Below, piece after piece: positions 1 to 64,000 of a stretch of DNA of 64,000 nt (within the stretch, counting starts at the first letter, position 1; every line of letters starts with the position of its first letter). The DNA comes from Spirosoma pollinicola (lineage in GTDB: Bacteria > Bacteroidota > Bacteroidia > Cytophagales > Spirosomataceae). Where the stretch lies: assembly GCF_002831565.1 (NCBI RefSeq), contig NZ_CP025096.1, positions 4,140,501 through 4,204,500 of the forward strand, in the 5' to 3' direction. Under the pieces are notes generated by a model that was given only the letters and a program-made list of their open reading frames with translations, was not told the DNA's origin and made no database searches. Both the position numbers and the translations under genes were made by a program.

Positions 1-252
1 AACTGTCCTGTCTCTCTAAATTAAGTCTAAGCTTACCACTTTAGATCGTTCGGGATCAACCTCAAAAACCACCCTTTTTAAGGTTTACCCCCTCAGTCAC
101 CATCCCATTTAGGGTGATTTTTGAGGTAAACATTAAAAATCACTTTTTTAATGCCTATATAGCTCACTTAACTATAGAGCTGAATAGATGAGATAACCAT
201 GAAAATAGGCGCTCTACCTATTCTCTTTGGCCAAGCATAAATCGCCAAACAC
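1..252. other. Intergenic, no gene seen
   Basis: No open frame with a recognisable product and no clear repeat. It is AT-rich and lies downstream of the minus-strand gene ending at 310; the upstream context lies outside the window. Confidence 0.5.
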
Positions 253-280
253 AAAAAAAGCGGACGCCAAAACGCCCGCT
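253..280 (-). terminator. Rho-independent terminator after the 310-762 gene
   Basis: A hairpin AGCGGACG / CGCCCGCT (one mismatch) with a CCAAAA-type loop at 259-280 is followed, reading the minus strand, by a run of seven T (253-259). It sits about 30 bp past the stop of the gene ending at 310. Confidence 0.7.
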
Positions 281-309
281 AACTTCTTTCACTACACAAT
301 TCTCTTCTC

Positions 310-762
310 TCACGCCACCGCCTTAACAAACATACCCAGCCGCTCCCTCAGCAGATACCCACTCACATCGGTGCGGAGGGTGCCTTGCGAGTTGTAGGCC
401 TTTAATTCGGATGGAAGGGTGGCGTATTTGGCCAGCGCGTTGTACCAGGCACTGCGGTCCATGTAGGGGGCCAGCAGGATACGGGCCTGGCTCAACGCAC
501 GGTGCTGCCGGGGCGACCAGATCGGCCGATTCCGGTAAATAGCGCCGTGGCCTGTTAATAAATCAGGCAGAACCTGTGGCGGTGCAAGAGGAACCAGTTC
601 GGCTAATAAATAAAGACCCAGCTCCACATTGAGCAGCCGGTTGGCTACCATACCAGGTAGCGCATGCCGGAAGCGCAGCCGGGTCGCCAGTGGCTCCTGC
701 CAGTGAAGAAGACTGGCAAGGGCCGGGCGGGAAACACGGGGGGTGGAGAGAAGAGTGTTCAT
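310..762 (-). CDS. Unknown small protein, paralogue of 2052-2447
   Basis: I do not recognise a family. The 150-residue protein shares a common core with the product of 2052-2447: a NVELGLYLLAELVPLAPP-like segment (DLELGLFLLQQVHPTAPP in the other), then SPRQHRALSQARILLAP versus SPKQKKYLNRGRLLLAH, a W-containing segment, and a C-terminal RLGMFVKA / RLGVLRKM. There is no signal peptide or clear membrane segment; the conserved block looks helical. The two paralogues bracket the WGR-PARP gene on the same strand, so the pair probably belongs to that system. A hairpin at 905-945 separates this gene from the operon, so it is likely transcribed on its own. Function unknown. Confidence 0.65.
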   Translation of the reverse strand: MNTLLSTPRVSRPALASLLHWQEPLATRLRFRHALPGMVANRLLNVELGLYLLAELVPLAPPQVLPDLLTGHGAIYRNRPIWSPRQHRALSQARILLAPYMDRSAWYNALAKYATLPSELKAYNSQGTLRTDVSGYLLRERLGMFVKAVA

Positions 763-904
763 CGTATTTGTTGTTTATCGTTCTTGTTGAATCAAATTTA
801 CTACTACAAGAACGTAACCTTTTTACGTTGTTCTCTTTTTTGAAAAAAAAGTTTTAACTATTTCTACGATTTACTTTCTCATTGAATTTCACCGAAAACA
901 AAAA

Positions 905-945
905 CAGCAGCAGGCAGAAACGGATACAACGTCTGCCTACTGCTG
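905..945 (-). terminator. Terminator after the WGR-PARP operon
   Basis: CAGCAGCAGGCAGA (905-918) pairs with TCTGCCTACTGCTG (932-945) with one mismatch. Reading the minus strand it is followed by a T-rich tract. It ends the operon that stops at 973. Confidence 0.7.
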
Positions 946-972
946 CCAGAAAAAGTACGATAAACAACTGCA

Positions 973-1221
973 TTACTGCAGGGAGAATGCCGCCCGTGGA
1001 AAATGAAAAACGCGGTGCTTCCCATTGTCATCAATAGTCCAGTTCTCCCACAGGCTGATCACAAACAGCCATTGCGAAACATCGGCTTGGCGGGCTTCGT
1101 AGCCACGCTGACGCAGGGCTTTTTTTACGGCCAGTGTGGTTGTACTGCCTTCGGCCAGAATAAGCGTCGTGGCAATAAAGCGCACGACCAGCGGGTCCAG
1201 TTTTTTGCGTTGTAACTCCAT
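973..1221 (-). CDS. Small winged-helix-like protein, last gene of the PARP operon
   Basis: An 82-residue protein. Residues about 25-70 (TTTLAVKKALRQRGYEAR, then DVSQWLFVISLWENW, then NGKHRVFHFP) read as a compact helix-helix-strand-strand pattern like a winged helix, but I cannot name a family. The start codon lies one base after the stop of the WGR-PARP gene (TAA-G-ATG), so translation is almost certainly coupled and the two products are likely made together. It could be a DNA-binding partner of the PARP protein; that is inference from position and pattern only. Confidence 0.6.
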   Translation of the reverse strand: MELQRKKLDPLVVRFIATTLILAEGSTTTLAVKKALRQRGYEARQADVSQWLFVISLWENWTIDDNGKHRVFHFPRAAFSLQ

Positions 1222-1222
1222 C

Positions 1223-2038
1223 TTATGCCTTTATTTTGACAATGTATCGAAGCGTACATTGTGCCGGGTTGTAAACAATGAACTCGTTTTTTTGCAGGCC
1301 CGAACGCTGGCGCACAAACACTGAATCATACTGGGTGTCTTTGTATTTGAGTACGTCGGATGTTAGCTGTACATGCCTGATTTCCTGTTGAGAAAGCTCA
1401 AGCTGTTCGCCAACGTGTACTTCATAAATGGCCAGATAATCCTCATTCGCCTGTCCTTGTTGAGATGCATCCTCGGGCGAGTGGCTGAACTGGTCGACAA
1501 AGTGAATGCCGTATCCGGACGATTTACCTGTATTGATGGCGTTTGCCGGGCTGAGCGTCGGATTTGTTCTTAACATGGACAGCCAGTTGTCACGGCGATT
1601 GCTGTGCCACAGCGCTACCGTCTTGCGATTTTTCTGTTGCCGAACATAGGTATTGAAAACGGCGTCGTTAACAGCATGCCGTACCATGAAAGCGCTTTCC
1701 AGCGTATTGGCATCGGCGCCCATCATACGTTTAATGAGCGACAGGACGTGGTTATCGGCTACTGACTCAATCGTCAGCTTCATGCTTTCGAGCGGTGTCA
1801 CTGGTTTGGCGTCGTCATACGAATTGGCTTGGTCTGTATATCCCTTTGCCTTCTTTTCGCGGACTTTTCGATCCCAATGCGCTATGGGATGTGTGGCCTT
1901 GCTCCGAAAACCACCCACACGGCCATAGTACACATCGAACGTGGCATTTTCTTTTTCCCGCATTTCGTAGTATTTGTTATTGTTTTCGGCGGTCATCATC
2001 ATGAGTTTCATCGTTCGCAGAGTTTGAATCGGTGGCAT
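1223..2038 (-). CDS. WGR-domain PARP-like protein with an H-H-E active site
   Basis: The 271-residue protein joins a WGR domain (about residues 18-70; the signature reads YGRVGG at 38-43) to a PARP catalytic domain (about 140-271). Visible PARP signatures are LWHSN with His145, GYGIHFVD at 175-182, and KNEFIVYNPAQ with Glu252, followed by the usual strand TLRYIVKIK. WGR-PARP proteins bind broken DNA or RNA and transfer ADP-ribose from NAD+. Here the conserved Tyr of the H-Y-E triad is His179, and the Gly after the first His is Ser146, so activity may be changed or lost. It lies in the middle of a three-gene minus-strand operon, 13 bases after 2052-2447 and 1 base before 973-1221. Start at 2038 is chosen for length; an inner Met at residue 10 is possible. 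Confidence 0.85.
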   Translation of the reverse strand: MPPIQTLRTMKLMMMTAENNNKYYEMREKENATFDVYYGRVGGFRSKATHPIAHWDRKVREKKAKGYTDQANSYDDAKPVTPLESMKLTIESVADNHVLSLIKRMMGADANTLESAFMVRHAVNDAVFNTYVRQQKNRKTVALWHSNRRDNWLSMLRTNPTLSPANAINTGKSSGYGIHFVDQFSHSPEDASQQGQANEDYLAIYEVHVGEQLELSQQEIRHVQLTSDVLKYKDTQYDSVFVRQRSGLQKNEFIVYNPAQCTLRYIVKIKA

Positions 2039-2051
2039 TGGATATGATAGA

Positions 2052-2447
2052 TCAGGCTAGCATTTTGCGTAGAACGCCAAGCCGGTTTCGGGAGAAACCA
2101 ACGGTTTTCTCGGAGAAATGACTGCAATCGCGGCTGAGGTCGAAAGCTAACCGATGATTGGGCGCAGCTGCGTAGGCATCCAGAAGTGTCTGCCAGTGGA
2201 GGTTATTGGCAAAATGAGCCAGTAAAAGCCGCCCTCTGTTCAGGTATTTTTTTTGTTTGGGCGATAGGCTGGGCCAGCGGACATCGTCGGGCCGAAGCAG
2301 GGCCGGGAGTGCCGTTGGTGGAGCCGTGGGGTGTACCTGCTGAAGCAGAAACAGACCCAGTTCGAGGTCAACTAATTGCCGGGTCGAGAGCGACGGGCGG
2401 GGCGTATAAGCCGGTATGTTTGAGTCGGGACGCTGTGTATGAGTCAT
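2052..2447 (-). CDS. Unknown small protein, first gene of the PARP operon
   Basis: A 131-residue protein of no family I know, paralogous to the product of 310-762 (shared DLELGLFLLQQ, TAPPTALPALL, SPKQKKYLNRGRLLLAHF and C-terminal NRLGVLRKMLA). The N-terminal 25 residues are proline-rich and likely disordered. No membrane segment or signal peptide. It begins the minus-strand operon and faces the WYL regulator gene across a 209-bp region that holds a large inverted repeat. Duplication of this protein around the WGR-PARP gene suggests it is a partner or substrate of the system; this is inference. Confidence 0.65.
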   Translation of the reverse strand: MTHTQRPDSNIPAYTPRPSLSTRQLVDLELGLFLLQQVHPTAPPTALPALLRPDDVRWPSLSPKQKKYLNRGRLLLAHFANNLHWQTLLDAYAAAPNHRLAFDLSRDCSHFSEKTVGFSRNRLGVLRKMLA

Positions 2448-2553
2448 GATATAGTCTATGTAATGTCCGATTCAAAAGTATATCCCTCAAAACGTAATCT
2501 ATTTACGGTCTTCTTTTTATTTTGAAAAATATTTTTGTTGCTTTGTCTAACTA

Positions 2554-2639
2554 AACACAGAGGAGATGGAGACTTACACGGAGACCACGAAGGCGATTCT
2601 CTTCGTGTACTTTGTGTGAATCTCCATCTCCTCTGTGTT
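2554..2639. repeat. Large imperfect inverted repeat between the PARP operon and the WYL gene
   Basis: Arms of about 40 bp: the outer 19 bp (AACACAGAGGAGATGGAGA and its complement) match perfectly, the inner halves less well. It ends 17 bases before the WYL start codon. It could be a transcription terminator or attenuator, an operator, or a dispersed palindromic repeat; a related but different-sequence palindrome follows the WYL gene at 3750-3832. Confidence 0.8.
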
Positions 2640-2656
2640 GAAAAAAAATAATTTCC

Positions 2657-3742
2657 ATGCCCATAACCCGCTCCGCTTTTCAACGCTACCGGCTCATTGA
2701 CGAGATCATCAGCCGATACCCCCGCCGGTATTCCAAACAGCGGCTGTTCGAACTCTGCCAGGACAAGTGCGGCATTCGGTCGATTTCGTCGCTCGAAAAA
2801 GACATTCAGCGGATGCGCGAAGACCACGACGCACCCATCGAATACGATAAACGAGCCAACGGCTACTATTACAGCAATCCGCAGTTTCGGTTGCTGAACC
2901 TGATGCTGGCCCCCGAGGACATGGAAGCCCTCGACTACGCCCGCGAGGTGCTGGCTGCTACGCAGGGCGCTACCGTTGCCGATGAGTTGACCAATGCGTT
3001 ACAAAAGGTGCGGCAGAGTCTGGATATCATCCATGAGGTACGAAGCGACGACCGGGGAGGGCCTGCGGCTTCGCGCCGGATTGTGTATGTCGAAGAGAAA
3101 ATTCTGGGCGGTAATCGTCAGTTTGTGCCGATACTCATCCGGGCCGTAAACCAGAGCCGACAGGTGGCGTTTCGGTATTTGAAATATGAAGAGGTCGTGC
3201 CGGTAATGACTGGCAAGGGGGCGAAAAAAGCCAAAACAGCTAGTCTGGCGGCCATACAGGCCGATCGCCCTAAACTGCGCATTCTGCACCCGATTTTATT
3301 GCGGGAAGTCGCCGATAGCTGGTACGTAATTGGGTACGATGCTGTGAGCGGGGGCGAAAAAACCTTTGCACTCGACCGTATGAGCGAACTCGAACTGCTG
3401 GATGATCCCTGCGATGTACCGCCCACTATTCTCGCCAATGTGAGCGACCTCTTCGAGCATATCTACGGCATTACCGATAGCCACGGGCCGGTAGAAGATA
3501 TTGTCCTGTCGTTTTCGCCTTTGTTTGGTCAATATGTGAAAGCCAAACCAATTCACCAAACGCAGGAAGTGTTGAGCGACACCGACACCGAATGCGTCGT
3601 GCGACTGCGTCTGGCCCCCAACCGCGATCTGCTTATGCACCTGCGCAGTTACGGCGAACACCTGACGGTGCTGGAACCTGCCAGTCTGGTGCAGGAAATA
3701 AAGGCCTCCTTGTCGGCTACATTGGGCCGCTATTCTTCATAA
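2657..3742 (+). CDS. WYL-domain transcriptional regulator
   Basis: 361 residues. The N-terminal part (about 1-60, with SKQRLFELCQDKCGIRSISSLEKDIQRMRE) is the winged HTH of this family. The WYL domain spans about 158-248, with AFRYLKYE, SWYVIGYD (221-228) and FALDRM (237-242). WYL proteins are regulators that sense nucleic-acid or nucleotide ligands and often control DNA-damage, CRISPR or phage-defence genes. It is divergent from the WGR-PARP operon, which makes that operon the likely target. No other regulator lies nearby. Length is normal for the family, and no break is seen. Confidence 0.9.
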   Translation: MPITRSAFQRYRLIDEIISRYPRRYSKQRLFELCQDKCGIRSISSLEKDIQRMREDHDAPIEYDKRANGYYYSNPQFRLLNLMLAPEDMEALDYAREVLAATQGATVADELTNALQKVRQSLDIIHEVRSDDRGGPAASRRIVYVEEKILGGNRQFVPILIRAVNQSRQVAFRYLKYEEVVPVMTGKGAKKAKTASLAAIQADRPKLRILHPILLREVADSWYVIGYDAVSGGEKTFALDRMSELELLDDPCDVPPTILANVSDLFEHIYGITDSHGPVEDIVLSFSPLFGQYVKAKPIHQTQEVLSDTDTECVVRLRLAPNRDLLMHLRSYGEHLTVLEPASLVQEIKASLSATLGRYSS

Positions 3743-3749
3743 AATAAAT

Positions 3750-3832
3750 GGCACACGGATCATACGGATCTAGCGGATTCGTGCAGATTTAGATCGGTGA
3801 GAATCCATTTAATCCGTATGATCTGCGTGCTA
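3750..3832. repeat. Imperfect inverted repeat after the WYL gene
   Basis: Two arms of about 40 bp containing GGATCATACGGAT and its complement ATCCGTATGATC. It lies just past the WYL stop and overlaps the region before the YdeI-like gene. It may act as a bidirectional terminator; such palindromes are often dispersed in genomes of this group. Confidence 0.7.
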
Positions 3833-3841
3833 TATTTGCCC

Positions 3842-4369
3842 ATGCACACATTTACAACCATCCTTCAAAAATTCGACGAGAAAGGCGAGAAAACCGGATG
3901 GACGTATATCGATATTCCACTTGATATTACTGAAACCATCAAGCCCGGTCAGAGAACGTCGTTTCGGGTAAAAGGAACGCTGGACAATTATGCCATAAAA
4001 TTAGTGGCTCTTCTGCCAATGGGCCGTTCGGGTGAACGTGAGGGTGGTTTCATCATGCCAATCAACGCCACCATGCGCCGGGGAATTCGGAAAGAGGCCG
4101 GTGCCAGCGTTCGGGTTACACTGGAACTTGACGATTCGCCCCTGCCTATCTCCGCCGATCTGCTGACCTGTCTGGAAGATGATCTGGCTGCACAAGCCTA
4201 CTTTCAGACATTGAGCCGGGGCCATCAGGTCTATTTCAGCAACTGGATTGAAGACGCCAAAACCACCGAAACCAAAACCAAACGACTAACGCAGGCTGTT
4301 ATGGGTTTGAGTATGGGCCTAGGTTACGGCCCAATGATTCGCTACTTTAAAAAGCAAAAGGCCGATTAG
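3842..4369 (+). CDS. YdeI/OmpD-associated family protein (DUF1905)
   Basis: 175 residues from the start at 3842 (MHTFTTILQKFDEKGEKTGW); the frame is open further upstream but that part is the inverted repeat, so the inner ATG is preferred. The N-terminal half is a DUF1905 small beta-barrel (GWTYIDIPLDI, TSFRVKGTLDN, GGFIMPINATMRRGI, VRVTLELDD). The C-terminal half (PISADLLTCLEDD, AYFQTLSRGHQVYFSNWIEDAKTTETKTKRL) is the YdeI/OmpD-associated helical segment. These proteins are cytoplasmic and of unproven function. It is followed 19 bases later by the SDR gene, so the two may be cotranscribed. Confidence 0.85.
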   Translation: MHTFTTILQKFDEKGEKTGWTYIDIPLDITETIKPGQRTSFRVKGTLDNYAIKLVALLPMGRSGEREGGFIMPINATMRRGIRKEAGASVRVTLELDDSPLPISADLLTCLEDDLAAQAYFQTLSRGHQVYFSNWIEDAKTTETKTKRLTQAVMGLSMGLGYGPMIRYFKKQKAD

Positions 4370-4388
4370 TCGCTTTAACTGAATTACG

Positions 4389-5111
4389 ATGAATGTAGAA
4401 AACAAAACCATTATTATTTCGGGCGCATCGCGCGGTATTGGCCGGGCAACGGCCATGCTTTTAGCACAACATGGTGCGAATGTAGTTGTCACCGCTCGCA
4501 ACGCCGACGAGCTGAAGGAACTCGAAAAAGAAGCTGCTGAAGGGCATGTTCGGGGAAAAATTGTTGCGGTGGCGGGCGATGTTGCCAGCGAGTCCGACAT
4601 GGCAGCCGTGGTGCAAACGGCTCTGGATCAATTCAAACGGATCGACGTAGTCATTAACAATGCGGGCTATGGCGTTTTCAAAAACGTGGACGAAATTACC
4701 GTTGATGAATGGGATAGCGTTATGGCCACCAACGTGAAAGGTACGTTTATACTTACCAAAGCGGCTCTGCCAACGCTGAAAGCACAGGGTTCTGGACACA
4801 TCGTTGTGGTAGCCTCGGACGTAGCCAAGCGAACGTTTGCCGGTGGGTCGCTATACACCGCCAGCAAGTATGCACAGGAAGCATTCATGGGTGCATTACG
4901 CAAAGAAGTTCGTTCATTCGGTATCAAAGTGACGGGCGTGTATTCGGGTCTTGTCGACTCACACTTCCACGAGAAAGGTCACGGCCACGAAACGTCTAAA
5001 GGCTGGCTGCAAAGCGAAGACATGGCCGAGTCGATGCTGTTCATCGTTAGCCGCCCGGCTCATGTCGTGATCGACGAGTTTATGGTGCATCCGCTGGTGC
5101 AGGAATATTAG
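4389..5111 (+). CDS. Short-chain dehydrogenase/reductase
   Basis: 240 residues, classical SDR size. Visible are the dinucleotide motif SGASRGIG (11-18), NNAG (90-93), catalytic Ser143, and YxxxK (Tyr156, Lys160). It should be an NAD(P)-dependent cytoplasmic oxidoreductase; the substrate cannot be told from sequence. It follows the YdeI-like gene by 19 bases and ends at a hairpin at 5121-5165. No oddities. Confidence 0.9.
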   Translation: MNVENKTIIISGASRGIGRATAMLLAQHGANVVVTARNADELKELEKEAAEGHVRGKIVAVAGDVASESDMAAVVQTALDQFKRIDVVINNAGYGVFKNVDEITVDEWDSVMATNVKGTFILTKAALPTLKAQGSGHIVVVASDVAKRTFAGGSLYTASKYAQEAFMGALRKEVRSFGIKVTGVYSGLVDSHFHEKGHGHETSKGWLQSEDMAESMLFIVSRPAHVVIDEFMVHPLVQEY

Positions 5112-5120
5112 TTTTTTAGG

Positions 5121-5165
5121 AGAAATGGAGGAGGGAAATAGCTAGTTTCCTTTCTCCATTTTTCT
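5121..5165 (+). terminator. Terminator after the SDR gene
   Basis: AGAAATGGAG (5121-5130) and GGAAA pair with TTTCC and CTCCATTTTTCT (to 5165) around a TAGCTAG loop, just past the stop at 5111. The 3' arm is itself T-rich. Confidence 0.55.
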
Positions 5166-5260
5166 ATGAACCTGGAGCTGTTTAACGCGGCTTTATAAGA
5201 CCGAATAAGACAAGTGGATTAGATTACCCGATAGGTTCAATCAATCCACTGTCCAAACCC

Positions 5261-7192
5261 TTACTGTATAGCCGAACAGCCGCAGGGGAAGTGGATCTGC
5301 TTCCCCAGACTGGGGTTGACCTTACGCCTGGCACTCGCCGACTTAGGGATAAATGCAAGGCGTCCTGAGCCTGTTAGTTCTGTGATGGCTACTGGTTGTC
5401 CATATCGGGCAAAAAAACCTTTCACACACGATTCGGGTATGAGATCAATGCATAGATTTATGCCTGCAAAGTCATTCAACTCGTAAAAACGGTCGAAAAA
5501 TGCCCACTGCTCTTCCGTGAAACAAGTTGTTAGCTGGTTGGCGCGCATAAAATCAGGGTTGTCGGATGGGTTAAGTAATTTTGGCCAGCCAGCTTGCAAA
5601 AATGGCTGAACCTGGGATTCATGCAGGCGTCCAAAATATTGTCCCACCGTTTTTTTACCATGAAAGCGTTTCAGCGCATACATCGTATTGGTTCGTTTAT
5701 ACAATGGACACAAGCCATTGACACCTCCTATACCATTACCCCCAACCACACAGAACGGCCAGTCAAGGATGGCTTCGCCCGGTTGCTGACGGATACGCTT
5801 CATATACGGCTCAAACGATGTGGGGAAATAATAGGGCTTCCAGGCATACCGGAAATGGAAGACTGTACTAGTCTCTAACACACCAACGAGTAGTAATGGT
5901 ATCCAGACAAAACGTGTTAATTTCCCCGGTAAATACAATGCAAAAACTGCCGCAATAACCGGATAGACAAGCGTAACGCGTGATGGCTGCCGATTGAACC
6001 GGCACCAGGGGAAAATCTGTAACGTAGGCAGACGAATTGGGTGATAGAAAAGGTGTAATAAAAAGAAAACTCCCAATGGTATAAAGGCCCATCGGATAGA
6101 TTTGGGCGTATACCAGAAACCAACGGTTGTCAGACCAAGTAACAACCAGCCCGGACTGCCGGCTCCGCTTCCTTCGGGCATGTCGTGCAACTTACCCACC
6201 AGTAGATTGTCTATCGCATCAAAGCCGGGGAAACAGGGCAGGAGTAGCCGAAAAGGATGCACCCAGCCGTGTCCGCCAGCAAACCGGTCAATAAAAATTA
6301 ATTCTGAGGTCTTTTGGGCTACCTCTATCAGTAAGGGGACATAAAAAAAAGCCGCGACAGCCATAACCAGCACCAGGATAGTCGATTCAACGGGATGCCA
6401 TTGTTTAAGCCAGCTGGTTAAAACCTGACGAAGATAAGTCGTTGTTGCAACAGGTTGCCGGTAGACTCGGTATATAAACAAGACGACAATAAACAAGGCG
6501 CTCAGGGTAAATGAACTCAGGGCATAGCCAAGTACATACCCTACATCCAGGCCTAGACAAAGTGTCAGGAATACTGATTTTAGTAAGACTAGACGTAACG
6601 AAATAGACTGATTTAACACCAATCGTCGAACCAGTAGGAAGTCGGTCAGCATACTTAACACCATCCAGTGAATAATACTGTACGCAAAATGCCCGGGGTA
6701 TTTGTTGAGTGCGTAGAAGTTGATAAAGGAGACAATAAGACCCGCCAGCCAGGCACGACGGTCACCATAATCTGGCCGGAGCAAAAGGTATGTGCCAATA
6801 CTGGTGATCAGTAAACTCAGCAGGTAATACACATTTAGCCAGGGGCCAATACCGAAGAATGAATAACCCAGAGCAAACCAGCCGTTTGCCTCAAAAGCCC
6901 ATCCCTGAAACATATGGCTGGTGCCGTAGGGGAAGAACGTTTGGTTGTTAACCAGATTGAGATGAGGAAGGGGTGTAAACGATAAGTTTTCCCATAGATA
7001 GTACCCCATATACTCCCACTGATCTACATCACCACCGGGATATATTTCGGCCAGAGGTCCGGAAAAGTTTCGAATAAAGAAAATACCATATACCAGCGTG
7101 AGTAGTATAAAAATTCCAATGCCAATTAATTTGTTGGTTATCAGTATATTATTCTGGCCTGTTGTTCTGGTAGTTAAAGCGGAAGATTGCAT
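5261..7192 (-). CDS. Large multi-pass membrane protein, GT-C glycosyltransferase-like
   Basis: About 643 residues from the ATG at 7192; the frame stays open to 7318, but the added 42 residues look non-native. An N-terminal membrane helix (NKLIGIGIFILLTLVYGIFF) is followed by a loop with GGDVDQWEYMGYYLWEN and PLPHLNLVNNQTFFPYGTSHMF, then about ten more hydrophobic segments and a soluble C-terminal part. The early acidic loop, the FPYGT motif and overall shape resemble GT-C-type enzymes and the membrane proteins of unknown function near them, which use lipid-linked sugars. No neighbours of a polysaccharide cluster are present, so the role is open. The end lies near an AATCCAC inverted repeat. 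Confidence 0.6.
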   Translation of the reverse strand: MQSSALTTRTTGQNNILITNKLIGIGIFILLTLVYGIFFIRNFSGPLAEIYPGGDVDQWEYMGYYLWENLSFTPLPHLNLVNNQTFFPYGTSHMFQGWAFEANGWFALGYSFFGIGPWLNVYYLLSLLITSIGTYLLLRPDYGDRRAWLAGLIVSFINFYALNKYPGHFAYSIIHWMVLSMLTDFLLVRRLVLNQSISLRLVLLKSVFLTLCLGLDVGYVLGYALSSFTLSALFIVVLFIYRVYRQPVATTTYLRQVLTSWLKQWHPVESTILVLVMAVAAFFYVPLLIEVAQKTSELIFIDRFAGGHGWVHPFRLLLPCFPGFDAIDNLLVGKLHDMPEGSGAGSPGWLLLGLTTVGFWYTPKSIRWAFIPLGVFFLLHLFYHPIRLPTLQIFPWCRFNRQPSRVTLVYPVIAAVFALYLPGKLTRFVWIPLLLVGVLETSTVFHFRYAWKPYYFPTSFEPYMKRIRQQPGEAILDWPFCVVGGNGIGGVNGLCPLYKRTNTMYALKRFHGKKTVGQYFGRLHESQVQPFLQAGWPKLLNPSDNPDFMRANQLTTCFTEEQWAFFDRFYELNDFAGINLCIDLIPESCVKGFFARYGQPVAITELTGSGRLAFIPKSASARRKVNPSLGKQIHFPCGCSAIQ

Positions 7193-7431
7193 ACGGTGGT
7201 TTACCCGGTAGGTGGGAGAGGGAACTATGCAGGTGATAAATAACACATGCACCGCAAGATACCGTCTGGTGCACTGCTTCACAAGGTCAGAAATGCCTTT
7301 GCTTAAGAAACATTTCAAATAATAGAGTTTATAAATATGTAGACTTAATCATTGATTTGCCATGCATGGAGCCGGGCAACAGTAATCTTTCTGGTTGGTG
7401 TCCTTCCTGTGTTTAAATAAATTACCCGGAA

Positions 7432-9468
7432 ATGAAGTTATTTCTGCTGCCCGTTGTTGTTATTTTTAGTCTTCAGGTGTTTGCCCAGCCGGTTGTGAAT
7501 CCGTCAAAGACCAGTTCGACGCAACAGAGCCGACGGTATTTTGGCCTGCATTTCGATTTCCATGCTGGCGTTCATGACTCACTAATTGGACATAATCTAT
7601 CGGAACACGGGCTCGACTCATTGCTGACGGCCGTTAAGCCCGATTTTATCCAGGTCGATTGCAAGGGGCATCCGGGCGTGTCGAGCTACTCATCCAACGT
7701 GACCAATGCTACTGTGGCTCCCCACATCACGAAAGACCCGCTCGCATTCTATCGGGCAGTTACACGTAAACATGGCATAGGCTTGTACCTGCATTATTCG
7801 GGGGTGTACGATGAGGCTGTGCTGGCTAAGCATCCAAATTGGGCAGTTCAAAAAGCCGATAGTACAATCAATATTTCCAAAACGTCGGTTCATGGGCCTT
7901 ATGTCGATTCGTTGTTGATTCCTCAACTTAACGAACTGGCCGATTACGGGGCCGATGGCGTGTGGGTCGACGGTGAATGCTGGGCAACGGTGCTGGATTA
8001 TTCTCCGGCGGCACTGGCGAGATTTCAGACCGAAACGGGCATCCAAACGGTGCCTCGTTCAGACAAGGATGCTGCCTATAGCGCCTTTGTTGAGTTTGCC
8101 CGACAGTCGTTTTTACAGTATTTGGGGCACTATGTCGATGCTGTTCATCGGCATATACCCACCTTCCGAATTGCGTCGAACTGGGCCTATTCGTCCATGA
8201 TGCCGGAACCGATCAACACCCATGTCGACTTCCTGTCGGGCGATCTGACGCCGAGTAACAGCGTAAATTCGGCTGCCCTGGAAGGGCGGGTAATGGCCGC
8301 ACAGGGGCAGCTTTACCGAAAACCCTGGGATTTGATGTCGTGGAGTTTCTGGTATGAATTCAACCCGGTGCAACGGCAGGGCGACCAGAAAACGGCGGTT
8401 CATTTGATGCAGGAAGCTGCCGAAATAATTTCGCTGGGGGGCGGCTTTCAGGCCTATTATCAACAACGACGGGATGCCTCGATTTCCCGACGCGAACAGC
8501 CCGCTATGGTCGAACTGAGCCGCTTCGTAAGAGCCCGGCAACCGTTTTGCGAGGGCAGCGTTCCGATGCCGCAGGTCGCTGTTTTGTATACAAACTCGAC
8601 AGTCAGGGCATTTAATCAATCGCTGTTTGGCAATGGACAAACGCAGCGAATTAGCGGTGTACTAACCGCCCTTTTAGATGCTCAACTACCTGTTGAGGTG
8701 CTATCGGAACAACACCTGAAAGGGCGGCTGAATCAATATCCGATCATTGTGGTATCGCAGCAGGATTCGCTCGATCCGGATTTCCGACGCGATTTGCTCG
8801 CTTACGCCCGGCAGGGGGGGCATTTGCTCATTATAGGGGCACAGACAAGCAGGTCGTTTGCCGCTGAACTGGGGGTTTCACCCGCCGAAATTGTAACGGC
8901 TGGGCCGAGGTTTATCCTACACGGTGGCGCATCGGTTGTGCTGACCGGCCCTTTTTTGCACGTAAGTATTACCGGTGAAAACACGAAACCCATCGGTCAG
9001 TTTCTGCAATCGGAAGCGGGCGACCCGGTATCGGGTGTTATTGCTACAGAAACGGCCTTCGGTAAGGGTAAACTAACCGCGGTGTATGCCGATCTGAGTC
9101 GCGATTATCAAAAACATCAATCGGCAAAATTGCGGGATTTTATTGCGTCTTTAGCGAAACCCTTATTGACCAAGCCTCTGGTTGAGGTGAGCGGTTCAAA
9201 GCTGGTACATGTTGTCCTGAACTGGCAACACGACCGCACGGCGGTAAACCTGATCAATACGGGTGGCCGCCACGCCGATCCGCAAGTATTCACCTACGAC
9301 GAAGTGCCGCCATTAACCAATCTTACTGTTCGGATTCGTGCCGATAAAAAGCCAAATCGTATCGTACAGCAACCCGAAAATCGGAGCCTGCCGGTTCAAT
9401 ATGCGAATGGTATCGCCACGGTAACTGTACCGAAGTTGGCGGTGCAGTCGGTGTTGGTTGTGGAGTAG
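7432..9468 (+). CDS. Secreted glycoside-hydrolase-like protein
   Basis: 678 residues with a signal peptide (MKLFLLPVVVIFSLQVFAQ). Residues about 35-330 form a TIM-barrel-like domain with YFGLHFDFHAG, DFIQVDCKGHPG, GLYLHYSGVYD and ADGVWVDGECW, as in putative glycosidases related to GH29 or to GHL families; Asp and Glu in VDGEC are candidates for catalysis. The middle part (MPQVAVLYTNSTVRAF, PIIVVSQQDSLDPDFR) looks like the class I glutamine-amidotransferase-like domain that follows many beta-galactosidase or fucosidase-type barrels, and the C-terminus is a beta-sandwich. Likely periplasmic or surface carbohydrate hydrolase; the substrate is unknown. It is transcribed alone. Confidence 0.7.
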   Translation: MKLFLLPVVVIFSLQVFAQPVVNPSKTSSTQQSRRYFGLHFDFHAGVHDSLIGHNLSEHGLDSLLTAVKPDFIQVDCKGHPGVSSYSSNVTNATVAPHITKDPLAFYRAVTRKHGIGLYLHYSGVYDEAVLAKHPNWAVQKADSTINISKTSVHGPYVDSLLIPQLNELADYGADGVWVDGECWATVLDYSPAALARFQTETGIQTVPRSDKDAAYSAFVEFARQSFLQYLGHYVDAVHRHIPTFRIASNWAYSSMMPEPINTHVDFLSGDLTPSNSVNSAALEGRVMAAQGQLYRKPWDLMSWSFWYEFNPVQRQGDQKTAVHLMQEAAEIISLGGGFQAYYQQRRDASISRREQPAMVELSRFVRARQPFCEGSVPMPQVAVLYTNSTVRAFNQSLFGNGQTQRISGVLTALLDAQLPVEVLSEQHLKGRLNQYPIIVVSQQDSLDPDFRRDLLAYARQGGHLLIIGAQTSRSFAAELGVSPAEIVTAGPRFILHGGASVVLTGPFLHVSITGENTKPIGQFLQSEAGDPVSGVIATETAFGKGKLTAVYADLSRDYQKHQSAKLRDFIASLAKPLLTKPLVEVSGSKLVHVVLNWQHDRTAVNLINTGGRHADPQVFTYDEVPPLTNLTVRIRADKKPNRIVQQPENRSLPVQYANGIATVTVPKLAVQSVLVVE

Positions 9469-9497
9469 GGGTCGTTTTCTGGCGCGGGCATTCGCCC

Positions 9498-9580
9498 GTG
9501 CCTGTTCATATCGCCAGTATTCACTGGCGCCAGAACATCCGGCCAGAACACCAGTGAATACTGGCTTTATGAACAGGCAC
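9498..9580. repeat. Inverted repeat after the glycosidase gene
   Basis: GTGCCTGTTCATA and GCCAGTATTCACTGG (9498-9527) are repeated in inverted order at 9551-9580. It lies 30 bp past the stop and may work as a terminator. Flanks are GC-rich. Confidence 0.8.
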
Positions 9581-9640
9581 GACGGGGCCGCCCTTTAGGT
9601 TTGTGGCGTGGTAAGATTCTAAGATTTGGTAGCTTGCCAA

Positions 9641-9721
9641 CAAGTGAACAGGGTGGGCTACCCTAGGGGGCCGCAGAGTTCCAGCTCTATGCGCGGATTC
9701 AGGACCCACCCTGTTTTACTT
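9641..9721 (+). ncRNA. Candidate IS110 bridge RNA
   Basis: AACAGGGTGGG (9647-9657) pairs perfectly with CCCACCCTGTT (9705-9715), and AAGT/ACTT extends the stem outward. The loop between is about 47 nt and contains AGAGTTCCAGCTCT, which can form its own hairpin. It is in the non-coding end upstream of the IS110 transposase, exactly where IS110-family elements carry their bridge RNA. The exact ends are unknown. Confidence 0.55.
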
Positions 9722-9832
9722 GCTTAAAGGCTCGAATGGAAATTCGGGGATACTGCCCCATTAGCAAGGGTTTGAGCATTGAAGCAAGGACTTGTTGAAC
9801 ACGGCACCGGCCGGCCTAAATTACTATCTCTT

Positions 9833-10840
9833 ATGGACATTTGCTATTTCATCGGTGTTGACGTTTCGAAAGCCACACTGAACTGGGCCGTCTTCGATGG
9901 TAAAACCATTCTCTTACAATGCCAGTCAGAAAATACGGAAAAAGGTATTAAGGCCACCCTTAAACTCATCAGGGCACTACCAGGTTTCAAGGCTGGCCAA
10001 TCGGTTTGCTGTGCCGAACACACGGGCATTTACAATGCTCATCTGTTGGCTTACTTACACAAACTTTCTTTTCCCCTTTGGTTAGAAAGCAGTTTGCAGA
10101 TTAAGAAAGCAGGCGGTCTTCAACGGGGTAAAACTGACGCCATTGACGCAGCCCGAATTGCCGAGTATGCTTTCCGCTTTCGAGATAAAATGTGCTTGTG
10201 GCAGCCACCACGGCCCGTTCTGCAAAAACTGGCCGCTCTCAGCGCCCTTCGTCAACGGCTTCTAAGGATTCGCCAGCAACTCCAACAACCCCTTAACGAG
10301 CAGCAGGGCTTCGTGGAAAAGTCTTTGCAAAAGCAGCTGGCTAAAAACTGCCAGGCTTCGTTAAAAGCCATCAATGCCGACTTGGAGAGTGCGGAGAAAC
10401 AAATCAATAAGCTCATTCAGGACGATGATCGCTTGAAGGAGCTTTTTGGTTGGATCACCTCCGTTCCTGGCGTAGGTGATGCGATTGCGGCTGAAGTGTT
10501 AGTGGCTACCAACGAATTTAAGGCCATCAACGATCCCAAAAAACTTGCCTGTCACTCTGGCGTGGCTCCTTTTGAATACCGATCAGGTAGTAGTGTCCGT
10601 GGTAAAACGCGGGTAAGTCGGCACGCCCGACTTCGATTGAAATCTCTTTTTCATTTGGGTGCCATGTCAGCAATTCGGATGAAAGGGCAGTTACAAGATT
10701 ACTACCAACGAAAAATTGGTGAAGGCAAAAACAAGATGCTGGTTCTGAATGCAGTTCGCAATAAACTCATCCACCGTGTTTGCTCAGTGGTTAACCGCCA
10801 GCAGAAATATGACAAAAACTATACGCCCGCGCTTGCATAA
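9833..10840 (+). CDS. IS110-family transposase (copy 1)
   Basis: 335 residues from the ATG at 9833 (MDICYFIGVDVSKATLNWAVF); the frame is open 54 bases further but only with a TTG. The N-terminal DEDD RuvC-like domain starts with GVDVSKATLNW and includes CAEHTGIYN and GKTDAIDAARIA. The C-terminal transposase-20 domain has SVPGVGDAIAAEVLVA and CHSGVAPFEYRSGSSVRGK, where the serine is the expected nucleophile. It appears complete and is probably active. Its 3' end lies directly against a truncated IS1 copy at 10859, which suggests insertion into, or deletion next to, that older element. Confidence 0.93.
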   Translation: MDICYFIGVDVSKATLNWAVFDGKTILLQCQSENTEKGIKATLKLIRALPGFKAGQSVCCAEHTGIYNAHLLAYLHKLSFPLWLESSLQIKKAGGLQRGKTDAIDAARIAEYAFRFRDKMCLWQPPRPVLQKLAALSALRQRLLRIRQQLQQPLNEQQGFVEKSLQKQLAKNCQASLKAINADLESAEKQINKLIQDDDRLKELFGWITSVPGVGDAIAAEVLVATNEFKAINDPKKLACHSGVAPFEYRSGSSVRGKTRVSRHARLRLKSLFHLGAMSAIRMKGQLQDYYQRKIGEGKNKMLVLNAVRNKLIHRVCSVVNRQQKYDKNYTPALA

Positions 10841-10858
10841 ACCATGGAAATCCGTGCG

Positions 10859-11237
10859 GAACAAGAAACAGCCCCGTTGGCTGTGGTGGGTCGAAGATGC
10901 GGTGACAGGCGAGATCATTGCCTTTGTTTTTGGCCGCCGTACCCACCAAACCTTTCGACATTTACTAAGTCTATTGGAGCAGGCTAAAATCGAGGTAATC
11001 AGATGGATAACGGACTCTTGGTGGGCCTATTTTGATTGCCTAGATCAACGATTACGCTTAGTCCGTAAAGCTTCCTTACAGAGTCTTGAGCGTAAGCATC
11101 TTACCCTCCGAACACGCCTGAAACGACTGACCCGTCGAACCATCTGCTTTTCTAAATCTGTTGCGGTCCATGACACAACAATCGGCCTGTTTATCAATCA
11201 GTTTTTCTTCGCCGATCAACGCAGTTAAGCCACTACC
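10859..11237 (+). pseudogene. IS1-family InsB 3' remnant
   Basis: Codes for KKQPRWLWWVEDAVTGEII and onward to FINQFFFADQRS, nearly the same as the InsB product at 30978-31427, but the first third of InsB and all of InsA are missing. The element's right end (AACGCAGTTAAGCCACTACC) ends at 11237. The break falls right beside the IS110 copy 1, which likely removed or displaced the 5' part. Not functional. Confidence 0.85.
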
Positions 11238-11278
11238 GAAAACGCGATTAAGTTCTAAAAAAACGGTTGTCTTACAGG

Positions 11279-11319
11279 TGTAATACAGACAGCAATTTAG
11301 TCTGACAACCTGTATTACA
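11279..11319. repeat. 10-bp perfect inverted repeat
   Basis: TGTAATACAG (11279-11288) pairs with CTGTATTACA (11310-11319). It lies between the IS1 end and the first MITE. Possibly a terminator or protein-binding site; nothing else supports a role. Confidence 0.6.
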
Positions 11320-11332
11320 AAACATAATGTAG

Positions 11333-11462
11333 GTGGCTGTTGCGAAAGTCTGGAATGAAATAAAGTTGCGGAGAAAGAAAGCTTGTTTCAGGCTTCCGAA
11401 CGCTCCAAACCTGTCTTTTCCTGGAGCTAATACAAGCGAGCATCGACTTTTGCAACAGCCAC
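11333..11462. mobile_element. MITE A1, 130 bp
   Basis: Ends are GTGGCTGTTGCGAAAGTC and GACTTTTGCAACAGCCAC, an 18-bp terminal inverted repeat with one mismatch. It is flanked by the 4-bp direct repeat GTAG. No coding capacity. Same ends and almost the same length as the elements at 16915 and 17765, but a different interior. Confidence 0.88.
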
Positions 11463-11480
11463 GTAGATTATACAACAAAA

Positions 11481-11507
11481 AAGCAGACTAACATTGCCAG
11501 TCTGCTT
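11481..11507. terminator. Bidirectional terminator hairpin
   Basis: AAGCAGACT (11481-11489) pairs with AGTCTGCTT (11499-11507); an A-run lies on the left and pyrimidines on the right. There is no gene ending close by on the plus strand, so it may belong to an older gene arrangement. Confidence 0.55.
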
Positions 11508-11678
11508 TCCGCTTCTATCCACACCATATGAGGATCATCTCGTCCTCTTATTATATAATAGTAAGTGAATAAGCGAATACTTAGTTCGATCCATTTACTG
11601 GATCAACATAACGTTTGATTGTACAACAGAAAAGATACTATGCTGTTAGAATAATATCTCTGTAACCGGAAGCTAATA

Positions 11679-12005
11679 ATGGGTGTAGAATTGACGTGGC
11701 TTGAACAAAGGATTGCACTCTTAAAAAGCCATATTAGAGAATTAAAAGAGCTTTCTAGTCTTGAAAAACAGACCCGGACTGGGTTGCTAGTGCAGCAAGG
11801 ACAGGAACGAAATGAGCTATTTAATAATAGAAATAACTCTAGTGTAATGGCTGCAATAGTCACGCAACATACTCACCAACTAACGGAGTTAAGTATCCAT
11901 TTCAGTTCAGAGCGTACTACCCTTTTAGCCCGTCAGAAGCAAGAAGAGCTTAAACAAGCTGAGCAGATTGATTTAGAAAGAGACGATCAATCCAAGCCAG
12001 CCTAG
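11679..12005 (+). CDS. Small coiled-coil protein of unknown function
   Basis: A 108-residue, charged, all-helical protein without signal peptide. Heptad-like runs (WLEQRIALLKSHIRELKELSSLEKQ and LLARQKQEELKQAEQIDLERD, residues about 6-32 and 85-105) suggest a coiled coil. I do not recognise the family. It lies upstream of the receiver-like gene at 12163, with 157 bp between them, in a region rich in mobile DNA. Confidence 0.6.
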   Translation: MGVELTWLEQRIALLKSHIRELKELSSLEKQTRTGLLVQQGQERNELFNNRNNSSVMAAIVTQHTHQLTELSIHFSSERTTLLARQKQEELKQAEQIDLERDDQSKPA

Positions 12006-12162
12006 ATACATAGTGCACCTGGTTCCGCTAAAGGCACCTATAAAATAGGCTATGTTGAACACAATACGTTTACGTAGGTCCACGGCCTCAATTTATGAAC
12101 TCCTCCATGACCAAGCCCGCAACAGGGCAGGTTGACGCTTGGAATTATACTTTATCCTAGGA

Positions 12163-12621
12163 ATGAATCCAAATCACGATACCGACTGGATGCTGATTGC
12201 TGAAGATCAGATTGATTTGTGGATCCTGCTACGGGCGCATTTACAGCGAGTCTTGCCAGATGTACAACTGGTTCATCTCATTGATGCCCCAACGGCTCTT
12301 AGTTATCTCCAGTGTTGCTTAATAGAAAGGCAGCCGTTGCCTCGCCTGATACTGAGTAACCTGTATATGCCTCATTTAGAGGATGGCCTTGGCTTATTGA
12401 CCTCTCTGAAAGAACCCTCTTCCAGCTTTCGTCATTTACCCGTGGTCATGGTTAGCTCGTCGACCTATATCCAGGATCGCCAAGAGGTGAACCGACGTGG
12501 GAGTAGCTATTTGTCAAAGCCTGCCAGCTATGAGGAATGGAGTGAATTTTTAAGAACCCTCAGTCAGTACTGGCAGGATAGTCTACCACCCGGAAAGGAT
12601 AAGTATAAGGAGCCTGAATGA
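12163..12621 (+). CDS. Receiver-domain protein with Asp-to-Asn phospho-site
   Basis: About 152 residues from ATG 12163; a TTG 24 bases earlier is less likely. It is a single-domain response regulator of the type common in this group: acidic pair at the start (LIAEDQIDLW), long first linker, PRLILSNLYMPHL, and the Lys-Pro near the end (SYLSKPASYEEW). At the phospho-acceptor position the usual Asp is Asn (SNLYMP versus SDINMP in the protein at 28912). So it is probably not phosphorylated and may act as a decoy or a constitutive form. It is convergent with the histidine kinase remnant at 12682. Confidence 0.8.
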   Translation: MNPNHDTDWMLIAEDQIDLWILLRAHLQRVLPDVQLVHLIDAPTALSYLQCCLIERQPLPRLILSNLYMPHLEDGLGLLTSLKEPSSSFRHLPVVMVSSSTYIQDRQEVNRRGSSYLSKPASYEEWSEFLRTLSQYWQDSLPPGKDKYKEPE

Positions 12622-12681
12622 CTCTACCTGACCTTAGGCTAGTAGGAAAGTTGCCTGATGATCTACCCAAGCCTGGACCAA

Positions 12682-13772
12682 TTAGGGGTGCCAGTGAGTC
12701 GATAGGCGAATCCGAAACAGGGTGCCCGCTCCCGGCCGGCTTTCGATCTCTAAACTGGCCCGCAGCAGTTCACATAATCCCTTCACGATCGATAAGCCGA
12801 TACCTTCCCCTTTATGGGCAAAAGCAGAGCTAGACGCTTGAATCGTTGCCCCTTGCTGCGCATCGGCAGCAGGATTAGCCAGGCCAAAGGCCGCTGTCGA
12901 TTCCGGGGAGGGAGCTAACAATTGGGGTAATGAACCCGCCTGAGTAGCCGTGGGCAAACCCGGTCCCGAATCCTGTACACTGACGATCCAGTGGTAATCA
13001 TTCTCTCGGGTCCAAGAGACCGATACCAAGCCGGTGGGGGTATGCTTGAGGGCATTGAGCACCAAGTTTTGAAGGATCCGCTGAAGCTGCACCGGATCAC
13101 ACTCGACGGGCAAGGCCGCCGGGCCATCCGCTTTGAGTAAAAGCCCCCGCTCGGCGGCCAGGGGCTGGTAGCTTGCTACCAGGTTGGTCAACAACTGGCC
13201 CGCATCCATGGGCTGGATGTGGAGTGTTTCCTGGCCGGCTTCTAACCGGGCGACCTCGATGAGTTGGGTCACTAAACGGCGACTGTTGGCTAGATTGCGT
13301 TGCAACATAGCCAGAAAGGGTTTCCAGTCTTCTTCCGAATCGCTGGTTAGTTCTAACAGGGAGGCCGCCCCCTCAATGATACCGAAACTGCCCCGTAGGT
13401 CATGAGATGATTGATGTAACAAATCACTCCGCTGCTGACTCACCTGATTCAACTGAACTAGTGTTTTCTCCAGGGCGTCCACCCGGCTCAAAGCGGCTGT
13501 CCGTTGTAAGATGTCATACTGCTCCAGGCTACCCACACTGATCTGGTTAGCGAACTGGGCCATTTGCTCATACGCCGTCGCCATGTCCTGCCGGTCTATG
13601 GTTGGGTAGAGTTGCCAACAGAGTCGTAACTCCCCCAATAGGATAGTGCTCAGGTGTATCATCTCGGCCGATAATTCGGCTAGTGTATACCCTTTTTGCC
13701 AGCGATGGAGGCCATGTTCAGCGGCTAACAGGCCTATCTGCTGTTCTTCGTCCTGGCTCCGCAGCCGCTGCT
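12682..13772 (-). pseudogene. Histidine kinase, C-terminal part of a gene split by IS21
   Basis: The open frame carries the kinase core: SSHDLRGSFGII (phospho-His), NLVLNALKHT (N box), DSGPGL and GEGIGLSIVK (G boxes). It continues upstream of the first Met through RLRSQDEEQQIGLLAAEHG to the insertion point at 13772. The missing first 64 residues lie at 16351-16542 on the other side of the IS21 element. Together they make one kinase of about 425 residues with an RsbRD-like N-terminal sensor segment and no membrane helix. An inner Met could allow a truncated kinase, but the sensor part would be lost. Confidence 0.9.
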
Positions 13773-13857
13773 ATATATTCCGGCAATCGAAGACCACGTA
13801 TTCCGGCAAATCAGGCCACTGTGGATAAGTGTAAGAAGAAGGACATAAAGGTAAGCG

Positions 13858-14604
13858 CTATACTGATTTTTCTTCCCCTTTTCCCTGTTTTCGTTGAGAC
13901 TCTCCTTTCAACTCAATACGGTGAGCCTGATGTAATAACCGGTCTAGGAAGGCATCGGCAATCGTTGGTTCTGCCAGATAATCATACCATTGAGCAACCG
14001 GTAGCTGGGAGGTTATGATCGTTGAGTGGCGACCATACCGGTCTTCCATAATCTGTAACAGGGCCAGTTTGGCATCCATGTCCAGCGGTGCCAGTCCCCA
14101 GTCATCCAGGATCAGCACATGCAATCGCTCCAGACGGGCTAGTTCTCTGACAAAAGAGCCGTCGGCTCGAGCCATATGGAGTGTTTGAATCAGTTTTGGC
14201 AAAGCAAAATAGCCGACCCGGAACCCTTTCAGGCAAGCCTGATACCCAAAAGCGGTCGCCAGATAGCTTTTGCCACAACCGGTTGCACCCGTGAGCAGCA
14301 GATTTTCTCCTCGTTGAATAAATGATAGATCGGCCAGCCTTAGAATCAGGCTCTTGTCGAGTTGACGTTCCGGACTATAGCGGATTTCTTCAAGTGAGGC
14401 CTGATACCGGAAGCGGGCCTGCTGAACGGCTAACTGGGTACGCCGATGGTGGCGATATTCCCATTCTGCATCCAGTAACCGGTCCAGTAATTGTTCCTGT
14501 GGGGGCCATTGATGGGCCGGTAACTGGAGCAGCGTTTGCCAGAGGGTTGCCATCCCGGCGAGTTTCAACCCGTTCAAACGATCTAATGTTGCCTGATTAT
14601 TCAC
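13858..14604 (-). CDS. istB: IS21 helper ATPase IstB
   Basis: 248 residues, AAA+ ATPase of the DnaA/DnaC-like IstB family. Walker A is GATGCGKSYLA; Walker B is HVLILDDWGL. Starts MNNQATLDRLNGLKLAGM, as in copy 2. It works with IstA to choose and bend target DNA. Intact. It lies 27 bases after the istA stop, as usual in IS21. Confidence 0.95.
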   Translation of the reverse strand: MNNQATLDRLNGLKLAGMATLWQTLLQLPAHQWPPQEQLLDRLLDAEWEYRHHRRTQLAVQQARFRYQASLEEIRYSPERQLDKSLILRLADLSFIQRGENLLLTGATGCGKSYLATAFGYQACLKGFRVGYFALPKLIQTLHMARADGSFVRELARLERLHVLILDDWGLAPLDMDAKLALLQIMEDRYGRHSTIITSQLPVAQWYDYLAEPTIADAFLDRLLHQAHRIELKGESQRKQGKGEEKSV

Positions 14605-14630
14605 CTTTTTCAGTTGGTTTAATAGTTATT

Positions 14631-16206
14631 TTATTGGTATGCAACGGCTCCCCGTATGTTCTCGTGAGCCGGTATAGACGTTGTGGTTACCTGTGGTAAG
14701 GGGAGCCGATCCAGTTCACTATCCAGGATGCCACGGATAATTTTGTAGGATACACTCCCATAGTGCAGCGCCCGCTCGCAGGCTTTTTCCAGGCGGTTAA
14801 GTTCCACTTTTTTTACCAGTGAAAGAATACCGGCGCAGGAGCGGTAGACCTGTTGCGGATAGGCGTTGACAGGGGCCTCCAGGCGCTTCAATACCTGCTC
14901 AATGGCCTTGGTCAGCCAGGGACCGGTCTCAAGTGCCTGTTGCCGGAAAAAGTCGGGTGACCACTGGTTTACCCACTGCTGCTGGGGAGGTAAATGCTCG
15001 GGTCGTGTTGAATACCCATGAGCCAGAGGGCATCGGGAGTGAAACGCAATGCGCTCGTGCTGGTGCCGGGTGGCCGGTGCCATATAGCTCAACGGTTTGC
15101 CGGGTGTATACCAGCTTAACCTGCTGACCAACAAACCGGTGTGGCACACTGTAATAATGCTTGTCGGGTTGAAGCAGTACATGGCAATTGAGCTGAACTT
15201 TGGCCAGCCGGTACTCTTTCAGTTCATACCCATCGGCTGGTAGTGCTCGTAGCTGAGTCGCTTCCAGGGTCTCGAAACGTTGTCGGCGGCTATACGTTTT
15301 GCCCTGAAACAGGAGCTGATTGTGGGCTTCAACCAGTTGCATAATCTGTTGGTTAAGCGCCTGCAAAGTGTGAAACGGTTTATCCTGAAGAGCCGTGTAC
15401 ACCCGTTGATAGAGGATATTAACCGCCCCTTCTACCAGCGCCTTATCGCGCGGCTTACGGCTGCGGGCCGGATAAATGCACGTGCCATAATGGGCCGCAA
15501 AGTCCTGGATGGTCTGGTTCAGATCAGGCTCGTAGCGATTGGCCGTTTGTACGGCAGCCTTCAGATTGTCAGGAACAACGGCGGCCGGTACGCCCCCAAA
15601 AAAGGCCAGTGCGTTACTGAGTCCTGTTAGAAAGTCTTCCTTACGCTGACTGGTCATGGCCACCGCATAAGTCAGCTGACTACAACCCAATATGGCCACA
15701 AAGAACTCATAGATAACGGGCTGATTAGTCGTAGCATCCATCACGGTCAAGCGCTTGCCGGCATAGTCGACAAACAGTTTATCACCGGCTTTATGCTCGA
15801 TATGCATAACTGTCCGCTGCGTTTGTAACCACTGCTTATAGCGTAGACAAAACTGCGTGTACTGAAGCCCGTCGGGGTTGTGCTGCTTGTAAAGAGACCA
15901 CAGAAGGAACCGGGTTACTCCCGGCTTGCTGAGCTGAGCGTCGAAGCTGGTAAAGCGTTCGTAGAGATCACCGATACGATCCGCTTTGGGGATTAGTGGC
16001 TGAGCCAATAAACGATGGAGCTGGTCGTCCTGCCAGCTGAGGGCTTGGTCCAGTGTGGCAAAATGGCCTTCGATAGTGGCCAGATACTGATCTACAGTAG
16101 ATCGGGCTACGGCTAATGTGGCAGCAATGGCCCGTTTACTGTAGCCTTGCTGACGAAGTTGAAGAATGCGTCGGATCTGATACATGGGTAAGCGTTGGTT
16201 AGCCAT
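14631..16206 (-). pseudogene. istA: IS21 transposase IstA broken by a 16-nt insertion
   Basis: Codons from 16206 give an HTH (RRAIAATLAVARSTVDQYL), the RVE integrase core (DKLFVDYAGKRL, ILGCSQLTYAVAM, VPDNLKAAV, KALVEGAVN) and then lose frame after VKLVYTRQTVELY. The right frame resumes at QHERIAFH and runs to the stop at 14631. The break is exactly the 16 nt at 15066-15081; leaving them out gives VELYHQHERIAFH, which aligns gap-free with VEVYCQHQRIATH of copy 2. DDE residues are intact. Transposition would need frame restoration. Confidence 0.93.
15066..15081 (-). repeat. 16-nt hairpin mini-insertion in istA
   Basis: Read on the minus strand: GGCACCGGCCACCCGG, that is stem GGC, loop ACCG, stem GCC, tail ACCCGG. 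It is the only sequence separating the two istA frames. Same architecture as the six elements in the IS1182 copies, but with stem bases exchanged on both sides. Confidence 0.85.
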
Positions 16207-16350
16207 AGTCGCTGCTGAGAGTCAGGGGAAATCTGTCACTCAACCAAACTACGGGCCTTCTTACACTTATCCACAGGTGGCCTGATTTAGCCGGAATGTA
16301 TGGCCTGTCATGGCCGTATTGAATGGCCTACTTTAGGCCGAAATATACAG

Positions 16351-16542
16351 CTGCTGCAGCATGTTAAGCATGAAGGGGACTTTATTATTGAACTCTTCGC
16401 GGCTTAAGCTTTTGACGCCTTTCAGGGCGGGATCGGTCTCACAAGCGGTTCGCCAGTTATTAAGCAGAGCGTCGCGACGGGCGGCCAGATAGGTGGCTAA
16501 TTGGTCTGAAGGAGCCAAGGCTTCCTCCGAGAGGGATGTCAT
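16351..16542 (-). pseudogene. Histidine kinase, N-terminal part of the IS21-split gene
   Basis: Encodes MTSLSEEALAPSDQLATYL to NKVPFMLNMLQQ, 64 residues, then runs into the IS21 end. It resembles the RsbRD/rsbR-type N-terminal domain placed before orphan kinases. The rest of the gene is at 12682-13772. Confidence 0.88.
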
Positions 16543-16914
16543 GGTTGACTGGGGTAAACTTCCTCACTACGTCCGGCAGGGGCGGTCCGTCCGGAGGAGT
16601 TTCCCAATAAGGCAACCAGGCGAAAAGGTACTGATCATCAAAGCGGTTAGCAGTGATCTAAAGGTAACACCGTTTTGAGCCATATGATATGGTAAAGCCA
16701 ACTTTGTTTTTGACGTGGGCAACCAGTAGCTCAGAAGCCGTTTTTGATTGTACTTTATTTGCCCTTGACTAGGTCAATCTACGGCTATTTCATTAACATA
16801 CTACTAGGCTTTCTTCTCCCGCGCGGCGTCCGCCCTTTCCAACGTACAATTCCGTCTGTTTTCATGGCTTCTGTAGGGTGTATGATCTTGGAATAGTTTC
16901 TTAACATAAGTGTA

Positions 16915-17043
16915 GTGACTGTCGCAAAAGTCAGTAAGCTGTTCAGGTTGTCAAAAAGTCAGCCAGACTAGGGACGATTTTGGGCTGGAAAATGCAGACT
17001 GAATACCGAAAAATAAGCCCTTATCGACTTTTGCAACAGCCAC
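16915..17043. mobile_element. MITE A2, 129 bp
   Basis: Ends GTGACTGTCGCAAAAGTC and GACTTTTGCAACAGCCAC. Flanks TGTA and TGGA are not a perfect duplication. The 20 bp GAATAGTTTCTTAACATAAG lie directly before the left flank, as they do at MITE A3, and the right flank has the inverse TTTATGTTAA. Confidence 0.85.
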
Positions 17044-17053
17044 TGGATTTATG

Positions 17054-17314
17054 TTAATCAAGACTCAATATGCCTCCCATTGCTTCCAAAGTGGTCAAAA
17101 TCACTTGCACGAAATTGGTCGTGTCCTCCCTACCTGTAATGATAATCTTATGAGCACCATCCTGGTACAGGTTAAGCACCTGTGATTTACCCACCAAAAG
17201 CCACTTATCAGCCAGATACATAGTAGGACCATCCATTTGCTGATTAACCCGCTCAACAATCTGGTCAATAGCAGGACACAGCTCACCAAAGGATACTTCC
17301 CAACTACGCACCAT
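17054..17314 (-). CDS. Unknown small protein
   Basis: 86 residues, no signal peptide or membrane segment. Pattern MYLADKWLLVGKSQVLNLYQDGAHKIIITGREDT suggests an alpha/beta fold with two beta strands. I do not recognise a family. It sits between two MITEs. It is kept because codon pattern and composition look like real genes; no neighbour hints at a job. Confidence 0.5.
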   Translation of the reverse strand: MVRSWEVSFGELCPAIDQIVERVNQQMDGPTMYLADKWLLVGKSQVLNLYQDGAHKIIITGREDTTNFVQVILTTLEAMGGILSLD

Positions 17315-17515
17315 TATCTTTTTGTCGTTAAACCAAGAGTATGTAAACTAAAGTTTACTGCTAGCCTATCTAAAAAAGTAGAAAGCCATCATTGAGCCAT
17401 TCTAAAGTCAACACTAATTTAAGTATTTACTGTGAATTTACTTAGTATAAAATACTCAATTTTTTTTCATTATACGAATAGTGTATCTTTGATTAACGTA
17501 ATTAAAACTTAATCT

Positions 17516-17719
17516 ATGCATACAAATTCTACCACGGATTTTGACCGGATTGGTCGTATTATTCGGTTGATCAAGATTTATCGACAGGGCGAAACGCCGA
17601 TGGCCTTATGCCTAAGTCGAGAGCAGTATTTGAAGTACTATTTGTCAGCGAGTGACTGGATATTTTGGCAGGCCTTAAAGGTGGATGAATTGCCTGATTT
17701 AACCGCCTCGGTGTCCTAA
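17516..17719 (+). CDS. Unknown small protein
   Basis: 67 residues (MHTNSTTDFDRIGRIIRLIKIYRQGETPMALCL and onward). A possible Bacteroidota -7 box TATCTTTG lies at 17484-17491, 25 bases before the ATG, which supports expression. The middle, RREQYLKYYLSASDWIFWQALK-like, is aromatic-rich. No family recognised. It lies between MITE A2 and A3. Confidence 0.5.
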   Translation: MHTNSTTDFDRIGRIIRLIKIYRQGETPMALCLSREQYLKYYLSASDWIFWQALKVDELPDLTASVS

Positions 17720-17764
17720 CGTAGTTACACCCGATTCTTAGAATAGTTTCTTAACATAAGATTA

Positions 17765-17894
17765 GTGGCTGTTGCAAAAGTCGAAACAACTGCAAGCTTG
17801 CTCATTAAACAGCTAAATTTTAACGACTGAATTGTCCAAAACAAACCCATAAACCAAGGACTCTTGACTTTATCCAGACTTTTGCAACAGCCAC
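17765..17894. mobile_element. MITE A3, 130 bp
   Basis: Ends GTGGCTGTTGCAAAAGTC and GACTTTTGCAACAGCCAC (outer bases and 18-bp ends match almost perfectly), with the 4-bp direct repeat ATTA on both sides. Interior does not resemble A1 or A2. GAATAGTTTCTTAACATAAG lies directly before the left ATTA. Confidence 0.9.
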
Positions 17895-18078
17895 ATTACA
17901 TATGCAACTTGACTAAGAATTGTACAATTTACAAGTCGTGTTCCAAATGGATTGACACTACCAAATGATGGATATTATACGAAACTGACATTTCATCCTA
18001 ATCTCAATAATCGCTCTATTTCTGATCTTTTATATTCCAATGTCTGTTGACGAACTGTAGCCTACAGTATAAGTACAT

Positions 18079-20172
18079 CTAGACCGGTAAGTACACACTA
18101 AACGTGGCTCCCTGACCGGGCTGACTCATCGCCGTAATCGCTCCGCCGTGGTTGAGAACCACCTTCTCACAGATGGCCAGACCAATCCCCGTGCCAGCAA
18201 ATTCGTTCTTGCCGTGCAGCCGCTGGAAGACCTGGAAGATGCGGTCCAGGTACTTCTCATCAAAGCCAATGCCATTGTCCACCACATCAATCCGGTGATA
18301 GGCGATGGCCCCTCGGCCCGGCTTAATGCCAGCAGGCAAATGCTCAACTGCTAGCCACTGGGCTGTCACCTCAATACGTGGAGAACTGCCGGGATGGTGA
18401 AACTTTAAAGCGTTGCTCAGTAAGTTCTGAAAAAGCTGGCCCAGTTGCGAGGAATCGCCTAAAACCGTCGGTAGTGAGCCAACCCGGATTTGAGCCCCCA
18501 GCTCTTCCACCCGTAATTCTAAGGTACTCACCACCCGCTCCACAACCCGTTGCAGCGACACGGAGTCGCTGGCATCCCGCTGGGTGGAAATGCGCGAGAA
18601 ATCCAACAGATCTTTGATCAGCATCGACATCCGGCTGGCGGCCGATTGCATCCGCTCCAGATAGAGTATGCTTTCGCCCGTTTTGTCGGCCTGCCCCGTT
18701 TTCAGCAGATCGCCAAATTGTTGAATCTTGCGCAGGGGTTCCTGCAAGTCATGGGAGGCCACATAGGCAAATTGCTGAAGGTTCTCATTCGAGCGGGCCA
18801 GTAACGCATTCGACTCCCGGAGTTGATGATTCGCCCCCGCTAGTTCAAGGGTCCGTTCAGTAACGACCTCTTCAATTTTCTTCAGGGCGTTCATTTGGGG
18901 GGTGATGTCCAACACACTGCCAATGAAACGAACCGGTTCATCGGCCTCATTGAAGTAGGCTTTGCCTTTGGCCCGAACCCAGCGAATCTGCTGATCCTCG
19001 ACGCCAATGGTGCGGTACTCCACATCGTAATCGCCGTTGCTGACTGACTTGATGAAGACGTTTTTAATGGTATCGACAATCCGCTCCTGATCATCGGGAT
19101 GTAAATTGGCAATGAAATCGGTATCGAAGGAGACCATGTCGCTATGGCTAATGCCAAACAGGGTCCGACAGCGTTCATCCCAGATCATGTGGTTGGTCGT
19201 CACATCCATGTCAAAGGTACCCAGATCCGCCGCTTCTTTAGACAGCCGGGCCTGCTCATAAGCGCCTTGCAGCTCCTGGTGTGCCCGATGAGCCTGTTGC
19301 TGATTCACCTTCTGGGGCGTAACATCCATACAGGCGCTGATATAGCCGGCCAGGGAGCCATCCGAATGAAAGCGTGCCGTGCCGTGCGCCAGCAGCCATC
19401 GGTAATCCCCGGACGGGGTCAGCACGCGAAATTCACCCGAAAAGGGCTGCTGTGTTTTGAAGGCATCCAGATAGAGGGTCACATAGGGCTGTCGATCCTG
19501 GGGGTGCACCAGATCCACCCACCCAAAGTTCAGCAGTACGGCCATGGGCCGGCCCGTCAGCTCAACCCAGGCCTTGTTGAAATAAGTCGCCTGACTGCTT
19601 TCATCCGCCATGGCAATCAGGATGGGACTGGCTTCGGCCATGGTTCTAAAGCGGGCTTCACTTTCCTGCAAAGCCTTTGTTTTTTTTCGTAACTCCAGGA
19701 GCCTGACCACCTGTTTGGCTAAAATGTCGAGGGCCGATACCTGGCTTGGCGAGAGTTGCCGGGATTGCTGATCAATCACACAGAGCGAACCTAAAGCGAA
19801 TCCGTTTTCATCGATCAAGGGCGAACCGGCATAGAACACCATGTTCGGCTCACCCCTCACCAGGGGGTTGTCGGCAAATCTCGGGTCAAGGCGGGCATCG
19901 GGAACCACATTGGTTTGGGAGGGATTGCGAATGGTGTAAGCGCAGAAGGATTGCTCAATGGGAGTTTGGCGAATGGTCAGCCCCCGGTTCGATTTGAACC
20001 ATTGCCGCTGATGGTCCACCAGACTGATCAGGGCAATAGGTGTCTGGCAGATCTGAGCAGCTAATTGAGTAATCTCCTCGTATTCCTCTTCGGGTAAGGA
20101 GTCTAAGATATGGTAGCTATATAAGGCAGCAAGTCGGTCCGATTCATTCATCGAGGAGCCAGATGGATTCAT
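18079..20172 (-). CDS. GAF-PAS-PAS sensor histidine kinase
   Basis: 697 residues, no membrane helix, so cytoplasmic. Order: GAF domain (about 10-160, with [27 protein letters not shown]), PAS 1 (about 170-290), PAS 2 with PAC (about 305-425, [22 protein letters not shown]), a coiled coil, then HisKA ([14 protein letters not shown]), N box (NLLSNALKF), and G boxes ([14 protein letters not shown]). Its kinase half is close to that of the protein at 41388. No partner regulator gene adjoins it, typical of orphan kinases in this group. Signal unknown. Confidence 0.93.
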
Positions 20173-20524
20173 CGGTTAGGTTTAATCCCGTGGGGCTAGT
20201 AAAGTTAGCTAAAACACGTATGCGACGGATAACATTGGACAGATATTAAAAGTTAGCGTCTCGCAAAAACGCTCCCTCTTGATACGAAAGAGCATTTATG
20301 GGAGTGCTTTCTTAATAGAGGTTTGGTGATATGGAATTTGAAGAAAAGAAAGTAGAAGGCACGGCTTTGAATAGGCAAGTTCGATTTTACACTATTCGTG
20401 CGGTTTCGCACCGTTAAATGTGCTTTATCCAATATAATTATTTGGTTGTTAGGCTTTTACTTCTGGCATACTATTCGATAATAGATTGGCAAATACACCT
20501 TATTAACTGCTGCTATCTTTTATC
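20173..20524. other. Intergenic, nothing firm
   Basis: A short GTGCGG-TTT-CGCAC-type hairpin lies near 20397-20412. No gene or repeat otherwise seen. Divergent promoters for the kinase and the hydrolase must lie here. Confidence 0.5.
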
Positions 20525-21931
20525 ATGTTACAGATATTACTCGTTCTGGCTGCTAATCTAATACTTATGTTGTCGGCCTTTTGTCAATCCAAGGTTCCCT
20601 TACCAGATTCTACCGTGCTAGCCTTGCGTAAGGGAATGACCGGATTTCAAAATCGCTATCATTCCCCCAGTGTGGTACTGGCCATTGTCCATGAGGACCA
20701 AATCATCTTTGGTGAAGCAACGGGCTATCTGGACATTTCTCAACAAATACCCGCCAATCTGGATGCCCAATACTCGCTTCAGTCCCTGACTAAAGTATTC
20801 ACCGCTACCATGTTCATGCAGCTCATCCAGCAACAGAAGCTCAGACTGGACGACCCGGTAAAAAAATATGTGCCTGAATTTAAAGCCGATGGCCAATCCG
20901 CTAAACAGGCGCAGACGACTCTACTCCAACTGGCTACCCACACCTCAGGCTTACCTCGCAATTCGCCAGCGGACATCCAATTTACCAAACAAATTGATCG
21001 ATGGATTTTAGCCCAAAGCCCAGAAAAGGCCATTGAGGCTGCGCCTAAAAAGGCGTTTTTACAATCCTTAGCTTCGATACCTAAAGAATACCCAGACTAC
21101 CAACTGCTCAGCTATGGTAATCGACACTATTCCAATTTGGGCTATTCGCTGCTGGGCATTGCTTTGGAACGGGCAGCGAACACCGATTACGCAGACTACA
21201 TCATTAAGCGTATTTGTCAGCCTTTACAGATGAACAACAGTGCCTTTTACGCGGAAAGTCCAACCGGGAAAGGAGTTGCCAAAGGGTATTTTTACGATGA
21301 GGCTACCCATGATTTTCGTCAAGTGCCTGTCTTCAAGCCCAATTCATCACTTCCCGCTGCGGGGCTTTATGCCAGTGCCAGGGACATAGCCAAATTTATC
21401 AGCTTTCAATTCCAGACCAATTCGACGAAAGCGGATCAAGTGCTCTCCCAAAAAAACAGAGCGATGATGCAAGCCTTCAACATTGGTTGGAAACCCGCTT
21501 ATCCCTACTTGGTCCATGAGGGGGCCATGCTGGGTTACCGTTGTGAATTGGTATTCAACCCTGATTTAAAGATTGGGTGGGTCGTTTTGACGAACACGAC
21601 GGAATTTGATTTTTCCCGACTCAACACCTATATCAGTGGGTTATTACAGCCGGTTTTCAGCTCAAAGCCAGTGAGTGATCTAACTAAATTTACTGGAACA
21701 TATCAGTTGGCAGGGGGTAATGATAGTCTACGGATTGGGTTGAAAGAGGGGAAATTATATTCTAGCTATCTAGCGGGGGTTTTACCTGAATCATCTTTAG
21801 AGGAAACGGGCACTGGTCATTTTCGAGGTCCTGGGAAAAGTGGTTACAGTATTAGTTATGAATTTATCGCCAACAGCACCTGTGAGGTCATGGTATTGAA
21901 TATGGGGCAGCTGATGTGGATTAGACGCTAA
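20525..21931 (+). CDS. Serine hydrolase, class C beta-lactamase family
   Basis: 468 residues with a signal peptide (MLQILLVLAANLILMLSAFCQ). Active-site motifs are SLTK (Ser87, Lys90), YSN (202-204) and HEGAMLGYR as the third motif. C-terminal about 90 residues form a lipocalin-like sandwich (FTGTYQLAGGNDSLRIG). Such exported enzymes are esterases, D-amino peptidases or carboxypeptidases more often than true beta-lactamases. Monocistronic, no associated genes. Confidence 0.88.
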   Translation: MLQILLVLAANLILMLSAFCQSKVPLPDSTVLALRKGMTGFQNRYHSPSVVLAIVHEDQIIFGEATGYLDISQQIPANLDAQYSLQSLTKVFTATMFMQLIQQQKLRLDDPVKKYVPEFKADGQSAKQAQTTLLQLATHTSGLPRNSPADIQFTKQIDRWILAQSPEKAIEAAPKKAFLQSLASIPKEYPDYQLLSYGNRHYSNLGYSLLGIALERAANTDYADYIIKRICQPLQMNNSAFYAESPTGKGVAKGYFYDEATHDFRQVPVFKPNSSLPAAGLYASARDIAKFISFQFQTNSTKADQVLSQKNRAMMQAFNIGWKPAYPYLVHEGAMLGYRCELVFNPDLKIGWVVLTNTTEFDFSRLNTYISGLLQPVFSSKPVSDLTKFTGTYQLAGGNDSLRIGLKEGKLYSSYLAGVLPESSLEETGTGHFRGPGKSGYSISYEFIANSTCEVMVLNMGQLMWIRR

Positions 21932-22019
21932 ATGGGTGACTACTCGTTATGAATATTTGAGTTGAGTGACCCATGGCTTTTGAATGCTGATTACAATTTA
22001 AGCTGACAAGGGATGTCGC

Positions 22020-22460
22020 GTAAGCCAACCCCAAAAACGATCTAAACGCGAGACGGTGAATTAGTCCTTATACAAACGTCCGTCAACGGGTGAATAAAGT
22101 GGCTAATTACGAGCTAATAATAAAAATAATTCTGCCCCAAAAATAGTACTTTACCGCTAAAATAGAAATATACCTATCTAACCTTCCCTTTTCAAGATTT
22201 GTACTTTTCCTAGTAGTCGTTCAGAAAAGGCAACCTTTTCATGAACGTTTTCAGGCTCATAAGTTAGCGGCCTTAGCAGGTTGGTTACCTAGGATAGACG
22301 TTCAATTATCGAAGCGTTTTCCTGAACGTTCTTCAGAAGAGCCAAAGATGCTCATAACTAATTAATCTTAAGGAGTTTATATGGTTCATTCTGAAATGTC
22401 TCTTGCCATTAACTGAACGAATTTGTCATGATATCGGAAGGGAGCTATTCTAAGACGATT
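22020..22460. repeat. Two dispersed intergenic repeats
   Basis: 22040-22225 resembles 56923-57105 (shared CTAAACGCGAGACGGTG, ATACAAACGTCC, AAAATAGTACTTTACC, TTTTCCTAG-CGTCGTTCAG). 22228-22430 resembles 48899-49090 and 29419-29560 (shared AACCTTTTCNTGAACG, GTTAGCGG, GTTCAATTAT, GAAG-GTTTTC-TGAACG). No coding potential. The remainder of 21932-22653 shows nothing recognisable. Confidence 0.75.
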
Positions 22461-22653
22461 AAGGAGCTAAAAGGCTAGCATTCTTTTCGCATCATAAACA
22501 AGCAGTGGTGAGGAGGGCACCCCCCAAATTGTGTTGTTAATCCTGAATTGACTAAATCAAAAAGGTGCATCTTGACGTTAGGCAACCAATTAGTATTAAT
22601 AAAAAGTTGGTTGCCCTAGCACAGTCCCGTCCACGGCTTGTTAAGCGGCCAGC

Positions 22654-23058
22654 TTAAAGAGCAAACTTAATCGGCAGATTATAGCGGCAAGCCACTGGCT
22701 TACCAGCTATCTTACCGGGTGTCCATTTAGGCATCGTTTTGATCAGTCGTAATGCTTCAGCATCTAAATCCGGATTAATAGGCATTCGCACATGAACATC
22801 TTCCAAGGCTCCTTGCTCACTCACAATAAAATGAAGGAACACCGTGCCTTCCTTCATGGCTTTTTGGGCAGCGGGTGGATAGTGAAGATTTTGTTGAATA
22901 TATTCTTTCAATTTAGGTAAGCCGCCGGGAAATTCAGGCTGTTGTTCGGTGGTTGCATAAATGACCCGTTTAGGGGATGAATTAGGATCAAGTTGTTGGG
23001 CATGAAGGGAACAACACAGGGAGCTAAGTACGATCATTGAGGCAATAAATGAGCGCAT
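22654..23058 (-). CDS. TonB C-terminal domain protein
   Basis: 134 residues with a signal peptide (MRSFIASMIVLSSLCCSLHAQ) and one TonB C-terminal domain (about 40-134): EFPGGLPKLKEYIQQNLHYPP, AMKEGTVFLHFIVSEQGAL, ALRLIKTMPKWTPGK, and VACRYNLPIKF. It lacks the membrane anchor and proline-rich linker of true TonB, so it is a secreted stand-alone domain, common in Bacteroidota. It might bind peptidoglycan or an outer-membrane receptor. It is on the same strand as the TlpA-like gene upstream, 120 bp apart. Confidence 0.88.
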   Translation of the reverse strand: MRSFIASMIVLSSLCCSLHAQQLDPNSSPKRVIYATTEQQPEFPGGLPKLKEYIQQNLHYPPAAQKAMKEGTVFLHFIVSEQGALEDVHVRMPINPDLDAEALRLIKTMPKWTPGKIAGKPVACRYNLPIKFAL

Positions 23059-23178
23059 AGGTATAAAGGGTTAAGTGGATGATTAAGGGGTAGTTTGTAG
23101 TAATTCGGCTGTATGATTGATCATTCTAATTAGAAGAAGTGAAGAGGGGTTAATTCGACTGATCAGTACTTCCAACCA

Positions 23179-24246
23179 TTACTTACTCAAGAGTTGATCA
23201 AGTTGGCTTTCGACTTCTCCATACCTGAGTTTTGCCACCAGAATACCTTCAGGGTCAGCTAAAAGAAAAGTGGGATATTCATGAATATTATACAGCTCAT
23301 TAACCCCTTCCCGAGCACTGGTAAATTGGGCGGTTTGCGTCCAACTCATGCCATATTTATCAATCGCTTTTAGCCACTTCTGGCGATCAGCCGGGCGCTC
23401 AAGGGCAATACTAACAATGGCCAAACGACTTCCATACTTTTCATGAACGGCCTTTAATTCAGGAATACCTTGTATGCAGGGTACACACCAGGTGCCCCAA
23501 AAGTCTAGCAATACATATTTACCGGCGAATGAAGTTAGCGATATCGTTTTCCCCATGGCATCGGGTAGACTAAAATCGGGCAGCTTTTTACCAACACGAG
23601 GTCGATTTTGAACATTATGAATTCTAGTAAGCGTTTTTTGACCCCAATAACTTTCTTTAACCGAAGGGCTCAACTTGGCTAACAGAAATTCTAATTGATC
23701 GAAAATGGTAATATCACTGACTGCTTGCCAGTAGAGTAAATAAGCAGCCGTTAGCGTAGTGGGATGTTGGGCGATAAATTGACGAGTAGCCTTGTCTTTT
23801 TGAAGAACGATGTCATCCACCTCCGCGCTTGATTTTCCCTGCTTTCTCAGCGTATATGGCCGCTCAATCGTCTTTCGATACAGGTCTAACAAATCGTTTT
23901 CGGGTGTACCTCTAATATGTAAGAAAGGGGTCTTACCCATTGTGCCCGTAATGGAAATAAGTGGAGATTCGAGCCAGAAGGGAAGTTGGGTTGTTGGGCT
24001 AAGCACGAGCGTGGCTACAGCACCATCCGTCATCGGTAAGGCGTGCGTAAATTGATTTTGATGGACACGAATGGTGTCATTAATTAGCATTCCTTGCCGT
24101 GAATAACGAACAACGACTGAGCTACTACTCAAGCCCGTAATAGCGGCCTTGAGCCGATAAGTTTCCTGACTGAATGAGGGCGATACGGCCACCAGTTGGC
24201 CCATTAAGGCTATTGATAGTGTATTGATTATCAGCGCTATTTTCAT
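23179..24246 (-). CDS. TlpA-like thiol-disulfide oxidoreductase with DUF4369
   Basis: 355 residues with a signal peptide. The N-terminal half (about 28-125) is the DUF4369-like beta domain common in Bacteroidota. The C-terminal half (about 218-353) is a TlpA/AhpC-TSA thioredoxin fold: KLPDFSLPDAMGKTISL, FWGTWCVPC (Cys254, Cys257), EYPTFLLADPEG with cis-Pro. It acts in the periplasm in thiol reduction or cytochrome maturation. No other redox gene adjoins it. Confidence 0.9.
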   Translation of the reverse strand: MKIALIINTLSIALMGQLVAVSPSFSQETYRLKAAITGLSSSSVVVRYSRQGMLINDTIRVHQNQFTHALPMTDGAVATLVLSPTTQLPFWLESPLISITGTMGKTPFLHIRGTPENDLLDLYRKTIERPYTLRKQGKSSAEVDDIVLQKDKATRQFIAQHPTTLTAAYLLYWQAVSDITIFDQLEFLLAKLSPSVKESYWGQKTLTRIHNVQNRPRVGKKLPDFSLPDAMGKTISLTSFAGKYVLLDFWGTWCVPCIQGIPELKAVHEKYGSRLAIVSIALERPADRQKWLKAIDKYGMSWTQTAQFTSAREGVNELYNIHEYPTFLLADPEGILVAKLRYGEVESQLDQLLSK

Positions 24247-24643
24247 GCTACAATTGATTTTGTAGCAATATAACTAATTAGTTAGTTATATGTTGTGTAT
24301 TTATAGTTTTGCGGTTTATTTGGCTGAACTTGCGTGCTCTTACTGGATACAAGGTCAGATTATTCCAAGGTAGTCAAGCTGGCAAACTGTCTAATCATGG
24401 GTTAGGATAAAGTCTCCAAATAAATTGACGTTTTCAACCCCGCTCCCCTACACCCATTCGCCTTTGTATGAATCAAAAAACTATAGTAATGAATCTGATC
24501 ATTTAACGGTTTACCATACTAACTTCCGAAACGTAATTTGTTCCGTCTGTTAAGTTTAACATTTATTAAAGGAACCTTTAACTAAGGTTAAGCTTATCGC
24601 GTCTAGAAGGAAACTGATAATAAGTCGACAGGGCAATCCTCTG
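24247..24643. other. Intergenic, nothing seen
   Basis: AT-rich. No gene, repeat or strong hairpin noticed. It should hold the promoter of the TlpA-like gene. Confidence 0.45.
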
Positions 24644-25195
24644 TCACTGTTTCAAGTAGTGAAGCGCTATACTACCGGATTTGAAAGCAGTCGTATCAAC
24701 TAGCCTTAAATTAAGCTTTTCCTGAAGGCTTCCCCCAGTAAGCAAGGGTCTCCCCTGCCCCACCATCACTGGATGGACAACCAATTGAAATTCATCGATA
24801 AGACCGGCCTGGATCAGTTCTGGAAGTAAGCTGACGCTATCTACCGAAATTTTGTTGCCCGGTTGCTGCTTCAGTTTTAGGAGTTCTTCGGCCGGGTGGC
24901 TCCGAACAATTCGTGTATTATCATCGAGGCTGTTTAATGAGCATGACATAACCACTCGATCGATCGCCGTCAGTCGTTGGGCAAATCGATTTTCAGCTGC
25001 TGTGCCGGTTTGATTTTGGGCCACATCAGCCCAATAGGGAAACATAAGCTGATACATGACACGGCCGAAAAAGAGCAGATCTACTTCGCTCAACGTTTCT
25101 GTAAAATACTCCAGCACCTCTTCACTGGGATTGAACATCGAGTGATCGCAATAGCCGTCCAGGCTAATATTCATGCTAAAGGATACTGTTTTCAT
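24644..25195 (-). CDS. Dihydrofolate reductase family protein (RibD C-terminal type)
   Basis: 183 residues: MKTVSFSMNISLDGYCDH at the start, DLLFFGRVMYQLMFPYW, then HPAEELLKLKQQPGNKISVDSVSLLPELIQAGLIDEFQLVVHPVMVGQGRPLL, the usual RibD_C end. Such proteins bind NADPH and reduce unknown small substrates. The family's usual GGGxL loop is here VDSVSLL, which is a change at the cofactor-binding turn. Transcribed alone. Confidence 0.88.
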   Translation of the reverse strand: MKTVSFSMNISLDGYCDHSMFNPSEEVLEYFTETLSEVDLLFFGRVMYQLMFPYWADVAQNQTGTAAENRFAQRLTAIDRVVMSCSLNSLDDNTRIVRSHPAEELLKLKQQPGNKISVDSVSLLPELIQAGLIDEFQLVVHPVMVGQGRPLLTGGSLQEKLNLRLVDTTAFKSGSIALHYLKQ

Positions 25196-25319
25196 GTGAT
25201 CAGCTAGTGGTTTACTGTTTGTTCAAAAGTAAACACGACGAGCTACGTAGATGAGGGCTAATCGCGACATTATGCGGGCGTTTATATGACCAATTGCCTC
25301 TGTCGATTGAAATCTTAAC

Positions 25320-25511
25320 CTAGTCAAGCTTAGCAGGCGAAATGCTCAACGGCTCTTGGATGCGCAGTTGGGGATAAGCCGTTTTACAAATAGCCCTAAA
25401 CGTTTTCTCTTTTTCCTCTGGTGAGTCAACGCCAAACAGGATACGAGCGAACTCGGCTGTGGGTACACCTGCCTGGTTGACGAGTTGAGCTTTAAACAAG
25501 AGTGCGGCCAT
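25320..25511 (-). CDS. Unknown small protein, perhaps RteC-like C-terminus
   Basis: 63 residues (MAALLFKAQLVNQAGVPTAEFARILFGVDSPEEKEKTFRAICKTAYPQL). The size and the FARILFG segment could fit the end of an RteC-type or helix-rich conjugation protein, but this is weak. No partner genes. May be a fragment. Confidence 0.35.
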   Translation of the reverse strand: MAALLFKAQLVNQAGVPTAEFARILFGVDSPEEKEKTFRAICKTAYPQLRIQEPLSISPAKLD

Positions 25512-25743
25512 AGCTAGTGGAAATTGTTACCGAAAGATAGCCGAAAACCAAGTCTCTATAAAAAGTTATGCTCTTATAGGTGTATTTATCACTTTGTAAC
25601 ATTTTCACAACGGTCGTTCTGAAAAAGCGACAATTGTTGAATGGATACAATTTTGCCATTTCCGAAATCCTAGTGCCAACTAACAAGTAAATGTGTTTGA
25701 GGTTTCGACTAGCTGATAAGCTTCCATCTCATAACAACACGCC

Positions 25744-26727
25744 TTATTTTTCGACCATTACCGGTACAATGACCTCATCCCCTTTGACACTAAACCGATA
25801 AACACCGGCTTTCTCATCCCATTGTTTGACCACCGGCACGATCCGTGTCCGGCGAGGGCCTACTTTGTCGGATGAGTTGTGAATGTGGTAGACGTAATAC
25901 AATTGCTTGTCTAGTCCTTCAAACAGGTCACCGTGGCCTGATCCGTTCTCGCCAACGATCGAACGGTGAATGATGGGGTTATCGTTATATTTTACCCAAG
26001 GCCCGTAGGGCGAATCAGCTACGGCATAGCCAATCGCATAATCAATGTTTTGAAAATGATTGGCTGAATAAAACAGGTAATATTTATTTCTCAATTTTAT
26101 AACGGTAGGCCCCTCCATGATGGGGGCGGATTGATAGTTAGGTGTTGCCTCCCAGGCCTGAGTCTGCTCAAAACATCGTTTCAGGGTTTTAGCGTTTATC
26201 GTTCCGGTTTTCAGGTCAAACTCGGCGACATACAGGTAATTACCCTTATTAAAGCGAACACTGTAGAAATAGTATTTACAATCGGTATCCCTAAAAAGAT
26301 AGGAATCAATATTTTTCTCAGAGCCGTCAATTGGGCGGACTTCTTTTTGTCGGTAAGGACCTAGTAACGATGTTGACTGGGCCAATGCGGTTTGCTCATC
26401 GGCCGTATAAGTAAGATAATAGGTGCCATCATCCTTAAGAATTTGAGGGGCCCAGAAGCCTTTGGTGCCGAAGGTGTGGTCGCCTTTAGTGAGGATCATT
26501 CCCAGTGAATCGTTTGCCTTGGCAGACACGGCCCATGTTTTGAGGTCCTTTGACTCTAATAAGGCAAAACCCTGTGGCCCACTGTTCCCCCCTTTTGAAC
26601 CGGTCAGGTAATATTTGCCTCCTTGAACATAGATCGTTACGTCGGCAAAAAAAATCTCCTGTTTTGCCTGTGCAGACACCTGCAAAGCAGTTAGGGATAG
26701 GATCAAACAAATAAGAAGTGCTTTCAT
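25744..26727 (-). CDS. Secreted GH43-type glycoside hydrolase
   Basis: 327 residues from the ATG at 26727 with signal peptide (MKALLICLILSLTALQVSAQ); the 17 extra upstream codons in frame are not needed. Five-bladed propeller features: FFADVTIYVQGGKYYLTGS near the start with the catalytic-base Asp, KGFWAPQILKDDGTYYLTYTA, IDSYLFRDTDCKYYFY, MEGPTVIKLRNKYYLFYSA with the acid Glu, and GSGHGDLFEGLDKQLYYVYH. Families GH43/62 cleave arabinan or xylan side chains. No SusC/SusD or other CAZyme adjoins it. Confidence 0.85.
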   Translation of the reverse strand: MKALLICLILSLTALQVSAQAKQEIFFADVTIYVQGGKYYLTGSKGGNSGPQGFALLESKDLKTWAVSAKANDSLGMILTKGDHTFGTKGFWAPQILKDDGTYYLTYTADEQTALAQSTSLLGPYRQKEVRPIDGSEKNIDSYLFRDTDCKYYFYSVRFNKGNYLYVAEFDLKTGTINAKTLKRCFEQTQAWEATPNYQSAPIMEGPTVIKLRNKYYLFYSANHFQNIDYAIGYAVADSPYGPWVKYNDNPIIHRSIVGENGSGHGDLFEGLDKQLYYVYHIHNSSDKVGPRRTRIVPVVKQWDEKAGVYRFSVKGDEVIVPVMVEK

Positions 26728-26910
26728 TTTGGGATTAGGGTTTAGTCTAAAATTGCCACTCGACTCGTTCTCGAACAAAGTACACGTTCATGTTCTTGCA
26801 CCAGCGAACTGGTACGAAATAATAAATGAATATATAATTGGTAGAATGTGCAACTAGCTCTGCGGATTGGCGCAGATTTGGAAAAATGGCGGCAGCGGCT
26901 GGCCGCTTGC

Positions 26911-27597
26911 TTAATGCTTTGTCACGAACTCATTCTTGGCTCGCTGTGCTAGGCGCATCACTTGGGTTGCTTGAAAAGCGCTGCCCCGGGCTGTTTTAAA
27001 GCCCGCTTGGTTTAGTTGATGGGCAATGGCCAAATAAGTCATTTTGGCATTCAGTAATGCCAAAATCAAAGCGGTTGCCTTTCGATTGTTTTCATTCTCA
27101 GCCGCCCGGCTTCGATTCGACTGGGCTGCTTTAGCCGAAACTATGGGATCCTGAAATACACGGCCACTCTTACGCCATTGACCAATCCGAAGTAATTTCT
27201 CATCCAGAGCTTTTTTTGTGCGTTCGCTGATCAGCTTTCGCTCCTGCTGAGCCAAAGCCGCGAAGATGTGAATGGTAAACTCATTGGCATCTGGCATGTC
27301 CGCACACACGAAGCTGACATGGGAGTCCATCAACGACGACACAAAGGTCATGTTGCGGCTGAGTCGGTCCAACTTAGCGATCACCAGCCGGGCCTGCTGC
27401 TGCTTAGCATAATCAATGGCTTTAAGCAGCTCGGGACGCCGATCCAGTTTGCCTGACTCTATATCACAAAATTCGGCTACAATCAGAGCTTGAGTTTTGA
27501 CGAAGCTGAGTACGCTAGAACGTTGAGCATCGAGTCCTAATCCCGACTGTCCCTGCTTCTTGGTACTCACCCGGTAGTAGGCTACAAAGGTTTGCAT
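26911..27597 (-). CDS. Serine recombinase (resolvase/invertase family)
   Basis: 228 residues. Catalytic domain about 1-140: AYYRVSTKKQGQSGLGLDAQ with Ser11, then RLVIAKLDRLSRN and AALAQQERKLISERTK. C-terminal about 145-225 is a short helical DNA-binding part (NRKATALILALLNAKMTYLAIAHQLNQAG). It is of the small resolvase type, acting on short palindromic sites; such a palindrome lies 25 bases upstream at 27622-27661. No transposon ends were identified, so it might be a solitary remnant or control a nearby inversion. Confidence 0.9.
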   Translation of the reverse strand: MQTFVAYYRVSTKKQGQSGLGLDAQRSSVLSFVKTQALIVAEFCDIESGKLDRRPELLKAIDYAKQQQARLVIAKLDRLSRNMTFVSSLMDSHVSFVCADMPDANEFTIHIFAALAQQERKLISERTKKALDEKLLRIGQWRKSGRVFQDPIVSAKAAQSNRSRAAENENNRKATALILALLNAKMTYLAIAHQLNQAGFKTARGSAFQATQVMRLAQRAKNEFVTKH

Positions 27598-27621
27598 GGT
27601 GCAAGATACTGTTCCACGACC

Positions 27622-27661
27622 ATTTTACATATCATTAACGACCGTAAATGATATGTAAAAT
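27622..27661. promoter_or_regulatory. 15-bp-arm palindrome before the recombinase gene
   Basis: ATTTTACATATCATT (27622-27636) and AATGATATGTAAAAT (27647-27661) are perfect inverted repeats with a 10-bp spacer. The position immediately upstream of the recombinase start fits an operator or a recombination crossover site. Confidence 0.75.
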
Positions 27662-27885
27662 AGAAAAAATCATTTCAGATCTAATTTTTAGGCCTTCTAA
27701 CGGGTAGATGTATATGAGTGCAACAAGTGCATAACGTCCGTTATGGGTTTGTCAAGGACCCCATAAATGGGGGAGAAGTGATGAAATTTAGTTTATCCTG
27801 GATAAAGAGTCTGCCGGTCAACTACGAATAGGCTCTATGAACAGGTTGCTACTACCCATGCGGTCCCCCGTGGCGCGGTCAGCTA

Positions 27886-28773
27886 TCAAATAGTTGTCAC
27901 ATCCACTCGGGCCTCAATACCCTTTTGTACGCTGGACGGCAGGTTCGACAGGATGTCGTACCCGGTTTGCTTCTCTACCTCATCGACACTTACCCGGTAG
28001 CCTGACCAGGGCAATTCGCCCACGGCATTTGTGTTGGGCATCCAAATTGCTATAACCCGCGTCTGTGCGTTTATTCGGTTCACATCATCCGAACCTACCG
28101 GAAGTACGACGATTACCTTCCACAAGGCAGCCGGTACGGTTAGTTTACCACTAGCTATACGACTCGTCTTACCATTGTCCCCTTCACCGCCCTTCCCCCA
28201 GGTGCCGGCAATGATGTATAGCTCACTCCCTTGAGCCAATAAGCTGCGCGTGTAGTCTTCCAGATTCTTCCAGGCCTGCCGGTTGTGCTGCGGTGCCTGG
28301 GGGACAATGTTTGTTAGAATAAAGGTGGTTTTGTTTTCCACAGCCGTACTATCCCGATCATCCGAAGGGCAGAGGTGTCCGCGGTCGAAGCCGGTATTGG
28401 TATAGTCGGCATGCTTAACCTGATACCAGGCAGCGGGTAGAGACTGATCCGGAATGAAGTTACCGGCATACCGGGAGGCTGAACCCTTCCAGGCTGTGCT
28501 AAGGTGCCAGCTACACCAGTTGGCGATACCGGTGGATTGATTATAGGATAAGCTGTAGGTCGTACGATTAATCAGATAGGCATTTGGGCTCGACTCAGCA
28601 GACTTGGCACCATCGGGGTTACCCATAGCCAGGTTGTCGTCCCGAGTGGGTGTCGTGCTGAACGGATCTGGTACCGATGGCTGCTTACACTGACTGAATG
28701 CCAGAAGCAATACGATGACGACGCTAAATCGGAAGGTTACTCGGGAATGTTGTCGATCTAAATCTATGACCAT
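27886..28773 (-). CDS. Lipoprotein DNA/RNA non-specific endonuclease (NucA type)
   Basis: 295 residues. A hydrophobic stretch ending LLLAFSQC gives a lipobox with Cys29. The beta-beta-alpha metal endonuclease domain shows [11 protein letters not shown] (130-140; His133 catalytic) and [22 protein letters not shown], where Asn and Glu bind the metal. These enzymes cut DNA and RNA without sequence preference outside the cell or in the periplasm and help nutrient uptake or defence. Single gene, no inhibitor gene seen. Confidence 0.92.
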
Positions 28774-28911
28774 AAAAATAATTGACTGTTAACTTGGGTA
28801 AGGAAGCTGTTTAACCGACTAAAAGAATCCCTAATCGACAAATGTAGCAGGACCAATGGTTTTGAGCATATTTGGGAGATAATAGGTCTCTCCACTCATT
28901 TCACTTGTCCC

Positions 28912-29334
28912 ATGAACAAAAATGGACCCGTCATTCTCATTGAAGATGATGCCGACGATCAATTCCTGTTTGAGCAAGTCTTTAGGAAGTTAAACTATCC
29001 AAATCAAGTTAGATACTTCCCCGATGGACAGGAAGCCTTAGATTATTTGTTGTCGACGACCGAATTGCCTTTTCTGATCCTGTCGGACATCAACATGCCC
29101 CGCTTAAACGGTATCGAACTACGGGAGAAACTGCACCGTGATGCCGCCTTGCAACTTAAATGCATTCCTTACTTATTTTTCTCTACGGCCGCCAGCCAGG
29201 AGATGGTGATCAATGCCTATAGTCTATCGGTCCAGGTTTTTTTCATCAAGCAAACCTCCCTGGATGAACTCGAAAAAAGTATCTATTTTATCATGGAGTA
29301 TTGGAAACGATGTGCCGCCCCTAACAGTTTTTAG
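28912..29334 (+). CDS. Single-domain response regulator
   Basis: 140 residues, one receiver domain: acidic pocket EDDADD, phospho-Asp in LILSDINMPRLNG, switch Thr/Ser in LFFSTAAS, and Lys in FFIKQTS, where the usual Pro after Lys is Gln. No output domain. It is an orphan phospho-carrier of the type paired with PAS kinases such as those at 18079 and 41388. Confidence 0.9.
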   Translation: MNKNGPVILIEDDADDQFLFEQVFRKLNYPNQVRYFPDGQEALDYLLSTTELPFLILSDINMPRLNGIELREKLHRDAALQLKCIPYLFFSTAASQEMVINAYSLSVQVFFIKQTSLDELEKSIYFIMEYWKRCAAPNSF

Positions 29335-29829
29335 CTCACCAACCGGAGTCGTAGGGTGTTGATCGGGGACAGCCTACTGGCACCGATCAGATTTTACCTA
29401 GGTGCGATGAGGTAAATGGTTGCCTGCGAAAGTAATCGTTCAGCTATTGAAGGGTTTTCTTGAACGTTTTTGGTGAGTTGCCAAAATGAGGATAACACTA
29501 TGACTAGTAAGCACTTACACTGTCCAATAAATTAAACGGATTTGCCTTTTACTGAACGATTTTTGAGAGATATGATCTGGAGAGTTGGGTAGGATTGTAG
29601 AAAAGTAAGGATCGGACGGTTAGCCCCGGGTCAGCGTACCTACTGCTACCTCGAAGCACCCACCTGATAAATCCTTATGGCGGAGCGGGAACATAGTCAA
29701 CTTTTAGATGCCTCCAATCACATATTTAAAGGGTATTTTGAGATTAAATTTGCTATTAGTTTACTGGGCAAATGTTTCTTAGCTTTTTTGTCCAGTAAAA
29801 GATAACAAATCCAGTGCAATTGCACCCAG
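29335..29829. repeat. Gene-free stretch with a dispersed repeat
   Basis: 29419-29560 is a shorter member of the repeat family also at 22228 and 48899 (GTTCAGCTATTGAAGGGTT, CTTGAACG, then ACTGAACG near its end). The rest has no recognised feature. Confidence 0.6.
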
Positions 29830-29964
29830 TCATGGGGCAACGGTATAGTACCAATCCATGAGTTTTGTGTAGGCACCATCCTCCGTCAGCGACAGATGAG
29901 CGGTCTTTCTGGCATAGTCGCCTGGGTAGCGCGGGTACCAGTGCCGGTCGGATTTCCGGCTCAT
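29830..29964 (-). CDS. DUF1376-type phage replication protein, truncated
   Basis: 44 residues: DRHWYPRYPGDYARKTAHLS and LTEDGAYTKLMDWYY. This is the N-terminus of the DUF1376 (YdaU-like) proteins found in phage replication modules, which are normally much longer. The stop comes after TVAP. The start overlaps the previous gene's stop (ATGA). It is too short for the gene tables but the match in pattern is clear. Prophage scrap, not functional as a replication protein. Confidence 0.75.
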   Translation of the reverse strand: MSRKSDRHWYPRYPGDYARKTAHLSLTEDGAYTKLMDWYYTVAP

Positions 29965-30149
29965 GACATCATTTCCCTTAGCTCATCTTCTGTGATCGGG
30001 GTCGCTCCGGTTATTTTGACCAATCTGTCCCATTGCTTGTCGGTCATGCCATCGGGTCGAGCATTCCAATAAACAGCCTCTCTCACGTGACCGAAGATCG
30101 TCTCTTCGCTCCATTCAGGCTCATAATGGCCGCACATTCCCCCAGTCAT
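29961..30149 (-). CDS. Small unknown protein of a phage remnant
   Basis: 62 residues, MTGGMCGHYEPEWSEETIFG to EDELREMMS. Acidic C-terminus, aromatic centre. Its stop overlaps the DUF1376 start and it follows 30159-30461 by 9 bases, so the three form one operon of phage origin. Function unknown. Confidence 0.6.
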   Translation of the reverse strand: MTGGMCGHYEPEWSEETIFGHVREAVYWNARPDGMTDKQWDRLVKITGATPITEDELREMMS

Positions 30150-30158
30150 CGGCGTGCC

Positions 30159-30461
30159 TTAGAGCGGGTGATATGAACACTCACAGGAAAATTTACCCAT
30201 TTTATGGGTCATCTGATATACATGCAGATATTCAGCCGCCTGTTTTGATTTCTTTTTAAGGATGCGTGGAGTCATGCCCTTGTAAAGATAAAAATTGGGC
30301 ATGTCGTTGTTTTTGGTGTGATACGGATAACAAGCTAAGACTTCATCGTCATTTCTCGTCCATGCATTATCGCCGGGGCGAACACCGGAAGCATACTTTT
30401 CCAGCGTTTTGACGATATAGGATCTAAAGGGCTGCGTTTGCGGCCAGCGTCGCTTTTTCAT
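30159..30461 (-). CDS. Unknown protein of a phage remnant
   Basis: 100 residues, basic (MKKRRWPQTQPFRSYIVKTLEKYASG), with a C-terminal FSCECSYHPL. No known family. First gene of the small operon leading to the DUF1376 scrap. May be a phage protein or an HNH-like fragment; evidence is weak. Confidence 0.5.
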   Translation of the reverse strand: MKKRRWPQTQPFRSYIVKTLEKYASGVRPGDNAWTRNDDEVLACYPYHTKNNDMPNFYLYKGMTPRILKKKSKQAAEYLHVYQMTHKMGKFSCECSYHPL

Positions 30462-30693
30462 GTGCTCCCATTCAAGGATAAAGCCTGGCGGCCCGCCGAA
30501 TGGGAATAAAGCCAGTGCGAGGTGATCAAGCCCCTACCGCCATAAAGCGCACCTTAGGCGAGGAAAGTACCGTCTGTCAATAATAAGCGACCATCGTTTG
30601 AGACAACCACATGAATGATCAGGTTTATTCACATCACTCCGGATAAAGCCTGATGACACAGTTCATTAAGTTCGTTCCAATTATTAAAGCCTT

Positions 30694-30968
30694 ATGTATC
30701 AAGTGAGTAGAAGCACCCCCTTCTATTCTTCTGAAACGGACAGGCTGTTCTCAATGCTGCTGATCTATCCACTCATGTATCGATTGATTATTACCCTTCT
30801 CATTCTAGTTGTCGGCTTTACCGTCTATGCTCAGGTAAAAACTGACACGGCCGGAACCGATTCCACTAAACAGGCCAGGCATTCCCGGAAAGATTCGATT
30901 CAGATTTTGGATAAAAAAATGTCCAAAAACGACGTGATCGATATTGGGGCACAACTGATTGATGAATC
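30694..30968 (+). pseudogene. Small exported protein cut off by IS1
   Basis: From Met at 30775 the product has a hydrophobic leader (MYRLIITLLILVVGFTVYAQ) and a charged mature part KTDTAGTDSTKQARHSRKDS, then DVIDIGAQLIDES. IS1 begins at 30969 and supplies the stop. The natural C-terminus is lost. Host function unknown. Confidence 0.65.
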
Positions 30969-30977
30969 GGTAGTGGC

Positions 30978-31427
30978 TTAATTGCGTTTATCTGCAAAGA
31001 AAAATTGATTGATAAATAGGCCGATTGCTGTGTCGTGAACCACGACTGACTTTGAGAAGCAAATGGTTCGGCGGGTTAATCGTTTTAAGCGCGTTCGAAG
31101 GGTTAAGTGCTTACGTTCAAGACCTTGTAATGCCGCTTTACGAACTAAGCGTAAGCGTTGGTCTAAGCAATCAAAATACGCCCACCAGGAGTCCGTTATC
31201 CACCTAATTACCTCAATTTTAGCCTCCTCCAACAGATTCAGCAAGTGGCGGAACGTTTGGTGGGTACGGCGTCCAAAAACAAAGGCAATAATCTCACCTG
31301 TCACGGCATCCTCCACCCACCACAGCCAACGAGGTTGTTTTTTCTTACCTACATACGACCACATCTCATCGACTTTGAGACTCATTTTCAAGCCTCTATC
31401 GACGTATAAGGGGTTTACATGAACCAC
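30978..31427 (-). CDS. insB: IS1 InsB transposase part
   Basis: 149 residues in the B frame, MVHVNPLYVDRGLKMSLKVDE to FINQFFFADKRN. Catalytic DDE: VDEMWSYVG, WITDSWWAYFD, and RKAALQGLERKHLTLR. Expressed as InsAB' by -1 frameshifting on a run of nine A (complement of 31452-31460), giving LKKRGRPCG across the join. It overlaps insA by 13 bases. Confidence 0.92.
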   Translation of the reverse strand: MVHVNPLYVDRGLKMSLKVDEMWSYVGKKKQPRWLWWVEDAVTGEIIAFVFGRRTHQTFRHLLNLLEEAKIEVIRWITDSWWAYFDCLDQRLRLVRKAALQGLERKHLTLRTRLKRLTRRTICFSKSVVVHDTAIGLFINQFFFADKRN

Positions 31428-31711
31428 TTCACTACCGCACGGGCGGCCCCGTTTTTTTTTAACTGAGCACTGACGGTGTTCCGGTTAACACCTAAAATAC
31501 GGGCGGTATCGCGTATGCCTGCTCCGTTGAGAACCATCTGAGTGATCTGCTCTTTGACCAAGGGGTCACGGGCCTTGTGGGTGTAGGTTTGAACAAAGGT
31601 TCGACTGCAGTCAAAGCATCGGTAGCGTTGGGTACCTGCACGGGTAGTACCATAGCGTTTGACGTGTTGGGTTTGCCCACAATGCTTACAGAAGACTGCT
31701 TCTAAGACCAT
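31415..31711 (-). CDS. insA: IS1 InsA DNA-binding protein
   Basis: 98 residues. Zinc-ribbon-like CKHCGQ and RCFDCSR at 8-37, then the HTH GAGIRDTARILGVNRNTVSAQLKK. InsA binds IS1 ends and represses. Its end carries the A9 slippery stretch for making the InsAB' transposase. Confidence 0.92.
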   Translation of the reverse strand: MVLEAVFCKHCGQTQHVKRYGTTRAGTQRYRCFDCSRTFVQTYTHKARDPLVKEQITQMVLNGAGIRDTARILGVNRNTVSAQLKKNGAARAVVKWFM

Positions 31712-31839
31712 TTACAAAGATACCCACTTCAACGCAGTTAGGCCACTACCGCTTATCTCAAAAATCCCTCGTTCTAAGTAAGAACATACGATAACTAATA
31801 AGGCTGCTAAAGCCGTTTATAGCGCTCCATTTTAAGTCG

Positions 31840-32223
31840 CTATTGGAGCGCTATGCATTCAACCGAAATTAAAATGCCAGCTGGGAAGGGCATTACTTGA
31901 GGTGTACTACGGGCAGGGGGAGTAGCAGGGAAAAACTCAGTGTACACTTTATTGATAACGCTAAAGTCATTACCGGCCACCATAAAGATGGTCGTTTTCA
32001 CTACTTTGCTTAAGTCGCTTCCCGCTTCTTCCAAAATGATTTTGATATTTTGAAAACATTGTCGGGTTTGCTGCTCAAAATCATGACTAATGACTTGGCC
32101 GGTGCTAAGATCTAAACCAGGCGTTCCCGATAAAAAAATAAATTTATCCGCCAGCACTGCCTGGGGAAACACAGTGCTCATTTGAGGAGCTTTAGGGGTG
32201 TTAAAACTTCGCCTTTCTGCCAT
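31840..32223 (-). CDS. RidA/YjgF family protein (copy 1)
   Basis: 127 residues: FPQAVLADKFIFLSGTPGLD, QTRQCFQNIKIILEEAGSDLSKVVKTTIFM, NKVYTEFFPATPPARSTPQV, ILISVECIAL. RidA proteins are trimers that hydrolyse reactive enamine/imine intermediates from amino-acid metabolism; the conserved Arg is in PPARS. Almost the same as the product of 54358-54741, so the two are recent duplicates. Single gene. Confidence 0.93.
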   Translation of the reverse strand: MAERRSFNTPKAPQMSTVFPQAVLADKFIFLSGTPGLDLSTGQVISHDFEQQTRQCFQNIKIILEEAGSDLSKVVKTTIFMVAGNDFSVINKVYTEFFPATPPARSTPQVMPFPAGILISVECIALQ

Positions 32224-32628
32224 ATTTTTTTGTCATTTGGCCACCGAGGTTACCGCTAGCCCGCTGATTGATACAGTTTGCATATAAAAATAGGTGACGT
32301 CTACTTTCTACTATTTGTACTGAGGGCAACTTATAAATCTCGTTTTGGTCCTTTGGGAAGTAAAGGACCAAAACGAGATTAGTCTGTTAACAAGCAAACG
32401 GTCTCTACCTGAATCTTATTTAACCCTCCCTAAAGTGCGACGGTCGAATATTCATGCATCCGCTTCCTTAAAGGGGGGTAATTTGATGGCCTGTTTTACG
32501 ATCTGTCAAACGCTGTCCGTAGCCTACGGAAACAAACGAAGCTAACATTCACACCAAATGTTCCAGTCGGAAACTAAGGCTGCTAATAAAAGTGAGGACC
32601 TCGTATGGATATAACCTATTAGTAGGTC
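32224..32628. other. Intergenic with a perfect hairpin
   Basis: Apart from the hairpin at 32336-32380 and a short palindrome CCGTAGCCTACGG near 32515, no gene or repeat is seen. Confidence 0.55.
32336..32380. repeat. Perfect 19-bp-arm hairpin
   Basis: AATCTCGTTTTGGTCCTTT (32336-32354) and its exact complement (32362-32380) with loop GGGAAGT. No coding role. Could be a strong terminator, a small MITE or a protein site. Confidence 0.85.
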
Positions 32629-33061
32629 TCACAACCAACGGCGTACCTGGGCTTTATAGCTCAAGTAGTCCTGGCCAAACTTGCGAATCAAATATTGTTC
32701 TTCGCGCTCAACGATGCCTTTCTGAACGACCACTAACAGGGGGATGAGCAGGAGGAGCCCCCACCAGGCGTTCATCGCCACTGACACGCCCAGATAAATC
32801 AGCGTCAAGGATAGATACATCGGATTGCGGGTATACCGATAGAGGCCATTGCGGACAATCGCCGTCGTAGCGCCCTTTGGATGGATAGTCGTCTTATGCT
32901 GAATCATTCCCCGAAAGGCCAGTAACAGGGTAATTACCCCGATAATTAGTAACATTAGGCCAATGACTAAGGCGGTTTTTGGCTCAACAACCGGTGTGGG
33001 AAAAGCATAGCTCACTAGTAGGCCAATCAGTAAAGTAGCACCAAATAGCAAGGGTGGACTT
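32629..33061 (-). pseudogene. Isoprenylcysteine methyltransferase-like membrane protein, 5' truncated
   Basis: About 140 residues remain, with three to four membrane helices and the family signature RNGLYRYTRNPMYLSLTLIYLG and VEREEQYLIRKFGQDYLSYKAQVRRW, typical of ICMT/PEMT-type small-molecule methyltransferases. The frame continues upstream of a TTG through SPPL and then meets foreign sequence near 33065, where an IS3 fragment starts. The start codon is lost or replaced, so it is probably not expressed normally. Confidence 0.75.
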
Positions 33062-33084
33062 GCAACACTATACTGGAGATTTTT

Positions 33085-33304
33085 TCAAGCAGCCATTGGA
33101 GTAGTGTAAAAATAAGATTCCTGTTGAGCAGGAGTTCGGTAATTCAAGCTTGAATGTCTCCGCCGACGATTGTACCAGCCCTCAATGTACTCGAAGGTGG
33201 CTAACCGGGCTACGGCCCGCGTTGGAAAGTCAGCGTGGTTAACCAGTTCGCTTTTGAATGTTTTGACAAAGCTCTCCGCTACGGCATTGTCCCATCGGAC
33301 CGAT
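33085..33304 (-). pseudogene. IS3-family OrfB C-terminal scrap
   Basis: Minus-strand translation gives RWDNAVAESFVKTFKSELVN, then ARLATFEYIEGWYNRRRRHS and SLNYRTPAQQESY, the end of an IS3-type integrase with its last catalytic Glu. The upstream part is missing where IS110 copy 2 begins (33314). It was not in the computed frames but reads cleanly. Confidence 0.85.
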
Positions 33305-33313
33305 TTCTATGAT

Positions 33314-34318
33314 CTAAACAAGTGAATGCACATACTTTTCGTCATAATTTCGGTCTTCCCGAACGCAGGCGAAAATACGCAGGACAATCTTGTTCCGGAC
33401 GTTATTGAGTACTAACATTTTGTTCTTGCCTTCACCCACTTTTCGGTCGTAGTAGGCTTTGAGCTGCGCACAATGCTGAACCGCTGACATGGCCCCCATG
33501 TGAAGTAACGATTTGACTTTTTTATTGGCTCGATGACTCACCTGAGGACGGCCTCTACGCTGGCCTGAACTTCGTTCGAAGGGAACTACTCCAGCATAGC
33601 AGGCAAACTTTTTTGGATCAGCAATGGCTTTAAACTCGTTCGTCGTGACAATGATCTCAGCAGCCGTGGTCTGGCTAATACCGACTACGGAAGTGACTCG
33701 CTCGAAAAGTCGATTGAGTTCAGGGTCTTGCCTAGCCAGTTCTACAATTGATTTATCGACTGATTTGAGATCTGCCTTGAGCGATTTCAACGAGGCCGCA
33801 CAGGCCGGCTGATTGGCTTTTCGATCTGCTTTGTCAATGAAGCCCTCCGAGTCAGTTAGTGGTGTCTGTAAGATTTTGATCACCTTCACCAAGCGAGCCC
33901 GCTGAGCGGTCAACCGGTCTAACTGGGCAATAACAGGGCGTGGTGGGGTCCACAAACGGGCTTCGTCGCGGTTTTTATAAGCAAATAGGGCAATCCGTTT
34001 GGCATCAATTTGATCGTTTTTGCCCCGCGTAAGTCCTATGCTTTCCTGGATGTGAACTGCTCGCTCGATCCAAATGGAAGCTGAAAGCTGGTGAAGTTTT
34101 TTTAGAAGTGGGTTGTTGTAGATGCCTGTAAATTCCAGGCAAAATAGACACTGTTCAATACTTGCTTTGGTTTGCTGACGTAACGCCTTAAGAAAATCAG
34201 TAATGCCTTTTTGATCATTGCTGACCTGCTGATGAAACAGGACTTGATTGGTTTTCGCAACCGCAAAGTCGAGAGTAACTTTGGACACATCCACGCCAAT
34301 GAAATAATCGAATTGCAT
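33314..34318 (-). CDS. IS110-family transposase (copy 2)
   Basis: 334 residues, MQFDYFIGVDVSKVTLDFAV at the start, GKNDQIDAKRIALFA, then SVVGISQTTAAEIIVTTN and CYAGVVPFERSSGQRRGRP with the C-terminal serine. Complete and clearly different in sequence from copy 1. It sits beside an IS3 scrap and interrupts it. The upstream non-coding end has a candidate bridge RNA at 34421-34500. Confidence 0.93.
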   Translation of the reverse strand: MQFDYFIGVDVSKVTLDFAVAKTNQVLFHQQVSNDQKGITDFLKALRQQTKASIEQCLFCLEFTGIYNNPLLKKLHQLSASIWIERAVHIQESIGLTRGKNDQIDAKRIALFAYKNRDEARLWTPPRPVIAQLDRLTAQRARLVKVIKILQTPLTDSEGFIDKADRKANQPACAASLKSLKADLKSVDKSIVELARQDPELNRLFERVTSVVGISQTTAAEIIVTTNEFKAIADPKKFACYAGVVPFERSSGQRRGRPQVSHRANKKVKSLLHMGAMSAVQHCAQLKAYYDRKVGEGKNKMLVLNNVRNKIVLRIFACVREDRNYDEKYVHSLV

Positions 34319-34420
34319 AACTTTACAGGGTAAAAAGTAAACGAGTTGACCAACATATAGACACCTTCAATACCTTGCTCATGGGCCACGAACCCGCATT
34401 TCTATCTGAAGACAACGTCT

Positions 34421-34500
34421 AAGATATCCCAGCAGAGTCTTTAATCGGTCCATAGGTCGTAAGCCTTGCCGACGCGTTAAGGTACCTCTGCTGGGGTTGG
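34421..34500 (-). ncRNA. Candidate IS110 bridge RNA (copy 2)
   Basis: CCCAGCAGAG (34428-34437) pairs with CTCTGCTGGG (34486-34495) over a loop of about 48 nt, 110 bp upstream of the transposase start. Its architecture matches that at 9641 although the sequences differ. RNA strand assumed to be that of the transposase. Confidence 0.5.
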
Positions 34501-34781
34501 TCGCTCACGCTTTGTGAGTGGCATCAAGTTACACGACTCATCTTGGAATCATACAACGGCTCAAATCTAAAGGCCGAAGCGGCTGAACACCTGATCAAAT
34601 AGTAGCTCAAAAAGTGCTTCTGGGTAAAGTTGGCGGGTACGGTGTGTATTTCGGAGTAAACTGACCCACCTGTTTCGGATGTAGTTGACCCACCCATTTC
34701 GGGTCAAACTGACCCACCCCGCCCGTTGAGTAGGAGCCGCCTAATCACCGTAGTTTCGGAACAAATTGACCCTCCGAACCT

Positions 34782-36323
34782 ATGGCCAACCAGCGTCTTC
34801 CTATGCACCTACTCCGTCAGATTCTGCTTCTCCAGCAGCAACAAAAGTCTATCCGGGATATCACCCGTTCGCTAGGGCTGGCTCGCAATACCGTCCGGGG
34901 CTACCTGCGCATGCTCCCCGATCCGGCAACGCTTTCCCTCCCCCAACTCTCCGACCAACAGTTGGATGAGCTGGTACAAAGTCGTCCGCCTGCGCCCTCA
35001 CCCGGCGCCCCTCTACCTATTCTTCAACAACGATTCGCTCAGATTGACCGCGAACTGACCCGACCCGGCGTTACCCGGTATAGTCTTTGGCTGGATTACA
35101 AAACCGAACATCCCGACGGCTATCAGTATACGCAGTTCTGCCACTATTATCAGCTTTGGAGCCAGCGGCAGCAGACCAGCATGCACATGGAGCACAAAGC
35201 GGGCGACAAGCTCTTCGTCGACTTTGCCGGTAAGCGGCTCTCGCTGGTCGACCAGATTACAGGGGAGATCAGGCCGGTCGAGTTCTTCGTGGCCGTGCTG
35301 GGTTGCAGTCAGCTTACCTACGCCCAGGTGGTGGCTACTCAGCGCAAGGAGGACTTCATCACCGCCCTGCAAAACGCCCTACACTACTTCGGGGGCGTAC
35401 CAGCGGCCATCGTGCCCGATAACCTCAAAGCGGCTGTGATTCGCTCGGATCGCTACGAACCGCAGATCAATGAGACGCTGGCTGACTTTGCGCTCCATTA
35501 CCAAACGACGATCCTGCCTGCCCGGAGCGGTAAGCCCCGCGACAAAGCTCTGGTCGAAGGAGCAGTCAACATCCTCTATCGACGCATCTACGCGCCCCTG
35601 CGCAATGAGGTCTTTCATCGACTTGACGATCTCAATGCGGCTATCCGCCCCTTACTCGACGCCCACAATCAAATGCGCTTTCAGAACCGGGGCCATAGTC
35701 GGCAGTCGCAGTTCGAGGAGCGGGAGCGAATGCACTTGATGGGGTTGCCCAACACGGCTTATCTCATCAAACACTACGCGGGGAGCCGGGTTCAGAAAAA
35801 CGGCCACGTATTGCTGTCGGAAGACAAGCATTATTACAGCGTTCCCTACCGCTACATCGGCCAGTGGGTACGGCTGATCTACACGGCCTCAAGCGTCGAA
35901 GTCTACTGCCAGCACCAGCGTATTGCGACTCACCAGCGATTACAGGGACAGTACCGCTACTCGACGCTCAAAGAGCATTTGCCCCCGGCCCATCAGTGGG
36001 TCAGTGACTGGAACCCGGAGACGTTTGTCCGTCGGGCCGACCGCATTGGTCCCCAAACCCGGCAGGCCGTCGAAGCCATCCTAACGAGCCGGGCTCATCC
36101 CGAACAGGCCTACAAGTCGTGCCAGGGTGTACTAAGCCTGGAAAAGAAAGTGGGTAGAGAGCGTCTGGAGCGGGCCTGCCAACGGGCGTTGTGCTACCAG
36201 AGCGTAAGCTACAAAGTCATCCGATCCATCATCGAACGCGGGCTGGATGCCCTCTCCGATGCCAGTCCTGTCAGCTCAGTACCCACCCATGAAAACATCC
36301 GGGGCGCATCAGCCTACCAGTAA
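34782..36323 (+). CDS. istA: IS21 transposase IstA (copy 2)
   Basis: 513 residues, intact. N-terminal HTH (QKSIRDITRSLGLARNTVRGYL), RVE core with DDE residues (DKLFVDFAGKRLSLVD, VPDNLKAAV, KALVEGAVNILYRR) and C-terminal region ending HENIRGASAYQ. It lacks the 16-nt insertion that breaks copy 1 and so serves as the reference for its reading frame. Confidence 0.96.
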   Translation: MANQRLPMHLLRQILLLQQQQKSIRDITRSLGLARNTVRGYLRMLPDPATLSLPQLSDQQLDELVQSRPPAPSPGAPLPILQQRFAQIDRELTRPGVTRYSLWLDYKTEHPDGYQYTQFCHYYQLWSQRQQTSMHMEHKAGDKLFVDFAGKRLSLVDQITGEIRPVEFFVAVLGCSQLTYAQVVATQRKEDFITALQNALHYFGGVPAAIVPDNLKAAVIRSDRYEPQINETLADFALHYQTTILPARSGKPRDKALVEGAVNILYRRIYAPLRNEVFHRLDDLNAAIRPLLDAHNQMRFQNRGHSRQSQFEERERMHLMGLPNTAYLIKHYAGSRVQKNGHVLLSEDKHYYSVPYRYIGQWVRLIYTASSVEVYCQHQRIATHQRLQGQYRYSTLKEHLPPAHQWVSDWNPETFVRRADRIGPQTRQAVEAILTSRAHPEQAYKSCQGVLSLEKKVGRERLERACQRALCYQSVSYKVIRSIIERGLDALSDASPVSSVPTHENIRGASAYQ

Positions 36324-36371
36324 AGCGTAGCCAATCAACACACGTACCAACTACAAAAGGGAATGAAAAGT

Positions 36372-37115
36372 ATGAATAACCAAGCGACACTTGACCGACT
36401 ACGAGACCTTAAACTGGTGGGCATGTATCAGGCCTTCGAGACCCTGCTTCGGCTGCCCCTTCACCAGCAACCGCCTGCCGACGAACTGCTGGCCCAGCTT
36501 ACTGAAGCTGAACATGAGTACCGTCAACACCGACGCACCCAGATGGCCATCCGGGCGGCCCGCTTTCGCTATCAGGCCTCGCTGGAAGAGTTACACTACG
36601 GCCCTGGCCGCAACCTGGATAAGACGCTGGTGCTTCGTTTGGCCGATTGCCGCTTTATCGATCGAGCCGAGAATATTTTTCTGACGGGGTCCACTGGCTG
36701 CGGCAAAAGTTACGTGGCTTCGGCCCTGGGCTATCAGGCCTGTCAGCTGGGGTATCGGGTGGGTTATCACAATCTGATCCGGCTCATACAGCGACTGCAA
36801 CTGGCCAAAGCCGACGGCTCCTACCAGCGGGAGATGAGTCGTCTGGAGCGGCAACACCTGCTCATTCTGGATGACTGGGGTCTGCAACCCCTTGATCAGA
36901 ATGGCCGATTGGCCCTGTTACAGATCATGGAGGACCGGCATGGCAAGGCCGCTACGATCATCACCTCGCAACTGCCGGTGAGTAAATGGCACGACTACAT
37001 CGACGATCCTACCCTGGCCGATGCCATCCTGGACCGGCTGACTCACAAGGCTCACCGGATGGAGTTGAAGGGTGAATCGATGCGACGCAAGCAAAGTCTT
37101 GCGGCTGAGAAATAA
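36372..37115 (+). CDS. istB: IS21 helper ATPase IstB (copy 2)
   Basis: 247 residues from ATG 36372, chosen to match MNNQATLDRL of copy 1; an ATG nine bases earlier is also possible. Walker A GSTGCGKSYVA, Walker B HLLILDDWGL. Follows istA by about 48 bases. Confidence 0.95.
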   Translation: MNNQATLDRLRDLKLVGMYQAFETLLRLPLHQQPPADELLAQLTEAEHEYRQHRRTQMAIRAARFRYQASLEELHYGPGRNLDKTLVLRLADCRFIDRAENIFLTGSTGCGKSYVASALGYQACQLGYRVGYHNLIRLIQRLQLAKADGSYQREMSRLERQHLLILDDWGLQPLDQNGRLALLQIMEDRHGKAATIITSQLPVSKWHDYIDDPTLADAILDRLTHKAHRMELKGESMRRKQSLAAEK

Positions 37116-37182
37116 AGTGTACTAACTTTGAGCGGTTCCTACCCACAGGCGGGGTGGGTCAGTTTGCTCCGAAACGCCTGGG

Positions 37183-38388
37183 TCACTTTGGCCGGAATAC
37201 ATACTGTTTCTGCTGGGCAGTAAAGGACCCCACATTCTTCGTGTAATTAAGACCCCAAACATCCATGACCTTCTGGATGGTTATATTAGAAATTAACACA
37301 TCTCCCTCATCTGAGAAGGATATCCAACCTTTATCGAATAACTTATCCACGTGAGGCGAAAGCAGAAGACCGTTATATTTATCTAACTTCTCCTCATTGG
37401 TACTTATTCGCCAGGGTTTGATATGACTAGCGATGAGCAGTGCTTTGTTTGTAATGCCGGTTAACCGACAAGCCTGTTCAATACCCGATACATTTGTTCG
37501 AAAAATGCCCTGGCCTACTCGGGCTTTGATAAGTTGGTCTTTGACCGTCTGTGGTATAGAAGCCTGATGAATTTGGGCTTCAGCATCAAGGTCTTTAAGG
37601 TCTTGAAAAACCACTTGAAGCTCATCAGTTAAGGTAGCATTCTGCCTACCAATCAGTTGAAGCAACAAACTTGCTAGCCCTGGGCTAATAGCGGCTAGGT
37701 AACAGCCTTGGTTGCCACCACCGGTAGTAGGTCGGATGGGAGAGTGTTTAAGTGGCAGCAAAGGGGCAATAACCGATAAATGGTCTTTAGGCACTAAGGG
37801 CTGAGAAAGACTAGTCCAATCAATCGTCACCAAGTAACCTTCTTTACCCCATTGATAGCCAAGTTCACCAAATTCTTCAGGGCGGTCAGCCAACTGACAT
37901 TCTTTAGTGACTAGGCCGATAGCCTTAATTATTCCACCTGCATACGAAAATACAATATCCTTAGGTTTAGTAAGCCTTAAGTTCTCGTAGCTTAAATTGA
38001 CGTTCCCATTTGACTTTGTCTGGGGTGACCAGAGATAGCCGCCGTTTAGCTCTTTCTTGACGGTCTGTTTATGGTTAACCCACCAATACCGCTTTTGGCT
38101 AGCCTCAATTGATGGAGACAATTTCGAGACGATAGTAAAGCCATTTTCCTGCAAAACACGAAAACACGTTGAGCCAATACCACCAGTGAAATCTTTTGGC
38201 TTAACGGGATGTCCTAAAACGATTTCGGCTGCCAGACCTACGACAGCTTTTGAAGGATATCGCTGGTCCTGAAAAAGGACGTCGTAGTGGGTTGAATAAG
38301 CAAACGCATTTGTCACATTGTTGTCTAATTTGTGAATTGCTTGAAGCAGATGTTCGCGGGTGATGCCATCTAGAAGCGCTTTAATCAT
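37183..38388 (-). CDS. Modification-dependent endonuclease: ScoMcrA-like head, EVE-like, HNH; 3' end cut by IS21
   Basis: 401 residues. Residues 1-80 look like the ScoMcrA-type head domain (YDVLFQDQRYPSKAVVGLAAE, FTGGIGSTCFRVLQENGF). About 95-215 is EVE-like (RYWWVNHKQTVKKELNGGYLWSP, DIVFSYAGGIIKAIGLV), a fold that flips modified cytosines. About 300-385 is HNH (CRLTGITNKALLIASHIKPW, NGLLLSPHVDKLFDKGWISF). This is a type IV restriction design against modified phage DNA. The last six codons and the stop come from the IS21 end at 37201; family members usually end with a short tail here, so a few residues are lost. It may still be active. Confidence 0.8.
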   Translation of the reverse strand: MIKALLDGITREHLLQAIHKLDNNVTNAFAYSTHYDVLFQDQRYPSKAVVGLAAEIVLGHPVKPKDFTGGIGSTCFRVLQENGFTIVSKLSPSIEASQKRYWWVNHKQTVKKELNGGYLWSPQTKSNGNVNLSYENLRLTKPKDIVFSYAGGIIKAIGLVTKECQLADRPEEFGELGYQWGKEGYLVTIDWTSLSQPLVPKDHLSVIAPLLPLKHSPIRPTTGGGNQGCYLAAISPGLASLLLQLIGRQNATLTDELQVVFQDLKDLDAEAQIHQASIPQTVKDQLIKARVGQGIFRTNVSGIEQACRLTGITNKALLIASHIKPWRISTNEEKLDKYNGLLLSPHVDKLFDKGWISFSDEGDVLISNITIQKVMDVWGLNYTKNVGSFTAQQKQYVFRPK

Positions 38389-38658
38389 ATTTGCTGATAT
38401 ATTGTAGCTACACCTAAATGTAAAAAATCTCTTAATAAGTTTAGCCTATTATAGCTAAATACTAAGGGGCCATATATCCTATACCGTTGGTTAGTCAAAT
38501 CAATAGTCCGAAGAGAACCGAGCACAATAAAGAATTGGTTTTAGAGGTTGTCGCAAATCTTAAAAGAACGTTTAACATCTGTAACAAGTAGTAACAAACC
38601 ATCATTTATCGAGTTGATTCCGGCTTGAAGAGGAAAAACGAAAATCCAAGTGAGCAGA

Positions 38659-39057
38659 CTATCGAATCAAGCTTACGAAAGGAGTGTACCGTTCGAACTT
38701 ACCATCGTCGGATATCAGGGTGAGATTATCGGCCAGGGCCGTTGCGATTAACAACCGATCAAAGGGATCACGATGATCTTCATACAGCGGTATCGACTGA
38801 TAAGCGTCTAAGTGATGGGGCAGAATAGGCAGGAGCTGAAAGGCTAACACGCGGGTCATCTCCTGGACGATTTCAGTAGCCGTTCGGGTTGTGTCCAGTT
38901 TGCCAATCTTTTTTTTGATGGAAATTTCGAGCAGCGAAGCGGCACTCACAAACACCTCATTGGTGGTGCTACGAATCAACTCTGCTGCCCGAACGGATAA
39001 TTGGGCGTCAGCTTCCAGTACCCATAATAAGATATGCGTATCGATGAGTAAGCGCAT
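38659..39057 (-). CDS. PIN-domain toxin (VapC type)
   Basis: 132 residues: LIDTHILLWVLEAD with the first Asp, VSAASLLEISIKKKIGKL with Glu, HRDPFDRLLIATALADN with the last Asp residues, and TLISDDGKFERY. VapC-type toxins are RNases. ATG overlaps the antitoxin stop by one base (TAATG). Confidence 0.93.
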   Translation of the reverse strand: MRLLIDTHILLWVLEADAQLSVRAAELIRSTTNEVFVSAASLLEISIKKKIGKLDTTRTATEIVQEMTRVLAFQLLPILPHHLDAYQSIPLYEDHRDPFDRLLIATALADNLTLISDDGKFERYTPFVSLIR

Positions 39058-39272
39058 TATATATACTCTTTCAGATCGTCCAAGGGCTCATTGAAGTCCG
39101 GCGCTAATTTAAAGCTACCCTTCATGGTGCCAAAAGGACGTTCCGTTAACTCCGGTTGATGGAGAGCGACCGGGGGCTTTATAGCTTTATTGGTGGCCGC
39201 CATCTGTCGGATGAAAGCCAACACGGCTTTACCCGTCTCGTCGCGATCATCAATTTCTAATTGATAAATCAT
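39057..39272 (-). CDS. Antitoxin of the PIN toxin (DUF2281-like)
   Basis: 71 residues from the ATG at 39272 (MIYQLEIDDRDETGKAVLAF); the frame opens further upstream. The end KGSFKLAPDFNEPLDDLKEYI resembles the C-terminal toxin-binding tail of DUF2281/VapB-type antitoxins. First gene of the toxin-antitoxin operon. Confidence 0.8.
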   Translation of the reverse strand: MIYQLEIDDRDETGKAVLAFIRQMAATNKAIKPPVALHQPELTERPFGTMKGSFKLAPDFNEPLDDLKEYI

Positions 39273-39481
39273 AGCTACTGTTGGCCTATGCCATTTCAAG
39301 GATACGTCAGCCAAGTTAACACTTTCCTTTAAATACAGAATCAACCCTGTACGGAAAGGACAGTCAGAGAGATCTTATGGCGTTTTACAAGCGGTCGTGG
39401 CTGTTGCACAACTCTGGTTCCCACATCGATTTTTCAGCGTCTGAATAGGCGAATAAGATTTTCTACCATCGTCTGTCCTTC

Positions 39482-41027
39482 TTAGTTGAGAAAAAGCACA
39501 CCAAAGCCCAGACAAGTGTCTTGAGAAGACAATGACCATTCCACCTTTAGGGCTATGGCCTGGCCCAGAGTGGACTTGGTGGTGAACTTCATATACTTCT
39601 TCAGGTTGAAGGCAATAGCCGCCATTAGCATCACTTTGTGAGCCCCAGCCTTACCCCGTACATTCACCTTCCGTAACCCATTGTACTCTACCAGACTACC
39701 TAAGACGGGTTCCACCGTTCGTTGGCGAAGCCGTTTCATGCGTTTGCCCCGCCGACTTTGCTGGCGCTCCAGGGCTCGACGGTAGAAGGGATCATAGGCC
39801 GTTCGGATAATTTGTCGGTATTGGCTCTTGGGCACACAAGTGGCTTTGAGCGGACACTGTTGGCAGGCTTGGTAATCTGCCCGATAGATCTTCAATAAAC
39901 TGGTGTCGGCATAGGTGGCAAAGGTCTTGAAAGGCAATCGCTTGCCGGCTGAACACGTAAAGTGATCCTCCTCAGAATCATAGGAAAAGCCTTCGATCTG
40001 GGGCTTATAGTGGCCGAAGACAGGTATCCAGCCTGTGATTTTCCACCCTTCCAACAAGGCGTAGTTACTACCGTTTGAATAACCGCACCGGCGGCCCGGC
40101 CGTGTCAGCCAATACCTCTTCTAAACGTAGCTCATTGGCGGCCAACCGCTGCTGAAGCTTCACCATAATATCGGGTAAGCACTGGCTATCCCGGCCATCA
40201 GCAAAATCGGCCTGCACATGACTAATGACGCCTTCGGCGGTATCCACTGCCAGGCTACAATGGTAATTGAGTTTGCGGGCTTTGCCGGGCTTGACCGAGA
40301 TACGAGCATCGGGATCGGTAGGGCTATAGTGCGTCTTGTTGCTCAGCAATTGGGCTTTTTCGTGGCTAGCTCCTGAAGTAGGAGGTGCATTCTTCAAGTT
40401 TTGCTGGTGCTTTTTCAACTGTTTCAACTGATGATCGGACGCCGTAATAATCGATCCAGCGTGACGCTTGCTGGGTGGAGGTATCGTGTCCACTACCTGA
40501 TTCTGATCCTCGACCGATTGAACTAGCCTAGGACCGGGTAAATCGGGTTGTTTTTCTAGTAGTCGTTCCATCGACGCATTGGCTTTGACGGGTGCCGAGT
40601 CAATGGCTACTCTACGGCCAGCCACCATGTTATGGGCTACACAGAGGCTGAATACTTTATCGAACACAGCCTCAAAGAGTACCTCCGGATACAGTTGTCG
40701 AGTACGACTCAACGTGGAGTGCCAAGGTAATAGCTCATCAATGTTATAGCCCAGGAAATACAGCATATCCATCCGCATAGAGCAATGCTCGACCAACTTT
40801 CTGTCGGAGGTGATATTCTCCAGACAACCGATGAGCATGAACTTAAAGAATACGACTGGATCAATGGAAGGGTTTCCAGTATGGCCATAGAGCTGTTTCG
40901 TGGCCTCATGGATAAAGGTTAGGTCGAGCGTCTCCTTTAATCGGCGGTAGAAGTTGTGCTTAGGGACGCGGCTGGACAGCTGAAAACAAGTGATGTGCTT
41001 TTCGATATATTCTTTTCTGCCTTGCAT
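39482..41027 (-). pseudogene. IS1182 transposase, frameshifted by 16 nt (copy 1)
   Basis: Frame 1 (41027 to 40068) runs from MQGRKEYIEKHITCFQLSSR to LRLEEVLADT and then reads AGPPVRLFKR-stop. The correct frame resumes as GYSNGSNYALLEGWKITGW and ends at 39482. Removing 40084-40099 gives ADTGYSNGSNY, the usual motif of the family. DDE candidates are AIDSAPVKANASMERL, VQADFADGRDSQ and VEPVLGSLVEY. No other damage is seen, so the copy may be recent or may be expressed through a frame correction. Confidence 0.92.
40084..40099 (+). repeat. 16-nt hairpin mini-insertion in IS1182 copy 1
   Basis: CGCACCGGCGGCCCGG: stem CGC, loop ACCG, stem GCG, tail GCCCGG; the base pair C-G outside the stem extends it. 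It lies in the Gly codon of ADTGYS. The same codon is hit in copy 2 at 48266-48281. Confidence 0.88.
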
Positions 41028-41084
41028 ACCTCAAAATACAGAAAAGTCTCCTTATTTCTCTAGGCAGAGTTGTGCAACAGCCAC

Positions 41085-41387
41085 GTTACCTTTTATGGAC
41101 GTTAAATAAGAAAAATACAAAGTATCGAAAAGGGAAGGGGAAGCGGGCCTTATTTCTACTTTAGCGGAAAAATACCATTTGAGAGCCGTTTAGACAGCTA
41201 TTGACATCTAGTTAGCAACTTTGTTCACCCGTTTAGGGATGTTTATAGATGAACCAAAATAAAATGCCCTTTCGCATGGTTAATAAGTAACAAACGATAG
41301 AAGCCTTTTTACAAGACTGTGAAAGCCGGTAGTTACGGCTCAAAAATGGCCTTGTTCTGACACCTACTTAGCCATACTGACCACTCA
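41085..41387. other. Intergenic, nothing seen
   Basis: No gene or clear repeat. It lies between IS1182 copy 1 and the stop of the PAS kinase. Confidence 0.4.
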
Positions 41388-43835
41388 CTAAGCGGGTAAA
41401 TACACGCAAAACGTGGCGCCCTGGTTCGGCTTACTACTGGCCGTTATGGCTCCGCCATGATTGGTCACTACCTTTTCCACAATAGCTAACCCCACCCCCG
41501 TACCGGCAAACTCATTCTTGCCATGCAAACGCTGGAAAACCTGAAAAATGCGATCCAGGTACTTCTCCTCGAAGCCGATGCCGTTGTCAATCACCTCGAT
41601 CAGGTGATACTGATCGGCATCCCGCGCGGGCTGGGTTGAAGCAGGTAGCTCGCCTCTGGCTAGCAGTCGGGCACGAACCGTAATCTGAGGAATCAGGAAG
41701 GTCCCTACCGAGCTAGTCCGTCGAAATTTAAGGGCGTTGGCCAGCAGATTTTGGAAGAGTTGACTTAACTGCAACGGGTCGCCCTGTACCGTCGGTAGGT
41801 CATCCACCTCAATTTGCGCCCCACTCTCCTCGATAGCTACCGATAAGCTCTCCAAGACCCCGTTGACGACTTCATCGAGCTTCACCGGCTGGGCAACGGC
41901 CTGCGTGGTCGAGATTCGCGAGAAGGCCAGTAAATCTTTGATCAGGACCGACATGCGACTAGCAGCTATTTGCATGCGCTCGAGATAAGTCAGGTCCTCA
42001 CCACTCACCGAACCGGTTAGACGCGTTTTCAGTAGGTCGCCGAATTGCTGAATCTTGCGAAGGGGTTCTTGTAGATCATGTGAAGCAATGTAAGCAAACT
42101 GCTCCAAGTTTTGGTTCGACCGGATTAGATCCGAGTTAGCCCGCTCCAAGGCCTGATTAGCCCCCATAAAGTTTTCGTTCGTCGCCAATAATTCTTCGTT
42201 TGTGGCGGCTAGTTCTTCGGTGCGCTCCTGTACTAGTTGTTCTAGCAACTTCTGCGACTCGCGCTCCAGGGTGACATCCTGGGCCGTACCGGCAATGTGC
42301 ACGGGCTGGCCCTGGTCATCGAAACTCGTTTGACCCCGAGCCCGGATCAGTTGCTGTTTACCGCTGCGGGCATTAATAATGCGATATTCGGACTGGAAGT
42401 GCCCGTTGGACCCCGATTGCTGGGCTCGCTCAATGGCTGCCCGCACCCGCTCCCGATCATCGGGATGAACAATGGCCAGCACTGTTTCGTAGGGCAGATA
42501 CGGCGTCGTTAAGCCAAGCATATCGGCGTGCCGGGAGGAAAGTTGGGTACCACCACTGGCAATGTCCAGCGTCCAGGTACCCAACTCAGCCAGGGCAATG
42601 GCGTTTTGTAAAGCCGCTTCGCTTTCCTCCAGGGCTCGCCGGTCCAGTACTTGCTGGGTCACGTCGACGGCCGTTTCCAGGATGGCATACCGGGTTCCCT
42701 GCTGATCATACAGGGGCTTGAAATCGTAATCAAAGTAAAAGCTTTGTAGCTTTCCATCGATAACTAAATCCGCCTGACCGGCCTTTGAGGAATAGGTCTC
42801 GCCCGTTCTTAACAACTCATCCAGCGTGGTGAGAAAATGTTGATTCTTCAATTCGGGTAAGGCTTCGGCTAGTGGCAGGCCAATAACGCCGGGTCCTTTA
42901 CCCCAGACGGTAATCATCGCTTGGTTGGCCACCTCGATGCGTAGCTCATGGCCCACAAACAAACAGGTCGGCACGGGGGCTTCTTTAATGAGGGCCCGGA
43001 ATTGGGCTTCGCTTTCGGCGAGTTGCTGGCGGGCCAGTACCTGGGGGCTGACGTCGATGGCGGTATTGATGACGCCATAGATCCGGCCGGCTTGATCATA
43101 CAGGGGGTTATAGGCATGGTTGAACCAGACGCGCCTGGGCTGCCCGTTCTGGATCATCTGGGCTACGCTTTCCCAGTGCTGAACCGGTTGGCCCGTATCG
43201 AAGACGTGCTGAAGCTGGGCCAGAAAAGGCTGTTCTGCCAGTTCGGGCATGGCTGCGTGCAGGGTTTTACCCATCACCGAGGCATCTTTCCCCCAGATGG
43301 CCAGCATGGGGGCATTGACCTGCTGAATCAGCATGTGCCGTCCGGTAAAGACCGCCGTAGCCGCTGGGGTGGCCATGACTAAATCCGTAAAGCGGGCCTC
43401 GCTGGCCTGGAGTTGTTGACGGGTCTGGAGTAGTTGGGTCACCTCCTGAGCAGTGCCCGAGAAGCGGTAGGCCTGACCTTGCTCATCAAAAAAAGCCCGT
43501 CCACGGCAGTGGAGCCACCGCAGTTGGCCATCGTCGGCCCCAAGGGTACGAAAATGGACATTATAATGCCCATCGGAGTCCGGATTTAGCGCCCACTGCA
43601 CAGCTTGCTCGACGTGCTGGCGGTCATCGGGGTGCATGTACAGGAGAACTTGATCGTAGGCGACAATGTCATCCTGGTGAAAGCCATAGAGCTGCTTACA
43701 GCACTCATCCTACCAGACGGTTTGGTTGAGGATATCCAGGTCCCAGGTGCCCACCTGGGCAGCCTGCAGGGCGATGCTTAAGCGTTCGTTTTGGGCGCTC
43801 GTATCTAGGTTAGGGGGCGAGGGTTGATCGGTCAT
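41388..43835 (-). pseudogene. Multi-PAS histidine kinase with an in-frame amber codon
   Basis: Full frame from ATG 43835 encodes MTDQPSPPNLDTSAQNERLS, ALQAAQVGTWDLDILNQTVW, then TAG at 43710-43712 (codon 42), then DECCKQLYGFHQDDIVAYDQ and the rest without break. About 815 residues: four PAS/PAC units, a coiled coil, HisKA ([17 protein letters not shown]), N box (NLLANALKF), G boxes (DNGIGF, GTGVGLAI). The stop replaces a Trp expected in TVWWDE. A shorter product from an inner Met near 43637 would lack part of the first PAS. The kinase half closely resembles the protein at 18079. Cytoplasmic. Confidence 0.88.
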
Positions 43836-44390
43836 TGGTTGACTACTGCTGACAGAATAAAGCACAAGTTACGAAGATTAGGTACTTCCATCGAAACGTC
43901 GTGTGCCTGGGCCATTATTTGACGTCTAATGGAACACGAAATGGGCCTGGGCACCGGGCTTGAGTTGCTCATTAATGAGCCTAAAGGGGCAGTCAAAATG
44001 CCAACCGTGGACCGGCCGAAAACGTGGCCTGGTCACCTCACCGCCCTTGCGGGGTTAGTTGAGATGGGTAACTCATTTTATAAAACGCCCGTGGCTGTTG
44101 CACAACTCAATTAGAGTCCTGCTTGTGGTCGATAAAGATTCGATCTGCCAAAATCATGTGTTTCTTAGTGGTCAAGATAGCGCTGATAAGAAGCTAGCAG
44201 TAACCCATTGCCGTCTGGTTAGAGTTGTGCAACAGCCACTAACCTTTATTTGTACCTCCGTTTTTTACTAACTGTCTAACGCTCTTCCTAACATACAGCT
44301 GACGGAATGCCATTTCCTAATTCATCTAAATGCACCAACTGACTTTGTTAATGTTCAACTTCTAGTGGAGAATTGCCATTCAGGCCGGGT
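43836..44390. other. Intergenic holding MITE B
   Basis: Besides MITE B (44091-44239), no gene is recognised. The open frame over 43929-44114 enters the MITE and has no family features. Confidence 0.5.
44091..44239. mobile_element. MITE B, 149 bp, with IS1182 ends
   Basis: Ends GTGGCTGTTGCACAACTC and AGAGTTGTGCAACAGCCAC, the same as IS1182 copy 1 at 39397. No coding capacity. No target duplication. Right flank TAACCTTTATT resembles the flank of IS1182 copy 2. A non-autonomous derivative of that IS. Confidence 0.88.
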
Positions 44391-46988
44391 TCACGGGTTG
44401 CTGATAAGGTTCCTATTGGCCTGTATGTAGTGCCTGATTGTAGGTAACATAGCCTTCACTTGGCCCATATATTGCTCAACCAACGAGGCTACATCACCAA
44501 TACCCTTCTGGTTTCGAGCCAGTTCCTCCGCTTCCAGTATTAGGCGAGTCGCTTCACCCATATCGAGCATCTTTGTATGTACTTTCTGCATATGCAACAA
44601 TCGCTTTATTTCAACTAAATCCAGCTGATCCAGCGCCAGTTGAAGTTTTTCGAGAGCTGGCGGGGTCTCCGTCAGGTAGAGCTCCAGCAGGTCAATGACT
44701 GAAGCCATATTGTGATCAACAATCTCCAGGATTGACTGCGGTGAGAAGAGCTGGACAGCCATTGGCACCACATCGACGGTGGCTGACTTGAGGCGGATCG
44801 GTTGGCTGTCTGATAAGTAAGGCCGTAAAATCTGCTGGAGTTCCTCAAGTTGAAATGGCTTGGACAGAAAGTCATTCATGCCCGCTTTCAGACAGTTTTC
44901 TTTTTCACTGGGTAGGGCATGGGCGGTCATGGCGATAATGGGTAGGGTAAGTTTTAGTTTGGAGCGGATAAAACGAGTCGTTTCATAGCCGTCCATAATG
45001 GGCATTTGCAGATCCATCAGAATGACATCATAAGTCGCCTCCTCCAGCATCTGTAATCCCATTCGACCATTATCTGCTATTTTTACCTGGTACCCTAACC
45101 GGTTGAGAACTTGCTGAACGAGTCGTTGATTCATCAGGTTATCTTCCACCACCAGTACCCGCACGTTTTCCTGTCGGATAACGGCTTTTGAAACGGGTTG
45201 TTGGTTCATCCGGATTTGTTCCAGGGCTATCACATACGGAATGTCAACCACAAACCGGGAGCCCTGGCCCTCCATACTGGTTACGGACACTGAACCCTTT
45301 GGAAGCTCAGTCAGCGCTTTGACAATATTAAGACCCAAGCCCGTTCCGCCATAATAGCGGGTTGTAAAGTTTTCGGCCTGTTGAAATCGTTCGAAGATGG
45401 CCGAAAGTTTATGGGATGCGATGCCAATACCCGTATCCTCAACAAGGAAGCGGATTCTTCGACTATCAGGGTTGGTATCGTCTACCTGGTCAACCTGCAA
45501 CAAAATGTGGCCTTGTTTGGTAAATTTAATCGCGTTATTAAGTAGATTAAGTAAAATCTGGGTCAACCGTGTGGGGTCGCCTAGAAATACAGTCGGTAGG
45601 TCTGGATCAATCAAGACCGTCAACTGCAAGCCCTTTTCCGCTGCGGCGGCCTGGCACATGGCTTTCAGGGAGGCCGTCAGCAGCTGGATGCTGAAGGGAA
45701 TCGATTCCAGCTTTATCTGGCCTGCTTCAATTTTAGATATGTCCAGAATATCATTGACAATGGTCAGCAGGTTTTTGCCCGCCGTTCGAATAAGGCGAAC
45801 GTACTCTTTTTGCTCGTCATCCAGATTTGTCAACTCGATTAATTCTGAAAAGCCAAGCATGGCATTGAGTGGCGTCCGGATTTCATGACTCATATTGGCC
45901 AGGAAGTCCTCTTTCACCTTGACGGCGGTTTCGGCCATTTTTTTGGCTTCTTCCAGGCGCTTATGGGATTGTACCCGTTCACTTATGTCAATACTCGTTG
46001 TTATCACATATTGCAACTGCCCCTGGACATCGTAGACCGGGGAGGATGAACTAAGGAGTTGAATAGCGGTGTCGTTAAGGCGCATTTCAAGATCATCAAC
46101 CTGAGCGAATTCGCCCCGTAAGGCCCGGAAGGTAGGTCGTTGGTCGAGTGGATAGATCTCACCGCTTGGGTAGCGGAATAACTGGACTGAACTCACAAAA
46201 TCAGCGTACGATTTAGCCTCGGTTAGATTCTCCATTAATCGGGTGGCCGCCTGATTGGCATAATAGAATTTTCCCTGTTTATCGATAATAACAATGGAAA
46301 CAGGTACTGCTTCCAGCAACCGTTTTGTCTGCTGTTCGCTGTCGGTTAGTTTCTGGTTAAGACGGTTGCTCTTCCGTAAAGAGCCATAAAGGAGGTAAAT
46401 CGCCCATAAGATCATGCCCAGAGCCGCACCGGCCCCCACCAGGTTACTGATCAGGGCGTAGGAAGCGGATCGTTTACTGGCGGAAATGCGCCTGGTAAGC
46501 AGGCTATTTTCACTGTTTTCCGTTTCTTGCAGGATTTGCTGGAAACGGTTGCTTAACGCCAGAAACCGGTCAATGGAGTCCAAACGAGCCATTCCGGCCT
46601 GAATAACGCCGGCCTCAAATAAGGATTGGCTTCGGGCTAACTTATGCTGGAAAATCGTGTTCAGCAAGTTTAACCGTTTGGTCTGGGCTGGGTTATCAAT
46701 CGTTAAGGATTCAATGTCCATAAGCTCCTGGCCCATGCTACGACTGCTACGCTCAAAATCGGCTTTGAAATAGGCATTGGTACTGAACAGATAGCCTCGC
46801 AAGTCATTGTCGATAAGGGTGAGTAGTGTCTGTACTCGTTGTGTCTTATTCAGGACGCGATAAGTATGTACCTCCCAATTGTTCATTTCAATTAATCGCA
46901 GGATTGTCTGGCGTGCGTTAATGCCAATGAATACCGTCAGCAGGAGACCCACGGCTACCATGCAAGAGATTTGTTGGTTTCGATTCAT
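44391..46988 (-). CDS. Membrane hybrid histidine kinase (CHASE3-PAS-HK-REC-Hpt)
   Basis: 865 residues. Membrane helix 1 about 7-26, periplasmic CHASE3-like helical domain about 35-180 (TQRVQTLLTLIDNDLRGYLFS), helix 2 about 185-205, PAS about 225-340, HisKA (NMSHEIRTPLNAMLGFSEL), N box (NLLNNAIKF), G boxes (DTGIGI, GTGLGLNI), receiver (VLVVEDNLMNQRLV, ILMDLQMPIMDGYETT, FLSKPF), and a C-terminal Hpt-like helix bundle with LLHMQKVHTKM, where the phospho-His is in LLHMQK. A full phosphorelay in one protein. Partner output regulator not nearby. Confidence 0.92.
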   Translation of the reverse strand: MNRNQQISCMVAVGLLLTVFIGINARQTILRLIEMNNWEVHTYRVLNKTQRVQTLLTLIDNDLRGYLFSTNAYFKADFERSSRSMGQELMDIESLTIDNPAQTKRLNLLNTIFQHKLARSQSLFEAGVIQAGMARLDSIDRFLALSNRFQQILQETENSENSLLTRRISASKRSASYALISNLVGAGAALGMILWAIYLLYGSLRKSNRLNQKLTDSEQQTKRLLEAVPVSIVIIDKQGKFYYANQAATRLMENLTEAKSYADFVSSVQLFRYPSGEIYPLDQRPTFRALRGEFAQVDDLEMRLNDTAIQLLSSSSPVYDVQGQLQYVITTSIDISERVQSHKRLEEAKKMAETAVKVKEDFLANMSHEIRTPLNAMLGFSELIELTNLDDEQKEYVRLIRTAGKNLLTIVNDILDISKIEAGQIKLESIPFSIQLLTASLKAMCQAAAAEKGLQLTVLIDPDLPTVFLGDPTRLTQILLNLLNNAIKFTKQGHILLQVDQVDDTNPDSRRIRFLVEDTGIGIASHKLSAIFERFQQAENFTTRYYGGTGLGLNIVKALTELPKGSVSVTSMEGQGSRFVVDIPYVIALEQIRMNQQPVSKAVIRQENVRVLVVEDNLMNQRLVQQVLNRLGYQVKIADNGRMGLQMLEEATYDVILMDLQMPIMDGYETTRFIRSKLKLTLPIIAMTAHALPSEKENCLKAGMNDFLSKPFQLEELQQILRPYLSDSQPIRLKSATVDVVPMAVQLFSPQSILEIVDHNMASVIDLLELYLTETPPALEKLQLALDQLDLVEIKRLLHMQKVHTKMLDMGEATRLILEAEELARNQKGIGDVASLVEQYMGQVKAMLPTIRHYIQANRNLISNP

Positions 46989-47312
46989 ATCCTGATAATA
47001 GGTCTACTGGATGAGGTCATTAGTAGCCGCTTAATTAGCCAATCTGGCAGTTAAGCACTGTATGAGTTCAATTAATGATGAATAGGTAGGTTATGTAAAA
47101 TTAAGCTCAGAATGGCTAATTAACTTTATTTTGGTAACTTATTATATATGTTATAAAAATAATGAAACAAACAGTAAATTAAATACGTCTAATTAGTAAT
47201 AGAATTAATAAAAACCAACAATGCTATATAGTTCATTATCGTTGCTGTGCAACCCATAAAGTTGACAACAGATGGCCCAATTCGTTTAAATTAGCTGTTC
47301 ATAAAAACGTTT
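46989..47312. other. AT-rich intergenic
   Basis: No gene seen. Very AT-rich around 47140-47230. The end (CATAAAAACGTTTATGAC) runs into IS1182 copy 2. Confidence 0.45.
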
Positions 47313-47453
47313 ATGACTGTTGCACAACGCTATTAGCCTAGTATTGAGATAGATGCCTATCTTGACGTATGGTAGGCAAAAAACACACCGCTCCTTAACA
47401 AGGTCATAGGCTACTACTTGACCATTGTGTACCCCAGCAAAATCTATATCGAC

Positions 47454-47469
47454 CGCATCGGCGGCCCGG
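47454..47469 (+). repeat. 16-nt hairpin mini-insertion a
   Basis: CGCATCGGCGGCCCGG: stem CGC/GCG, loop ATCG, tail GCCCGG. Splits YRR-LKQ. Confidence 0.85.
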
Positions 47470-47588
47470 GCTTAAAACAGGTCATTGATCTGACGTTTTT
47501 ATACGAAACGGTCAAGCCTTTCTATGGCAAATGCGGCCAAAAGTCGATTGATCCCGTTGCATTTGTTAAACTAATGCTGGTGGGGCAT

Positions 47589-47604
47589 CGCTTCGGCGCT
47601 CCGA
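47589..47604 (+). repeat. 16-nt hairpin mini-insertion b
   Basis: CGCTTCGGCGCTCCGA: stem CGC/GCG, loop TTCG, tail CTCCGA. Splits VGH-LEN. Confidence 0.88.
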
Positions 47605-47756
47605 TTGGAAAACCTTACTTCGGATCGAGCGATCATTCGCTGTTGCCAACTCCGATTGGACATCCTGTATTTCTTAAACTACGAGTTGGGCCAAGCCTTA
47701 CCCTGGCATAGTACCCTATCGCGCACTCGGCAGCGCCTGCCCGAGAAAGTGTTCGA

Positions 47757-47772
47757 TCGGAGCGCCGAAGCG
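47757..47772 (-). repeat. 16-nt hairpin mini-insertion c, inverted
   Basis: On the minus strand CGCTTCGGCGCTCCGA, identical to element b but inverted. Splits KVF-LCFKYV. Confidence 0.88.
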
Positions 47773-48111
47773 ATTGTGTTTTAAGTATGTGTTGACTCAG
47801 AATGTTGAACTTGGGCTAGTCGATGGGCACGCCCAGGCTATTGATGCTGCTTTCGTGGAAGCCAATGCTTCCGTAGATAAGTTAGAAGCCAAACCCTTAG
47901 CCAAGTGGACGCTGGAGAAAAATGAGCAGCCACGGGCTCAAGTTCCTGACCGAGTGTCGTTTACTAAAGAAAAACAGTACGTTAACCCCAAGAAAGTGAC
48001 GCGCAATAATCGAGTCTATTACAACCCAAACGATCCGCAGGCCTGCTTGGCCACTAAACCCAACAAGGCCTTTCGGCTCTATTACCTGGCCAATATGGCT
48101 GTCGATTGTGC

Positions 48112-48127
48112 CGCTTCGGCGGTCCGA
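48112..48127 (+). repeat. 16-nt hairpin mini-insertion d
   Basis: CGCTTCGGCGGTCCGA: stem CGC/GCG, extended by the flanking C and G, loop TTCG, tail GTCCGA. Splits VDC-HHVITH. Confidence 0.88.
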
Positions 48128-48265
48128 CCACCATGTGATTACCCACATTCAGGCCGACTCGGCTGACCAGAAAGATTCGCGCCATTTGCTCCACATAGTC
48201 GACCGAACCCGCACTCGATTATCAAGGTTGAACTTACCATTTCGGTGTGTGCTCGCCGATGCTGG

Positions 48266-48281
48266 CCGGGGCGCCGGTGCG
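48266..48281 (-). repeat. 16-nt hairpin mini-insertion e
   Basis: On the minus strand CGCACCGGCGCCCCGG: stem CGC/GCG, loop ACCG, tail CCCCGG. Splits the Gly codon of ADAGFSSG, the same codon as in copy 1. Confidence 0.88.
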
Positions 48282-48898
48282 ATTCAGCTCAGGAGAAAAT
48301 TATTCGGCTTTAGAGCATCGTCAAATCGAAGCGTACATCCCGTTGTTAGGGCGGTACATCCCCGTCCATGATCTCTTTACGTATGAACCGGAGAAGGATC
48401 AATACCGCTGTACTCAAGGGGCCATTTTACGCAATCATGGCCTGAAGATGGCCGGTGGGTATGGCAACTACCACTACATTGCCAGCTTCAGCGCCTGTCA
48501 AAATTGTCCCATCAAGGAAAGTTGTTATGGTAACAGAGATCGTAAATCACTCAGTGTGACCATGTATTACCGGGAGTATGAGCGGATGGAAGCTCGCTCG
48601 AGGAGTGCGAAAGGGAAGCGGCTGAAACGGCGACGGAGTACGGTGGTTGAGCCAGTCTTTGGTAGTTTACTGAATTAATTTGGGATGCGTCGATCTCCAG
48701 GCAAGGGAAAAGATAGTGCTCATAAGCGGATGGTGATGGCAGCAACGGCCTACAATCTCAAGAAGTGGCTGTTGGCCAAGCGCTGGCCTAAGGTCATTAC
48801 TCAGGTGTTGGCTTTGCATCCAGGGGGCTCTTTTTTGCCTTTATGGGACGGGTTACTTCAAGGGTACTCTCATCCCAAAAGAGTTGTGCAACAGTCAC

Positions 48899-49090
48899 TA
48901 ACCTTTTCGTGAACGATTTCAGGCTAAAAAGTTAGCGGAATTAGAAATTTGGTCACTTAGGTTAATGGTTCAATTATTGAAGGGTTTTCGTGAACGATTT
49001 TTATGAGTGCCTAAATTCAACATAGCCTTCTGATTTATAGCTACTTATATTGTTCATTTAATGAAATTCTTATGCCTTTAATTGTACGAA
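48899..49090. repeat. Dispersed intergenic repeat
   Basis: AACCTTTTCGTGAACGATTT, GGCTAAAAAGTTAGCGGAAT, GGTTCAATTATTGAAGGGTT align with 22228-22430 and, in part, 29419-29560. IS1182 copy 2 lies at its left edge. The rest of the stretch to 49250 has nothing recognised. Confidence 0.75.
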
Positions 49091-49250
49091 ATGATAGATG
49101 ACCCTTCTTGAAGTCAACCGTCGAACAAAAAGAATAAGCCAAATAGTCATCTCCACCCGATTCCCTTTGAGGGTGATAGGTCGCTCATAAACAAGAATTT
49201 GGTGAAATCATGTGGTGTATTAGTGCGTCAAATAGAGCAGTATGTTGTGA

Positions 49251-49700
49251 ATGTGCCAAATGGCGGTTACCTTAGTGACAGAAAATAGTAAACTCATGGA
49301 GCTAAGCACAGATACAGAGTGGACAGGCGATGGCTTTGCCATAGTCGAGCAGTCGCGAGCGGGCTTGAGTCGGGCCAAAGCCGATGAAGTGGCCAGGCCT
49401 ATTGGGCTAACCGATAAAGAGATGGCCCGTATTTTGAATCTTTCGGAGCGGACGCTTCATAGGCTGCGTCCCGACGCTCGATTGGATAGTAATGCATCAG
49501 AGCGACTCCTTTTACTGGAGGTATTAATCAAGCATGGACTGGACGTATTTGATGGTCGGACCGATGTATTGGGTCGCTGGTTACATGGGCCTTTACCGGA
49601 ACTCCGTCGGCAGGCACCCGTTGCACTTTTAGATACCACCATTGGCTTTAGTATGGTCCATACCGTGTTGGGGCGGATTGAACATGGCATCTACTCCTAA
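49251..49700 (+). CDS. Xre/ParS-type antitoxin of a RES toxin
   Basis: 149 residues. Residues about 30-90 hold the antitoxin HTH (AKADEVARPIGLTDKEMARILNLSERTLHRLRPDARL), followed by the DUF2384/MbcA-ParS toxin-binding end (DVFDGRTDVLGRWLHGPLPE, PVALLDTTIGFSMVHTVLGR). It binds the RES toxin and represses its own operon. The toxin starts 9 bases later. Confidence 0.93.
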   Translation: MCQMAVTLVTENSKLMELSTDTEWTGDGFAIVEQSRAGLSRAKADEVARPIGLTDKEMARILNLSERTLHRLRPDARLDSNASERLLLLEVLIKHGLDVFDGRTDVLGRWLHGPLPELRRQAPVALLDTTIGFSMVHTVLGRIEHGIYS

Positions 49701-49708
49701 GATTTGTC

Positions 49709-50206
49709 ATGACCTCCACTGAATCACCGGTGCGTGTCTACCGGCTTATTAAAGAACGCTTCCTGAGTACACCCCTCTCAGCAGAAGGAGCGCGACGGCT
49801 AGGGGGTCGCTGGAATCCGCCAGGTGTTGGTATCCTTTACACCTCAGCTAGCCCTGAATTAGCCTTGCTGGAACAGATCGTCCACTTACGATCATTACCC
49901 TACAGCGACTTACCTCGATTAGTGCTCCTTACATTGGTAATACCCGAACCGTCCCGTTTGCTTCATGCTTCAGATTTGCCGACAAATTGGCGGGATGAAG
50001 CGGATTTTGGTGTGAATCATCAGGCCATAGCCCCCTGGTTGGCCAGGCCCGATGTGTTAGCGATTGGTGTCCCTTCGGCGGTGGTACCAGACTCATTTAA
50101 CTACCTGCTTCACCCGGCACATACTTCATTTGGGCAGATAACCGTAGCCCGGACGTCATCTTTCCCAATTGATGCTCGTTTGTGGAAAGATACCGATGAA
50201 ATTTAA
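49709..50206 (+). CDS. RES-domain toxin
   Basis: 165 residues with the RES-domain pattern: VYRLIKERFLSTPLSAEGAR, RLGGRWNPPGVGILYTSASP, ELALLEQIVHL, and the C-terminal LAIGVPSAVVPDSFNYLLHPAH. RES toxins (for example MbcT) destroy NAD+. Intact and paired with the Xre antitoxin. Confidence 0.94.
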   Translation: MTSTESPVRVYRLIKERFLSTPLSAEGARRLGGRWNPPGVGILYTSASPELALLEQIVHLRSLPYSDLPRLVLLTLVIPEPSRLLHASDLPTNWRDEADFGVNHQAIAPWLARPDVLAIGVPSAVVPDSFNYLLHPAHTSFGQITVARTSSFPIDARLWKDTDEI

Positions 50207-50329
50207 TTCATACTTGTTGCCTTACGTAATCCATAGAAAGTGGTGGACAGTTATTAAACAAAACGCGTTCATTAACCCCCGACCAAGTATCTACCATCTG
50301 TCACTGAATACAAGCAGACTTAACCGTTC

Positions 50330-50730
50330 GTGCCCATGAGTGATCACCATCCTGAAGCAATTAATCGCTTGCCGTTTACCCTGCTGGTTGACCCTGACCC
50401 GGACAGCTATTTGCTATTGAGTGGCTTGTTAAGTCGCCTTGGCCTTACCCCTAGGCTAACCAAGTCCCTTGAGGAGGCTCGTTTACTAATGCAACAACAG
50501 GAAATTGTTGTTGCATTAGTAAACGAGCCTCCTCAAGGGACCGCTTTGCGGTTGCTAACGGATAGCAAGCAGATGACTCCTTCACCCAAAGTCATTCTTA
50601 TGAATGCTTCTGGTACGCTTGAGGTAGAGCGGTCGATGGCGTTGGGGCGGATTATTATCTGGAGAAGCCTTTTACAAGAGCAAAGCTCAAGCAAGCCTTT
50701 GCCACGTTAGGGTTTAGCCTAGACAGTTGA
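50330..50730 (+). pseudogene. Receiver protein with a perfect palindrome and a frameshift
   Basis: Starts MPMSDHHPEAINRLPFTLLVDPDPDSYLLL; a later Met at residue 3 also fits. The phospho-site reads ALVNEPPQG, so Asp is Asn. After MALG (near 50645) the frame should continue as ADYYLEKPFTRAKLKQAFA to the stop at 50730, but a G run (GGGG) lacks one base, so the present frame ends early at 50710. A 36-bp perfect inverted repeat with a 6-bp spacer occupies 50464-50541, coding for SLEEARLLMQQQ and VVALVNEPPQG. The frameshift may be a sequencing error in the homopolymer. Confidence 0.82.
50464..50541. repeat. Perfect 36-bp inverted repeat inside a receiver gene
   Basis: Arms 50464-50499 and 50506-50541 with spacer GGAAAT; starts GTCCCTTGAGGAGGCTCGTT and ends in its exact complement. 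Lies wholly within coding sequence. Confidence 0.95.
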
Positions 50731-51177
50731 GAGCTTCTTTTGGGCTAAGCAGCTAGTGCAAATCCAGGTAGAACGTTAATGCTGATAGTCGAACAGACTA
50801 TGAGTGTAGCTCGTCAAGCGAAAATGGACAAAAGGGCTAGGCCCTTGCTATGGTTAAAAGGCATAGGCGAGAAATTGGGTAATTTCATTAAGTACATGTT
50901 AACACATAAGCGTTTATTTATTGAAACCTTTTCGTGAACGCTTTCAGCGTATGCTGCTCACTAGAGTGGACAGAGATTAAAGTTACTGTCTCATAACTCG
51001 CTCCTATGCGAGACACATGAGCTTACATACGTCTGCTGCTTGATCTGGGTGTTTTTTGAGAAGACTATTGTTAGCTTACATCCCGTCTTCCTTGCACCTA
51101 CTTAGCCTAAGTTTACGAGTATTCCACGGCTCCTTTGCAGTCGAGGCACGTTACCAGGAAGATTTTTGACGAAAAAC
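50731..51177. other. Intergenic with dispersed repeats
   Basis: A short CCTTTTCGTGAACG repeat piece at about 50927-50945. 51002-51037 is a 36-bp direct repeat found identically at 53091-53126. No gene recognised. Confidence 0.6.
51002..51037 (+). repeat. 36-bp direct repeat, left of ArsR operon
   Basis: Begins TCCTATGCGAGACACATGAG and is the same as 53091-53126. Diverged relatives lie near 54215 and 55771, and the GCGAGAC...ACGTC part recurs at 22040 and 56923. Confidence 0.9.
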
Positions 51178-51224
51178 TTGTGTAGCCAAATAACTACACA
51201 TAAATTTGTAGTCAAATAGCTACA
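51178..51224 (+). promoter_or_regulatory. ArsR operon promoter with two palindromic operators
   Basis: TTG (51178-51180) and TAAATTTG (51201-51208) fit the Bacteroidota -33 and -7 boxes with a 20-bp spacer. Two 18-bp palindromes TGTAGyCAAATArCTACA lie at 51181-51198 and 51207-51224, covering the promoter. The second ends two bases before the ATG. This is a classic self-repression design. Confidence 0.85.
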
Positions 51225-51226
51225 CA

Positions 51227-51550
51227 ATGAACTTGAGACGAGATGTATTCCAAGCGATCGCCGACCCAACCCGGAGAGCTATCTTACTGTTGGTCGCCAC
51301 ACAAGCCATGACCGCGGGGGCCATTGCGGCCAACTTTGACTCCGCCCGGCCTACCGTTTCCAAACACCTGCAAATCCTAACCGAGTGCGAGCTACTCCAG
51401 CAGACACAAACGGGTAGGGAGATTTACTACCACCTGAACGCTCAGAAAATGAAAGACGTCGCTGACTTTATTGAGCCCTTCCGGGCCATGTGGGAAGAGC
51501 GTTTCACTAGGCTGGAAACGATCATGAAACACTACAAGTCGGATAAATAG
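51227..51550 (+). CDS. ArsR-family regulator
   Basis: 107 residues, winged [61 protein letters not shown]. No metal-binding Cys pattern (no ELCVCDL), so likely the SdpR-like non-metal type that controls AHSA1/SRPBCC operons. First gene of a four-gene operon; 6 bases before the next gene. Its likely operators are the two palindromes directly upstream. Confidence 0.93.
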
Positions 51551-51556
51551 ATCGAT

Positions 51557-52039
51557 ATGGAACGAAAAACGACGATTCAGGCCGAAAACGGCAAACAGGA
51601 TCTGTTGATTACCCGCGAGTTTGACCTGCCGGTCGAACGGCTGTTCAAAGCCTACCAGGAGCCTGAACTGGTCGCCCAATGGATGGGTACGAAAGTGCTC
51701 AAACTCGAAAACAAACAACACGGCGGTTGGCAGTTTGAAACGACCGATGCCCAAAACAAGGTCGTCTTCCGGGCCCATGGCGTAATTCACGAATTCATGC
51801 CCAATCGAAAAATCACCCGCACCTTCCAAATGGAGAATCCGCTTACATCGGCCCAGCGCTTTGAGGTTCAACTGGAGTTTTTGGAATTTGAACCGCTTAC
51901 CCTCACGACGAGTCGGCTCACCATCCATACGGTGTATCGGTCGGTGGCCAGCCGGGACCTTATGCTGCAGTTGCCCTTTGCCAAGGGTTTGACGATGGCC
52001 CACAACCGATTGCAAACGATTATGAACCAAGTAAACTGA
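51557..52039 (+). CDS. SRPBCC (AHSA1-like) protein
   Basis: 160 residues with the START-like fold: LLITREFDLPVERLFKAYQEPELVAQWMG at the start, GGWQFETTDAQNKVVFRAHGVIHEF in the middle, and RDLMLQLPFAKGLTMAHNRL as the final helix. AHSA1-type proteins bind hydrophobic ligands. Cytoplasmic. Follows ArsR by 6 bases and precedes DoxX by 6. Confidence 0.92.
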   Translation: MERKTTIQAENGKQDLLITREFDLPVERLFKAYQEPELVAQWMGTKVLKLENKQHGGWQFETTDAQNKVVFRAHGVIHEFMPNRKITRTFQMENPLTSAQRFEVQLEFLEFEPLTLTTSRLTIHTVYRSVASRDLMLQLPFAKGLTMAHNRLQTIMNQVN

Positions 52040-52045
52040 TCCCTT

Positions 52046-52432
52046 ATGAGCAAGCAAGACAAACTGATTTATTGGGTTTCTACCGGCCTGCTGGCTTTGG
52101 GGATGCTACAAAGCGGCATTTTCTCGGTACTCCGAACAAAGGAGTGGGTTGACATGGTGACTAGCCTGGGGTACCCTCTCTATTTCTTGACTATCTTGGG
52201 CACCGGAAAAATTCTGGGCGTTATCGCCCTCTTACTGCCCCACTTCAGGCTGCTTAAAGAGTGGGCTTATGCGGGTTTCTTTTTTGCTATGGTAGGCGCG
52301 CTTTTTTCTCATCTGGCGATTAGTGATTATACTGCCAAAGCCATAGCTGGGCCTTCTTTTCAACTCCTATTTATCGCTTTGTCCTGGTATTTCCGGCCAG
52401 CGGACAGAAAAATCGGGCTGAACTCCCTCTAA
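52046..52432 (+). CDS. DoxX-like membrane protein
   Basis: 128 residues, four membrane helices (LIYWVSTGLLALGMLQSGI, LYFLTILGTGKILGVIALLL, WAYAGFFFAMVGALFSHLAI, PSFQLLFIALSWYF). DoxX family. Common third partner of ArsR-AHSA1 operons in this phylum; exact function not known. Confidence 0.9.
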   Translation: MSKQDKLIYWVSTGLLALGMLQSGIFSVLRTKEWVDMVTSLGYPLYFLTILGTGKILGVIALLLPHFRLLKEWAYAGFFFAMVGALFSHLAISDYTAKAIAGPSFQLLFIALSWYFRPADRKIGLNSL

Positions 52433-52444
52433 AAGTGAACCATC

Positions 52445-53011
52445 ATGAACTATAGAGAAGATGAATTGTCCTCCCAACAGCGGGACGAATTTTTCAGCGT
52501 TTTAAAGGCTCGTTTTGACAACCACAGCCACCGCCATCCGGGTATTGCCTGGGCCGCTGTACAAGCCAGGCTAAATGAGACGCCAACTAAAATGTGGTCA
52601 CTCCATGAAATGGACCGCACGGGCGGTGAACCGGATGTGGTTGGTCAAGATAAGCAGACAAACGAGTATCTTTTTTATGATTGCTCACCCGAAACGCCTA
52701 AAGGCCGCCGCAGTCTTTGTTACGATCAGCAAGCATGGGCTTCCAGGAAAGCCAATAAACCGGCAACGAGTGCCATTGAGATGGCGGCTAGTATGGGTAT
52801 TGACTTGTTGAGCGAGGAACAATATCGGGAGCTGCAGCAATTGGGTAAGTTCGACCTGAAAACATCAAGTTGGGTAAAAACACCGGCTGCTATTCGCCAA
52901 CTGGGTGGTGCCCTGTTTGCCGATTTTCGCTACGGCCATGTCTTTGTCTATCACAATGGAGCCGAGTCGTACTATGGGAGCCGGGCCTTCAGGGGTTGGC
53001 TAAAGGTCTAA
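52445..53011 (+). CDS. DUF4256 family protein
   Basis: 188 residues: QRDEFFSVLKARFDNHSHRHP, MWSLHEMDRTGGEPDVVGQD, YLFYDCSPETPKGRRSLCYD, EMAASMGIDLLSEEQYRELQ, and FRYGHVFVYHNGAESYYGSR. Matches the DUF4256 pattern of soluble proteins found beside ArsR/AHSA1/DoxX genes. Function unknown. Last gene of the operon. Confidence 0.88.
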   Translation: MNYREDELSSQQRDEFFSVLKARFDNHSHRHPGIAWAAVQARLNETPTKMWSLHEMDRTGGEPDVVGQDKQTNEYLFYDCSPETPKGRRSLCYDQQAWASRKANKPATSAIEMAASMGIDLLSEEQYRELQQLGKFDLKTSSWVKTPAAIRQLGGALFADFRYGHVFVYHNGAESYYGSRAFRGWLKV

Positions 53012-53090
53012 CGGAGGTAACCTACTAGCTTGTCGAATTCTACCCACAAGAGTGGAGAGTTATTCAAACGATAATCGTCCCACAAAACCC

Positions 53091-53126
53091 TCCTATGCGA
53101 GACACATGAGCTTACATACGTCTGCT
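53091..53126 (+). repeat. 36-bp direct repeat, right of ArsR operon
   Basis: Identical to 51002-51037 and same orientation, so the pair brackets the four-gene operon. Confidence 0.9.
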
Positions 53127-53242
53127 TCTTGATTGGGGCATTTAATTAGACGGCTTTTTTAATAAATGTCAAGTGGCCAGCTACTGCGGTACTGTCCGTA
53201 GCTTACGAGTTGTTGGACAAGGGCCATTGTATTAACCAGATC

Positions 53243-53920
53243 TTAAAAACGATACCGTAACTGGGTCTGTAAACTTAGTTGATACGTGTGGTAATAGGTA
53301 TAAGTAGGATGAGCCTGCAAATCGTACTCGAGCATGGGTTGAACTACCAACGTCAGTTGCCTTTTTAACTGACCAATCACGCCTGCTCCCACCAGCAGAG
53401 GACTGATAGCAACTGGTTTACCTAATTTTATTGGAATTTCCTGCCCATTGATGTAGGCATAACTAGTAGAGCGAAAATCCGCCGAAGACCCCACGGAAAA
53501 ATAGGGGGAAATGCGGTTAGTGGACGATTGATAGTTGACAAAAATGGGAACGCGGTAAGCATAATGGAAGGGATGCTTGTTGGAGTAGCTCAACGCAATC
53601 GCATCCCCATTGAGTATAAGCTTGCCTTGGCTCGACTGCGTCTGAGTGGCCCAAACCCCGGTTGACAGGGACCATTTGGTGGTCAGGGCATAATGTCCCA
53701 TCAGGCCTACCGAGTACCCCAGGCTATGGGATTGAATGAGCACTTCAGTGGCCGTGGCGATTGGAACCGCCGGATTGTTAGTCGGGGGGATTACAGATTT
53801 ACTATTAGAATGCGAAAAGGTAGGCGCCAGATTGATGGAAACCGAGAACCGACTTTGCCCCCAACTGGCATAGGTGCCTAACAGAAGCCAAACAGGAAGC
53901 AAAAGAGCTATGGTTTTCAT
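53243..53920 (-). CDS. Outer-membrane beta-barrel protein (PorT-like)
   Basis: 225 residues with a signal peptide (MKTIALLLPVWLLLGTYASWG). Alternating hydrophobic strands (HSLGYSVGLMGHYALTTKWSLSTGVW, HYAYRVPIFVNYQSSTNRISPYFSVG, YQLSLQTQLRYRF) fit an eight-strand barrel of the PorT/OMP_b-brl type. Ends with Phe, typical for outer-membrane proteins. Single gene. Confidence 0.82.
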   Translation of the reverse strand: MKTIALLLPVWLLLGTYASWGQSRFSVSINLAPTFSHSNSKSVIPPTNNPAVPIATATEVLIQSHSLGYSVGLMGHYALTTKWSLSTGVWATQTQSSQGKLILNGDAIALSYSNKHPFHYAYRVPIFVNYQSSTNRISPYFSVGSSADFRSTSYAYINGQEIPIKLGKPVAISPLLVGAGVIGQLKRQLTLVVQPMLEYDLQAHPTYTYYHTYQLSLQTQLRYRF

Positions 53921-54357
53921 ACTATCGAGACAGTATACCGGATCACAAATGTACTAATTAAGCCAGTCTACCCAGGCCCTTATAAGCTCCTCCGAACTAA
54001 CTTTTACTGGGTTGTTCTTTGGCTTCATACGCGGAGTATTTCGTTCATATAACTCCACATTTGCAACTTGACTACGAAAAATACGGTATTCAAAGCCGCA
54101 AATTTGTCAACAGGATGTGCCGACGATCGCCCCTTCTTGGCTGTACAAGGACAAAGGCGTTAAAGTTCTCAAGAACTAGTTGCTTAGCTAGATAAATTTC
54201 GACTTCTCAAATAAGGCTCATAAGTGAGACGATAGAATCGTCATTTGTCTGCTTCATAAATGGGACATTTATTGCTACATTATGTTTCGTAGTAGCCTAC
54301 GAGGTACGAAAGCTAATATTACCACTAAAGCCCTTTATAGTGAACCAACTTACTTGG
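53921..54357. repeat. Intergenic with a diverged dispersed repeat
   Basis: 54215-54270 (GGCTCATAAGTGAGACGATA and TTGTCTGCTTCATAA) is a diverged copy of the 51002 repeat. A short palindrome GTAGCCTACGAG lies near 54293. No gene seen. Confidence 0.55.
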
Positions 54358-54741
54358 CTATTTCAGAGCGATACATTCAACCGAAATTAAAATGCCCGCT
54401 GGAAAGGGCATCACCTGAGGCGTGCTACGGGCCGGGGGATTAGCCGGGAAAAACTCCGCATACACTTTATTGATAACACCAAAATCATGACCGGCTACCA
54501 TAAAGATGGTCGTCTTCACCACGTTGCTTAAGTTGCTGCCCGCTTCTTCCAGAATGAGTTTAATATTTTGAAAACATTGTCGGGTTTGATCCTCAAAATC
54601 AGCACTAATGACTTGGCCGGAGTCAATGGCTAAGCCCGGCGTTCCCGATAAAAAAATAAATTTGTCGGCTATGACGGCTTGGGGAAATACTTGGCTCATC
54701 CGTGGAGCATTAGTGGTATTGAAATTTTGCCTTTCTGCCAT
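54358..54741 (-). CDS. RidA/YjgF family protein (copy 2)
   Basis: 127 residues from ATG 54741 (MAERQNFNTTNAPRMSQVFP), chosen to match copy 1; a start seven codons upstream is also open. Features as in copy 1: FLSGTPGL, CFQNIKLILEEAGSNLSNVVKTTIFM, PPARSTPQVMPFPAG. Almost the same as 31840-32223, and the upstream bases (CTGATTGA near the gene) also match, so a whole-gene duplication. Confidence 0.93.
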   Translation of the reverse strand: MAERQNFNTTNAPRMSQVFPQAVIADKFIFLSGTPGLAIDSGQVISADFEDQTRQCFQNIKLILEEAGSNLSNVVKTTIFMVAGHDFGVINKVYAEFFPANPPARSTPQVMPFPAGILISVECIALK

Positions 54742-54931
54742 GTTTTTGGGTGTTTTGTCCACTAAGGATTACGGCTAACTCGCTGATTGAGGCACTTTCA
54801 ATCCAAAAATGGGCGAGGCATACTCCCTAAAGTCTTGGCTAAGGTTAACTGATGAAAGTCGTTTTCGTACGTTGAAAAGTAAGCCACGAAAGTGATGAAG
54901 TATAATCATCTAGCCGTTCTAGCCATCAATG

Positions 54932-55507
54932 CTACTTTTTTAACTGATTGATGGGAGGGCCTACTCGCTTAAAGCCATGATCCTGCCGAAACTTGTCCTG
55001 CTCGGCTTCGCTCATCGTTTTGAGCGCTCCTTCGCTTACCTGTTGGAAAAATGCTTCCATTTTACCCGCTGGCTGAAACGTCATCAATAACCGGCCATCA
55101 CCCGGGCCTATTTTGGCAAAACAATGCGGCACGTTTCGCGGACCAAACACACTATCACCCACCTTCGCCTGGTGAATGACATCACCCACCTTAATTAAAA
55201 ATTCGCCTTCCAGCACATACCACAGTTCATCCTGTTCAAAGTGGGTGTGCAGAGCAGGTCCTCCTTCCTTCACACGACTGGATTCATACACGTACAAATC
55301 TCCATTGGTGTCTTTGGTGGACACCTTGGTCATAAAGGTATCGCCATCAAAAAGGGAAATGGCATGATCAAATCGGTCCTTCCCCGCATCGACTTTAAAG
55401 CCTTTGTCCATGCGGTAGTTTTTTAGGGTGTCGGCCGCCCATAAGAAAGGAGAAGCCAGCAAGGTCGCGGTTGCCAAACCGGCTTTCAGGAAGCTGTTTC
55501 GTTGCAT
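54932..55507 (-). CDS. Exported cupin-domain protein
   Basis: 191 residues. N-terminal signal (MQRNSFLKAGLATATLLASPFLWA). One cupin barrel about 70-150: GPALHTHFEQDELWYVLEGEF with metal-binding His, His and Glu, then GDSVFGPRNVPHCFAKIG with the last His. A C-terminal helix tail follows (AFFQQVSEGALKTMSEAEQDKF). Likely a periplasmic metal cupin, isomerase- or dioxygenase-like. Single gene. Confidence 0.88.
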   Translation of the reverse strand: MQRNSFLKAGLATATLLASPFLWAADTLKNYRMDKGFKVDAGKDRFDHAISLFDGDTFMTKVSTKDTNGDLYVYESSRVKEGGPALHTHFEQDELWYVLEGEFLIKVGDVIHQAKVGDSVFGPRNVPHCFAKIGPGDGRLLMTFQPAGKMEAFFQQVSEGALKTMSEAEQDKFRQDHGFKRVGPPINQLKK

Positions 55508-55906
55508 ATCAGTTTTGGCCTTATCATTAAGATTGTGTCATTCCTACGAATGAACGAGTATTTACAACACCATTGGTAAGTTGATTAGCTAGCGGTCGAA
55601 CCAGTGGTATAAGTGGCCATATGTTTACCTAAAGCCTGCAATCGACAAACTATCACTGAGGTGCCGTTTCGTTTGTTGGGAAGTAAATCACGAACCGATA
55701 TAAAGCTTTTACCAACGTATGATGAATAACATACAGTGGTAAAAGAATGGCACACAAGTCTCACGAAATGCTCCTATATGAGACGATGCCGCATTCATGG
55801 ATCTGCTTCAAGAATTAGCCGTTTTATGATAGAGTGCATCAACGAGTAGGTAGCTGGCGATTTCGTATTTTGGCGAACAGATAGCGAATTAGGCAACGGT
55901 GGAATT
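55508..55906. repeat. Intergenic with a diverged dispersed repeat
   Basis: 55771-55815 (CTCCTATATGAGACGATG, ATCTGCTTCAAGAA) is related to the 51002 repeat. Otherwise nothing seen. Confidence 0.5.
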
Positions 55907-56122
55907 ATGACAACAGGACTCATTCACGCTACGGTAAGACGACCAACGGTCTATTATCCTTTGAAACGGCAGGTCGTGGCTGAATTTCAGGCAGAAATAG
56001 CCCGAGCCACCGGTTGGCAAAGAGCCTGGCCTCGATGGAAGCGAGCCATTAGCCTACAGATGCGTTACAATAACCTTCTATTTTTAAACCCGACCAGACT
56101 ACATAGTTCATTAACCGAATAG
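55907..56122 (+). pseudogene. Possible transposase C-terminal scrap
   Basis: 71 residues ending RYNNLLFLNPTRLHSSLTE. The RLHSSL end is typical of IS3/IS481-type integrase C-termini (YNxxRLHSSLG). The earlier part does not align well, so this is a decayed fragment at best. Confidence 0.35.
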
Positions 56123-56398
56123 CGTGGCGGTGTCAAACTCGACATGAGGAGTCTATCACACAATGATTTTTCATAGCTGTATAGCTCAATCAGCCGCCTA
56201 CAGATGAGGGGTAGCTAAAACTAATTGATGGTCAGTTGGTTCATCTCTTCACATGGGCGGATTCAGTGTAGAGCGGAAGGGACGGTTTGAACCCACCAAC
56301 CAATGCCATTTAGGATGCTGATCTTAGTAGGTTCTTTATCCCTTTTCCAGAACGGCGGCTGTCCTCATTTAAAGCAAGAAAACGACTAAGTACGATCG

Positions 56399-56803
56399 AT
56401 GAAGCGACGCCGTCCTGACTCTCCGAAAACGCAGCCGTCCCTATCCGAGAAGGAACCGGAGCCGTCCCATCGATTGGATGTACTCGTTCATGACCTGCGC
56501 AACTGCATCAGCGCCATTCGTTTTGCTCAGTACTTTCTCGATGACAAGCTGAGTTTAAGTCCCCATCAACTACTGGCCTACCAGACGGTTTTAAGGAGTA
56601 ACCTGAGCCAGGCCACCGGACTGATGGACCAGTTCCTGCAGGCAGCGCCCGTCCCCGGCAAACAAGCGATTTCTAGTGCGCCATCCCGGACAGCGTTCCT
56701 GAAGCATCTGTCTGGACAGTTGCCTCAGGCAGTTGATTCGGAGGGTGCCGATCAGTTAGCCCACCTCAAAAAGTTGGTCGACATTGGCCTTCAAGGCAGC
56801 TGA
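56399..56803 (+). CDS. Stand-alone DHp-like domain protein
   Basis: 134 residues. Residues about 25-85 form a histidine-kinase dimerisation helix pair: LDVLVHDLRNCISAIRFAQYFLD, then LLAYQTVLRSNLSQATGLMDQFLQ. The phospho-His is in HDLRN. There is no ATPase domain, no N or G boxes, and no sensor. It may be a phosphotransfer protein or the remnant of a kinase. Followed by non-coding DNA. Confidence 0.7.
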   Translation: MKRRRPDSPKTQPSLSEKEPEPSHRLDVLVHDLRNCISAIRFAQYFLDDKLSLSPHQLLAYQTVLRSNLSQATGLMDQFLQAAPVPGKQAISSAPSRTAFLKHLSGQLPQAVDSEGADQLAHLKKLVDIGLQGS

Positions 56804-57215
56804 GCCGAGGAATTAACTGATTGCCTGGCGTTTGTGCCTCCTCTTAAGCGTGCCAAGGTAGGCGCGGAATTGCCTCACCTAACTTATCAGTAGCATCGTT
56901 CATGAAAACGCTCTAAACGCGAGACGGTGTATTGGCCCTAATACAAACGTCCATCAACTGGTGAACAGTGTTGCTAACCAGGAGCAGATAGTCAATCTAA
57001 ATCTCGCATGAAAATAGTACTTTACCAATAAAGTTGACGTAAGCGCATCTTCCCCTCCCCTTTCCAATGCTTTGTATTTTTCCTAGCCGTCGTTCAGGAA
57101 AGGTGACGTTTAATTGAACCAAAGTCTCTTAAAACTTAATTTTGGAGACGCTAATTGTTTTAATAACTGTCCACTACAATCCGTCGCATACGGAAATCAA
57201 AAACGACCTTTTATT
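56804..57215. repeat. Intergenic with a dispersed repeat
   Basis: 56923-57105 aligns with 22040-22225 (CTAAACGCGAGACGGTG, ATACAAACGTCC, AAAATAGTACTTTACC). No gene seen. Confidence 0.7.
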
Positions 57216-58001
57216 TTACAAATTCACCTTTTCGGCCCCACGAATAGCGAGGGTCTGCTGTGTTTGCACATACGCCACAACCGCTCCGTTACGGGCATCG
57301 TAATCAATTGGCAACGCAAGCGTCACCACACCCTTTTCCGTGGCTGGAACGGTTAGGAAGACTCGTACAACATTATCGTGCGCTAACTTTCTACCGGCGT
57401 TTTCGCCCCGATTAACAATTGTTTCGGTGGTCTTGCTGACAACAGCTACATGCAAAACTGCCTTGGTAAGGTCTCCAGCCAGCAAATAGGAAATGGTTAA
57501 TTGATTGTTTTGGGGTGTAGAAACGGTTAGTTTGATGTCTGCAGTAGCAGGTATCGATAAAGCCTCTTTCAGCGTGCTACTTTGTTTGTTCCGATTAGAG
57601 CCCACAAACTCCTGTTGACCGTTGAGGACTTCCTGGGGCGTATAAACGCCCGTCTGAGCAAAGCGCTCACTGTATTGGTACTGTCGTTGGGTAAAGCTAT
57701 GATTACTGAATGGATCTTTCCAACCCAGCCGGTCCCAGTAATCAACGTGAAACGACAGACCAATAATATTTTTGTTGGCTTTAGCGGCTTCGGCCAGCGT
57801 TTCAGTTAGGAGCCGATCGGCGGCAGGGCAGCTTGAGCAACCCTGTGAGGTAAATAATTCCAGGACGGCCACGGGCGCATAGGTAGTAATCGGCTTTGTC
57901 AATTTCGGATGAGGAAGTCCTCCCGTAAGACGTGCTGTACTCAGATTGAGTAAAGTCAGTGCCAGACTGGCGGCTACGATTAATGGAGTGAATGAATGCA
58001 T
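57216..58001 (-). CDS. DUF1223 family secreted protein
   Basis: 261 residues with a signal peptide. The DUF1223 signature VLELFTSQGCSSCPAADRLL (47-66) holds a thioredoxin-like CSSC, then GLSFHVDYWDRLGWKDPFS and QRQYQYSERFAQTGVYTPQ. Periplasmic, probably redox active. It follows the molybdopterin oxidoreductase gene by about 75 bases on the same strand, so likely the third gene of that operon. Confidence 0.92.
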   Translation of the reverse strand: MHSFTPLIVAASLALTLLNLSTARLTGGLPHPKLTKPITTYAPVAVLELFTSQGCSSCPAADRLLTETLAEAAKANKNIIGLSFHVDYWDRLGWKDPFSNHSFTQRQYQYSERFAQTGVYTPQEVLNGQQEFVGSNRNKQSSTLKEALSIPATADIKLTVSTPQNNQLTISYLLAGDLTKAVLHVAVVSKTTETIVNRGENAGRKLAHDNVVRVFLTVPATEKGVVTLALPIDYDARNGAVVAYVQTQQTLAIRGAEKVNL

Positions 58002-58075
58002 ACTGACGTGTGTTTAAAACTGGTTATAGGGTCAACGAGCCTCTGTCAGCCTACTACCTGGACCAGTTACCGTTG

Positions 58076-58880
58076 TTATAAACCCAGGTGATAATCATAG
58101 CCTTCCTCGGCCCAATAATCACGCGGGCGCTCGTCAGCAAAACGAATCGTGCCGATGCGTTTGAGATGTTTGACGCCGTATTTAACGGGAATTAGTAACC
58201 GAACCGGAGCCCCGTGCTCCGCTGTGATGGGTTGACCATTCATGGCAAACGCCAGCAGTGTTTGTGGGTGTAAGGCACTAGGCATATCCAGGCCGACATA
58301 ATACCCGCCATCGGGCGTTTCCAGACCAACGTACGAATAAAAATCAGCCAAATTGTCGGCCGAAGGAGCTTGGCCGCTTCGGGTACCCAGGCCATAGTGG
58401 GTCACAAAATCAGCAAATTTTACGCCACGCCAATGCTGAATCTGGCTCCAGCCTTCCACACACTTAAAGTTGAAAATTAAGTCGTGTTGGGGCAGTTTTT
58501 TTAGCTCGTCAATGCTCACCTTTATTGGCGTACGGCCCCGTCTGTTCGACCGTGATCTGATACCCATTCAGCTCAATGTCACTCGCTAAACCCTCCATCC
58601 CATTGACCCGGGGTGGAGTTGCGTCCCGACTGACCGGATAGGTTGGGGCCAGGTGCGCTGGGCTGAAATAAACGTTCGCTACTTTTTCATTTCTATACAG
58701 CAGCTTCCGTAGAATGGCCGGGATGCCATCGGCATCGGGTTGGTATTTTACGTACTGCCAAACGCCCACCAGCACCAAACCGGCTAAGCCAAAGCCCAGC
58801 ATCGCCTTCAGGGTTCGCCGGCGAATTTGCCCTTCGGACGTTAATTCTTCACGCAGCGGTTTGTGTTTCAGTACGTTCAT
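58076..58880 (-). pseudogene. Molybdopterin-dependent oxidoreductase with a G-run frameshift
   Basis: First frame (58880) codes for a membrane-anchored N-terminus (LKAMLGFGLAGLVLVGVWQY) and NGYQITVEQTG. The second frame (to 58076) codes for GRTPIKVSIDELKKLPQHDL, FKCVEGWSQIQHWRGVKFAD with the molybdenum-ligand Cys, and TAEHGAPVRLLIPVKYGVKHLKRIGTI. One extra G in GGGG (complement of 58536-58539) separates them; GGG would give QTGRTPIKVSID. This is sulfite-oxidase-type MPT domain, usually with a cytochrome b partner (upstream gene overlaps by 32 bases). The shift may be a sequencing error, a switch, or real loss. Confidence 0.88.
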
Positions 58881-59526
58881 TTTTCCGCTCGAAACCAGTA
58901 ATCATGCTTTGAAAATTGTGCCAGCCTGCCAGCATAACCTGGGTGATGTGAATCACGAAAAACAGAACATAGCCGATTGTCAGCCCAAAATGGATAAGTC
59001 GGGCCGTTTCATAGCCGCCCATCAGCCAGGTCAGCCAGTTAAATTGAATGGGCTTGTAAATAGCATAACCCGTCAGGGCTGACCCTACTCCCATGAACAG
59101 GATGGCTGAATACGCAATGCGTTGAGCCGCATTGTATTTCGCTTGTGGCGGAACCGTTTTTCGGAGATGCAGGTCGTGTAGCCCCACCCGCCAGGCCTCC
59201 CGGAACGAGTGTCGGTTGGGCAGTAACAGCCGCCACTCGCCCGACACGAACGTATAGCTCACATACAAGATGCCGTTACTAATAAACAACCATTGAAACA
59301 CAAAATGCCAGGCCTGTCCCCTGGCTAGTTGGGCCGGGACGTTCAACCAGTGGTAAAACCATGCTGGAAAAAATTGGATCAGAACGGTATCGCCAATCAC
59401 AATTTTATAAGGATCATAGGCCCAATAGATCAACAGGCCACTCCAGATCATTATGGTTAGAATGGGAAAGTTGATCCAGTGAAACCACCGGATCGCTAGG
59501 GGGTGTTTGTGAACAATTCGTGTCAT
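58849..59526 (-). CDS. Cytochrome b561-type membrane subunit
   Basis: 225 residues, four to five membrane helices. Haem ligands likely His in VHKHPLAIRWFHWINFPILT and in LIHFGLTIGYVLFFVIHITQV. Middle helices include RIAYSAILFMGVGSALTGYAIY. It should pass electrons between quinone and the molybdopterin subunit encoded next. First gene of the operon, with the conserved 19-bp motif 46 bases before its ATG. Confidence 0.92.
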   Translation of the reverse strand: MTRIVHKHPLAIRWFHWINFPILTIMIWSGLLIYWAYDPYKIVIGDTVLIQFFPAWFYHWLNVPAQLARGQAWHFVFQWLFISNGILYVSYTFVSGEWRLLLPNRHSFREAWRVGLHDLHLRKTVPPQAKYNAAQRIAYSAILFMGVGSALTGYAIYKPIQFNWLTWLMGGYETARLIHFGLTIGYVLFFVIHITQVMLAGWHNFQSMITGFERKNERTETQTAA

Positions 59527-59571
59527 AAATTACGGGTGATGTAACTTAAAAAGGCTCCCTTCTTTCCGAAA

Positions 59572-59590
59572 GTTATCACGGAAGTATACC
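59572..59590 (-). promoter_or_regulatory. Regulon motif, copy 1
   Basis: On the minus strand GGTATACTTCCGTGATAAC, two bases different from the other three copies. Directly upstream of the cytochrome b operon; flanks AAAAT and T also match. Confidence 0.75.
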
Positions 59591-59665
59591 ATTTTCAGTG
59601 GATTAGACTATTGCTGTTCATCCAGACGAATCGTACGTGTAGGCAACCAGCGACCTTAGCCTGGT

Positions 59666-61168
59666 TTATGAAACAGGCGCTGCATAAGCCGGTAGCACAA
59701 ACGCAAAACAGATTTTCTTTTCTGGTTCATGAGTAACCTGTAGTCGGGCATTATGCAGGTTAAGAATCTTTAGTACAATGGCCAATCCCAGACCAGAATT
59801 AGGCGGGCGAATGCTGGCTTCTATACAATCTATCTGATTGATCTGCGATAAATAAGCCAGGATCGCTTTAGGTAAGGCCGATACAGAGTTGATTACGGAT
59901 ACGGTTACGTATTGATCGGTAGAGGCTAATTGGAGGCTTACCTGGCCACCTTCCGGGGAATAGTGAATGGCATTTTCCACTAAATTCTGGAGTACATGCT
60001 CAACCAGGTTAATGTCAGCAAAGCAGACCGACGGTACTTCACAATTGATGCAGGTAAACGTGATGGCTTTCTGGTGGGCGATCAGTTGAAAATTCGTGTA
60101 CGTTTCGGTGAGTAAGTCAGCCAGCAGGAAGGGTTCCTTTTCGGGCTTGCGTTCTTTGGCCTCCAGTTTCGAGAGTTCAAATAACTCATTGATGCGTTTG
60201 GTGAGTCGCTGGGTACTTTGTAGGATAGCGCCAACATAGTGCTTCTGGGTTGCATTCAGGGAAGCGTCCATATCCAGTGTTTCGGCAAAACCCCTAATAG
60301 AGGTTATGGGTGAGCGTAAGTCGTGCGAAACGTTGGCGACCAGATCGCGCCGGAGTTGCTCGGAGGTCTGCAATTGGGCCAGACTGTTGGTTAGCTGGTC
60401 AGCCATGGTATCGAAGGCATTGGCCAGGGGAACCAAATCGCTGGGTGGCTTCAACTGGGTGCGGGCCTTTAGGTCGCCATCCCGAAAGCGCAAAACGGTC
60501 CGAATGATGCGGGTCAGATCGCGGGTGAGCAGGTAGAATACGGCAAAACCAACCGCTAAAGCAGCCAGCAGCATAAACAGGGTTGTTTTAAGCCCCCATT
60601 CGACGGAGTAATCCTGGAATAACTGAACCAGCGTTGTGCCATAACTTTCCCCCAGTAGCACAACATACACATAGCCTTGTAACCGGCCTTGATCGCGAAC
60701 TTCAGCGGCCGAGAATATCTGACGGCCAACCGCTTGTCTTGGATCATCGCCCTGAATGAAGACCACGCCCTGAGTCTGAATAAACTGACGAACAGGTGCC
60801 AGGTTGACCTGATGCCGTTTAATTTTTTCAACCGGTGCCTGATAGACCATAATCCGTCCGGTTGTATCCAGCAGATAGACTTCGACACTGGGATTGGTTA
60901 CCATCGCATTGAAAAAAATGCGCTCGGTAGCCGGGTGATTTACCTTGTTCATGCCCACAAAGGGCTCAGAAAATTTGGCAATATGGGTCGCTACTTCCCG
61001 GTTGAGCCGTTGATGGGAGGCTTTAAAATAACGTATCGCGATAAAACCGGTCAGTAGACTGTAGCTAGCTACCAGCAGAATGACCAGCAACGATAATAGA
61101 CCCGCTAACCGACCATAGATTGCCGGAAACGGTTTGATTTGTTTGGCGGTGTTACCAACGACGTTCAT
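59666..61168 (-). CDS. Membrane sensor histidine kinase
   Basis: 500 residues. Helix 1 about 20-45 (GLLSLLVILLVASYSLLTGF), periplasmic sensor about 46-190, helix 2 about 195-218 (TTLFMLLAALAVGFAVFYLL), HAMP about 219-275, HisKA with VANVSHDLRSPITSI, HATPase with NLVENAIHYSPEGG and SGLGLAIVLKIL. The start overlaps the regulator's stop (ATGA), so coupled translation. Partner is the OmpR-type regulator upstream. Signal unknown; likely controls the redox operon and its neighbours. Confidence 0.94.
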   Translation of the reverse strand: MNVVGNTAKQIKPFPAIYGRLAGLLSLLVILLVASYSLLTGFIAIRYFKASHQRLNREVATHIAKFSEPFVGMNKVNHPATERIFFNAMVTNPSVEVYLLDTTGRIMVYQAPVEKIKRHQVNLAPVRQFIQTQGVVFIQGDDPRQAVGRQIFSAAEVRDQGRLQGYVYVVLLGESYGTTLVQLFQDYSVEWGLKTTLFMLLAALAVGFAVFYLLTRDLTRIIRTVLRFRDGDLKARTQLKPPSDLVPLANAFDTMADQLTNSLAQLQTSEQLRRDLVANVSHDLRSPITSIRGFAETLDMDASLNATQKHYVGAILQSTQRLTKRINELFELSKLEAKERKPEKEPFLLADLLTETYTNFQLIAHQKAITFTCINCEVPSVCFADINLVEHVLQNLVENAIHYSPEGGQVSLQLASTDQYVTVSVINSVSALPKAILAYLSQINQIDCIEASIRPPNSGLGLAIVLKILNLHNARLQVTHEPEKKICFAFVLPAYAAPVS

Positions 61169-61878
61169 GAATTGCTGGACTTTACAGGTTCGGCAAACCG
61201 ATAGCCAACGCCCCAGCTTGTCAGAATGTAAGTGGGTTGGGCAAAGTTCGATTCAATTTTATTGCGCAACCGGTTGATGTGGGCCGTTACGGTATGTTCA
61301 TAGCCTACGATGTGGTAATCCCAGACCAGATGGAGCAATTCTTTACGACTATAACTCTTCCCCGGATTTTCGGCCAACAAAACCAATAGATCGAACTCTT
61401 TTGGCGTAAGCTCTACCCGGTTGTTATTAATTGTCACAATTCGATCGGCCGTATGAATCCGCAAAGCCTCATGCGTAATAATCAACGGGGGAACCTGCCC
61501 TGGTGATGCCCCTAATGCTGACCGGCGCAACATGGCCCGAACTCGGGCCATCAGCTCCTGAACGCCGAACGGCTTCGTGAGGTAGTCGTCGGCTCCCGCT
61601 TCCAAGCCCGCTACTTTATCCGTTTCCTGGGCTTTGGCGGTCAGCATCAGAATGGGCGTGAACGTATCTCGCTGGCGAATCTGACGGCATATCTCGATCC
61701 CGTTCATATCGGGCAGCATCACATCCAGAATACACAAATCGACGGCCTGGTGAGCGAGTTGGCCCAGTCCATCCCGCCCACTAGCCGCTGTCAGTACGTT
61801 GGCGGGAAGGGTATGGAGATGGATGCGGACCAAATCGACGATCAGAGCATCGTCTTCGATGAGCAGGATTGTTTTCAT
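61165..61878 (-). CDS. OmpR-type response regulator
   Basis: 237 residues from ATG 61878 (MKTILLIEDDALIVDLV); the frame is open further. Receiver with EDD, phospho-Asp in CILDVMLPDMNG, Lys in YLTKPF; OmpR winged helix about 135-232 (VELTPKEFDLLVLLAENPGK, EHTVTAHINRLRNKIE, GVGYRF). Coexpressed with the kinase. Candidate binder of the 19-bp motif found at four places here, one of them 83 bases before its own start. Confidence 0.95.
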   Translation of the reverse strand: MKTILLIEDDALIVDLVRIHLHTLPANVLTAASGRDGLGQLAHQAVDLCILDVMLPDMNGIEICRQIRQRDTFTPILMLTAKAQETDKVAGLEAGADDYLTKPFGVQELMARVRAMLRRSALGASPGQVPPLIITHEALRIHTADRIVTINNNRVELTPKEFDLLVLLAENPGKSYSRKELLHLVWDYHIVGYEHTVTAHINRLRNKIESNFAQPTYILTSWGVGYRFAEPVKSSNS

Positions 61879-61960
61879 AGATGGGTTTATACAAACCAGA
61901 ATGTATTCAGATCGCAAAATTCCCGAATGCTGCTGAATAGAAAAAGTTGAGTATCAAAAT

Positions 61961-61979
61961 GTTATACTTCTGTGATAAC
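61961..61979 (+). promoter_or_regulatory. Regulon motif, copy 2
   Basis: GTTATACTTCTGTGATAAC. Lies between the regulator (minus strand) and the MXKDX gene (plus strand). Outer GTTAT/ATAAC is a short dyad. Confidence 0.8.
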
Positions 61980-62110
61980 TATGTTGAGCAGAAAAAGCTT
62001 TTACCCTATAGAATGCTTGCCTGCCAGCCAACAACTCATTTAGTGGCTACGATGACGATGTATTCGTTCCTAACAGACCAGTTTCACGCAGTAAAAACAA
62101 ACCATTTCTC

Positions 62111-62359
62111 ATGAAAAAAGTACTCGCATTAGCCTTTGTAGCGGCTATAACCCTGTCCACCGCCTCGTTTGCTCAGGACAAGATGAAGAAAGACAAGATG
62201 TCATCCTCAAAAATGAAAGACGATAAGATGGCGAAGGATAAAATGTCGGATGATAAGATGATGGACGACAAAATGAGCGACGGTAAAATGGCGACGGGTA
62301 AGATGAAGAAGGATAAAATGAAGATGAAAAAAGACAAGATGAAGACGGATAGTCAATAG
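62111..62359 (+). CDS. MXKDX pentapeptide-repeat protein
   Basis: 82 residues. Signal peptide MKKVLALAFVAAITLSTASFAQ, then a mature chain made almost only of Met, Lys, Asp and Ser in MxKDx-like pentapeptides (DKMKKDKMSSSKMKDDKMAK). Matches the pentapeptide MXKDX repeat proteins, small secreted proteins of unknown function; the Met/Asp density suggests metal binding. Flanked by the regulon motif upstream and a terminator downstream. Confidence 0.93.
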   Translation: MKKVLALAFVAAITLSTASFAQDKMKKDKMSSSKMKDDKMAKDKMSDDKMMDDKMSDGKMATGKMKKDKMKMKKDKMKTDSQ

Positions 62360-62400
62360 GCCATTTTGACGGCCAAAACCTTTAGCAATTGGTTGAGGAG

Positions 62401-62441
62401 AGCCTGTTCAGATCACCTATGTATCTGGGCAGGCTATTTTT
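62401..62441 (+). terminator. Terminator after the MXKDX gene
   Basis: AGCCTG-TT-CAGAT pairs with ATCTG-GG-CAGGCT around CACCTATGT, followed by ATTTTT. Strong rho-independent type. Confidence 0.85.
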
Positions 62442-62460
62442 ATGTCTAGTATTTTACCCC

Positions 62461-63207
62461 TTACCAATGGTAGGCAATGGCCCCTAAAATACGGGCATTG
62501 CTACTGCGAAACCGGTCGTTGTCAAACGTCAGTTTACGGCTGGTGGTGTATTCGTTGAATTGAAAACTGAGCCCTCCACGCAAACTGAAGCGATTAGTAA
62601 GTCGATACCGGACATAGCCTTCGGAATTCAAGCTTCCCCGGTCACTTTTATCACCCAGCAGGATATTGAATGCCGTCAGGCTGGCTTCCTGGATGGTGCC
62701 ACTTAAAGGGGATCGAGATGGGCTATTGGCGATGAACGTACCCGATTGTTTAGGCCCGACCGTAAACCCAATCAGGTCGATATTGACGCCGAGGTCAAGC
62801 CGGTGGCTTAAAGCGTATTCCAGATTAAGACTGATATTGACCGAATGAGCCAGGGTGTTTGAAAGCCGTAACGTATCGATATGTTCCTCCAGATCTTTAC
62901 TGAACAAACCGACCACGCTTGCTTTTCCGTTACCCTTGACTAAATCAGCTGGTGCTGTGCGATAGTCGGTAGCCTGACCAAAGGCCGATGTAAGCCGAAG
63001 ACCATAGCCAATTTTAAATCGATGTAATTTCCCCAGACCATACAGGCGGTTAAGCGACAACGCAGCGGTTGTCAGACTTCCTTTTGTAGCCAGACTCAGA
63101 TCGAGTGTCTGGGTGACCGCCTTGAAATCAGGCTGTCCTGCGTCAGTTTGTGCCGAGACAATAGCAGGGAGCCAGATCAAAAATAAAAAACCAAGCCGTC
63201 GAATCAT
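62461..63207 (-). CDS. Outer-membrane beta-barrel protein
   Basis: 248 residues from ATG 63207 (MIRRLGFLFLIWLPAIVSAQ signal peptide); an upstream ATG is open but would move the signal inside. Many amphipathic strands (GKLHRFKIGYGLRLTSAFG, LAHSVNISLNLEYALSHRLDLG, GYVRYRLTNRFSLRGGLSFQF) and a final aromatic (AIAYHW). No named family. The 19-bp motif lies 218 bases upstream of its start, so it may belong to the two-component regulon. Confidence 0.8.
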   Translation of the reverse strand: MIRRLGFLFLIWLPAIVSAQTDAGQPDFKAVTQTLDLSLATKGSLTTAALSLNRLYGLGKLHRFKIGYGLRLTSAFGQATDYRTAPADLVKGNGKASVVGLFSKDLEEHIDTLRLSNTLAHSVNISLNLEYALSHRLDLGVNIDLIGFTVGPKQSGTFIANSPSRSPLSGTIQEASLTAFNILLGDKSDRGSLNSEGYVRYRLTNRFSLRGGLSFQFNEYTTSRKLTFDNDRFRSSNARILGAIAYHW

Positions 63208-63424
63208 GGTAAAGGGAAGATTTAACCGCACTAATAAGGGCTAATTTATTGTCAAATCGCCTATTGATCATCAATTATAACCAGTGTGGTCCATACGAGT
63301 ATTGGTTTGAAAGTGCCAATGTTGATCACACAACTCGAGTCGCTTTATCTCAGTGTCAGAGTAATGAAAAAATTAGCCGAAAAATGATTGATTTTCAGCA
63401 ACGAAACGACGATTTTACCAGAGA

Positions 63425-63443
63425 AGTTATCACAGAAGTATAA
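63425..63443 (-). promoter_or_regulatory. Regulon motif, copy 3
   Basis: On the minus strand GTTATACTTCTGTGATAAC, identical to copies 2 and 4, oriented toward the barrel gene at 63207. Confidence 0.8.
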
Positions 63444-63710
63444 CATTTTGTAGATTGGGATGCGCTGGCGTACAGACCCCGGGTTGGCAAAATTGACCAA
63501 ACTTCGGCGCACGTTAAACACAGGTGTAAGCTGCTCCACCTGACCACCGGCCTTCCTGGAACTTGAACAAATGCCTTTATGAAACAGCCATCAACACAAA
63601 ATGCCTATAGGTTAGCGAATAAGCATTCTGATTGCAGGACTTTTCATAAGATTCCTGTATTCTCAGGAAAGCCAGACAACAGATCGACCAAATCGTATCT
63701 ACCTGAAAAT

Positions 63711-63729
63711 GTTATACTTCTGTGATAAC
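63711..63729 (+). promoter_or_regulatory. Regulon motif, copy 4
   Basis: GTTATACTTCTGTGATAAC, 50 bases before the ATG of the lipoprotein gene at 63780. Confidence 0.8.
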
Positions 63730-63779
63730 TTTGACGTAAGGCTTCGGTTCTGACTAATGAACTAACATTCGTCAGCGTG

Positions 63780-64000
63780 ATGAAAAAAACAGTGTTTGCC
63801 ACCGAAGGAATCAACCTATACGCCTGTTGTATGGCGTTGGTAATGATGTTTCTCATTACTTTTTTTAGTGGTTGCCAGGACCACAGAGATCCGGAAACGC
63901 CTGATAGCAGTTTACCGACGAATGTACTCTACATTGAAAATAACGTAGCAGTTGATAATCAGAATGCCATTCTGGCCTATCGCAGGGGAGGGGATGGTAC
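63780..64000 (+). CDS. Lipoprotein, partial at window end
   Basis: Starts MKKTVFATEGINLYACCMAL and has a hydrophobic stretch ending MMFLITFFSGC, a lipobox. Mature part QDHRDPETPDSSLPTNVLYI, then ENNVAVDNQNAILAYRRGGD, which looks like the first blade of a beta-propeller protein. It continues beyond the window. The regulon motif is directly upstream. Confidence 0.8.
   Translation, partial: MKKTVFATEGINLYACCMALVMMFLITFFSGCQDHRDPETPDSSLPTNVLYIENNVAVDNQNAILAYRRGGDG

Follow-up and report, generated by a model that had tools for sequence, protein, structure and literature searches.

A WYL-linked operon with paired solo Z proteins and a reduced PARP in Spirosoma, probable home of a stress regulon that takes in defence systems

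Transcriptional regulators of the WYL family have been described in two guises, as activators of damage genes and as repressors of single defence systems. Among the activators, single-stranded DNA (ssDNA) in the WYL domain turns on DriD and PafBC (PMC12340889; PMC11804915), and SiwR, a divergent activator, responds to zeocin by way of a 19-bp palindrome that lies upstream of the -10 element (PMC10693628). The WYL proteins tied to defence, BrxR and CapW, act instead as repressors (PMC9122601, PMC10693628), so that the WYL protein considered here may regulate in either direction. A separate body of work concerns the pPIWI_RE triad, in which, according to the part of PMC3702460 drawn on here, Z is a mostly helical domain that precedes the DinG helicase at its N-terminal end; that part of the source holds no description of solo Z proteins.

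These themes meet in a locus of Spirosoma pollinicola, which lies in a stretch of 64,000 nucleotides that we refer to as the window, within a genome of 8.79 Mb on a single contig. The analysis of locus, operator and regulon was computational throughout. All five open reading frames were confirmed (Table 1), and they stand as the original prediction had them: on the minus strand A2, a WGR-PARP, a winged-helix protein (WH), a terminator and A1, with a divergent WYL gene. A single nucleotide separates the PARP stop from the WH start, and a strong terminator, consisting of a hairpin and a T-run, ends the A2-PARP-WH unit; A1 has its own operator and promoter, and is therefore a second transcription unit. 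The original prediction included neither this second unit, nor the reduced form of the PARP, nor the Wadjet system described below. Long imperfect palindromes, possibly interspersed repeats, flank the WYL gene (window 2551-2640 and 3740-3840).

Table 1. Features of the locus, with positions counted in the window.
Feature	Position	Strand	Description and support
A1 (A')	310-762	-	solo pPIWI_RE_Z protein, 150 aa, own transcription unit; PF18155 E 2.8e-16
A1 -7 promoter box TAAATTTG	793..800	-	TTG at +13 from the 23-bp site
A1 operator ACGTAAAAAGGTTACGT	812..828	-	perfect palindrome arms; genome pattern search; kept upstream of A1 in relatives
Terminator hairpin downstream of WH	~903-947	-	-27.8 kcal/mol, z -5.2, then T-run
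WH	973-1221	-	82-aa winged-helix protein; AF2 model and PDB fold matches
Reduced WGR-PARP	1223-2038	-	271 aa, without helical regulatory domain, H-H-E for H-Y-E; PF00644, alignment
A2 (A)	2052-2447	-	solo pPIWI_RE_Z protein, 131 aa, first gene of the operon; PF18155 E 2.4e-12
A2 -7 promoter box TACTTTTG	2473..2480	-	spacing identical to that of the A1 box
A2 operator CCGTAAATAGATTACGT	2492..2508	-	between divergent A2 and WYL; 1 mismatch against the palindrome; kept in relatives
WYL regulator	2657-3742	+	HTH-WYL-WCX, 361 aa; PF13280/PF25583

The five-gene arrangement is far above chance, for all or part of it recurs in related genomes at 55 home loci; these are the neighbourhoods, out of 61, that carry A2 and/or A1, nearly all adjoining a WYL gene (the widely separated A2 and A1 of Rudanella-type genomes were counted as two loci). 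The named carriers belong to seven genera: Spirosoma, Fibrisoma, Larkinella, Rudanella, Arsenicibacter, Fibrella and Fibrivirga. At most Spirosoma loci the gene set sits beside the same DUF1905 and SDR genes, and Z genes, usually paired, were present in 34 of the 34 genomes of the genus examined. The neighbours on whose conservation the original prediction had staked its proposal are thus retained, but their distribution is not the patchy horizontal spread expected of an anti-phage system; near-universal in Spirosoma and fixed in chromosomal site, the locus is better regarded as a resident stress operon than as a mobile defence system. An A1 gene was also seen on a contig labelled Flavobacterium sp. 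SUN052 (L151), outside the usual family. In PADLOC-DB no catalogued system matches the whole operon, the matches being to Z, to generic WYL and to partial unrelated models, and the open-access papers searched contain no description of the operon with its regulon.

Within this neighbourhood the PARP is kept at 31 of the 51 loci placed on the core tree, with at least 11 changes between presence and absence. The A proteins had been seen as flanking a PARP core, and these counts overturn that view: WYL, A2 and A1 are the core, and the PARP is dispensable and the member most often lost. The topology of the PARP tree is for the most part that of the core tree, as fits repeated loss. At home loci WH occurs without PARP, and PARP never without WH; in outgroups the partner of PARP is a protein bearing WH, in one case fused to WGR, and A is missing. 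We also considered a general rule by which A2 and A1 bracket a swappable effector, and rejected it: where the PARP is missing nothing replaces it, and PARP-less loci have between A2 and A1 only ankyrin-repeat genes, placed between WH and A1 (L095, L128), or, in Rudanella, a stretch of 18 kb.

What is new here is an operator palindrome and its spacing from the promoter. The Bacteroidota -7 box has the form TAnnTTTG. The palindrome, AACGTAAAAAGATTACGTT, lies upstream of both A2 and A1, and every home locus has it close to one or both of these genes. The TTTG of the -7 box follows at one fixed spacing: all 89 distinct home sites have the TTG at +13, although these sites are related by descent and do not represent 89 independent events. 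The remote sites provide the stronger evidence because the genes downstream of them are unrelated: TTG is at +13 in 20 of the 31 intergenic ones and at +12 in 6 more (26/31), as against +12 to +14 in 2 of 12 intragenic operator matches and a background frequency of 1.9% per position. Perfect matches to ACGTAAN5TTACGT number three in the 8.79 Mb genome (before A1, before jetA of a Wadjet system and at 8784803). The regulon within this genome is small: there are five strict operator matches, of which those at A2, A1 and jetA fit the promoter geometry, the one at 8784803 does not, and that at 1712534 is intragenic. At 8784803 (L199:6804) the perfect operator is followed by a box of another sequence, TATCTTCA, and a similar arrangement occurs at L216 (G031). 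Among 200 genomes of the family the strict operator was found in 48, all in operon-bearing genera save one (G059), which carries this PARP and has an assembly that is 66% complete. The operator occupies the position of the -33 element, in a geometry that resembles SiwR and would also be compatible with repression. LexA, as part of an SOS response, was considered as the binder and rejected, there being no SOS gene behind the sites examined.

The WYL protein is the likelier binder of the palindrome than WH, since operators persist at loci without WH. Pfam identifies its WYL and WCX domains, and an N-terminal HTH was read from the sequence only; together these make up the HTH-WYL-WCX architecture of the DriD, PafBC and SiwR activators. 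By sequence, its closest relatives in the PDB are WYL/DeoR-type regulators, which we take to be the DriD entries, and then PafBC. R208, Y223 and R241 are invariant, as is an alanine, A238, at the place of one of two arginines that PafB requires for ssDNA, presumably R211. With the first arginine of the pair replaced, the ligand may therefore differ and is less certain. The analysis shows the conservation of the genes, the geometry of operator and promoter, the genes of the regulon, and the reduction of the PARP together with its purifying selection; we infer the pairing of WYL protein and operator, the inducer, activation in preference to repression, and the functions of all the proteins.

Beyond the home operon, operator sites precede genes of defence systems. 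A complete Wadjet type I, JetA1-JetB1-JetC1-JetD1, is encoded past the window edge, 15 kb from A1 (L001:3870-10648; genome from 4125869), and its operator stands 49 bp before the jetA start codon. Relatives of jetA occur in eight Spirosoma genomes, in seven of them about 12-26 kb from the home operon and in the eighth on another contig. Operator and -7 box precede jetA in the three Wadjets of close lineage (G000, G009, G016), one of which is on a contig other than that of the home operon; no operator was found at the divergent Wadjets. S. fluviale has a true pPIWI_RE triad 2.3 kb away from A1, with an operator 38 bp upstream of its first gene, and the divergent triads of two other species have no operator. 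Further genes behind operator sites encode glyoxalase/bleomycin-resistance-like (Ble), GNAT, DUF6624, ankyrin, RNase_T exonuclease and RibD_C proteins. It is probable that the WYL protein of the operon also activates these neighbouring systems against plasmids and phages. The original prediction of a WYL-controlled operon linked to stress or defence is supported, and the check that it proposed for a defence island finds one, with Wadjet type I and a methyltransferase and HerA nearby.

Several details of these surroundings may be recorded. The HerA-like helicase of the S. pollinicola genome, which lies beside an N6/N4 methyltransferase, is split into two ORFs (L001:15165-17273), and a 684-aa homologue is intact in G011 (L033:14652-16706). 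In G016, jetA is broken into two reading frames (L246/L252), and in Larkinella punicea a Wadjet-like jetA-B-C lies directly downstream of the WYL gene and co-directional with it (L115). One exonuclease example, L232, has phage-like surroundings on inspection, and the remote operator at L227 precedes an ankyrin gene.

The A proteins had been described as paralogues of unknown kind. Paralogues they are, with 31% identity, but both match PF18155, pPIWI_RE_Z, above the Pfam cut-off and so belong to a named domain family. The AF2 model of A1 is all-helical (pLDDT 82), and its fold has no match in the PDB or BFVD. In the S. pollinicola genome PF18155 was found only at A1 and A2, which means that there is no Z-DinG protein, and no relative of the pPIWI_RE REase was found there. 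Our guess is that A1 and A2 work together, probably as paired Z modules that bind nucleic acid or a partner. A phage origin of Z is possible; one IMG/VR contig carries a solo Z, and the fold of A1, as noted, is unmatched. The Z family also travels with prophages: solo Z genes at L124, L126 and L168 lie beside YopX or DUF3799 genes or, in one case, on the IMG/VR contig, and at L124 and L126 the solo A2-like proteins adjoin phage-type genes.

The PARP matches PF00644 (E 3.6e-15) and on this basis carries an ART catalytic domain. Its WGR is weak in Pfam (18.5 bits against a cut-off of 22), and its YGRVG motif aligns with the WGR of PARP2. Full-length relatives, of about 450 aa, consist of WGR, helical domain (HD) and ART, and their profile can be aligned to human PARP1/2 over HD and ART. 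We aligned the window copy with 32 relatives and followed the nicotinamide/catalytic site residues listed in PMC5966428. The residues H, G, Y, S, Y and E are kept in 29 of 29 HD-bearing PARPs, and three pocket residues are lost in all four HD-less ones. The copies of the window and G011 keep the WGR motif but not the HD, and so depart from the architecture of the DNA-dependent PARP1-3; they have G to S/T, Y to H and Y to D. In the window copy three of the five nicotinamide-site residues are gone (G to S, Y to H, Y to D), leaving the catalytic residues as H-H-E. The copies of G024 and G028 are without both WGR and HD, and have G to D and Y to R. A single origin of the four reduced PARPs was ruled out (one-clade AU p 9e-9), and reduction happened twice, in independent lineages (window/G011; G024/G028). 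The core tree hints that the reduced allele has recombined between window and G011, but the AU test does not reject the simpler history (p 0.087).

That the window PARP is under constraint follows from its dN/dS against G011 of 0.086 (270 codons, dS 0.82), close to the values of 0.044-0.076 for full-length pairs; the G024-G028 pair gives 0.27. It is probably, to judge from its residues and rates, a repurposed or weakened enzyme under purifying selection, and more likely acts in binding or as a transferase of weak or altered activity. The suggestion that the WGR-PARP senses broken nucleic acid is accordingly reasonable for the full-length relatives and doubtful for the window copy, which has lost HD and active-site residues. 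In human PARP1, removal of the helical domain de-represses the enzyme; pocket decay in parallel with loss of the HD would, we infer, disarm a PARP that was de-repressed. As for the reversal of ADP-ribosylation, the PARG profile PF10021 gave zero matches anywhere, controls included, and is thus uninformative, while no macrodomain was found in the S. pollinicola genome and its occurrence elsewhere was uncorrelated with PARP. A contig scan with the window PARP as sole query found no relative, and a candidate PARP remnant at L090 scores only 20 bits and was given no weight. Cellulophaga phages phi4:1 and phi17:2 encode PARP relatives. The AF2 model of WH is a winged helix (pLDDT 90.9), and in the PDB it most resembles winged-helix regulators and Z-alpha domains (TM about 0.6).

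Our main contention, which we hold to be probable, is that this is the home operon of a WYL genotoxic-stress regulon of the DriD/SiwR type with defence systems wired into it. Damage or invading DNA would yield ssDNA or a related nucleic-acid signal, and the WYL protein would bind this signal and sit on AACGTAA(N5)TTACGTT. The palindrome would stand in for the -33 element there, its spacing to the -7 box being fixed, and the protein would activate transcription as DriD and SiwR do. Activation would switch on A2-PARP-WH, separately A1, and in S. pollinicola the Wadjet operon; in other species it would extend to a pPIWI_RE triad and to Ble-like, GNAT and exonuclease genes. At breaks, full-length PARPs would use WGR-HD-ART to ADP-ribosylate their targets; WH is a probable DNA-binding adaptor of the PARP. 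A more ambitious version is put forward only tentatively: that a lineage-wide WYL master regulator couples damage sensing to defence, with the Z-pair/PARP operon as its core, that acquired Wadjet and pPIWI_RE systems gain the operator, and that HD-less PARPs lose the pocket and persist as pseudo-enzymes.

Other explanations account for part of these data. The operon might be a plain one for DNA repair or tolerance, its defence neighbours marking an integration hotspot and the jetA operator an incidental capture, and the WGR-PARP architecture, a regulon rich in Ble/GNAT-type resistance genes and the operator-less Wadjets of the same island would all be at home in such an account. We find it rather unlikely, however, given that the operator stands with a correctly spaced -7 box before jetA in three genomes, including the one where Wadjet and home operon are on different contigs, and before a pPIWI_RE triad as well. 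It is improbable, too, that we are dealing with a bona fide anti-phage system, in which the Z pair would sense invading nucleic acid, the PARP would be an NAD-consuming or ADP-ribosylating effector, and the WYL protein would be a repressor released by infection like CapW or BrxR; for while the Z domain derives from a defence triad, the island holds Wadjet and methyltransferase/HerA genes, and WYL repressors govern CBASS and BREX (PMC9122601, PMC10693628), the site is fixed and near-universal in the genus, the PARP is missing at 20 of 51 loci with no replacement effector, and the pocket of the window copy is damaged.

Narrower doubts attach to single components. Loss of the HD and of pocket residues, and repeated loss of the gene elsewhere, are what one would expect if the window PARP were a decaying pseudogene inside an otherwise working operon, but constraint near that of full-length pairs, at the divergence separating it from G011, and a frame open in both make this quite unlikely. 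Least of all do we expect the palindrome to be bound by WH, or by another global regulator, instead of the WYL protein: a winged-helix protein is indeed encoded in the operon, yet operators persist without WH, and with WYL adjacent, at L091, L099-L101, L107, L108, L115, L116, L119 and L121, and the operator is absent from family genomes without the operon.

If the stress-regulon reading is true, a promoter-locked operator common to the PARP/Z operon, Wadjet, pPIWI_RE and Ble-like genes would show a resident stress switch recruiting incoming defence systems. Solo Z domains and bacterial PARPs would gain a testable regulatory context, and the model predicts an inducible Wadjet. The natural HD-less PARPs offer a further point of interest, in that pocket decay parallels the known autoinhibition by the HD.

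Among described systems, SiwR-dinS of Mycobacterium (PMC10693628) shares a divergent WYL activator, a palindrome just upstream of the core promoter, a connection to genotoxic stress and zeocin and, in some species, glyoxalase-like neighbours; it differs in phylum and targets, is without PARP and Z proteins, and its regulon as reported includes no defence systems. DriD of Caulobacter (PMC12340889) is the closest solved relative, with the same HTH-WYL-WCX architecture, activation of a divergent operon and sites whose distance to the -10 is constant, but its operator sequence is unrelated, its targets are other ones, and it has an arginine where A238 stands here. The three-gene pPIWI_RE system (PMC3702460) shares the Z domain family PF18155, which occurs here as paired solo proteins, with no PIWI, helicase or REase gene in the operon. 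Bacterial WGR-PARPs of Cytophagales clade 1.1 (PMC5966428) share WGR and ART and, with the full-length relatives, the helical domain, whereas the window copy is without that domain and altered in its nicotinamide site. The Wadjet type I is an ordinary JetABCD, in which only the promoter is notable. Finally, BrxR and CapW (PMC9122601) are likewise WYL regulators tied to defence islands; these repress one adjacent system, whereas here there is a regulon of multiple sites with an activator-like geometry.
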